The notes under the pieces: model-generated
What the model saw: the letters and a program-made list of their open reading frames with translations, nothing else
What the model was told of the DNA's origin: nothing
Databases searched by the model: none
Made by a program: the position numbers and the translations under genes
Source of the DNA: Gammaproteobacteria bacterium
GTDB taxonomy: Bacteria > Pseudomonadota > Gammaproteobacteria > SZUA-140
Length of the DNA: 36,136 nucleotides
Direction of reading: 5' to 3'
NCBI GenBank assembly: GCA_016124415.1
Contig: WGNS01000056.1
Coordinates: forward strand, 1 to 36,136
Part shown: piece after piece, positions 1-36,136 of the stretch
Layout of the letters: every line of letters begins with the position of its first letter
Position numbering within the stretch: the first letter of the stretch is position 1

Positions 1-21
1 CAATGACTCTACGGCGCATAT

Positions 22-87
22 AGCTGAATTTAGATGATCTACACCCGTCAGGCTCCGCCCTCCGGATTCCGACATCTAAATCCAGCT
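22..87. repeat. Imperfect inverted repeat beyond the serB 3' end
   Basis: Two 15-base arms at 22-36 (AGCTGAATTTAGATG) and 73-87 (CATCTAAATCCAGCT) are reverse complements with one mismatch, separated by 36 bases. They lie beyond the serB stop in the otherwise gene-free stretch 1-188. No T-run follows, so this is not a typical intrinsic terminator. It may be a dispersed repeat element or the edge of one. I see no gene in 1-188. Confidence 0.45.
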
Positions 88-188
88 GCACCTATCCCGG
101 TCTACTCGCCTTCGCGTCGCTCTCCATGGCTCGCAGTACCCGCAAACCAAAATGTCTATGGATCTGCGGAAAAACGGCGGTTCTGCAA

Positions 189-1043
189 TTACCCGATCAA
201 ATGAAGGACGCTGTCGAGGCCGCCGTGATTCAGGGCGCAACTCGCACGTTCCTGCACCGCGGGCTTGGCGTGGTACGCCACTGAAAGGCCTGCCCGCCCC
301 ATCATGACGAGGTCATTGGCGCCGTCACCCATGGCGACGGTCTGGCCGTGCGAGATCTCGAGTTCGTCGCAGAGCCGGTCGAGCAGATCGGCCTTGGCCT
401 GCGCGCCGACGATATCGCCCTCGACCTTGCCGGTCAGACGACCTTCACGGATCTCAAGCGTGTTTGCGAGCGTGTAGTCGAGCCCTAGGCGCGCCTTCAG
501 CCGGTCGGTGAAGAAGGTGAAGCCGCCGGAGACCAACGCAAAGCGGATACCACGCAGACGCAGCCCGTCCAGCAACGCCTCGGCGCCCGGATTCAGAAAC
601 AGGCGTTCCTCGTAGACCCGCTCCAGGGTTTCCGCCTCGAGACCGGCCAGAAGGGCGACGCGACGCCGCAAGGAGGTTTCGAAATCGATTTCCCCGCGCA
701 TGGCCGACTCGGTAATCGCCGCGACCTGAGGTTTGATCGAGAGATAGTCCGCGATCTCGTCGATGCATTCGATGCCGATCAAGGTCGAGTCCATATCGCT
801 CACGACGAGCCGCGTCCGTCCGACCGAGAAGCTTGCTGGCAAGCGGTTGATGTCGACGGCCACGCCTTGCCGGAAGAGGGCGAGGTCCGAGTCCGAAACG
901 GGACGGCGCGTAACGAGACGGTGATATCCCGGACACTCGATCAGCTCGCCCTCGTCCAACCAGCCGCCGAAAACGGTTTGAATGCTCCCGTTCAGGTGTT
1001 CGCCGTGGATGATCAGCGTAGTGGTCTGGATATCTCCGCTCAT
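189..1043 (-). CDS. serB: Phosphoserine phosphatase SerB
   Basis: This 284-residue cytosolic HAD-superfamily enzyme should hydrolyse phosphoserine to L-serine, the last step of serine synthesis. The HAD motif I is DMDST with the two catalytic Asp at 83 and 85. Motif II is the Ser of VSGGF (Ser172), and motif III/IV is GDGAND (Asp240, Asp244). About 75 residues precede the catalytic core, as in SerB proteins with an N-terminal regulatory-type region. It starts 29 bases after the mtnC stop on the same strand, so it is probably the last gene of the methionine-salvage operon. That pairing fits sulfur and one-carbon metabolism, but serB is a general housekeeping gene. The Shine-Dalgarno is weak. 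Confidence 0.95.
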   Translation of the reverse strand: MSGDIQTTTLIIHGEHLNGSIQTVFGGWLDEGELIECPGYHRLVTRRPVSDSDLALFRQGVAVDINRLPASFSVGRTRLVVSDMDSTLIGIECIDEIADYLSIKPQVAAITESAMRGEIDFETSLRRRVALLAGLEAETLERVYEERLFLNPGAEALLDGLRLRGIRFALVSGGFTFFTDRLKARLGLDYTLANTLEIREGRLTGKVEGDIVGAQAKADLLDRLCDELEISHGQTVAMGDGANDLVMMGRAGLSVAYHAKPAVQERASCALNHGGLDSVLHLIG

Positions 1044-1072
1044 GGTTTAACTCGATTTATTTGTTGGTATGT

Positions 1073-1771
1073 TCAGAACGCCGTGATATCGATATGCGTA
1101 AAGTCCGGGACGGTCGCGTATCCGCGCGTATTGGGCGTCACGCCCTCACGCAGGACCTGGCAAACAGCAAATCCGGCTGCGGAGGCGGCGTTAAGCTCAC
1201 CCTCGATGTCGGACAGAAACAGGATTTCCCTGGGCGCGCACCCGATCGCCTGAGCGATCGTCCGATAGGATTCTTCCTCCTGCTTGGGACCCGTCGTGGT
1301 ATCGAAGTATCCCGAAAAGAGCTCTGTCAGATCCCCGGCCTCGCTAAAACCGAAAAAGAGGCGCTGCGCGTGGATCGACCCGGAGGAATAACAATAGATC
1401 CCGATCCTCTGATCGTGCCAGGACCGCATGACGCCGGCCACATCGGGATACATATGGGCGCGTAACTCGCCGCGCCGGTACCCCGCCTCCCAGATCAGGC
1501 CCTGTAAGGCCTTCAGCGGCGTCGCCTTGCGATCGGCGTCGATCCAGTCCGCCAGGGTTTCGACGACCTCGTCGAGACCGGCCCCGCCATCCGATTCAGA
1601 GCGCCCGAGTTCGGCTCGCACGGCGTCGACCTGCTCACGCCACTCCGGATCGTCGGCGTGGATGCGCAGTTCCTGCCCCAAACGCTCCCTGGCGTAGGGA
1701 AACAGCGTGTCGCGGACGTAGGACAGCGAAGAGGTCGTGCCCTCGACGTCGGTGACAATGGCCCGAATCAA
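1073..1771 (-). CDS. mtnC: Enolase-phosphatase E1 (acireductone synthase) MtnC
   Basis: The 232-residue HAD-family enzyme acts in methionine salvage. It enolises 2,3-diketo-5-methylthiopentyl-1-phosphate and then dephosphorylates it to acireductone. The N-terminus has the family signature TDVEGTTSS with nucleophile Asp8 and Glu10; Glu replaces the usual second Asp in this subfamily. A SSGS motif (motif II) follows near residue 130 and SDIEGEL near residue 188. Length fits the family (about 230). The start codon overlaps the mtnD stop by four bases (1768-1771), indicating translational coupling. serB follows 29 bases downstream. Confidence 0.95.
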   Translation of the reverse strand: MIRAIVTDVEGTTSSLSYVRDTLFPYARERLGQELRIHADDPEWREQVDAVRAELGRSESDGGAGLDEVVETLADWIDADRKATPLKALQGLIWEAGYRRGELRAHMYPDVAGVMRSWHDQRIGIYCYSSGSIHAQRLFFGFSEAGDLTELFSGYFDTTTGPKQEEESYRTIAQAIGCAPREILFLSDIEGELNAASAAGFAVCQVLREGVTPNTRGYATVPDFTHIDITAF

Positions 1772-2331
1772 GCGGTCATATCCTTCATGAAGGTATCGAA
1801 GTCAGGATAATCCTCGGCGATATCGCTGCCGGTGTACCTTGCGATCCAACCTTCCGGAGTCGTAAACAGACGAATGCAGCGAAAATCCGGCCGCTCGCCC
1901 ATATCGAACCAATGCGGCACGCCGGCAGGCACGCTGATCAGGTCGCCCTCGCTGCACATCAGCGCGTAGACCCGGCTCCCGATATGCAGATAGAACAGGC
2001 CGTTGCCGTGGACGAAGAAGCGGACCTCGAAGTCGTCGTGGGTATGCTCGGCGCGGAACTTTTGACGTAAGGCCTCGCGGTCCGGGTGGTCAGGCCCCAA
2101 GGCCACGACATCGGCGCTCTGAAAACCATGGCGCACCATGAGCTGCTGAATCGATTCGTCGTGGGCGGCCAGGATCTCCTCGTTGGTCGCATCGCGCTCG
2201 AGCGGAACATCGGTCGCCCAGCACGCATATTCCACGCCCAGCTTGGCCAAGATTTGAGCGATGCTGACCTGGTCCATATGGTGGGCCAGGACCGCGCTGT
2301 CCGTGTCGGCATAGATACAAAGATGTGTCAT
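1768..2331 (-). CDS. mtnD: Acireductone dioxygenase MtnD
   Basis: This is a cupin-fold dioxygenase of 187 residues. With Fe2+ it converts acireductone and O2 to formate and 4-methylthio-2-oxobutanoate, the methionine precursor. With Ni2+ the family can run an off-pathway, CO-releasing reaction. The ligands H96, H98, E102 (HTHDDFEVRFFV) and H140 fall at exactly the numbers known for the Klebsiella enzyme, which supports the start at 2331 over an ATG 11 codons upstream. A GGGAGGTG ribosome-binding site lies about 8 bases before this start. The start overlaps the mtnB stop by four bases, and the stop overlaps mtnC by four. Confidence 0.96.
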   Translation of the reverse strand: MTHLCIYADTDSAVLAHHMDQVSIAQILAKLGVEYACWATDVPLERDATNEEILAAHDESIQQLMVRHGFQSADVVALGPDHPDREALRQKFRAEHTHDDFEVRFFVHGNGLFYLHIGSRVYALMCSEGDLISVPAGVPHWFDMGERPDFRCIRLFTTPEGWIARYTGSDIAEDYPDFDTFMKDMTA

Positions 2332-2933
2332 GACCGTGTCACCTCCCGAGTCAACAACTCGCATTGCAATAGAAACTCAAAGGCCTCCAGGTGCCTTACC
2401 GCTGCATCCATGTCCGCCCCCCAGGCATAGAGCCCGTGACCGCGGATCAAATAACCCGGCGGGCCGTCATGGAGATGGCGCTCGACCTCGCCGGCCAAAC
2501 GCACCATGTCCTGATCATTGTCGAACACCGGAACCGAAACCCGGCTCTCGTGGGTGTCGATGCCGGGGAAGGCCTTCAGGATCTCGAGATCGTCGATCTC
2601 CCATGACCGGCCCAGCAGGCGCGAAATCACCGTGGCGTTGACCGAATGAGTATGCAGTACGACGCCGACCTCCGGGAAGGTCGCGTAAATCTGGGTATGC
2701 AACAGCGTCTCGGCGGAAGGACGGCGGTGATCGTCGATCGCGCGACCCTCTCCGTTCACGCGCATGAGATCGGACTCGCGCAACCCGCCCTTGTGGGCAC
2801 CCGACACCGTGATCGCGATCGAACCGTCACCGAGGCGCACGGAAAGATTGCCGCTCGTGGCGGGCAGCCAGCCGCGATCGTGCAAGCGGCCTCCGACGTC
2901 GATGAGCGCCTCGACGGCTGTCTCATAGCTCAT
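2328..2933 (-). CDS. mtnB: Methylthioribulose-1-phosphate dehydratase MtnB
   Basis: This 201-residue class II aldolase/adducin-family zinc enzyme should dehydrate methylthioribulose-1-phosphate, the step before MtnC. Visible features are the N-terminal GWLPATSGNLSVR, the zinc-binding HTHSVNAT, and a late RGHGLYAWG histidine motif. The open frame extends 60 codons further upstream, but that part overlaps the hydrolase gene and does not resemble the family. The ATG at 2933 gives the usual length and has a GGAG seven bases upstream. It overlaps the hydrolase 3' end by 11 bases. mtnA and mtnP/mtnN are not in the window. Confidence 0.94.
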   Translation of the reverse strand: MSYETAVEALIDVGGRLHDRGWLPATSGNLSVRLGDGSIAITVSGAHKGGLRESDLMRVNGEGRAIDDHRRPSAETLLHTQIYATFPEVGVVLHTHSVNATVISRLLGRSWEIDDLEILKAFPGIDTHESRVSVPVFDNDQDMVRLAGEVERHLHDGPPGYLIRGHGLYAWGADMDAAVRHLEAFEFLLQCELLTREVTRS

Positions 2934-3702
2934 GCGCTGACTCCAAATAGTGTTGCACCCATGTCGCAATGATACGCCCTGCATAGGCCGCATCGCCATC
3001 TCCGCTGAGCAAATGATCGGCTCGATCGAGCACGACGAAGCTCTTGGGATGCCTCGCGGTCTGGAAGATCCGGCTCGCATTACCCATGGGGACGACGCGA
3101 TCGTCCGGCGCATGCAGGATCAACAGGCCACGCTCCAACCCTTCGAGAACCGCTACCATGTCATGTGACTGAATATCCTCGATGAACTGCCGCGTGATCG
3201 CATAGTCTTGGCCGCCGATCGAGACCTCCGCGCTGCCCTCGCCCATGATCGTCTCCATCTGCGCATCGAAATGGTGGCGAAGATGCCCCGGATCGAATGG
3301 AGCGTTGATGGTGGCGACCGCGCGACAGGAAGGCACCTTGCCCGCAGCGACCAGGGACATGGTGCCACCCAACGAATGCCCGATCAACAAACCGGGCGCG
3401 GGCAGCCCTTCCGAAATCACGGCGTCGCAGGCCGCCATGATGTCCGCAACGCCGGTCGTAAAGTTGGTCTCGGCGAAACGCCCGCCGCTCTCGCCGAGCC
3501 CACAGAGGTCGATACGAAGCAGCCCGATGCCGGCCGAGCAGAGCTCACGGCCGATGGTGCGATTGATCTTGTAGTTCTTGTGGCAGGTAAAACAATGGGT
3601 CATGACCGCCATGGCTCGCGGCGCCCCCTCGTCCGGAAGATCCAGGATCCCGGCGAGTTCGATACCCGTGGCATTGAGAAAACGCAGTCGTTTAGAGGTC
3701 AT
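2923..3702 (-). CDS. Alpha/beta hydrolase (OsmC-associated type)
   Basis: The 259-residue serine hydrolase begins MTSKRLRFLNATG. Its nucleophile is the Ser of GHSLGG, the acid is in HAPDDRVVP, and the His is in DRADHLL, a complete catalytic triad. THCFTCHKN and RIDLCGLGESGG resemble the hydrolase half of bifunctional alpha/beta hydrolase-OsmC proteins, but no OsmC domain follows. It is the first gene of the string leading into mtnB, mtnD, mtnC and serB, with an 11-base overlap into mtnB. The substrate is unknown, and I see no reason from sequence to assign it a methionine-salvage step. The frame is open 36 codons further upstream from a TTG, but that extension looks non-coding (G-rich leader). 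The Shine-Dalgarno at the chosen start is weak. Confidence 0.85.
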   Translation of the reverse strand: MTSKRLRFLNATGIELAGILDLPDEGAPRAMAVMTHCFTCHKNYKINRTIGRELCSAGIGLLRIDLCGLGESGGRFAETNFTTGVADIMAACDAVISEGLPAPGLLIGHSLGGTMSLVAAGKVPSCRAVATINAPFDPGHLRHHFDAQMETIMGEGSAEVSIGGQDYAITRQFIEDIQSHDMVAVLEGLERGLLILHAPDDRVVPMGNASRIFQTARHPKSFVVLDRADHLLSGDGDAAYAGRIIATWVQHYLESAHEL

Positions 3703-3739
3703 AACACGGTCGGCAGAAAAACGGACCGATAGTTTACCG

Positions 3740-3772
3740 CCCCCTGCCCCCAATTCCCATGCCGCCCCGCCC
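3740..3772 (-). other. Potential G-quadruplex in the hydrolase leader
   Basis: On the plus strand there are five C-runs (CCCCC, CCCCC, CCC, CCCC, CCC) separated by 2, 4, 6 and 1 bases. The minus, mRNA-sense strand therefore has G3+ runs with loops of at most six bases, which fits the canonical four-run quadruplex rule. It lies 38-70 bases upstream of the hydrolase start, between the terminator at 3804-3838 and the coding region. Whether it folds or matters is inference. Confidence 0.4.
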
Positions 3773-3803
3773 ACTAAGACATTTCGTCGCCTGAGGGTCC
3801 TTG

Positions 3804-3838
3804 AAAACAAAAACCCCGACCAGGAGGATGGCCGGGGT
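3804..3838 (-). terminator. Intrinsic terminator, minus strand
   Basis: The arms 3829-3838 and 3813-3822 form a 10-bp GC-rich stem with one A-C mismatch and a six-base loop reading UCCUCC in the minus transcript. They are followed by UUUUU-G-UUUU. It lies about 100 bases upstream of the hydrolase start and about 40 bases downstream of a predicted start site, so it should either end a small RNA or act as an attenuator. Confidence 0.75.
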
Positions 3839-3879
3839 GGAGGAGGAGTCGATCAATAGCTATGAAGAGGGGGTATTTG
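3804..3879 (-). ncRNA. Candidate small RNA with anti-Shine-Dalgarno motifs
   Basis: A transcript starting about six bases after the -10 motif at 3885-3889 and ending in the terminator U-run would be about 75 nt. It would begin with an unstructured stretch containing CCCCCUCUUC, then carry CUCCUCCUCC (3839-3848 on the complement), then the terminator hairpin whose loop is UCCUCC. Both C/U motifs could pair with ribosome-binding sites. No convincing ORF fits: an ATG at 3882 would lie at or before the predicted start site and reads only nine codons. The alternative is an attenuated leader for the hydrolase-mtn-serB genes. Confidence 0.5.
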
Positions 3880-3884
3880 CATAA

Positions 3885-3911
3885 TGAGACTGAGCGTTCG
3901 TAAAAAAGTTC
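3885..3911 (-). promoter_or_regulatory. Sigma-E-like (ECF) promoter
   Basis: On the minus strand GAACTT (3906-3911) is followed after exactly 16 bases by TCTCA (3885-3889). The sigma-E (RpoE) consensus is GAACTT-N16-TCTGA. The -35 element is perfect, the -10 has one change, the T-run right after GAACTT matches the consensus, and an A/T-rich tract lies upstream. It drives transcription toward the candidate small RNA and the hydrolase. Confidence 0.55.
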
Positions 3912-4048
3912 AATCCCATTGCAAATTTTTTCCATATTTTTCTGACGGCCCATTTACCGCTCAGCGTGTTATGCTCGGCGGCATGTAACCCTCCCAGGTC
4001 GAGAACGACCAAAGGAACTCAACCAGGTCCATGAAGGAGTGAAACATC

Positions 4049-4876
4049 ATGACGCTCAGGTATGCCTGTCATGTAGGGCTGATGTCGTTGGGACTCGTAC
4101 TCGCGGCACCGTGTCTTGCCGACGAACCCGCCCCGGAGGCGCTGCTCGAAAAGGCTCAGGAGATCTACGCAGGACACGACAGCGTCTCGAAACTGTCGTT
4201 CACGCTCCATAACCCGGATAAAAGGGACCGGCGCGAGGACTACACGATGCTCTGGATGGAACCCGAGTCAGGACCCATCGAAGACAAGACCCTGCTGTTC
4301 CAGACCTTCCCGCCCGACAAGCTCGGCGTCGCCTTCATGAACTGGACCTACCATGGGGAAGCCGACCACGAGGACGACTCGTGGATCTATCTGCCGGAGC
4401 TCCGCACGATCCGCAAAATCAGCCACGGCATGCATCATCACGATCACCACCAGGACCCGGAGGACGAATTCTCGCTGTCCGTCCTGCATCGCGCCCAGCT
4501 CCTGGAACGGGATCCCGACCTCGACGACCTGTTCCGGCTACCCGACCAGACCGTCGACGGCAAGACCTTCATTCGAATCGAGCGCACGCCGAAGATGGCC
4601 ATGCCCGATTTCCCCTACAGCCGCACCGTGGTTTGGCTTTCGGACTCCCCGATCCGAATCGAGCACATCGATTATTATGATGCCCAAGGCAAGCTGGTTC
4701 TCAAACAGGACATCGACTGGCAACAGATCGGCAAGGCCTGGGTCTGGAAGGAAGTGCGCGCCGAGGTGCCCGACAAGGATACCTGGACCCGCCTGGAGGT
4801 CAGCGACGTCAAGGTGGATACCGGCCTAACAGAAAGTGAGTTTTCCAAACGCCGCATGCGCCAAGGGATCCGATAA
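4049..4876 (+). CDS. LolA-like outer membrane lipoprotein-sorting protein, His-rich
   Basis: The 275-residue secreted protein has a signal peptide with probable cleavage after CLA (about residue 24). The body resembles the LolA-like family (outer membrane lipoprotein-sorting protein): GVAFMNWTY near 94, SWIYLPELRTIRKIS near 112-126, and an RIEHIDYYDAQGKLV strand later. The corresponding stretch at 35327-36136 reads GTAFMRWNY and QWLYLPSLKTIRRVS, so the two are paralogues. A His-rich loop HGMHHHDHHQD (about 127-136) is absent from the paralogue. An AAGGAG site lies about nine bases before ATG. It stands alone on the plus strand, convergent with amrS. Such proteins usually sit beside MMPL exporters; here the exporter is 25 kb away. 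Substrate unknown. Confidence 0.8.
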   Translation: MTLRYACHVGLMSLGLVLAAPCLADEPAPEALLEKAQEIYAGHDSVSKLSFTLHNPDKRDRREDYTMLWMEPESGPIEDKTLLFQTFPPDKLGVAFMNWTYHGEADHEDDSWIYLPELRTIRKISHGMHHHDHHQDPEDEFSLSVLHRAQLLERDPDLDDLFRLPDQTVDGKTFIRIERTPKMAMPDFPYSRTVVWLSDSPIRIEHIDYYDAQGKLVLKQDIDWQQIGKAWVWKEVRAEVPDKDTWTRLEVSDVKVDTGLTESEFSKRRMRQGIR

Positions 4877-4882
4877 CGGCAA

Positions 4883-4909
4883 GTAGGGCACGGCACGCCG
4901 TGCCTCTAC
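4883..4909. repeat. Dispersed palindromic repeat, copy 1
   Basis: GTAGGGCACGGC followed by ACGCCGTGCCTCTAC forms an almost perfect GC-rich palindrome. It belongs to the same family as 5010-5033, 14342-14365 and 21786-21809. It sits seven bases after the LolA-like stop, between convergent genes, and could serve as a bidirectional transcript end. Confidence 0.7.
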
Positions 4910-5009
4910 GGAGGATTAACGACGCGGTCAACCGGTGGGACGGCTACGCACTCAATTCGAGGCGCACTGTGACGCGCGATTTCCCAACGAGTTCCGATCC
5001 TTGGCATCG

Positions 5010-5033
5010 GTAGGGGCACGGCGTGCCGTGCCC
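5010..5033. repeat. Dispersed palindromic repeat, copy 2
   Basis: GTAGGGGCACGGC followed by GTGCCGTGCCC is a second copy of the same palindrome, 100 bases from copy 1 and in the same convergent gap between the LolA-like gene and amrS. Confidence 0.7.
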
Positions 5034-5077
5034 GACAGACGAGGTTGCGGCGAGTGTCCGTTTCCAAGAATCGAGCC

Positions 5078-6160
5078 TTATACCGCGCCTTCCAGATGAA
5101 CAGGTTGACGCCTATTGCCGTAGGCCGAGTTGAAGTGGCGGTAGCGGCCCGGGATCGCGGTCTTGCAATTCAGGCAACGGCCATCGTCATCCAGATGGTA
5201 GGTCGTGATGTCGTAGCCGTTGCGCACGATCACGGCCTGCCCGCAGGACGGGCAATAGGTCGTGCCGCCGTCGGTGTCGTAGACGTTTCCGGTATAGACG
5301 TAGCGCAGTCCCGCAGAGATGGCCTGACGTCGGGCGCGGCGGACGGTCTCAAGCGGCGTGGGTGGAATGTCGCGCATCCGGAAATCCGGATGAAAGGCCG
5401 TGAAATGCACCGGAACGTCCTGGCCGAGATGCTCCAGGATCCAGGCGCAAGCGGCATCGACCTCTGCCTCGGAGTCGTTATGACCGGGAATCAGAAGCGT
5501 CGTGATCTCGGTCCAGATTTTGGTCTCGTGAACCAGATACTTGAGCGTATCCAGGATAGGTTCGAGATGCCCGCCGCAGATCTTCCAGTAGAAGTCCTCC
5601 TTGAACGACTTCAGGTCGACGTTGACGGCATCGATGTTGCGAAAGAAATCCGCACGGGCCGTTTCGGTGATGTAGCCTGCCGTCACCGCCACGGTGGCAA
5701 GCCCCCGTTCGTGGCAGGCGAGCGCCGTATCGTCGGCGTATTCCAGGAAAATGACCGGATCGTTGTAGGTAAAGGCAACGCTCGCGCAACGAAGCCGGGC
5801 TGCGCTGTCCGCGATGGTCTCGGGATCGGCCGAATCGCAGAGTCGCGCGAACTCGCGCGATTTCGAGATATCCCAGTTTTGACAGAACCGGCAAGCCAGG
5901 TTGCACCCGGCCGTCCCGAACGACAACACGCTGCTGCCGGGCAGGAAATGGTTTAGCGGTTTCTTTTCGATCGGGTCGACGCAAAAACCGGATGAGCGCC
6001 CGTACGTGGTCAGAACCAGTTGCGGCCCCTCGCGCTTGCGCACGAAACACATGCCTCTCTGTCCGTCGTGCAGCTTACAATAGCGCGGACAGACATCGCA
6101 CTGAATGCGGCCGTCGTCGATCTCGTGCCAGAAACGGGCCGGATGATGTTGATCACTCAT
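5078..6160 (-). CDS. amrS: AmmeMemoRadiSam system radical SAM enzyme
   Basis: This 360-residue cytosolic radical SAM protein has the cluster-binding CxxxCxxC as Cys86, Cys90 and Cys93 (CNLACRFCQNW). An N-terminal Cys set (C21, C24, C28, C38; CDVCPRYCKL) and a C-terminal zinc-ribbon-like pair CPSCG and CLNCK are typical of the AmrS family. It is related to pyruvate-formate-lyase activating enzymes, but the reaction is not known to me. It overlaps the AMMECR1 gene by eight bases and is last in the three-gene operon with the AMMECR1 and MEMO homologues. Confidence 0.93.
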   Translation of the reverse strand: MSDQHHPARFWHEIDDGRIQCDVCPRYCKLHDGQRGMCFVRKREGPQLVLTTYGRSSGFCVDPIEKKPLNHFLPGSSVLSFGTAGCNLACRFCQNWDISKSREFARLCDSADPETIADSAARLRCASVAFTYNDPVIFLEYADDTALACHERGLATVAVTAGYITETARADFFRNIDAVNVDLKSFKEDFYWKICGGHLEPILDTLKYLVHETKIWTEITTLLIPGHNDSEAEVDAACAWILEHLGQDVPVHFTAFHPDFRMRDIPPTPLETVRRARRQAISAGLRYVYTGNVYDTDGGTTYCPSCGQAVIVRNGYDITTYHLDDDGRCLNCKTAIPGRYRHFNSAYGNRRQPVHLEGAV

Positions 6161-6722
6161 GGCCGTTCACCTCACTGAAGTGCTCCACGGTATAAACCGA
6201 AACCTCGATGTCCGGATCCCAATGATCGATCGGCAAACCCGCCTTGCGGCGCAGGTGCATCAAAAATTCATGGGGATTCGGCAGTTCCGCCCAGACCTGG
6301 GGCAAAAAAGTCGCGCGTTGCGAGCCGAGCTCCAGGATGACGCCGTCCAGCCCGGGGCGTAACGCGAGGATGGCTTCGGCCTCGCTGTGAATGTCGATCG
6401 GCTTGGGTTTGCTCAAAAGCGACACCTCGATCGATACGTCGTCCACTTCGCTCTCCGTCATGGGCAGGAACCGGGGGTCGTGCAGCGCCGCCGCAACGGC
6501 ATTGCGGGTCAAGTCATCCTGTAACGGCCGCACCGCTTCCAGGCTACCGATACAACCGCGCAGTTGCCCGTGACGCTTCAGTGTCACGAAGGCCGCACCG
6601 GGTTCCGACAACCGTTGCCTGTCCGCGACCGCGATGTCCGGATGCACCGCGGGCATTCCAACCGCCTCGGCGATGGCCGCCCGAGCGAGTCCGGTTAACG
6701 CTGCCCCCCACCCGACGCTCAT
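6153..6722 (-). CDS. amrA: AmmeMemoRadiSam system protein A (AMMECR1 domain)
   Basis: The protein has 189 residues and the AMMECR1-domain signature LRGCIG at 54-59, followed by AALHDPRF and the C-terminal EFLMHLRRKAGLP. Its start overlaps the MEMO gene by four bases (ATGA, 6719-6722) and its end overlaps amrS by eight, so the three products should be made together. The conserved Cys57 is the best candidate for a functional residue. The molecular role of bacterial AMMECR1 proteins is unsettled. Confidence 0.93.
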   Translation of the reverse strand: MSVGWGAALTGLARAAIAEAVGMPAVHPDIAVADRQRLSEPGAAFVTLKRHGQLRGCIGSLEAVRPLQDDLTRNAVAAALHDPRFLPMTESEVDDVSIEVSLLSKPKPIDIHSEAEAILALRPGLDGVILELGSQRATFLPQVWAELPNPHEFLMHLRRKAGLPIDHWDPDIEVSVYTVEHFSEVNGHE

Positions 6723-7531
6723 TGGACAACCTCCTCGAAGGCGAAGGCCCCATAACCGACGACACGCCCGCGATCGCCCGACGTGTCTCCCGAGTTGCGC
6801 AGGTCGACCTGTCGCGCGCGCAGCGCGTGACGGGCCGCGACCAGCAACAACCCGTTGACCGGTGTCGCGCCGCAGGCCTGTTCATGATTCAGCGGCATAT
6901 TCAGGGCCAGGATCTCGGCGGCGGTCACGGCATCGATCCGACGCGCCTGCTCGTATTCATGGTAGTGCGACAAATCGGAACTGATCACGATCAAGGTCTC
7001 CGGATCGGCGCGGAAGCGCTCGATGACTTCGGCCACGTCCTCGATATCCGCATCGCCGACGATCAGGGGCATGATCGCAACGCCTTCCAACTGGCGCTGT
7101 AAAAACGGTAACTGCACCTCGAGCGAATGTTCGAGGGCGTGGGCATGCGCGCTGGCAGTGACCTGAGGCAGGTCGGCCAATTCCGCGAGCGCCGCCCGGT
7201 CGACGGGCACCGAGCCCAACGGGGTCAGAAAGACATCGCAATCGGGATGGGCGAGGCCGCGCACGGGGACACGGTGAGCAGGCCCCAGCAACAATGCTCG
7301 ACGGATCGAAGTCGCCCCGTCGAGCAGCGCGTAGGCAGCAGCGGCGACGGGACCGGAATAGATATACCCCGCATGCGGGACGATCAGCGCCTTGGGAACG
7401 ATGCCGGAAGCCCGGAAGCCCGCCGCGACACGCCCCTCGTCGAGCAATAGGTCGACGGTGCGGGCCAATTCGTCCGGATCGCCCGGATAGAAGAGCCCGG
7501 CAACGGCAGGCTGACGAATACGCTTTTCCAT
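6719..7531 (-). CDS. amrB: AmmeMemoRadiSam system protein B (MEMO family)
   Basis: The protein has 270 residues from the ATG at 7531, which has GGGAGGTG upstream; an ATG seven codons earlier is less likely. It is a MEMO-family protein related to extradiol dioxygenases. All metal-pocket residues known from human MEMO1 appear: His53 (VPHAGYIYSG), His86 (LGPAH), Asp186 and His189 (SSDLSHY), and Cys220 (ACGATPVNGL). It begins the amrB-amrA-amrS operon, downstream of the FadL gene. Metal-dependent chemistry is plausible, but the function is unknown. Confidence 0.93.
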   Translation of the reverse strand: MEKRIRQPAVAGLFYPGDPDELARTVDLLLDEGRVAAGFRASGIVPKALIVPHAGYIYSGPVAAAAYALLDGATSIRRALLLGPAHRVPVRGLAHPDCDVFLTPLGSVPVDRAALAELADLPQVTASAHAHALEHSLEVQLPFLQRQLEGVAIMPLIVGDADIEDVAEVIERFRADPETLIVISSDLSHYHEYEQARRIDAVTAAEILALNMPLNHEQACGATPVNGLLLVAARHALRARQVDLRNSGDTSGDRGRVVGYGAFAFEEVVQ

Positions 7532-7572
7532 GACGGGCACCTCCCGAATCATGGGGATATACCCAAATTCTA

Positions 7573-7611
7573 GGCGGCTATTCTCGCTTTTTCAACACCA
7601 GAATAGCCGCC
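7573..7611 (-). terminator. Strong hairpin after the FadL-type gene
   Basis: A perfect 12-bp stem (GGCGGCTATTCT / AGAATAGCCGCC) has a 15-base loop. It starts about 20 bases past the FadL stop and lies upstream of amrB on the same strand. It lacks a clean U-run, so it may end the message inefficiently or protect its 3' end. Confidence 0.6.
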
Positions 7612-7629
7612 CTGCCCGTAAGACGGGTA

Positions 7630-9027
7630 TCAGTAACGCCAGTTGACCTGTGCGCTCACGATATCCACGGAAGAACTGTACGAACCGTTGAGCGTGGCAT
7701 TGAGCGTCGGGACCGAACTCTCAAGCGTGTTGTTGATGCTGGTATTGCTGACGAAGAGGTGCGAATAACCGACATCGAGCCTGGCCGCCGGCGTCATATC
7801 CCAGGAGACGCCCAGCGACAGCCAACGCCTGGAGTTGTCGGGAATGCGGGCGGTACGATGCTGGGGATCCGGGACGGGCGTTTGATCGTAGGCCAAACCG
7901 CCGCGCAGCATCAGAGCGGGATCCACACGGAGATTCGCGCCGATGGAGAAACGGTTGGTATTCTTCCACGATTCGGTCGTGACCGAGTCCGCCTGAGCTG
8001 AATCATAGTCTATCCGCAACTCCTTGAAGCGGCTCCAATGCGTCCATGTCCAGTCGGCCATGACGGAAAGGTCCTTGTTGACCTGGAGATAATATCCCAA
8101 CGATGTCGACTCAGGCAGTGTAACATCCGCATGGAGCGTCGTGTCGACGAAGCTTCCGGTCGCGCGCAACGTCGCAAGAACCGCCGCGGGCCCCGTGAAG
8201 GTCGCGTCGCCGGACACGTTCTGGGAGACCTTGGAACGATAGCTCAGACCGATCCGGGAATCCTGAGTCGGCTCGAAAAGAACGCCCAGATTGAATCCGT
8301 AACTCCAGTCGTTACCTTTCAGACTCGCAAATCCGTCGCTGCTCTGCGGCGTTGCCGCGGCCGCACAGGCAGGCACCGCGCCCGCGCCAAGCGCCACCAC
8401 GACGGCCGCGCAGGCAGAGCCCATATCCACCGCACTCGACAACTTCACGTCGACGTACTGCGCGCTGACGCCGGCGCCGAACGACCACTTGTCGTCGAGC
8501 CGCCAGGCGATGCTCGGGTTGATGTTGACGCTCTTAAGCTCGGACTTGACGGCATGATACCGCCCGACCCAATCGCTCGGATATTCGGTACTCAGACCGA
8601 ACGGCGCGTTGATGCCCAGGCCGAGCACGAGGTCCGGATTCAGGTGCTGAAGATAGTAGAGGTTGGGGACGTAACCGTTTTTGCCGCCGTCGGCGTCAGG
8701 CCCGGTCAAGGCGGCGGCGCCGACGGCGGCGGCAGTCGTGGAACCTTGATTCGTGAAAGAGGCCTTGGGATGAATGTAATGCGCGCCAATCGTCGCCTGA
8801 CGCCCCCGAACCAGCGTCATGGCAGCGGGATTGAAATACATGACCGATGGGTCTTCGGCCGATGTGGACGCACCGGAAAACGCGTTGCCCTGTCCACTGG
8901 CGCTCTGCTCGATCAGCGCGAAACCGGAGGCATGAGCGCCGCCCAAAGGCACCACAAACGCCAACGGCCATGCATAGCGAACTCCTTTCAGCACCCTACC
9001 CTGCACATTCAAGGTCTTCCCGTGCAT
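7630..9027 (-). CDS. OmpP1/FadL/TodX family outer membrane transporter
   Basis: The product has 465 residues from the ATG at 9027, which has a strong AAGGAGGGGAG site. A signal peptide ends near AHA, and the mature protein begins SGFALIEQSASGQGNAFSG, the hallmark N-terminal plug segment of FadL-type channels. The EDPSVMYFNPAAMT segment follows. The rest alternates like a 14-strand barrel, ending in NWRY with the terminal aromatic. It should admit hydrophobic compounds such as fatty acids or aromatics through the outer membrane. No fatty-acid genes are adjacent, so the substrate is open. It is divergent from the peroxiredoxin. Confidence 0.9.
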   Translation of the reverse strand: MHGKTLNVQGRVLKGVRYAWPLAFVVPLGGAHASGFALIEQSASGQGNAFSGASTSAEDPSVMYFNPAAMTLVRGRQATIGAHYIHPKASFTNQGSTTAAAVGAAALTGPDADGGKNGYVPNLYYLQHLNPDLVLGLGINAPFGLSTEYPSDWVGRYHAVKSELKSVNINPSIAWRLDDKWSFGAGVSAQYVDVKLSSAVDMGSACAAVVVALGAGAVPACAAAATPQSSDGFASLKGNDWSYGFNLGVLFEPTQDSRIGLSYRSKVSQNVSGDATFTGPAAVLATLRATGSFVDTTLHADVTLPESTSLGYYLQVNKDLSVMADWTWTHWSRFKELRIDYDSAQADSVTTESWKNTNRFSIGANLRVDPALMLRGGLAYDQTPVPDPQHRTARIPDNSRRWLSLGVSWDMTPAARLDVGYSHLFVSNTSINNTLESSVPTLNATLNGSYSSSVDIVSAQVNWRY

Positions 9028-9201
9028 CACTCCCCTCCTTATATCATTATGGTTGAACACCGATCCTGAACGAGACGGACGGCATGTCCGATAATACGCC
9101 GTCACGACCCCTTGTAAAGATTCGGCGGCGAAAATGCCAAGGCGTTTCGGATTTTGGTTATCATGACCGTTTCACTCAATCATTCCGCCAGAGGTCTTCA
9201 A

Positions 9202-9675
9202 ATGAGCGCCACCGTCAAGATCGATCAAGCCGTCCCGCAATTCTCCCTGCCGGCGACGAATGACCGCACGATCTCCTCGTCCGATCTCGCCGGACACAAT
9301 ACCGTGATCTATTTTTATCCGAAGGACAGCACCCCCGGCTGCACATTGGAGAGCCAGGGGTTTCGCGACGCCATGGCGGATTTCGAGGCGTGCAATGCCG
9401 TGATCATCGGGGTCTCGCGCGACAGCCTGCGCTCACATGAGAATTTTCGCGCCAAACAATGCCTGCCGTTCGATTTGATCTGCGACGGCGACGAGGTCCT
9501 GTGCAAGCTGTTCGATGTCATCCGCATGAAGAACATGTACGGCAAACAGGTGCGTGGCATAGAACGCAGCACCTTTTTGATCGATCGCGATGGCGTTCTG
9601 CGCCGGGAGTGGCGCAAGGTCAAGGTCAACGGGCACGTCGTGGAGGTATTGGAGGCCGCCCGTACGCTCGGATAG
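9202..9675 (+). CDS. Peroxiredoxin, Bcp/PrxQ family
   Basis: This is a 157-residue thioredoxin-fold peroxidase from the ATG at 9202; an earlier in-frame start at 9154 would add a non-conserved tail. It should reduce H2O2 or organic peroxides in the cytosol. The peroxidatic Cys47 is in DSTPGCTLESQGFRD. The resolving Cys five residues later in E. coli Bcp is absent (Ser-Gln here). Other Cys occur in FEACNAV, KQCLPF and LICDG, so it may be 1-Cys or use a different partner. The Shine-Dalgarno is weak. It is convergent with the next gene across a strong hairpin. Confidence 0.9.
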   Translation: MSATVKIDQAVPQFSLPATNDRTISSSDLAGHNTVIYFYPKDSTPGCTLESQGFRDAMADFEACNAVIIGVSRDSLRSHENFRAKQCLPFDLICDGDEVLCKLFDVIRMKNMYGKQVRGIERSTFLIDRDGVLRREWRKVKVNGHVVEVLEAARTLG

Positions 9676-9700
9676 AAACGGTACGGAACGAAAGTCCAAC

Positions 9701-9742
9701 CTTCGGAGCGGGCCGCCTGAACGATGCGGTCCGCTCCGGAAG
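9701..9742. terminator. Bidirectional hairpin between convergent genes
   Basis: The arms 9701-9716 and 9726-9742 form a stem of about 16 bp with one bulge and one G-T pair around a nine-base loop. It lies 25 bases past the peroxiredoxin stop and 32 bases past the opposite gene's stop. Neither side has a good T-run. Confidence 0.55.
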
Positions 9743-9774
9743 TCAAATAATCACGCCCTTACGCCAGACGCGCG

Positions 9775-10185
9775 TTATTGCTCGCTCTCCACCCAAATGA
9801 CGGTGTGGTTCTTTTTACCGGGCAGCTTGGTATGGAAGATCTCGACCGGCATCTGGCGGAAGTAAGATTCGCGTAGCAGTTCGATCATCGCCTGCGTGGC
9901 CGGCGCGACGCCCTCGTGCATGCGAAGGCCGTAGGCGTCATCCGGCGTGCTGTCGAGATGCACGATCACTTCGGCATCCAAACGATCGTCCGGTGGCCCG
10001 TATTCGTGACCGGACGTCTGTATCCGGATATGCGTAACGACGCCCTTGGTCACGCTGTTGAAGGGCTTTTCGGAGAGCGCCTTCTCCTCCGCTTCGCTGG
10101 CGATGACCATCTGGGAAAAACCCAGCGAACCGATCGCCAGCAATACGCCTGCGGCAATGCTCATAGGTATGCGATGTGATGTCAT
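9775..10185 (-). CDS. Small secreted protein of unknown function
   Basis: The 136-residue product from the ATG at 10185 has a GGAGG site about eight bases upstream. The N-terminus (MTSHRIPMSIAAGVLLAIGSLGFSQMVIASEAEE) is a signal peptide with likely cleavage after VIAS or nearby. The mature part is about 100 residues, with TKGVVTHIRIQTSG, a DAEVIVHLD strand and a C-terminal HTVIWVESEQ. This looks like a small beta-rich periplasmic domain. I recognise no family. A frame extension of 31 codons upstream is unlikely to be translated. Confidence 0.75.
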   Translation of the reverse strand: MTSHRIPMSIAAGVLLAIGSLGFSQMVIASEAEEKALSEKPFNSVTKGVVTHIRIQTSGHEYGPPDDRLDAEVIVHLDSTPDDAYGLRMHEGVAPATQAMIELLRESYFRQMPVEIFHTKLPGKKNHTVIWVESEQ

Positions 10186-10350
10186 GACGATATTCCTCCG
10201 TGTTTGTACCTTCTTATTCTGGGACGCCTTTACAACGCCCTCACTTGGAATTATGCGCTCCCTTCCGACAGAAAGCATCGTCCCGATGGAGCGAGATAAG
10301 CTATGCGCAAGGTTACAGCGAGGAAGAAAATTCGTGGCTATGCAACTTGT

Positions 10351-11214
10351 TCAAGGCGTGACGCGAACGGGCAAGCCGAGTGCCTCGATGCGATGGCCGA
10401 AGCCCGCCATCCAGTCCTCCGTAAGCCGCGACACATGGGTCGATTCCGCCTGCAAGGCGGGCCGCGCCAAACCATACAGGCGCACCCCCAGCACCGGCAC
10501 CCGGTCGGCCGCGAGCCGCGCAAGGAATTCGAGATAGGCGCCCTGCTCGGCCTCATCCGGCGGCAACCCATCCCAGGCGACGGCGCAGGTCTGGATCCAG
10601 GTCGGACAACAAGCGGCGCAAGCGGCGAGCTTGTCGCGAATACCGCGCTCGGACAATGTCACCCCGTTTATCCGTTTACTGCCCGCCTCCGTCACCGAGT
10701 CCACCTTGAACCAGACTTCGCCGCCGAGCGTGGCCATAGTGCGAAGGGCGCGCTGAACCGTCGGCTTGCCGACGTATGAGCCGTTGCTGATCAGGACCAA
10801 CGGGATCGCGCCCACCAAATCGACTTCACGCATCACTCGGCCGATGAGATCGACGACGACGTCGAACTGCCCGCTGCTGGTCGGCTCACCATTGCCGGAG
10901 ATCGCGAGATCGCGAAGCTGCCTGCAACCCTCAGGGACATATCGTTCCATGAATGCCCCGTGCAGGGCCTCATGGACGAATCCCCGCAGTTCGCGCTCGA
11001 GAAGGGCAAGGTCGATTTCGGGCGCCGTGCCGCGAACAAGGTTCGGCACCTGACAGTAGGCGCAATGCCAGTCGCATGCATTGTTCGGATTCAAATTGAT
11101 GCCGATCGAGACGCCGCCGGACCTGCGCGACACGACCGGATAGACATAGGTTAGCCCTGCGGCATCGCGATCGTGATCTTTTGGGGTGAGCGAACCTGTC
11201 TTCATTGTCGTCAT
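10351..11214 (-). CDS. Radical SAM protein, COG0731-like
   Basis: The protein has 287 residues from the ATG at 11214 (a second ATG lies three codons in, and no clear ribosome site favours either). The radical SAM cysteines are Cys47, Cys51 and Cys54 (ACDWHCAYCQVPN). It has GINLNPNNACDWHC, AISGNGEPT and VLISNGS, the pattern of the COG0731 group (wyosine-synthase-like radical SAM proteins). The length and lack of extra domains argue against true TYW1. It does not look like AmrS. It stands alone, divergent from a lipoprotein gene. The substrate is unknown. Confidence 0.85.
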   Translation of the reverse strand: MTTMKTGSLTPKDHDRDAAGLTYVYPVVSRRSGGVSIGINLNPNNACDWHCAYCQVPNLVRGTAPEIDLALLERELRGFVHEALHGAFMERYVPEGCRQLRDLAISGNGEPTSSGQFDVVVDLIGRVMREVDLVGAIPLVLISNGSYVGKPTVQRALRTMATLGGEVWFKVDSVTEAGSKRINGVTLSERGIRDKLAACAACCPTWIQTCAVAWDGLPPDEAEQGAYLEFLARLAADRVPVLGVRLYGLARPALQAESTHVSRLTEDWMAGFGHRIEALGLPVRVTP

Positions 11215-11359
11215 AGGGATAGCGAATCGAGACTCTTGGTTGCCGGGGCGCTCGCAACTTGTTGGCCCAGGGGCGGTAAGGTATCCTGTCCAATCATAAC
11301 GGATTCGCAAAGAAATCCGACACGAACGAATCGATATAGTCCGATTTTCGAGGAGGGAA

Positions 11360-11797
11360 ATGATGACGACGATGAAGAAGAACGTCTTTCTAACCGTGAC
11401 GCTTGTCCTGCTCGTGGCCGGATGCGCCTCTACGGAGAAGCCGCGGGCGGACGGAGACCAGGCCACTCCCGCGGCCGAGGCGCCGGCGGAAGGGCTCGTG
11501 GTCAAACCCATCACCGCCCCCCCGACCCCCGCCGAAATCAAGGACTTCGGCGATCGTATGCGGGCCATTCCCGAAGCCATGTATTCGGTCGCGCGCAATG
11601 CCTACAGCATCTATCTTGGCGGGCAATATACGGCGACCTACTATGCCGGCGACGGCAGTCTCGGCCTGGTGGCCGACGGAGAAAACAAAACCTGCACCTA
11701 TACCGCTCAAGCCGAACTCAAAGAGAAGTCCGAGGAAGGCTTCTGCCGTCAATGGCTGAATCAACTGAACGACGCCTTGCTCCATTATGGGAAATAA
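11360..11797 (+). CDS. Putative lipoprotein
   Basis: The 145-residue protein starts after an excellent GAGGAGGG site. The signal sequence ends in the lipobox LLVAGC, so Cys22 should be lipidated. A Pro/Ala/Glu-rich linker (about 25-52) leads to a compact domain with YSVARNAYSIYLGGQYTATYYAGDGSLG and two Cys (KTCTY, GFCRQW) that could pair in the periplasm. I do not recognise a family. It is divergent from the radical SAM gene and 141 bases upstream of the DUF1538 operon. Confidence 0.8.
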   Translation: MMTTMKKNVFLTVTLVLLVAGCASTEKPRADGDQATPAAEAPAEGLVVKPITAPPTPAEIKDFGDRMRAIPEAMYSVARNAYSIYLGGQYTATYYAGDGSLGLVADGENKTCTYTAQAELKEKSEEGFCRQWLNQLNDALLHYGK

Positions 11798-11938
11798 CCG
11801 GTCCGCGAACATTTGCGGTTACGCGAGGGAAGGTATCGAACGCGCGGTCGCGCGCTCACACCTCACGTACCCAATGCCAAGAGTGACACGCCTTCCCTGC
11901 CGCATTTAACCATCCACTAATCAGGGGACGCCGCGTTC

Positions 11939-12712
11939 GTGTCCGAAAACGGGGAACAGCGTAAGACTCCTCTCCTGTTCGTTCAGGGCCGCCGCCTCTA
12001 CCATCTGGTCGTCGATGCCTTCCGGGATCTGACTCCGGTGATCCTGGTGGTCGCCGTATTTCAGCTCCTCATCCTCAAACAACCCTTTCCACACCTGGAG
12101 CAGGTCCTGACCGGCACGGTCCTCGTCGCCGCCGGCCTGTTTCTGTTCATCCGCGGGCTCGAGATCGGCCTGTTCCCGCTCGGTGAAACCATGGCCTATG
12201 ACTTCGCGCGCAAGGGCAGCCTTGCGTGGCTGCTGCTGTTCGCCTTCGCGCTCGGGTTCGGTACAACGATTGCCGAACCCGCCTTGATCGCCGTGGCCGG
12301 CGAGGCCGCCAAGATCGCCGCCGACGGCGGCGTCATCACCCCGAACACCGACAACCTGGAGCATTATGCGCTGGGTCTGAGAGTCACGGTCGCGCTGTCG
12401 GTCGGATTCGCGATCGTCGTCGGCGTCATCCGCATCCTCAAGGGCTGGCCGCTGCACTATCTGATCGCGGCGGGATACATCGGCGTCGTCGCGATCACAC
12501 CGTTCGCTCCGGCATCCATGGTCGGCATCGCCTACGACTCCGGCGGCGTCACGACCTCGACCATCACGGTTCCCCTGGTGACGGCGCTGGGCATCGGACT
12601 CGCGTCGAGCATCAAGGGGCGCAATCCGATGATCGACGGTTTCGGACTCATCGCGTTCGCATCGCTGACTCCGATGATCTTCGTCATGGTCTACGGGATG
12701 CTCCTGCAATGA
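11939..12712 (+). CDS. DUF1538 membrane protein, first subunit
   Basis: The 257-residue integral membrane protein starts at GTG. It has about seven hydrophobic segments (for example [39 protein letters not shown] and [10 protein letters not shown]). Conserved DUF1538 motifs are [22 protein letters not shown] and [21 protein letters not shown]. Its stop overlaps the start of a homologous second gene (ATGA), so the two probably form a heterodimer. From memory, a DUF1538 pair (UmpAB) in Halomonas was reported as a Na+(K+)/H+ antiporter, so cation/proton exchange is the leading hypothesis. The PII-like and CBS genes downstream suggest nucleotide or metabolite control. Confidence 0.9.
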
Positions 12713-13500
12713 AGGCCCTGGCCGACCTCTTCGCCGCATTCGGGTCCACGCTCGTGGACATCCTGCCGATCGTGATCATCGTCTTCGGGTTCCAATGGTT
12801 CGCCTTCAGGCGGCCGATCGCAAATCCGCGGCGGATTCTGACGGGGTTTATTTACGTCATCGTCGGGATGACCCTCTTCCTGGTCGGACTAGAGGAAGCC
12901 CTGTTCCCGGTCGGACGCCTCATGGCGCAGCAGCTGACGGCCCCTGACTTCCTTGGGATCGGCCACGACGACGCCCAATGGTCTCACTACATTTGGGTCT
13001 ATCTGTTCGCCGCCGCGATCGGGTTCGCGACGACGATCGCGGAACCCGCCCTGATCGCCGTCGCCTACAAGGCGAACCAGGTTTCGGCGGGCGCGGTCAA
13101 TGCGTGGGCCCTGCGCGTCGCCGTGGGACTCGGCGTGGGCGCCGGACTCGCCCTCGGCGCACTGCGCATCGTGACCGGCACCCCCTTGCATCTGATCATC
13201 ATGGTGGGGTATATCGTCGTCATTGTGCAGACCTTTTTCGCGCCCAGGCAGATCATCGCGCTGGCTTATGACTCGGGCGGCGTTACGACCTCAACGGTCA
13301 CGGTGCCCATCGTCACAGCCTTAGGCCTCGGCTTGGCCGGCACCATCTCCGGCCGCAGCCAGTTGCTCGACGGCTTCGGCCTGATCGCCTTCGCCAGCCT
13401 GTTCCCGATCATCACCGTACTGGGCTATGCCCAGTTTGCCGAATGGCGTCTCCGCAAGTTGAAAAAACGCGACGACGCCGAATCACCTGAACCGGAATAA
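12709..13500 (+). CDS. DUF1538 membrane protein, second subunit
   Basis: The protein has 263 residues from the ATG at 12709; the open frame extends upstream inside the first gene, but that portion is a shadow. It repeats the motif set of its neighbour: [54 protein letters not shown] and [11 protein letters not shown]. This shows an ancient duplication. The inserted loop [21 protein letters not shown] is specific to this copy. The C-terminal tail is charged ([19 protein letters not shown]) and probably cytosolic. It is translationally coupled to the first subunit and followed 33 bases later by the PII-like gene. Confidence 0.9.
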
Positions 13501-13533
13501 AACCCAATCCCTTGATTCGAGGAGACCGTTGAA

Positions 13534-13884
13534 ATGCACTTCAAACTGATCATGGCGCTTGTCGAAGACAAGCGCACGGACAAGGTCCTGGATGCGGCAA
13601 GGAACGGCGGCGCCACCGGCGCGACCGTGATTCCACAGGCGCGCGGCGAGGGTTTGCAGAAGTCCAAGACCTTTTTCGGACTGACACTGGAAACCCAGCG
13701 CGATATGCTGCTGTTCCTCGTCGAGGAACACTTGGCGCGCAACGTACTTGAAACCATTGCCGAAGTCGGCGCCTTCGACGAAAGCCCGGGAGCGGGCATC
13801 GCCTTTCAGATCGATGTCGAGGACGCAGTCGGCGTGACTCAGCAGATCAAGTCGCTGACCAACGTTGTGGAGGAAGAGCTGTGA
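13534..13884 (+). CDS. PII-like signalling protein
   Basis: The 116-residue protein has a ferredoxin-like PII core: FKLIMALVEDKRTDKVLDAARNGGATGATVIPQARGEG, the region where the T-loop begins, and an aliphatic C-terminal half. No uridylylation-type Tyr is evident in the T-loop region, so it is not a classical GlnB. A GAGGAG site precedes the ATG. Its stop overlaps the GTG of the CBS gene by four bases. PII-like proteins often gate a membrane transporter encoded beside them, and the DUF1538 pair is the obvious candidate partner here. Confidence 0.82.
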   Translation: MHFKLIMALVEDKRTDKVLDAARNGGATGATVIPQARGEGLQKSKTFFGLTLETQRDMLLFLVEEHLARNVLETIAEVGAFDESPGAGIAFQIDVEDAVGVTQQIKSLTNVVEEEL

Positions 13885-14297
13885 GAAAGAAACAGGTAAT
13901 TCGCGTCCGCGACGTCATGAAGGAGCAGTTCGGGACCGTGCAGGGCATGGACACGATCAAATCGGCGCTGGCCAAACTGCTCGAAATTCGGGCCAAGTGC
14001 CTGGTCGTCGAAAAACGCCATGATGACGACGAGTACGGCATCCTGCTGGTCTCGGACATCGCCCGTAAGGTCATCGCCCGCGACCGGCCGCCGGAACGCG
14101 TCAACGTATACGAGATCATGGCCAAACCCGTCATCAGCGTCGACCCGGGCATGGACATCCGCTACTGCGCCCGGTTGTTCGACCGCTTCGACATCAGTCA
14201 TGCGCCGGTCATCGAGGGCGGCCGGGTCGTCGGTCTGGTCAGTTTCAGCGATTTGGTGCTGAAGGGATTGGTGGCCGCGACCGCGGATCAGGAGTAG
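13881..14297 (+). CDS. CBS-domain-pair protein
   Basis: The protein has 138 residues from a GTG that overlaps the PII-like stop. Two CBS motifs are visible: RVRDVMKEQFGTVQGMDTIKSALAKL to VVEKRHDDDEYGILLVSDIARKVIA, and VYEIMAKPVISVDPGMDIRYCARLF to HAPVIEGGRVVGLVSFSDLVLKGL. Such stand-alone pairs bind adenine nucleotides. It is the last gene of the DUF1538-DUF1538-PII-CBS operon and is likely the second regulatory subunit. A palindromic repeat cluster lies immediately after its stop. Confidence 0.88.
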   Translation: MRKKQVIRVRDVMKEQFGTVQGMDTIKSALAKLLEIRAKCLVVEKRHDDDEYGILLVSDIARKVIARDRPPERVNVYEIMAKPVISVDPGMDIRYCARLFDRFDISHAPVIEGGRVVGLVSFSDLVLKGLVAATADQE

Positions 14298-14299
14298 TG

Positions 14300-14314
14300 G
14301 CGACCGGCGGTCGC
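14300..14314. repeat. GCGACC-GGC-GGTCGC palindrome
   Basis: A six-base perfect inverted repeat with a three-base centre lies just after the CBS stop. The same arms recur at 21726-21740, again a few tens of bases before a copy of the GGGCACGGC palindrome, so the two form a composite repeat. Confidence 0.5.
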
Positions 14315-14341
14315 ACCTTTTCACGGTCGACCTTCTTCCAA

Positions 14342-14365
14342 GGGCACGGCGCGCCGCGCCCCTAC
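14342..14365. repeat. Dispersed palindromic repeat, copy 3
   Basis: GGGCACGGC followed by GCGCCGCGCCCCTAC is a copy of the family seen at 4883 and 5010, located between convergent genes (CBS and dcd), with one mismatch in the palindrome. Confidence 0.7.
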
Positions 14366-14372
14366 GGTATGG

Positions 14373-14939
14373 TTACCCCCTGGGCAGGGTGACGCCGCGC
14401 TGCCCCTGGTACTTGCCCTTGCGGTCGCGGTAAGACGTCTCGCAGACTTCGTCGGACTCGAAGAACAGGACCTGGGCCACGCCCTCGTTGGCGTAGATGC
14501 GCGCGGGCAGCGGCGTGGTGTTCGAGAACTCCAACGTCACATGGCCTTCCCACTCGGGTTCGAGCGGGGTGACGTTGACGATGATGCCGCAGCGGGCGTA
14601 GGTCGACTTGCCCAGGCAGATCGTTAGCACGCTGCGCGGGATGCGAAAGTATTCAACGGTGCGCGCCAGCGCGAAGGAGTTCGGCGGGATGATGCAAACG
14701 TCGGACTCGACGTCGACGAAGCTCGCGTCATCGAAGTGCTTGGGATCCACGATGGCCGAATTGATGTTCGTGAAGATCTTGAACTCGGCGGCGCAGCGGA
14801 TATCGTAGCCGTAGCTCGAGGTGCCGTAAGAGATCACCTGCCGACCGTCCACGCTGCGAACCTGACCGGGCACGAACGGTTCGATCATGCCCTCCTCTTC
14901 CGCCATCCGGCGAATCCACTTGTCTGACTTGATGCTCAT
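14373..14939 (-). CDS. dcd: dCTP deaminase Dcd
   Basis: The 188-residue enzyme deaminates dCTP to dUTP, feeding dTMP synthesis. It has the family segments [45 protein letters not shown] (catalytic Glu137 in HVTLE) and [10 protein letters not shown]. Length is normal. It lies downstream of mrp on the same strand, but 111 bases and a long inverted repeat separate them, so it may have its own promoter. No strong Shine-Dalgarno is visible. Confidence 0.95.
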
Positions 14940-14968
14940 TATTTAACCACTGTTCTCGTAATCTACGC

Positions 14969-15044
14969 GTAGGTTGGGCTGAGGCGCGAAGCCCAACATT
15001 GGTCACGTGCGATGTTGGGCTTCACTACATTCGGCCCAACCTAC
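14969..15044. repeat. Long inverted repeat of the GTAGGTTGGGC type
   Basis: The left half GTAGGTTGGGC..GAAGCCCAACA faces the right half TGTTGGGCTTC..GGCCCAACCTAC across a short spacer, giving a 76-base element with nested dyads. Both halves also contain GCCCAAC/GTTGGGC inverted pairs. A decayed half copy lies at 21681-21715. This resembles short dispersed repeats common in Proteobacteria. It fills the mrp-dcd gap. Confidence 0.7.
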
Positions 15045-15050
15045 CTTTGC

Positions 15051-16148
15051 CTAGCTATTCTCAATAACGATATTGGGGAAGCGCGTGCTGTAATCCTTCG
15101 CCTGCACCGACAATCCGGCGCCGACCTTGAGTGCGATCTCGCGATAAGCGCGGGCGATATCGCCGTCGGGTTCCGCGACCACACTAGGCGAGCCGTTGTC
15201 GACGCCCTCCCGGATCCGCATGTCCAAGGGAAGATCGCCGAGGAAGCGGATGCCGTATTCTTCGGCCATGCGCTCGCCGCCGCCGCTGCCGAAAATATGT
15301 TCCTCATGGCCGCACTGGCTGCAAATATGCGTGCTCATGTTCTCGATGACGCCGAGCACCGGTACGCTGACCTTCTCGAACATCTTGTAGGCCTTGCGCG
15401 CGTCGATCAGGGCGATGTCCTGAGGCGTCGTGACGATGACCGCGGCGCTGACCGGGATCTTCTGGGCCAGCGTCAGTTGCGTGTCGCCCGTGCCCGGCGG
15501 CAGGTCGATGACCAGATAATCGAGGTCGCGCCAGTTGGTGTCGCGCAGCAACTGCTCGAGCGCCTGGGTGACCATGGGGCCACGCCAGATCATCGGGGTC
15601 TCCTCGTCGACAAGATAACCGATCGACATCGTCTGCAGGCCGTGGGCCATCATGGGCTCCATCGACTTGCCGTCCTTGGATTGCGGCTGTCCGTTGACGC
15701 CCAGCATGCGCGGCTGGCTCGGTCCGTAGATGTCGGCATCCAGGATTCCGCACTTGGCGCCCTCGGCGGCCAGGGCCAGCGCCAAATTGACGGAGGTCGT
15801 GGACTTGCCGACGCCGCCCTTGCCCGAGGCGACGGCGATGATATTGCGGATATTATCGAAACGCTTGACGCCTTTCTGGGCTGCGTGGGCGATGACCTGA
15901 TCGTTGATGACGACTTCGACCTTTTCGACGCCCGCTACCGCCGAAACGGCCTCGCGCAGCGCGGCGCCGAGGCGCGGACGATAGCTTGCCGCCGGGAAAC
16001 CGAGTACAACCTGAATTCGGGCCGTGCCATCGGCGAAAGAGACGTCTTTGACGGCGCCTGCGGCAATAAGATCTTTACCGAGGTAGGGATCCTGATACGT
16101 CGCGATAGCGCCCTCGATCTGAGCGCGAATGGATTCGGAACTGGACAT
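15051..16148 (-). CDS. mrp: Iron-sulfur cluster carrier protein Mrp/ApbC
   Basis: The 365-residue P-loop ATPase carries or inserts Fe-S clusters into apo-proteins. It has an N-terminal MIP18/DUF59 domain (about 1-85), the deviant Walker A GKGGVGKS (109-116), DADIYGPSQPRMLG, VIDLPPGTGD and the cluster-binding CSQCG. Start at 16148. The AAGGA Shine-Dalgarno lies in the arm of a predicted hairpin (16159-16203). The gene stands between pyrC' and dcd, with 132 bases upstream. Confidence 0.95.
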   Translation of the reverse strand: MSSSESIRAQIEGAIATYQDPYLGKDLIAAGAVKDVSFADGTARIQVVLGFPAASYRPRLGAALREAVSAVAGVEKVEVVINDQVIAHAAQKGVKRFDNIRNIIAVASGKGGVGKSTTSVNLALALAAEGAKCGILDADIYGPSQPRMLGVNGQPQSKDGKSMEPMMAHGLQTMSIGYLVDEETPMIWRGPMVTQALEQLLRDTNWRDLDYLVIDLPPGTGDTQLTLAQKIPVSAAVIVTTPQDIALIDARKAYKMFEKVSVPVLGVIENMSTHICSQCGHEEHIFGSGGGERMAEEYGIRFLGDLPLDMRIREGVDNGSPSVVAEPDGDIARAYREIALKVGAGLSVQAKDYSTRFPNIVIENS

Positions 16149-16158
16149 GACGGGTGGA

Positions 16159-16203
16159 ATTCCTTGGGTTTAGCTTAGGGCCTGTTAACAGACCCCAGGG
16201 AAT
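16159..16203 (-). promoter_or_regulatory. Hairpin overlapping the mrp ribosome-binding site
   Basis: ATTCCTTGGG (16159-16168) can pair with CCCAGGGAAT (16194-16203) in nine of ten positions plus a wobble. The inner perfect palindrome CTGTTAACAG lies at 16182-16191. In the minus transcript the 3' arm contains AAGGA, the mrp Shine-Dalgarno. This could restrain mrp translation, or it could be a short dispersed repeat or an operator. No U-run follows, so it is not a terminator for pyrC'. Confidence 0.4.
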
Positions 16204-16280
16204 GCCCATCATATTACACGATTTTTTCGGGAATGGTGCGCCACGGGACGCCGCATGGCATCCCGCGTTCCTCCGAAATT

Positions 16281-17567
16281 TCAGGAACCGCGCTCGTGGA
16301 CGACCCGCCCGCTGAGCAGGGTGTAGGCCACCTGTCCCTTCATCTCCCAACCCATGAAGGGCGTGTAATGCCCTTTGCTCAGCATGCTCCGGGCATCCAC
16401 GGTCCACGTCGCCTCCGGATCGAAAATACAGACGTCGGCGGGCATGCCGGGTTCCAGGCGCCCCGCCTCGACGCCAAGGATACGGGCCGGGCGATCGGTC
16501 AGACGCGAAATCATGCCCGACAACGACAACACGCCCGCATCGACAAGGCGAAGACTCAAGGGCAACAGGGTCTCGAGGCCCGAAAGGCCGGCGGCCGTCG
16601 ACGGGAACGGCGCCAGTTTGGCATCGCCCTCGTGCGGCTGATGATCCGAGCAGATTACATCGATGCCGTCCTGCGCCAGCCATTGGCGCAGACCGTCCCG
16701 GTCGCGCAGGGTGCGCAGGGGCGGATGCAGATGGCAGCGGTCGTCGAAATCGAGCACGTCCAACTCGCTCAAATGGAGGTGGTGCGCGCTCACATCGGCC
16801 GTAACCTGGAGCCCGTCATGCCGGGCGCGAGCGATCAATTGTGCACCGCGGGCCGTCGAGATGAGGCAGAAATGGGCGCGCACGCCGACCAGCGCGATGA
16901 GTTCGAGAAGTCCGGCGACGGCAACCGTTTCCGCTGCGGTCGGAATGCCCGGCAGCCCCAGGCGGCTCGCGACCGCACCCTCGTGCGCGCATCCGCCGTT
17001 GGCGAGTTCGTAGACCTCGGGATGAATGAAGACGGTCATGTCGAAACTGGCCGCGTATTCGAGCGCCCTGCGCATGACCTGAAGGCTCGCCATCGGTCTG
17101 CGACCATTACTGACGCCGCAGCAGCCCGCCTCGAGCAGCGCGGCCATCTCGCTCAATCGCTGGCCGTCGAGTCCCTGGGTCAGCGCGCCCAGAGGCACGA
17201 CGCGGGCATAGCCCGCAGACGAGGCGCGATCCTGGATCATGCGTGCGACGGCCGGGGTATCGACGACGGGCGAGGTGTCGGGCGGACAGCAGAGGGTCGT
17301 GATTCCCCCGGCGGCGGCGGCCCTGGTCTCGCTCGCGATCGTGCCCTTGTGCTCCTGGCCGGGCTCGCGCAACTTCGCGCGCAAATCGACCAGCCCGGGG
17401 CAGACGATCATACCGTCCGCGGCGATGGTGCGATCCGGCGTGAAGCCGTCCGGGACCGGCCCCACACTCACCACCTGCCCCTCGGCAATGTGGATGTCGC
17501 TCAGTCCATCGATACCGTTGGCCGGATCGATGAGTCGGCCGCCTACAATACTTATCCGGCCGCTCAT
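16281..17567 (-). CDS. pyrC': Non-catalytic dihydroorotase homologue PyrC' (PyrX)
   Basis: The 428-residue amidohydrolase-fold protein aligns along the whole type I dihydroorotase but lacks key metal ligands. The DxHxHLREPG signature reads [10 protein letters not shown] (61-70), with Arg63 and Lys65 in place of the two His. A later His ligand is Leu235 (HFCLISTA). The late SDHQPH (Asp308) is kept. In Pseudomonas the matching PyrC' does no catalysis but is needed to assemble the dodecameric aspartate transcarbamoylase with PyrB. Its start overlaps the pyrB stop by four bases, which fits that role. A functional pyrC must lie elsewhere. Confidence 0.88.
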
Positions 17568-18547
17568 GACGGCTCCCTCACGACGGCCTGGGAACGCTGC
17601 ATGGCGCGCGACATCACGGCCATGCGCACGGCCGTGCCGTGCGAGACCTGCTGCAGGATCACTGAGCGCGGGCCGTCGGCGACGGCGGAATCGATCTCGA
17701 CACCGCGGTTGATCGGCCCCGGATGCATCACCATGACATCGTCGCGCGCGTAACGCAGTTTATCCTCGGTCAGACCGTAGAGCCGGTAGTATTCGTGTTC
17801 GCTCGGCAACATGCCGCCCTGCATGCGCTCGTATTGCAGGCGCAGCATGATGACGACGTCGACGTCGCGAAGGCCTTCGCGCATATCGTGATAAACGTGC
17901 ACGCCCAGCGCGCTCGCGGCCTCGACCGGCAACAGCGTGCGCGGTGCGATGGCGCGGATCTCCTGGACACCGAGCGTACTTAAGGCATGGATCTGCGAGC
18001 GCGCCACACGGGAGTGCAGGACGTCTCCGACGATGGCCACGATGAGCTGTTGAAAGGTCTTCTTGTGGCGCCGGATCGTGAACATGTCGAGCATGGCCTG
18101 CGTAGGATGGGCGTGACGTCCGTCGCCGGCGTTGATGATGCTGACGTGCGGTGCGGCGTGGCGGGCGATGAAATGCGCGGCGCCGCTGTCCGGATGCCGG
18201 ATCACGAACATATCGCAATGCATGGCTTCGAGATTGCGCAGCGTGTCCAGCAGGGTCTCGCCCTTGGACGCCGCCGAAGCCGGTACGTTGATGTTGACGA
18301 CGTCCGCCGACAGGCGCTTGGCGGCCAGCTCAAACGTCGTGCGGGTGCGGGTGCTCGATTCGAAGAAGAGATTGACGATGGTCTTACCGCGCAGCAGGGG
18401 GACCTTCTTGACCTCGCGTTCGGTCACTTCGGCGAACGATTCAGCCGTATCGAGCAGATCGACGAGCATGGCCCGCTTGAGACCTTCGATGGTCAGGAAA
18501 TGGCGCAGGTTGCCTTCGGCGTCGAGCTGCAGGTTCTGCTTATCCAT
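17564..18547 (-). CDS. pyrB: Aspartate carbamoyltransferase catalytic subunit PyrB
   Basis: The 327-residue enzyme joins carbamoyl phosphate and aspartate in pyrimidine synthesis. The carbamoyl-phosphate loop is [12 protein letters not shown]. Other family motifs are [25 protein letters not shown] and [12 protein letters not shown]. An N-terminal extension of about 18 residues matches class A ATCases that assemble with PyrC'. It overlaps pyrR by eight bases and pyrC' by four. Confidence 0.95.
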
Positions 18548-19055
18548 CGACGTCGGTCCTCAATTCGAACGAAAGCGGGTCAGGCCCCTGGAGCTTGATG
18601 TGCTCATCCCGCGCCAGATGGAGTTCGGCACCGACGATGTCGGCCCGGATCGGCAGCTCGCGGCCGCCCCGGTCGATCAGGACGGCGAGCTTGACCGACG
18701 CCGGCCGGCCGTAGTCGAAGAGTTCGTTGAGCGCGGCGCGGATCGTGCGCCCGGTGTGCAGCACGTCATCGACGAGGATGACGTCGCGGCCATCGAGATC
18801 GACGGGCAGATGCGACGGCCGCACCATGGGGTCGATCCCGACATGCGAGAAGTCGTCGCGGTAAAACGCGATGTCGAGCATCCCGAGCGGTTCCTTGAGC
18901 GCCAGGCGCTCGTGAAGCCGTTCGGCGATCCAGGCCCCGCCGGTACGAATCCCCACCATAAGCGGCTCATCCGCGCCGTCTCGTTTGATCGCATCGGCAA
19001 GGCTTCGCGCCATGCCGTCAATGACTTTATCTATTTCCGGTAATCGTTCGCTCAT
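18540..19055 (-). CDS. pyrR: PyrR bifunctional regulator/uracil phosphoribosyltransferase
   Basis: The 171-residue phosphoribosyltransferase-fold protein has the PRPP-binding [13 protein letters not shown] and a [10 protein letters not shown] segment. It can make UMP from uracil and PRPP; in many bacteria it also binds pyr mRNA. No PyrR-binding attenuator is evident, since upstream genes are directly coupled. It overlaps ruvX by four bases and pyrB by eight. Confidence 0.93.
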
Positions 19056-19498
19056 GCAAGCCCCTGCCCGCTGCCGTGTCCCTCGGCCATGAAGGTATCC
19101 AGTATGATCTTGGCCGCCAGATCGTCGACGACCATCCTGCCCCGGCGAGCACCCCTGCCGGCCTCAAATGCCATGCCGGTCGCGGCGATGCTGGACAAGC
19201 GCTCATCCGCCCCGTACACCGGCAAACCCATGCGCCCCTCGAGTTGACGCGCGAAACGCCGTGCCGCCTGGGTCATTTCCTGTTCGCCGCCGTCCATTTC
19301 GAGCGGGATCCCAACGACCAGGGCGTCCGGCTGCCAGCGCTCGATCAACCGCCGGATCGAATCCCAGTCGGGTTTGTTGCCGACGCAGCGGAGCGTCTCC
19401 AGAGGCGAGGCCTGGCCGATAAGTTCCTGAGCCACGGCGACCCCGATGCGTTGACGGCCGTAATCGAATCCCAGCAGCGTACGTCCCGTCGTCCCCAT
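19052..19498 (-). CDS. ruvX: Holliday-junction-resolvase-like protein RuvX/YqgF
   Basis: The 148-residue RNase-H-fold nuclease, required for 16S rRNA 5'-end processing in E. coli, begins MGTTGRTLLGFDYGRQRIGVA with the first catalytic Asp. VVGIPLEMDG, YGADERLSS and VDDLAAKIIL follow. The ATG at 19498 shares one base with the yqgE stop, which supports this start over one 23 codons upstream. It overlaps pyrR by four bases. Confidence 0.94.
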   Translation of the reverse strand: MGTTGRTLLGFDYGRQRIGVAVAQELIGQASPLETLRCVGNKPDWDSIRRLIERWQPDALVVGIPLEMDGGEQEMTQAARRFARQLEGRMGLPVYGADERLSSIAATGMAFEAGRGARRGRMVVDDLAAKIILDTFMAEGHGSGQGLA

Positions 19499-20061
19499 TA
19501 CGCGTGACCGGCCTCGCCGGCGAGCAAGTTCAGATCCACTCCGGCGAAAGCGGCGGCGGCATGCCAACGGTCTTCGTACGGCAGATCGAACACGATGGCG
19601 GGATCGACGGGTCCGCTGAGCCAGGAGTTCTCCATGATCTCCCGTTCCAACTGCCCGGCGCCCCAGCCGGCGTAACCCAGCGCGACGAAGAACTGCTCGG
19701 GACCGCGTTCGGCCGCGATATCCTCGAGGATGTCGCGCGAAGACGCCACACCGATCTCATCACTGACCTTCAAGGTGGAGTCCCAGTCTCCCAGAGGACT
19801 GTGAATCACGAAGCCGCGCCCGCATTGCACCGGACCGCCAAGATGCACGGAGATCTCCCCCACCTTGGGGTTCGGATAGACGATATCCATCTGGCCGAGG
19901 ATCTCGGACATGGTCAGTTCGAGCGGCCGGTTGACGACGATACCCATGGCGCCGTCCTCGTTGTGCTCACAAATGAGCGCCACGGTCTGAAAGAAATTGG
20001 GATCCTTCAACGTGGGCATCGCGATCAGGAAGTGATTGCGCAATGAAAGGCGGTCGGTCAT
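19498..20061 (-). CDS. yqgE: YqgE/UPF0301 (DUF179) family protein
   Basis: The 187-residue protein from the ATG at 20061 matches the usual YqgE length. It has LRNHFLIAMP, AMGIVVNRPLELT, GGPVQCGRGFVIHS and GYAGWGAGQLEREI. It is almost always found beside ruvX, as here, and its biochemical role is not established. A longer frame from a TTG at 20097 is unlikely. Confidence 0.92.
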   Translation of the reverse strand: MTDRLSLRNHFLIAMPTLKDPNFFQTVALICEHNEDGAMGIVVNRPLELTMSEILGQMDIVYPNPKVGEISVHLGGPVQCGRGFVIHSPLGDWDSTLKVSDEIGVASSRDILEDIAAERGPEQFFVALGYAGWGAGQLEREIMENSWLSGPVDPAIVFDLPYEDRWHAAAAFAGVDLNLLAGEAGHA

Positions 20062-20143
20062 GGGGTTAGTATGGTTCAGGGGCACCGGGATTGACAAGCG
20101 ATGCGCGTGTTAAACGGTTCGATCGCAAGTGACAAGTGGCGGT

Positions 20144-21049
20144 CTAATCGGCTTGGACGCGGGCGCCGTCGAGGAACCGCCACGTGCGGACAATGTGAAG
20201 AACGTCGGTGTCCTTGCGCATGGCGTCGGTAAACGGCGCAAAGGGCGCGGCCAGGCGCACGATGCGGATTGCCGCGTCGTCCAGGACCTTTTTGCCGGAC
20301 GAATGGCGGACCGTAACCTCCCGCAAACTGCCGTCAGGATTCAGGGCAACGTCGAGAATCAGATCACCTGTGAGCTTGAGACGCTTCGCCTCCTCGGGAT
20401 AGTTCAGATTGCCGATCTGCTCGATCTTGGCCTGCCAGGCATCGAGATAAACCGCGTCGCGAAACGTACGCGTTCGCGCCGAGAGATAGCGGTGCCGCTC
20501 GCGTTTGGCGTAATCGTCCATGCTGCGGTTGATCTCGGCCGACAGGCGCGCGATCTCGACGCTTTGTTCGACCAGTTGTTCCGCGCTGATCGGGGCCTCG
20601 ACCGCCTGTTCGGTCTGTGTATCGGTTGAGACCTTTTCCGCATCGGGAGCGATGGTCGTCATAATGACGTCGGCCTTGGCGTGACTCGGTTGCGGCGCGG
20701 CCCGCGGCTGACGGATCTCCGCCTGCTGAGGCGTCGGTGACTGCTCGGGCGTCGACATCGGACTTGCGACCCGGCCCTCGCGCTCGTCGTTGCCGCCCCC
20801 TTCCTGACTGACCTGGGCCAACAGCTTGGCCTTATCGACCTCTTCCTGCTCCTGCGGGTGCACCAACGTGATTTCAAGCGGCGGAGCCGCCGTCTGTTCG
20901 GCATCGGGATCGGGTCGGAAGGTAATCCCCAGGATGATCAACGCGTGAATCGTGATGGCGAGAAACAGCGTCAACCCAAGGCGGTCGAAGGCGGTAATTT
21001 CGGGAGCTGCGGACTTGGTGGTCATGGTGCGGGATAAAGAGAGCGTCAT
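20144..21049 (-). CDS. tonB: TonB-family energy transducer
   Basis: The 301-residue inner-membrane protein has one N-terminal membrane segment (about 24-43, LGLTLFLAITIHALIILGIT). A periplasmic stretch rich in Gln, Glu and Ala follows. The C-terminal TonB domain reads YPEEAKRLKLTGDLILDVALNPDGSLREVTV to FAPFTD. No ExbB/ExbD genes or TonB-dependent receptors are nearby. In P. aeruginosa the tonB3 gene occupies this syntenic position and has been linked to twitching motility. The start overlaps the Gx gene stop (ATGA, 21046-21049). An 82-base gap separates it from yqgE. Confidence 0.88.
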   Translation of the reverse strand: MTLSLSRTMTTKSAAPEITAFDRLGLTLFLAITIHALIILGITFRPDPDAEQTAAPPLEITLVHPQEQEEVDKAKLLAQVSQEGGGNDEREGRVASPMSTPEQSPTPQQAEIRQPRAAPQPSHAKADVIMTTIAPDAEKVSTDTQTEQAVEAPISAEQLVEQSVEIARLSAEINRSMDDYAKRERHRYLSARTRTFRDAVYLDAWQAKIEQIGNLNYPEEAKRLKLTGDLILDVALNPDGSLREVTVRHSSGKKVLDDAAIRIVRLAAPFAPFTDAMRKDTDVLHIVRTWRFLDGARVQAD

Positions 21050-21603
21050 TCGGAGTTTGCCACCCGTCCATGCAGGCTGGCAAGCAGCAGCGAGGTGATC
21101 ACGCCGCTGACGAGACCGAATACCGCCGCAAGCGTCATCAATACCGGCAACAGCGTCAGCATGCCGGGATGGGGAATGAAGAGCAGATAGGCGGCGGAAA
21201 ACTGTCCCGCCATATGGCTCAACGACGACAGCATGCACACTCCAAGCGGCGACAAGGAAGGACCGGGCCATAAACGGATCAGCCCCAATACGGCCACGCT
21301 GACCGCGGCGCCGGTCAGGCTGAGCGCGAAACCCGGGGTCAGAAAGCTGCCGATCACGAGGCTCCCGACCAATACGCGCAGCAACGACACCCAGGCCGCG
21401 GTGCGCCAGCCGAACTCGATGAACACCGCCACAGTGATCACGTTCGCGAGCCCCGGCTTGACGCCCGGCATCGGACTTGGAATCGCCGCCTCGGCGACAT
21501 GGATCACGATCGCGAGCGCCGCAAGCCACGCGATGCGGTGATCGTCCCGGGTCGTCATGACAATGATGGGGCTGGAGGCTTCGCTTGGCTCGGTCGGATT
21601 CAT
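21046..21603 (-). CDS. Gx transporter family protein (EetB-like)
   Basis: The 185-residue membrane protein is from the family also called heptaprenyl diphosphate synthase component I. It has about five hydrophobic segments and the motif VKPGLANVITVAVFIEFGWRTAAWVSLLRVLVGSL, with GLVSGVITSLLL at the end. I place the start at 21603; no good Shine-Dalgarno is seen, and an ATG at 21558 is an alternative. From memory, the eetB gene of the Listeria extracellular electron transfer locus belongs to this family and sits beside a NusG_II-type eetA and an ApbE gene, as here. Confidence 0.8.
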   Translation of the reverse strand: MNPTEPSEASSPIIVMTTRDDHRIAWLAALAIVIHVAEAAIPSPMPGVKPGLANVITVAVFIEFGWRTAAWVSLLRVLVGSLVIGSFLTPGFALSLTGAAVSVAVLGLIRLWPGPSLSPLGVCMLSSLSHMAGQFSAAYLLFIPHPGMLTLLPVLMTLAAVFGLVSGVITSLLLASLHGRVANSE

Positions 21604-21680
21604 GGCGTAAGAGACAAGCAAAGATAGCCGCGCAAAGGATCGGAATCGTTTCGCGATGTTTGATCGCGGCAGGATCCGGT

Positions 21681-21715
21681 GTAGGTTGGACCGAAACACG
21701 AAGGCCAACATGACG
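21681..21715. repeat. Half copy of the GTAGGTTGGGC repeat
   Basis: GTAGGTTGGACCG followed by CGAAGGCCAACATGACGC is a decayed half of the element at 14969-15044. It lies in the 252-base gap 21604-21855 that separates the NusG_II gene from the Gx gene. Confidence 0.5.
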
Positions 21716-21725
21716 CAACGAGCGG

Positions 21726-21740
21726 GCGACCGCCGGTCGC
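21726..21740. repeat. GCGACC-GCC-GGTCGC palindrome
   Basis: Six-base arms around a three-base centre repeat the arms of the element at 14300-14314 and again precede a GGGCACGGC palindrome. Confidence 0.5.
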
Positions 21741-21785
21741 GCCGAAGACCGTTATCTTAATGGGTTGTCGTGGTTGCCGCCTCAA

Positions 21786-21809
21786 GGGCACGGCGCGCCG
21801 TGCCCCTAC
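21786..21809. repeat. Dispersed palindromic repeat, copy 4
   Basis: GGGCACGGCGCGCCGTGCCC followed by CTAC is the most perfect palindrome of the four copies. It lies inside a same-strand gene string, so transcription of the downstream genes must read through it or restart. Confidence 0.7.
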
Positions 21810-21855
21810 TTTGCTCTGCTCTTTTTGGACTTTCCTCCGCATCGTTCGCGAGGCC

Positions 21856-22266
21856 TTAGTAATTGATGCTGTCGAAATGCCGGTTTCTGCCCAGCACCGT
21901 AATCGAGATCCGGTTGGGCAAACAGGCCGCGAAGCTGCCCGCGGAATGCAGCCATCCGGCATGGATGCATTGCTTCCCCTGACAGGGCGATTCGATGAAA
22001 CGGATCCGGCCGTCATGAATCTCGATGACGGAGTCGCCCAACGGACCGTGGAGCGTCAGCGTGCGATCTTCGTTCAGGGGCACGATTTGCACGCCATTGT
22101 CGGCCGAAACGATTCGGGCTCTTTCCCCCTCGCCGCCGACGCCCGACCAAAAGTGAAGATAGAGCCCGACCAGCAGAACGACGGTCAACAGCGCGACCGC
22201 GATATCGCCGGGCGTCGGCCTGAGTGCGCCCGCGATCGACCTGTATGGGATCGCGGATGCCGTCAC
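21856..22266 (-). CDS. NusG domain II-containing membrane-anchored protein (EetA-like)
   Basis: The 136-residue protein has one membrane segment (about 21-40, DIAVALLTVVLLVGLYLHFW) and an outward-facing NusG_II domain. The hallmark is ESPCQGKQCIHAGWL and AACLPNRISI, in which three Cys are kept. It is not a transcription factor. It overlaps apbE by four bases. In Gram-positive flavin-based electron-transfer loci this family (EetA) accompanies the Gx family and ApbE. Its exact role is unknown. Confidence 0.85.
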   Translation of the reverse strand: MTASAIPYRSIAGALRPTPGDIAVALLTVVLLVGLYLHFWSGVGGEGERARIVSADNGVQIVPLNEDRTLTLHGPLGDSVIEIHDGRIRFIESPCQGKQCIHAGWLHSAGSFAACLPNRISITVLGRNRHFDSINY

Positions 22267-23294
22267 GGCGCGACGACCTCTATCGGCGGTGGCGGATCAA
22301 CCTCGAAATGGATGCGTTTGGCCATGGCCGGCGTCATGTACACCTTACCCTTATCGTCGATGAGCATGGCCTGATCGATGCCCATGGCCTTGGCCGTGCG
22401 CACCCAGGCATCGGGGCCGGCGACAAACAGAGCGGTCGCCGAAGCGTCGGCGACGATGGCCTCCTTGCTGATCGTCGTGACCGAACTGCTGCCCACGGCG
22501 GGGAATCCGCTACGCGGATCGATGATATGGTGGTAGCGCTTGCCCTCATATTCGAAATAGCGCTCGTAGTCGCCCGAAGTGAAGACGCTTTCGTCGCCTT
22601 CGACCTCGACCGAGGCGATGACGCCCGGACCCCTGGGGTCACGGATCCCGATACGCCAGGGCCGGTCTCCGTGCCGGCCGACGGCGCGCAGGTCCCCGCC
22701 GGCATTGACGATGGCGTTATTCAGATGATGCTCGCGCAGGATCCGGACGGCCTCGTCGACGGCGTAGCCCTTGGCGAATCCGCCGAAGTCGAGCTGAACG
22801 GCGGGGTTTTCGCTACGCAGGCTGCCATCCTCGATATGCAGATCGCTCATCGCCGGTGCCTTGGCCAACAGGGCGCGAACCGAAGCGGCATCGGGCGGCG
22901 GTCCGTGAGGCCCATCGTCATTGTGGAAACCCCAAAGCGCGATCAGGTCGCCGATCGCCGGGTTGAACAGCCCGCCGCTTTGACGCGACAACTCGCTACC
23001 GCGCCGGATCAGCATGGCCGCCTCCTCGCTTACCGGAGCGCTCTTGCCGGCGGCGAGCGCCTCGTTGACCCGTGTCAACGGTCCAGGCTGCCAGGCATGC
23101 AGATCGCGGTGCATCTCCCGAAGCCGCTGCTCGACCCCGGCGGTCGCCACCGCGGCGACGTCGTCATCGCCGTCCCAGATCGAGACATTGACCAAGGTCC
23201 CCATCACGAGCAGCTGGGTATCGTGCAGCTTCGTCTCCTGCCGGCCGCAGGCGGACGACAAGAGGACCAAGACCAGGATGAATGCCTTACGCAC
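22263..23294 (-). CDS. apbE: FAD:protein FMN transferase ApbE
   Basis: The 343-residue lipoprotein (lipobox LLSSAC, Cys16) uses FAD to attach FMN to Ser/Thr of exported or membrane proteins. Family motifs are VMGTLVNVSIW, LDFGGFAKGYAVDEAV, VNAGGDLRAVG, YHHIIDPRSGFP and ADASATALFV. It begins two bases after the gshB stop and overlaps the NusG_II gene by four bases. I saw no clear acceptor protein (RnfG, NqrC or an FMN-binding domain) in the window. Whether it serves the NusG_II/Gx pair or distant complexes is open. Confidence 0.93.
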   Translation of the reverse strand: MRKAFILVLVLLSSACGRQETKLHDTQLLVMGTLVNVSIWDGDDDVAAVATAGVEQRLREMHRDLHAWQPGPLTRVNEALAAGKSAPVSEEAAMLIRRGSELSRQSGGLFNPAIGDLIALWGFHNDDGPHGPPPDAASVRALLAKAPAMSDLHIEDGSLRSENPAVQLDFGGFAKGYAVDEAVRILREHHLNNAIVNAGGDLRAVGRHGDRPWRIGIRDPRGPGVIASVEVEGDESVFTSGDYERYFEYEGKRYHHIIDPRSGFPAVGSSSVTTISKEAIVADASATALFVAGPDAWVRTAKAMGIDQAMLIDDKGKVYMTPAMAKRIHFEVDPPPPIEVVAP

Positions 23295-23296
23295 GG

Positions 23297-24259
23297 TCAG
23301 TTTCCGCGCTCAAGACGGACCTCGATACGATCGAACAGGGTCGCGCAAATATTCGTACCACACTGGCTGTCGATCTCTCGCACGCAGGTCGGGCTTGTGA
23401 CGTTGATTTCGGTCAGGAAGTCGCCGATCACGTCAAGACCGACGAACATGAGGCCGAGTTCGCGCAGCCGAGGACCCACCTGGGCGCAGATCCAGCGGTC
23501 GCGTTCGGACAGCGGCTGGGCGACACCGCGCCCGCCGGCCGCCAGATTGGCCCGCGTCTCACCGGCGTTGGGCAGGCGAGCCAGCGCATGGGATACCGGT
23601 TCGCCGTCGATCAACAGAATGCGTTTGTCGCCGGATGTGATCTCCGGAATATAGGTCTGCGCCATCGTGTAACGATGCCCGTAGTCGGTCATGGTCTCCA
23701 TGATGACGCCGATGTTGGGATCGCCCTTGCGCAGACGGAAGACCGAGGCCCCGCCCATGGCGGACAAGGGCTTGACGATGATATCGCCCTGCTCCTCGAG
23801 AAACGCACGGATGCGCTTGTCGTCGCGCGACACCAGCGTCGGCACGCAACACTGCGGAAACCAGGCCGTGGCCAGTTTCTCGTTGTAGTCGCGCAGGGCC
23901 TGAGGCCGATTGACAACCAATACGCCTTCGGCCTCCGCAAGCTCGAGCAGATGGGTCGTGTAGACGTATTCAATATCGAAAGGCGGGTCCTTGCGCATCA
24001 GAACAACGTCGAGACTCGCCAGCGCCCGGTCTTCGCCCTCGCCGCCGGTCCACCAGCTGGTTTTGGAATCCTCGACGCGAATCTCGGTCACATGGGCGCG
24101 AACGGAACCGTCACGCAAGTAGAGATCGCGTTGCTGCATATAGGCGATCCGCCAGCCTCGACGCTGCGCCTCGAGCATCATGGCCAGCGTCGTGTCCTTG
24201 GCCGGCTTGATGGACTCGATGGGATCCATGACGACCCCAAGCCAACGCGCGGCCGTCAT
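23297..24259 (-). CDS. gshB: Glutathione synthetase GshB
   Basis: The 320-residue ATP-grasp enzyme joins gamma-glutamylcysteine and glycine. It has VVMDPIESIKPAKDTTLAMM, MRKDPPFDIEYVYTTHLLE, VKPLSAMGGASVFRL, RLPNAGETRANLAAGGRG and TEINVTSPTCVREID. The start overlaps the gshA stop by four bases, so both glutathione enzymes are co-translated. Confidence 0.96.
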   Translation of the reverse strand: MTAARWLGVVMDPIESIKPAKDTTLAMMLEAQRRGWRIAYMQQRDLYLRDGSVRAHVTEIRVEDSKTSWWTGGEGEDRALASLDVVLMRKDPPFDIEYVYTTHLLELAEAEGVLVVNRPQALRDYNEKLATAWFPQCCVPTLVSRDDKRIRAFLEEQGDIIVKPLSAMGGASVFRLRKGDPNIGVIMETMTDYGHRYTMAQTYIPEITSGDKRILLIDGEPVSHALARLPNAGETRANLAAGGRGVAQPLSERDRWICAQVGPRLRELGLMFVGLDVIGDFLTEINVTSPTCVREIDSQCGTNICATLFDRIEVRLERGN

Positions 24260-25551
24260 GCCGCCGACTCCAGCTCACGGGCGGCTGCGACCAGGGCCAG
24301 ACGCGCGATGACGCCATAGGCGTAGAACCGATTGGGTTGAGCGTCGGGCGCGAGATGGCGTTCGGGCACCGTCAGGTGATTGGCGAACGCCAACGGTTCG
24401 AAATGCATGCCCGGCGCGTTCAGATTCTCGTTGCTGCCCCTGCGGGTATGGACACGGTAAAAGCCGCCCACCACATAGTGATCAATCATGTACACAACAG
24501 GCTCGGTCGCGGCGCGGGCCTGGCCCCAGGTCTCGAAGGTGTAGACGCCTTCCTGCAACAACACCTGACTGGTGGCGGTGCCGCCTTTGCTCGCGGCCAT
24601 CCGCGTCCGCTGCTTGCGATTGAGCTGCTTGACCTCCTCTGCACTGTGCACGGTCATGACGCCCATGCCGTAAGTGCCGGCATCGGCTTTGATCACGACG
24701 AAGGGTTCTTTGTCGAGACCATACTCATCGTATTTGCGGCGGATGGACCCCAGCAGACTCTCAACGTTGCGCGCCAGGCAATCCTCGCCCTCGCGCTTCA
24801 TGAAATCGATCTCGCCACAATGCAGGTTCAAGGGGCTGATGAGCCAGGGGTCCAGCTCGGTCATGGCCGCGAACTCCTCGGCAACGTGGCGATAGAGCTC
24901 GAAATGCGTGGATTTGAGGCGGTGATTCCAACCCACGGCGAGCGGCGGAATGATCGGTTGTTCAATACCGTCCAGGACCGCCGGCACGCCATCCGACAGG
25001 TCGTTGTTGAGCAGGACCATGCAGGGGTCGAAATCGGCGAGGCCGACGCGCGCGCCGCAGCGCACGATGGGTTCGAGGCGAATCTGGCGCCCCGACGGCA
25101 GATCGACGACCTGCACGGTGTCGATCTCGTCATCCAGCCAGCCGATCCGCGTCTTGAAGCCGGACTTGACGATCATGTCATGCAGTACGGCAAGGCTTTC
25201 CAGATAGAAGGTGTTGCGGGTATGGCGTTCGGGGACGATCAGGATTCCGTTGGCTTCGGGGCAGATGTGTTCCATGGCGCTCTGAATCGCGAGGATGCAT
25301 AACGGCATGAAGGCGGGATTCAGGTTGTTGAAGCCCGCGGGAAACAGATTGGTGTCGACCGGAGCCAGCTTGAAACCCGCGTTGCGCAGATCGACCGAGG
25401 CGTAAAAAGGCGCCGGCGTCCGTTTCCACTGGCAACGGAACCACGCCTCTATTTCGCTTTGATGTTTCAACAGGTGTTCTTCTATATGTTCCAACGGGCC
25501 GTTCAAGGCCGTTGTCAGGTGCGGCACGGGCAGGGGGTATTGGATGGTCAT
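24256..25551 (-). CDS. gshA: Glutamate-cysteine ligase, Acidithiobacillus/Nitrosomonas type
   Basis: The 431-residue protein belongs to the distinct glutamate-cysteine ligase family known from Acidithiobacillus and Nitrosomonas, unrelated in length and motifs to E. coli GshA. Visible segments are FYASVDLRNAGFKLAPVDTNLFPAGFNNL, VIKADAGTYGMGVM and LQEGVYTFETWG. It makes gamma-glutamylcysteine and heads the operon with gshB. A CCGGAG site precedes the ATG. The 217-base gap 25552-25768 to divergent rph should hold promoters for both, but I could not pick convincing -35/-10 pairs. Confidence 0.92.
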   Translation of the reverse strand: MTIQYPLPVPHLTTALNGPLEHIEEHLLKHQSEIEAWFRCQWKRTPAPFYASVDLRNAGFKLAPVDTNLFPAGFNNLNPAFMPLCILAIQSAMEHICPEANGILIVPERHTRNTFYLESLAVLHDMIVKSGFKTRIGWLDDEIDTVQVVDLPSGRQIRLEPIVRCGARVGLADFDPCMVLLNNDLSDGVPAVLDGIEQPIIPPLAVGWNHRLKSTHFELYRHVAEEFAAMTELDPWLISPLNLHCGEIDFMKREGEDCLARNVESLLGSIRRKYDEYGLDKEPFVVIKADAGTYGMGVMTVHSAEEVKQLNRKQRTRMAASKGGTATSQVLLQEGVYTFETWGQARAATEPVVYMIDHYVVGGFYRVHTRRGSNENLNAPGMHFEPLAFANHLTVPERHLAPDAQPNRFYAYGVIARLALVAAARELESAA

Positions 25552-25768
25552 GGGGCTCCGGAAATCGAAACATTCTTGACGGGCAGGGACTTCAATATAC
25601 TACAACCGAGTGAGACAATCGACGAGAAGGCCGCGTTCCCAACCCCTCGATAATGCTCGAAATCCAAGCGCGAAAGGTGACAAGAACAGCCGAAATCGCC
25701 GATAATGCGCGGCCATCGGGTCTCACTTTCGCCATCCAGGCATTCATCTCAAAAAACGAGGTCACACC

Positions 25769-26485
25769 ATGCGCCCAAGCGGCAGAGCCCCCGACGAACT
25801 GCGTCGGGTCGAAATCACACGCCACTACACCAAGCATGCGGAAGGATCCGTTTTGATCAGCTTCGGGGATACCCGCGTCCTCTGCACGGCGAGCGTCGAA
25901 CCCCGCGTACCCCAATTCCTCAAGGGCAGCGGCAAGGGTTGGGTCACGGCCGAATACGGCATGCTGCCGCGTTCGACAGGCAGCCGCATGCCGCGTGAGG
26001 CGGCCCGGGGCCGCCAAGGCGGCCGCACGTTGGAAATCCAGCGCCTGATCGGACGCGCCCTGCGCGCGACCGTCAATCTCGAAGCGCTCGGCGAGAATTG
26101 CATCACTATAGATTGCGACGTGCTTCAAGCCGACGGGGGCACACGTACGGCGGCGATCACGGGCAGTTTCGTCGCCCTCTACGACGCCCTCTCGGTCATG
26201 AAGAAGCGCCGCCAGATCAGCAAACACCCGATCCACGGCCATGTCGCCGCCGTCTCGGTCGGCATCTATCAGGGGCAACCCGTACTCGATCTGGATTACA
26301 ACGAGGACTCCGAGGCCGAGACCGACATGAACGTGGTTATGAATGAAGCCGGTGCCTATATCGAGATCCAAGGCACCGCGGAAGGCCATGCGTTCCGCGG
26401 CGACGAGCTGCAAACCATGCTGGGCCTGGCCGACCAGGGCATCCGTCAACTCATCGACCTCCAGCGCGAGGTGCTTGATGTCTGA
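25769..26485 (+). CDS. rph: Ribonuclease PH
   Basis: The 238-residue phosphorolytic 3'-5' exonuclease trims tRNA 3' ends. It has [50 protein letters not shown] and [19 protein letters not shown], all characteristic. Its end overlaps rdgB by eight bases, the common rph-rdgB pairing. Confidence 0.97.
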
Positions 26486-27104
26486 TCCGATGCGCCATAT
26501 CGTGCTCGCAACCGGCAACCTCGGCAAGGTCGCGGAGATACAGGCCATCGTCTCCGACCAGGGCATATGCATGCATCCCCAGACCGAATTCGGCATCGAA
26601 TCCGCCGACGAAACGGGCCTGAGTTTCATCGAGAACGCACTGATCAAGGCGCGGCACGCGGCGCGCCAAAGCGGCCTGCCGGCCATCGCCGACGACTCCG
26701 GCCTTTGCGTGGACACACTCAACGGGGCGCCCGGCATCTACTCCTCCCGCTACGCGGGACCGGACGCGAACGACGAGACCAACTTAAAGCGCTTGCTGGA
26801 GGCCCTGAAGGGTGTTCCGGACGAGGATCGCGGGGCGCGTTTCATTTGCGCGATGGTCTTCATCTCTCACGCGGAGGATCCGATCCCCATGATCGCGCTA
26901 GGCCAATGGCGAGGCTGGATCACGCACGAACCTAAAGGCAGCAACGGTTTCGGTTATGATCCGATCTTCACGCTGGAGAACCGGCGCTGCACCTCGGCGG
27001 AACTGCCGCCCGAGGAGAAGAACCGGTTGAGCCACCGCGGACAGGCCCTGATCAAGCTGCTCGAGATGCTCCAGCAGGATCCGGTATTTGGCAAACAGGC
27101 CTGA
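26478..27104 (+). CDS. rdgB: Non-canonical purine NTP pyrophosphatase RdgB/HAM1
   Basis: The 208-residue enzyme hydrolyses dITP, ITP and XTP to monophosphates, keeping them out of DNA and RNA. The signature [13 protein letters not shown] is at residues 9-21, with [24 protein letters not shown] and [10 protein letters not shown] later. The ATG at 26478 lies inside the end of rph. The open frame extends upstream but only as an rph shadow. Confidence 0.96.
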
Positions 27105-27151
27105 TTTAGGCTAAGTTATCCGTCTGCACTTCCCCCAGGAGGATCACCGTC

Positions 27152-27439
27152 ATGCGTCGAATTCTCTTCACCCTGATTTTTACCCTGGCCGCGTTTGCGT
27201 TCAGCACCCCGCTCTTCGCCTGTGAGGCGGCTGGCGCCAACACGCATGTCGGCAACATCGTCTCCGTCAATCCCAAGACGCGCACGCTGACGATCATGGA
27301 CATGGCGACCCAGGCGCCGATCCAATTCGCCCTCAATGACGCCCTGATGATCAAGGTCAACGGCCTCAGCGGACAGGTTGTCGTGCGTTACAGCGGCGAA
27401 GAGCAAGGCAAACTCATCGCCACCCAGATCCTGCAGTAG
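27152..27439 (+). CDS. Small exported protein, unknown function
   Basis: The 95-residue product starts after a clear AGGAGG site. A signal peptide ends at LFA before CEAAG; a lipobox (LFAC) is possible but atypical. The mature part of about 70 residues reads VGNIVSVNPKTRTLTIMDMA and later QVVVRYSGEEQGKLIATQI. This looks like a small OB-like beta domain. I recognise no family with certainty. It lies between rdgB and hemW, two bases from the first possible hemW start. Confidence 0.75.
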   Translation: MRRILFTLIFTLAAFAFSTPLFACEAAGANTHVGNIVSVNPKTRTLTIMDMATQAPIQFALNDALMIKVNGLSGQVVVRYSGEEQGKLIATQILQ

Positions 27440-27441
27440 TC

Positions 27442-28707
27442 TTGGCGCTTTCGGGGTCCGGGCCGCCGGGTAGCAACGAGCGGCCCATCATCTTCCGTCC
27501 GAATACGGCATTGGACGGGACAGGCGTTTTTGCGTTCTCCTCCTTGCCGCCGTTGTCGCTTTATATCCATATTCCCTGGTGCATTCGCAAGTGCCCTTAC
27601 TGTGATTTCAATTCGCACGAAACGGGGCGCGGCATCCCGGATGTCGCCGCTTATACGGATGCGCTGCTCACTGACCTCGAGCAGGAACTGTCTTCGGTTT
27701 GGGGACGCACGATCGAAAGCATTTTCATCGGCGGCGGCACGCCGAGCCTTTTTTCTCCCGAGGCCATCGACAACCTGCTGAGCCAGATGCGCGCCCGATT
27801 GCCGTTGCGGCCGGGGCTCGAGATCACGATGGAGGCCAATCCGGGGACCTTCGAGCGCGGACGCTTTACGGCCTATCGCGAGGCGGGGGTAACCCGACTG
27901 TCGATCGGCGTGCAAAGTTTCAATGCCCGCCATCTCGAGCGTATTGGCCGGATCCATGGACCCAAGGAAGCCCTCATGGCGTGCGAAGAGGCGGCCGAAG
28001 CGGGATTTTCCGGGTGGAATATCGATCTCATGTTCGGCCTGCCGAGCCAGAGTCTCGAGACCGCGGCAGCGGATCTGGAAAAAGCCATCGCACTCGGACC
28101 GAGCCATATCTCGTACTACCAATTGACCGTGGAACCGAACACCGCCTTTCATCACGAGCAACCCGTCCTGCCCGATGACGACGCGGTTTGGCGCATACAG
28201 GAGCAGGGCCAGACGCTGCTTCGCGAGGCGGGTTACGAACAATACGAAGTCTCGGCCTATGCCAGGCCGGACCAACGTTGCAGGCACAATCTGAACTATT
28301 GGGGGTTCGGCGACTATATCGGCATTGGGGCCGGCGCCCACGGCAAAATCACGCTGGCCAGCGAACAGCGCATCCGGCGCTACTCCAAGCAACGCCATCC
28401 CGAGACCTATATGCGCACGGCCGGCACCAATGAATGTCTGGTCAATCCGAATTATCCGAGTGCTGCGGACACGATTTTTGAATTCATGCTGAACGCCTTC
28501 CGGCTCAACGAGGGATTTACCTGGGAGCGGTTCAGAACCCGTACCGGCCTGTTCACCGCGCACACGGTAGAAGACACGCTCAGGGAGGCTCAGATGCGCG
28601 GCTTGGTCGATCTGGAAGGAGAAGCGGTGAGGGCCTCGGCACTCGGCCGCAACCATCTGAACGAGCTGTTGCTACTGTTCCTACCCGACGCCGATCCCGA
28701 CACTTGA
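27442..28707 (+). CDS. hemW: HemW, radical SAM heme chaperone-like protein
   Basis: The protein is 421 residues from a TTG at 27442. Homologues begin close to PPLSLYIHIPWC, so a TTG at 27544 (387 residues) is also likely; no in-frame ATG or GTG and no clear Shine-Dalgarno decides it. The radical SAM motif is CIRKCPYC (Cys47, Cys51, Cys54 in the long numbering). FIGGGTPSL, MEANPGTFE, RLSIGVQSFN and GIGAGAHGK follow. HemW carries heme and was formerly mistaken for coproporphyrinogen dehydrogenase HemN, but the sequence matches the HemW branch. It follows rdgB and the small exported gene. Confidence 0.92.
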   Translation: MALSGSGPPGSNERPIIFRPNTALDGTGVFAFSSLPPLSLYIHIPWCIRKCPYCDFNSHETGRGIPDVAAYTDALLTDLEQELSSVWGRTIESIFIGGGTPSLFSPEAIDNLLSQMRARLPLRPGLEITMEANPGTFERGRFTAYREAGVTRLSIGVQSFNARHLERIGRIHGPKEALMACEEAAEAGFSGWNIDLMFGLPSQSLETAAADLEKAIALGPSHISYYQLTVEPNTAFHHEQPVLPDDDAVWRIQEQGQTLLREAGYEQYEVSAYARPDQRCRHNLNYWGFGDYIGIGAGAHGKITLASEQRIRRYSKQRHPETYMRTAGTNECLVNPNYPSAADTIFEFMLNAFRLNEGFTWERFRTRTGLFTAHTVEDTLREAQMRGLVDLEGEAVRASALGRNHLNELLLLFLPDADPDT

Positions 28708-28724
28708 AGAGTCGTCAGCGAGTC

Positions 28725-29762
28725 CTAAAAGTACATGGTGAGGCGTAACGCAAAGCGGAACCCCTCGAAACGCAATCTGATCGGGCGGTAGTTGTTCAGG
28801 CGCGTCGTGGTATCGCGCGTGTCTTCAGGCGTCGCACTGGGATTCAGGTAACCCAAGGTGCCGTTGCCAAGCTTCACTGCGGGAAGGCCCGTGATATCGG
28901 CCTGATCGTTGTCGGCGAGGTCATTCGTATATTTGACGTCCTTAAGCTCAAAATCCCGATCGCCGAGCAAATAACCGCCCTCAAACCCAAAGGAAAGCCA
29001 GTCGGTCAACATCCATTCCGCACCGCCGCCGAGCTGAGCCATAAACACCGCCGCTGTCTGCGCCTGAACGACGAGGTCCCTTCGTACGCCTAGCAGATCC
29101 TTGATCGGCGTGGACGCGAAACGAAATACATAGTCCTCGCGATAGTCCACGTCGAAAACTTCGTGCAGGGAGAGCCGGCTGTATAATCTGAGTTTGCCTT
29201 CGGTCCTGAAATCGTGACGCCAACCGAACGTGTATTCGGTATAGGAGATACGGCCTCGCCGCTCGCTGTCGACGATGTTTCTGACAAAGTACTGCTGCAA
29301 CGGCAAGTTCCCTTGAGTCACATTCAGCGCCGTCTTTTCCCACGACCCCAAACCGAAAATCAGTGCATTCTCGGGCGTAGCGTGCCAGGCAAATTCGAAC
29401 GCGCCGTAGGCGCCGATCTTGACCGGTTCGATACGGTTGCTATAGACGAACGGAATGATCTCGCTCTTGTTCGTATCGACGACCTGAGAATCCCCTGAAG
29501 TGGTGTTGCCGCCCTCGCGGATCAGTACGGTGGCGTCGCCGAGCAAATTGGATTGAAAGAGGCCGTCGTCCAGCGCGGAAAGCTGCGGAAGATGGCCGCC
29601 GAAAACCAGCGAAAATCCCCAGTAGGGCTCATCGTCTTCCGCCGCGAAGGTAAGCGAAGGCGCGGCAAGCAGCAATGCGAGCGCGCAGACGCGCAGACGC
29701 CGCCCGGCGAACCGGACGCAGCGCCCGGGGTGAAATGCCGCTTTCGCCTTCGATGATTTCAA
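28725..29762 (-). CDS. Putative outer membrane beta-barrel protein
   Basis: The 345-residue product starts at a TTG 16 bases after the MMPL stop. A signal peptide (RRLRVCALALLLAAPSLTFA) precedes EDDEPYWGFSLVFGGHLPQLS. Alternating segments such as YTEYTFGWRHDF, WLSFGFEGGYLLGDR and IRLRFEGFRFALRLTMYF indicate a barrel with a terminal Phe, the usual BAM signal. I recognise no named family. The position suggests it is co-transcribed with the exporter and may be its outer-membrane partner. Confidence 0.75.
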   Translation of the reverse strand: MKSSKAKAAFHPGRCVRFAGRRLRVCALALLLAAPSLTFAAEDDEPYWGFSLVFGGHLPQLSALDDGLFQSNLLGDATVLIREGGNTTSGDSQVVDTNKSEIIPFVYSNRIEPVKIGAYGAFEFAWHATPENALIFGLGSWEKTALNVTQGNLPLQQYFVRNIVDSERRGRISYTEYTFGWRHDFRTEGKLRLYSRLSLHEVFDVDYREDYVFRFASTPIKDLLGVRRDLVVQAQTAAVFMAQLGGGAEWMLTDWLSFGFEGGYLLGDRDFELKDVKYTNDLADNDQADITGLPAVKLGNGTLGYLNPSATPEDTRDTTTRLNNYRPIRLRFEGFRFALRLTMYF

Positions 29763-29778
29763 GAGACCGCCCGCTCCA

Positions 29779-32385
29779 TTACGACGCCGAACCGGCCTCC
29801 TTACCCTGGAAACGCCCCATGGCCCGGAAGTGCGGCTTGAAGGTCGCCAGCGTCAGCGGTAATACCAACAGGGCCGCCGCACAGGACGCCACCATATAGG
29901 CGGCAACGAAATAGCCCAGCTTGATATTCGGCGGGAACTGCGAGAGTCCCAGGATCAGGAAACCGGCCGTAACGACCGCCGCGTTGAAGATGATCGGCTT
30001 ACCGACACCCCGCACTGCCGACAACGTGGCCTTGTCGGCGTCCGCCTTGCGCTCTCGATCGTAAGCGTAACGGTAGACGAAGTGGACGGCGTAGTCGACA
30101 CCGACACCGATCGCCACGCCCGCCGCCAACACGGTCGAAACGTCAAGCGGAATACCGAGCCAACCGGCGCCGCCGGCGACCCAGATCGTCGTCAACGCCA
30201 CGGGAAGAACGGTAAACAGCGCCGCCACGGGTGAACGGAAGAGCAACATCGCGACCAGGAAGATACCGATCTTGGACAACATGATCGCCATGATCTGGCT
30301 CTTGATCAGGAGATCGGCCCAGATATAGGCGTTGTTGGCCGAACCCGCGAAGTTGACCGTGACGCCTGTGCCCGCGAACTCCTTCTTTGCGAAGGCGCGG
30401 ACGTCGTCGATCAGGGCCATCAGACGTTGCGTATGATCGGTCCTGATGTCGATGGTGATGTTGGCGCGCTGGTCGTTGTAGTCGATGACCGAATTCAGCA
30501 ATTCAGGGCGCCCTGACAACGACAGCAGATAGAAGTAGGCGCCGACCTCTTCGGCACTATCGGGCAATACATCGTACTTGGGATCGTCCGCGTGAAAGGT
30601 CTTGTTCGTGCTCTTTAGATAATCCACGATCGAGAGCGATCCGCCGACGTCCTGCTTGGACTCCATAAAGTCCTGCATGCGTTCGATCTTTTTCAGAATG
30701 ACCGGTGACTTGAGGCCGCCCTCCTGCTGGCTGTCCAGGATCACGTTGAGGAAGACCGTACCGTTGAATTTCTCGTTGAGCACGGTATTCGACCGCTCGA
30801 CCTCGCTACCCTTTTTGAAGTCGCTGATCCAGCTGGAATCCACGTAGAGACGGCTGCCCCCGAAACCGAGGAACACCGTCACGAGCGTTATGACGACCGC
30901 GGAAATCGCGCGGCGCTCCATGAGTGCGCGCGCGAGCCCGGTCAGCGCTCGCGTGATCAATCCGGCCTCCGAGTGCACGCGCATTGAACGCTTCCGTTGC
31001 AGGTAGGAGCTGACATGCGGCTTGAGCAGGGTCAGTGCGGCAGGCATCAACAGGACGGACACGAGCCAGCAGAACAGGATGCCGAGCGCGGTGAAAACAC
31101 CGAAGATTCGGAACGGGGGCATCTCCGCCCACCAGAGCGACAGAAAACCTGCACCGGTGGTCAAGGTGGTCACTAGCAGCGGGACGCTGAGCTTCGTCAT
31201 GAGCTGGGCGACGATGACGCGGTTGTCCTTGTATTTGCCATCGATGACGATGTCCTCGTAATGGCTCAGGATATGCAACGCGTCACCGATACCGACCGCA
31301 ACCAGGATTACCGGAAGCATGGTCGAGATCGTATACAGCGGGACGCCCAAGGCCGCCATCAAACCCATCGTCCAGGTGATAGAGATTGCGACCACGAACA
31401 AGGGCAACATCACACCACGCAAATTGCGGAACAGGAAGAACAGAACCACGACGACCGTTACGGTCAGCAGCGGAATCATGAGCTTGGTGTCCTTGAGCGC
31501 GTACTGGCCCGAGGTTACCTCAATGACCGGACGACCCGCCATGTAGAAAAAGTCGCCGTTGCCGGCGGGACGGTCACTGATCGGACTGTCTCCCCACCAC
31601 TGCTGACCGCCGCCGGAGGACCAACCCTTTCCGTCTTTGTCGGACTTATCGGCCTTATCAGCCTTCTTGTCACCATCGGCGTCGGACTTGGCGTCCGAGG
31701 CGTTCTTGCCCTGGGTCCACTGATTGCCCTTCCAGTCACCTCCGCCGTTGGCGTTGCCCCACTTGTTGCCGGGCCAGGCGCCGCCTGCACCACCGCTTCC
31801 CTGTGCAAGTTCGCCGGAAAGGATCCCCTTAATCTGGAAATAGGACTGGTAGCGATTGGCAATGCCCTCCTTGATCTTCGCACGGATCATCGTCGCCTTG
31901 CCGTCCGGCGACACCAGGTTGCCGACGAACAGATCGGGGTGCGAATAGATACGGTTCTTGAGCGCCTCCATCGCGACCGCGTCGGCCGGCACCGAGGGCA
32001 TGAGCGGCACGTTATTGATCGCGTCGTCGGTACCGCTGAAAATCGTCGCCGTCGCCAGGGAGTCCACGTCCAGTTCACGATGAGCCTGCACGCCGGGCAG
32101 TTTTGCGATCTTGCTCGTGATCCGCTCGACGCGTTCCAGCGTCTCCTTGTTGAAGATGCCTTTGTCGTTGACGATCGCAATGATGATGGCGTCACGCGCC
32201 CCAAAGACATCCGCGACGTAGGCGTCATACTTGATGGCGGGGTGATCCTTGGGGAAATAAACGCGGGCGTCGGTTTCCCACTTGAGGCCGCCAAATTGCG
32301 ACAGGGCGGCAACCGTCAAACCGGCCACGATGGCGAGCGTTACCGCAGGAAACCGAATCGGCAGGTTATGAAACCATTTCAACAT
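29779..32385 (-). CDS. RND/MMPL-superfamily exporter with a low-complexity periplasmic insert
   Basis: The 868-residue inner-membrane protein has the RND-like layout: TM1 (about 12-29), periplasmic domain 1, TM2-6 (about 302-455), TM7 (about 494-510), periplasmic domain 2 and TM8-12. The conserved Asp of the proton relay appear as VGIGDALHILSHYED (Asp368) and IGVGVDYAVHF (Asp764). Residues about 194-278 form an unusual insert: Gly/Trp/Asn-rich (NKWGNANGGGDWKGNQW), then Lys/Asp/Ala-rich, then GWSSGGGQQWWGD. Relatives move lipids or hydrophobic molecules. An AAGGGG site precedes the ATG. It lies between two barrel genes in a locus with a LolA-like protein, which points to envelope lipid trafficking. 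Confidence 0.9.
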   Translation of the reverse strand: MLKWFHNLPIRFPAVTLAIVAGLTVAALSQFGGLKWETDARVYFPKDHPAIKYDAYVADVFGARDAIIIAIVNDKGIFNKETLERVERITSKIAKLPGVQAHRELDVDSLATATIFSGTDDAINNVPLMPSVPADAVAMEALKNRIYSHPDLFVGNLVSPDGKATMIRAKIKEGIANRYQSYFQIKGILSGELAQGSGGAGGAWPGNKWGNANGGGDWKGNQWTQGKNASDAKSDADGDKKADKADKSDKDGKGWSSGGGQQWWGDSPISDRPAGNGDFFYMAGRPVIEVTSGQYALKDTKLMIPLLTVTVVVVLFFLFRNLRGVMLPLFVVAISITWTMGLMAALGVPLYTISTMLPVILVAVGIGDALHILSHYEDIVIDGKYKDNRVIVAQLMTKLSVPLLVTTLTTGAGFLSLWWAEMPPFRIFGVFTALGILFCWLVSVLLMPAALTLLKPHVSSYLQRKRSMRVHSEAGLITRALTGLARALMERRAISAVVITLVTVFLGFGGSRLYVDSSWISDFKKGSEVERSNTVLNEKFNGTVFLNVILDSQQEGGLKSPVILKKIERMQDFMESKQDVGGSLSIVDYLKSTNKTFHADDPKYDVLPDSAEEVGAYFYLLSLSGRPELLNSVIDYNDQRANITIDIRTDHTQRLMALIDDVRAFAKKEFAGTGVTVNFAGSANNAYIWADLLIKSQIMAIMLSKIGIFLVAMLLFRSPVAALFTVLPVALTTIWVAGGAGWLGIPLDVSTVLAAGVAIGVGVDYAVHFVYRYAYDRERKADADKATLSAVRGVGKPIIFNAAVVTAGFLILGLSQFPPNIKLGYFVAAYMVASCAAALLVLPLTLATFKPHFRAMGRFQGKEAGSAS

Positions 32386-32743
32386 GTTCTACCCCTTGAG
32401 TAGCAATCACGCAGACAATCAAAAAACGCGCTTTTCAACCGTCTGCCGGTTAACAAACATAGACAGGCATAGTCTGTATCGATTCCAGCGGGCCATCTCT
32501 ACACCCCCCGTTTCACAGCATAAGCCGTCCTATACGTCCCTGCGGCCGAACGTCCTGGTTATAATCTTCGTGCCCGGCCAGCCTCATCCCTCACAAACCT
32601 AAGATCTCAGACGCTTATCATGGGCACCGATCCATTCTCATCACGTACAGGGTCCCACCAACCGCTTGCGCCGCTCGCGTATCCCTATCGGACCATGATT
32701 CATCGTTATCCGTTTCATCCGAACTGCAAAGGTCACCTTCATC
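32386..32743. other. Gene-free leader between the barrel gene and the exporter
   Basis: No convincing gene lies in these 358 bases. Near the exporter start there is a small dyad AACCG-N5-CGGTT (32437-32451) and a six-base inverted pair GCAGAC/GTCTGC (32411-32416, 32441-32446) that could structure the 5' leader. A TATAAT at 32560-32565 faces the plus strand without a -35 and is probably fortuitous. Base composition is less GC-rich than in the genes. Confidence 0.4.
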
Positions 32744-34945
32744 TTAGAACGTATATTTGAACTCCAGGAACAAGCGGTCGTTGTCGCGAAAATTCCCGAT
32801 GAACTGGAAGTGCTGGTCGATCGCCACGATATCCGTCGCTCTACCGGCTCGCGCCGCCACACCGAGCTGCGAACGCTGACCGTAAAAGAGATCAAATCCC
32901 GCCGAAACCTGGAAATGCCCCGTAACGTCGAAGGTCACCTTCGGCTTCAGATAAACCTCTTTCTGGTTGAACAGGATAATCGCCAACAGTGTGAATACGG
33001 CATTGTCCTCCGGCATCGGGTGCCGAACGAACAGATTGAAACTCGTATCGAACTCGTCCTGAATCAGCGCATTGTCATAGTTCAGGATGATCCACTGCAT
33101 GATGCCCGGGGAGAAATCGGTTTTCCACAGATTGAAATCCAACCCCAGTCCCCAGCGAATGTGATCCCGTCTGAGTTCGCCCAGGTTATCGATATAGCCA
33201 TCGTGGTCACGGTCAACGATACCCAGACCGAAGAACTTGTCCTTGACGTAGGCGAATTCGCCTTTGATCACCTGCCCGAAGAACGGACGCTGGAACGTGC
33301 TGCCCAAGATATGGATGCGCGTATATCGGGGCGTGAACGGATTGATGCCGGTCGTATCCGGCTGATCGATCAGGATATGGCGGAACACCACGGGGAAGTC
33401 GTCCCAGGTGTAGAAATAACTAAAGGTCAGGTCGGTGTCGAAGATCGTCTTCTGGACCCTGAATCCCCATTCGCTGTTCTCCAGCTTGTAGTTCTGAGGG
33501 TATGTCGTACCCGGCACCGTTTGCAGCAGTTCCCACTCGGAACCCGAAGGTGCAGGCTTGTGGAACTTGAGCTCGGGGATGAAAATCATCTCGTAGTTGG
33601 TGGACTCCCCGTAATAATCGAGCTTCGCGGACCATAGAGGAATACGATAGTCGATCAAATCCGGCAGAATCAGCTCACGAAAGTCCATCGGATTGATTTC
33701 ATCGACGATGCGAACTCCGGTCAGCACACCCCAGACGATGAATTGCTTGCCGAAGCGCATGTCGTAGTTATCGCCGAGCACGTCGAGGTAGAGCTCACGG
33801 AACGTCGCGACCGAGGAATCCTTTTCCTCTTGCAGCCCTTCGACGAAGTTGAGTGGCTGCAAATCCTCTCGCTCCGCTCTTGCGGTAATCGTGTCGTAGT
33901 CATAGAACTGATAGACGCTGTCTACATAGGCCCATGCACTGGCGCCGATTTCGAAGGTATCGTTGATCGCGTATCGCCCCTTCAGATAGACGATGTTGCG
34001 CATCTTTGTAAACGATCGCGGCTCCTTGAAACGATAAGCCGTCTCGTTCTTCAGGTATCCGCTCAGATTGACGGTTTCACCGAAATCCTGAAGCTTCGTC
34101 AGGCCGTCCTCCCAAATCGAAGGCAAGGTCGAGTCCTCCTCCACACCACCCGGGTTCGGTACCAACGTTTCGTTTTGCCAGATCGATGAGGAAGTACTGG
34201 GCGCAATCTGAGCCGTGCCCAGCGAGCTCGATGGTATCGACTTGGGCGTGATCGTGCCGTTGAGCCAGATCGAGGATACGGCCTCGATTCCAATCGCCTT
34301 GATCGCTCTGCTCACCGGGGCCGGCAATTCGCCGGCGGAAGCAGGCAGAATCGTGCCGTTGCTCCAGATCGACGTTGACGGTTTCACCTCCGAGACCGGC
34401 GCGCGGTATTTCGCGACAGCCACCGGACCCAAGGGGGGCGGCGAGAATTTGGGCGTGATCGTGCCGTCGTCCCAGATCGACCTCGACGGCCTCGGATTCA
34501 GCGCCCTGCGAGTCGCGCCCGGTGGTGAGGGTTTGGGAACGATCGTGCCGTCGCCCCAGATCGACGTCGGCGTCCTCGGACTCAGCGCCCTGCGGGTCGC
34601 GCCCGGTAAACCGGGCTTGGGAACGATCGTGCCATCGCCCCAGATCGACGTCGGCGTCGGCGTCCTCGGACGCAGTGCCCTGCGGGTCGCACCCGGTAGG
34701 CCGGGCTTGGGAGCGATCGTGCCGTTGCCCCAGATCGACGTCGGGGACTTGGTCCCAAACGCCCCGGCCCCCGGACCCAATGGTTCGTGCGTGGGAACGA
34801 TCGTGCCGTCGCTCCAAATCGAGGACGCGCGCGCGGACGGGAGCTGAGGAGAAGCGCAAAACAACAGGGCGACGATCGCGCCGATAAACGATAAAGAGTA
34901 CCTATAAACGGGATGGTGCCGATGTGAGGAGCGCAAGTTACCCAC
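32744..34945 (-). CDS. DUF1302-like outer membrane barrel with N-terminal SIWxxGTIxP repeats
   Basis: The 733-residue exported protein starts at GTG (34945) with AAGG upstream; no better start is visible. The signal peptide ends near SARA (residue 40). Residues 42-286 hold nine copies of S-I-W-x-x-G-T-I-x-P, starting at 42, 70, 100, 128, 156, 192, 225, 254 and 276; the last two are degenerate. Linkers are Pro-rich, and three are nearly identical (PGATRRAL). After about 290 a barrel begins (VNLSGYLKNETAYRF). It contains the DUF1302-like RELYLDVLGDNYDMRFGKQFIVWG and INPMDFREL, and ends EFKYTF. It lies between the LolA-like gene and the MMPL exporter. I know of no protein with this repeat, and its role is unknown. 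Confidence 0.85.
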   Translation of the reverse strand: MGNLRSSHRHHPVYRYSLSFIGAIVALLFCASPQLPSARASSIWSDGTIVPTHEPLGPGAGAFGTKSPTSIWGNGTIAPKPGLPGATRRALRPRTPTPTSIWGDGTIVPKPGLPGATRRALSPRTPTSIWGDGTIVPKPSPPGATRRALNPRPSRSIWDDGTITPKFSPPPLGPVAVAKYRAPVSEVKPSTSIWSNGTILPASAGELPAPVSRAIKAIGIEAVSSIWLNGTITPKSIPSSSLGTAQIAPSTSSSIWQNETLVPNPGGVEEDSTLPSIWEDGLTKLQDFGETVNLSGYLKNETAYRFKEPRSFTKMRNIVYLKGRYAINDTFEIGASAWAYVDSVYQFYDYDTITARAEREDLQPLNFVEGLQEEKDSSVATFRELYLDVLGDNYDMRFGKQFIVWGVLTGVRIVDEINPMDFRELILPDLIDYRIPLWSAKLDYYGESTNYEMIFIPELKFHKPAPSGSEWELLQTVPGTTYPQNYKLENSEWGFRVQKTIFDTDLTFSYFYTWDDFPVVFRHILIDQPDTTGINPFTPRYTRIHILGSTFQRPFFGQVIKGEFAYVKDKFFGLGIVDRDHDGYIDNLGELRRDHIRWGLGLDFNLWKTDFSPGIMQWIILNYDNALIQDEFDTSFNLFVRHPMPEDNAVFTLLAIILFNQKEVYLKPKVTFDVTGHFQVSAGFDLFYGQRSQLGVAARAGRATDIVAIDQHFQFIGNFRDNDRLFLEFKYTF
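34088..34822 (-). repeat. Region encoding nine SIWxxGTIxP repeats
   Basis: This stretch encodes residues 42-286 of the barrel protein. Motif spacing is 28, 30, 28, 28, 36, 33, 29 and 22 residues. Trp is present in all nine copies and GTI in seven. Regular spacing with Pro-rich linkers suggests short beta units on an extended stalk in the periplasm or at the surface. Confidence 0.85.
34481..34738 (-). repeat. Tandem DNA repeat of 84-90 bases, three units
   Basis: Units encoding residues 70-99, 100-127 and 128-155 are nearly identical at DNA level, unlike the outer repeats. Shared stretches include the codons for SIWGDGTIVPKP and PGATRRAL. Lengths stay multiples of three (90, 84, 84), so copy-number change by slippage or recombination would keep the frame. 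Confidence 0.75.
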
Positions 34946-35005
34946 TAACCTTGTAGAATGCCAAGAGAGATTCGCGGTACATGGCCTATATATCCGCAGC
35001 GTGAC

Positions 35006-35035
35006 AGTATACCTGAAGTCACTTAGTGGTGACTT
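35006..35035 (-). promoter_or_regulatory. Possible promoter with operator-like dyad for the barrel gene
   Basis: On the minus strand TATACT (35006-35011) lies just downstream of the perfect dyad AAGTCAC-N6-GTGACTT (35016-35035), which covers the -35/spacer area. No good TTGACA is visible, as expected if an activator or other factor binds the dyad. It would start transcription about 55 bases before the barrel GTG. Confidence 0.35.
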
Positions 35036-35199
35036 AACCTGGGCTCCGGAACGTTCCTGTCGCCCCTCTGGACGAGGCCGCTATCACTACGGCCTTCGAC
35101 ATGTAGGCGCTGGCTCCAAGCACGACACCCGACCTTCAACACTGCTGTTTCACGGACGAGACAAGCAACGACGAAAAAGAAAAGGTCGGCACGGCAGGA

Positions 35200-35237
35200 C
35201 GAAAAATAAACACAAGAACACTCCTTGTTTCTTGTGT
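35200..35237 (-). terminator. Intrinsic terminator of the LolA-like gene
   Basis: The perfect nine-base arms ACACAAGAA (35210-35218) and TTCTTGTGT (35229-35237) enclose a 10-base loop. On the minus strand the stem is followed by a T-rich run (TTTATTTTTC). It lies about 90 bases past the LolA-like stop, so the barrel gene downstream probably has its own promoter. Confidence 0.7.
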
Positions 35238-35326
35238 CTTTTACCTTGTATCTCGCGTCTAAGACCATCGACGGTATCGGAGCTCGCGACTCACGCTCGC
35301 TCCGACCTACCCGTCAATTCGACGCC

Positions 35327-36136
35327 TTAGCGTACACCCCGCTTCATCGTCCGTTCGGTGAACAAGCGTTGCGTCAGGCCTACGTTGATCTCGACATCGC
35401 GAATCTCAAAAACAGACGTATGGCCGGATTGCAGATTGTCGATGGTCGCCTGATCCCACACCCAAGCGTCGTCGACCTTCTGCCACGTCATTTTCTGCAC
35501 CTTGAGCAGCGCACCGTGGGTGTCGTAGTACTCAATGCGGGTTTTATTGCAGTCCTTCCAATCCGGAGCGGCCTGATACCAGGACACTTCCTTGCTGTAG
35601 AGCGGACTATCGCCGGAAGGAATCGTCTCAATGACATAATAGGTCTTACCGTCTGCTTGCTCCTCCCGCAACAGGCTATGCTTGTCGTCCTGGGGCAGAT
35701 GCGTCTCGATATCATAGTAAGTCATCTCCGATCCCAAGAAGCTGTCGCCGGGATCGCGTACCGATACTCTGCGAATCGTCTTCAGGCTGGGGAGGTATAA
35801 CCATTGTTCGGCGCTACGGTGGAGCTGAGGCATATAGTTCCAACGCATGAATGCCGTGCCCTTCGCATCCAGAGGGAACTCCGTGAACAGCACCATCTTA
35901 TCGAGAATGTCGTCTTCGCCTTTATTGTCGATCCAATACCTGCGATAGACACGACGTTTTTCGTTACCTTCTGCGTCGCGCAGTATGACCGTCATCCGAC
36001 TACGTTGGTCGTTTCCGAGCGGGGTATCGATATCGCAACGTTGAATGATCTCTTCGGCGGAAGGCGCGGCAGCCGCTTGGCCACCTGCAGCCAGCAACGG
36101 GGCAAAAAACGCTGCCAGCATCGCAATGCCGGTAAA
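35327..36136 (-). CDS. LolA-like outer membrane lipoprotein-sorting protein (5' end beyond window)
   Basis: The frame is open to the window edge. The first ATG in the window (36121) falls inside what looks like a signal peptide (GIAMLAAFFAPLLAAGGQAAAA), so the true start probably lies outside. The mature part begins near APSAEEIIQRCDIDTP. It has the family segments YWIDNKGEDDILDKMVLF, GTAFMRWNY, QWLYLPSLKTIRRVS, FLGSEMTYYDIE and a C-terminal RGVR, also seen in the paralogue at 4049. It lacks that protein's His-rich loop. It should be a periplasmic carrier or sensor of lipids or lipoproteins. Its terminator separates it from the barrel gene, but the shared strand and typical association with MMPL exporters support a common role. 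Confidence 0.85.
   Translation of the reverse strand, partial: FTGIAMLAAFFAPLLAAGGQAAAAPSAEEIIQRCDIDTPLGNDQRSRMTVILRDAEGNEKRRVYRRYWIDNKGEDDILDKMVLFTEFPLDAKGTAFMRWNYMPQLHRSAEQWLYLPSLKTIRRVSVRDPGDSFLGSEMTYYDIETHLPQDDKHSLLREEQADGKTYYVIETIPSGDSPLYSKEVSWYQAAPDWKDCNKTRIEYYDTHGALLKVQKMTWQKVDDAWVWDQATIDNLQSGHTSVFEIRDVEINVGLTQRLFTERTMKRGVR

Follow-up and report, generated by a model that had tools for sequence, protein, structure and literature searches.

Tryptophan-bearing SIWx[DN]GTIxP repeats ahead of the barrel of a DUF1302 outer-membrane protein, a possible periplasmic docking tail

The operon and its described counterparts

The AmeABCD cassette of Castellaniella defragrans brings together the DUF1302 protein AmeA, the LolA-superfamily protein AmeB and the HAE3 RND pump AmeD, and AmeA is described in the accessible part of PMC6394551 as a signal peptide followed by DUF1302, with no repeats mentioned there. 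For Pseudomonas putida, the accessible part of PMC10866462 gives a co-folding study with a predicted complex of PP_0765 and PP_0766, a DUF1302 barrel and its DUF1329 partner from the LolA superfamily; with PP_2018 and PP_2019 this pair is linked to an RND pump and needed for growth on Tween20, and no repeat is described in that part of the paper. Both AmeABCD and PP_0765/0766/2018/2019 handle hydrophobic substrates, according to the same parts of PMC6394551 and PMC10866462. The locus described here belongs to the wider question of how LolA-like carriers pass hydrophobic cargo between an MMPL/RND pump and a DUF1302 barrel.

The window, the whole 36,136-nucleotide stretch of a gammaproteobacterial contig that was analysed, carries four such genes on its minus strand. 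The upstream partner is a gene for a LolA-like periplasmic carrier (35327-36136, with the ATG at 36121; PF17131, E = 2.4e-42), followed by that of a 733-aa outer-membrane protein with a GTG start (32744-34945), that of an MMPL (RND, HAE3-like) inner-membrane exporter (29779-32385; PF03176, E = 6.3e-36) and that of a conserved 345-aa protein, probably of the outer membrane (28725-29762), which has no match in Pfam or NCBIfam. The HAE3 model TIGR00921 matches the MMPL protein at 1.4e-68, yet below the model's cut-off. The 733-aa protein falls within DUF1302 (PF06980), scoring 48.1 bits against a gathering score of 23.2 over residues 330-569 (E = 1.2e-12), and the two Pfam matches bear out the earlier note, which had described repeats fused to an outer-membrane barrel adjoining an MMPL gene.

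As in AmeABCD, DUF1302, LolA-superfamily and HAE3/MMPL genes are adjacent. The four-gene set differs in that it has no counterpart of the COG4447 periplasmic protein AmeC, its fourth gene being another one, and in that the LolA-like protein resembles PF17131 more than DUF1329; the P. putida system, in turn, occupies two separate loci, whereas a single operon is found here. The gene order LolA-like, DUF1302, MMPL, 345-aa is kept in same-family relatives wherever the assembly allows, and paralogous loci often lack the MMPL gene but hold the LolA-like, DUF1302 and 345-aa genes. These neighbours are best explained if the DUF1302 gene supplies the barrel component of a LolA-like/DUF1302/MMPL operon for transport of hydrophobes or lipids, and by analogy with the described cassettes a role in hydrophobic-compound transport is putative.

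The repeat array and its reading frame

The N-terminus of the 733-aa protein, judged from its translation, has a basic start and then a hydrophobic stretch, consistent with a signal peptide of residues 1-40 (34826-34945, minus strand) that is probably cleaved between ARA and SS, directly ahead of the first repeat. The barrel, residues 290-733 (32747-34078, minus strand), is the sole part common to orthologues, and the stretch between the two comprises about 245 Pro-rich residues. Within it lie nine copies starting with SIW, at residues 42, 70, 100, 128, 156, 192, 225, 254 and 276, as the earlier note had reported and the translation confirms; the array thus spans residues 42-285 (34091-34822, minus strand) with all copies in frame. 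The motif SIWx[DN]GTIxP is matched in full by copies 1 to 7, namely SIWSDGTIVP (34793-34822), SIWGNGTIAP (34709-34738), SIWGDGTIVP (34619-34648), SIWGDGTIVP again (34535-34564), SIWDDGTITP (34451-34480), SIWSNGTILP (34343-34372) and SIWLNGTITP (34244-34273). The claim of nine copies of a 10-residue motif therefore stands for these seven and has to be relaxed for copy 8, SIWQNETLVP (34157-34186), and copy 9, SIWEDGLTKL (34091-34120), just ahead of the barrel, both of which are degenerate. The Trp was correctly called invariant (9/9) and GTI mostly so (G 8/9, T 8/9, I 7/9), and the final Pro is present in 8/9. The spacing had been given as about 28-30 residues, but it is not uniform and runs from 22 to 36 (28, 30, 28, 28, 36, 33, 29 and 22). 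The linkers, of 12-26 residues, have a high content of Pro, Ala, Ser and Thr and carry a net charge of +15 over 154 linker residues.

The array is real and did not arise by chance, since shuffles of its own 250 residues contain a mean of 0.1 SIW and at most 2, and since a 24-base core of the repeat occurs seven times where 0.03 occurrences are expected. The possibility that the repeat region had been mistranslated can be set aside: the open reading frame runs on into the barrel, which aligns end to end with orthologues, and the motif codons of copies 1 to 7 change only synonymously, indicating that the frame is correct.

Structure prediction was of low confidence throughout. The whole protein modelled with AlphaFold without an alignment reached a pLDDT of 30.8, and a model of two repeat units built on an alignment of four rows reached 59; the latter model contains a tiny strand-turn-strand, W-G/D-G/T-I, around x-D-G in one of its two copies, at low confidence. 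The repeat region is predicted, again with low confidence, to be mostly unstructured, and the array region of about 245 residues is probably disordered. A Foldseek search with the two-unit model gave no match, and no solved structure matched the barrel profile. Because x[DN]G is a favourable, classic beta-turn, a minimal hairpin is plausible, and each copy is probably such a hairpin or a strand-forming linear motif that displays one Trp.

Distribution and possible source of the repeat

SIW repeats are absent from the N-terminal regions of all 25 related DUF1302 proteins inspected, of which 21 are close orthologues or paralogues and four are distant (L017, L018, L027, L028). At the same point, the close relatives have a linker of about 10-120 residues with unrelated sequences. 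Two relatives (L024 and L016, from genomes G005 and G008) carry long pre-barrel linkers rich in Pro, Ala, Gly and Asp, unrelated to the SIW array. In the closest species, of the same genus (G001), searches recovered neither an orthologous barrel nor the LolA-like gene; its assembly lacks this part of the operon, and the contig with its MMPL gene breaks off within that gene.

The repeat region occurs at one locus in its own genome, and a mobile DNA element was rejected on this ground. No convincing homologue was found in the family (20 genomes), in 369 genomes of the class or, by exact tandem pattern, in 399 genomes of the phylum, and none was found in 84,980 species genomes, phages, plasmids and viral contigs, searched with peptide patterns and a tandem DNA pattern at sensitivities that could miss diverged arrays, these scans being of exact short patterns or single-sequence profiles. 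A separate scan of viral sequences gave no homologue. Weak pattern matches that contained in-frame stops were taken as chance, and the one inspected, in G001, lies antisense to ribosomal-protein genes. After these searches, a wider repeat family was rejected. The earlier view that no named repeat family matches is upheld, the best values being E = 2.6 in Pfam, E = 0.0044 over only 13 residues in PHROGs and E = 1.6 among PDB sequences, with no match in NCBIfam (HAF included). The suggestion of a new family among DUF1302-like proteins encoded beside MMPL genes is not borne out, as the repeat was in none of the relatives inspected and was found nowhere else in these collections. Nothing on such repeats came up in the literature searched. 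As far as the collections searched show, the array is apparently confined to one gene in one genome and looks like a recent species-level invention; what is new is a young motif array, apparently limited to one species, and it sits in the variable linker of an established type of outer-membrane protein.

The tandem DNA pattern did match one HAF-repeat protein, from a Phycisphaerales bacterium and the sole genome match, as well as several WxxG proteins of phages, and all of these differ in architecture from the window's protein. The HAF repeat (TIGR02913) has a similar W-x-[ND]-G-T turn but is longer, with IN..GQVVG, unlike the SIW repeat; membership was rejected because TIGR02913 gave no hit to the window's repeats up to E 10, while the Phycisphaerales HAF protein (L052), used as control, scored 1.7e-49. 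The five-residue phage repeats (viral contigs L053-L063) likewise hold W-x-[DN]-G-T words in series, but their units stand back to back without Pro-rich linkers in phage proteins, with no homology to the SIW array. In four of these contigs (L053, L055, L058, L060), adjacent long phage ORFs consist almost wholly of 5-residue W-x-x-G-x repeats.

A local source for the motif is suggested by the relatives, 16 of 17 of which, when aligned, carry a Trp among the last 16 residues ahead of the first barrel strand, as in AAMWDFLPQDLRLSGY compared with SIWEDGLTKLQDFGETVNLSGY in the window. Copy 9 may on this basis be the ancestral segment, with copies 1 to 8 as its duplicates; apart from the Trp and roughly where it lies, the pre-barrel segments of the relatives and the window resemble each other weakly. 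A 14-base exact direct repeat joins the barrel-coding sequence at 34068-34081 to linker 5 at 34375-34388, in different reading frames, which hints at an untidy DNA duplication.

Age of the copies and the roles considered

Identity at synonymous sites of the motif is 0.81, compared with 0.42 predicted from codon usage, and without the young units 2-4 it is still 0.73 compared with 0.41 (p = 0.001). This excess uniformity of the motif codons points to a recent common source of the copies, and on this sequence evidence the array is young; part of the motif identity is simply due to youth, because the synonymous codons are too alike. The youngest part, detected by TRF as 84-bp tandem units (34457-34744), includes copies 2 to 4 and extends into copy 5. 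Linkers of units 2-4 are still alignable and those elsewhere mostly are not; units 2-4 differ about equally at codon positions 1, 2 and 3, and their linkers diverge about as neutral sequence would. In copies 1 to 7, 3 of the 147 sites in the seven motif codons differ, each of them synonymously, compared with 18 of the 63 sites in the three x codons (Fisher 3e-8), and motif third positions vary at 3/42 compared with 0/98 for first and second positions (p = 0.026). These p-values overstate the case, given that the copies share descent and that the site classes were picked once the motif had been seen. This suggests, from the codons, that the motif is kept at the protein level while x positions and linkers drift, and a conserved motif between drifting linkers is the pattern of a short-linear-motif docking array.

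We tentatively put first, ahead of neutral expansion, the reading in which the array is a lineage-specific periplasmic tether, a multivalent docking tail for a periplasmic partner. The linker between signal peptide and barrel would have grown by in-gene duplication in this lineage, giving a Pro-rich, probably disordered tail with nine copies of SIWx[DN]GTIxP on what is presumably the periplasmic side, where the repeated beta-turn motifs, with one Trp each, might capture a periplasmic partner. The favoured candidate is the LolA-like carrier from the same operon, which once captured would be held near the barrel mouth. This reading, drawn from one genome, is supported by the conserved operon order and by linkers that drift against constant motif codons, and the variable linker with its pre-barrel Trp in 16/17 relatives is a plausible source of the motif. 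The low-confidence turn in the two-unit model and the complex predicted for the P. putida barrel and its LolA-superfamily partner also speak for it; the share of motif identity owed to youth and the near-neutral divergence of the linkers in units 2-4 speak against it. The array would not be essential to the system, because the operons of relatives do without it. A like working principle is seen in carboxysomal CsoS2, a disordered chain whose repeated short motifs bind one partner many times; the compartment and partner differ, and no sequence relation is expected. A docking tail would make the peptide motif a direct handle on the partner that touches the barrel. The fuller proposal, that a newly evolved one-lineage tail, copied from the Trp segment that precedes this very barrel, brings the lipid carrier of the periplasm to the pore as a bridge of disordered repeats across the periplasm in place of a membrane-fusion protein, is unlikely.

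Nearly as likely as the docking tail is a minisatellite-like expansion, neutral or nearly so, of a linker for which any length will do, the youth of the copies alone accounting for the conserved motif. The absence of repeats from every relative checked, the unrelated linkers of about 10-120 aa in their place, the synonymous identity too high for old copies, the even differences of units 2-4 across codon positions and the out-of-frame piece of barrel-coding sequence in linker 5, suggesting haphazard DNA patching, all agree with such an expansion, which is less easily reconciled with the lack of any amino-acid change at the seven motif positions of copies 1 to 7 beside 18 changes in the x codons, or with linkers between copies 5-9 that can no longer be aligned even as copies 5 to 7 keep an intact motif. 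If true, it would offer a clean example of tandem linker expansion with function-like regularity. We give very little credence to a DNA- or RNA-level element, a repeated site of 24-30 bp translated incidentally, for although the synonymous identity and the sevenfold 24-base core would fit it, there is a single locus in the genome and the excess of third-position changes is the signature of a protein motif. The earlier note had also raised a stalk, taken here as a rigid one, or a binder of peptidoglycan or polysaccharide, which the regular Trp display and positively charged linkers would suit; either seems improbable given that no Pfam, NCBIfam, PHROG or PDB family matches and that the repeats are predicted, with low confidence, to be mostly unstructured. 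Equally doubtful is the earlier note's docking, in this species, to the Trp/Gly-rich insert in the MMPL exporter encoded next to the barrel (residues 195-277; 31555-31803, minus strand). The two genes are adjacent, and the array and the insert would each lie disordered in the periplasm and bear Trp, but the case has been weakened because all 15 MMPL orthologues carry the insert and no relative's barrel has SIW repeats, so that co-occurrence does not support the pair and the insert can do without the repeats.

The MMPL insert measures 49-89 residues in the 15 orthologues, the window included, and contains 7-11% Trp compared with about 1.2% in the rest of the protein. It is a low-complexity segment in the first periplasmic part, conserved in composition and variable in sequence (window and loci L068-L081), and is arguably of more interest than the SIW repeat.
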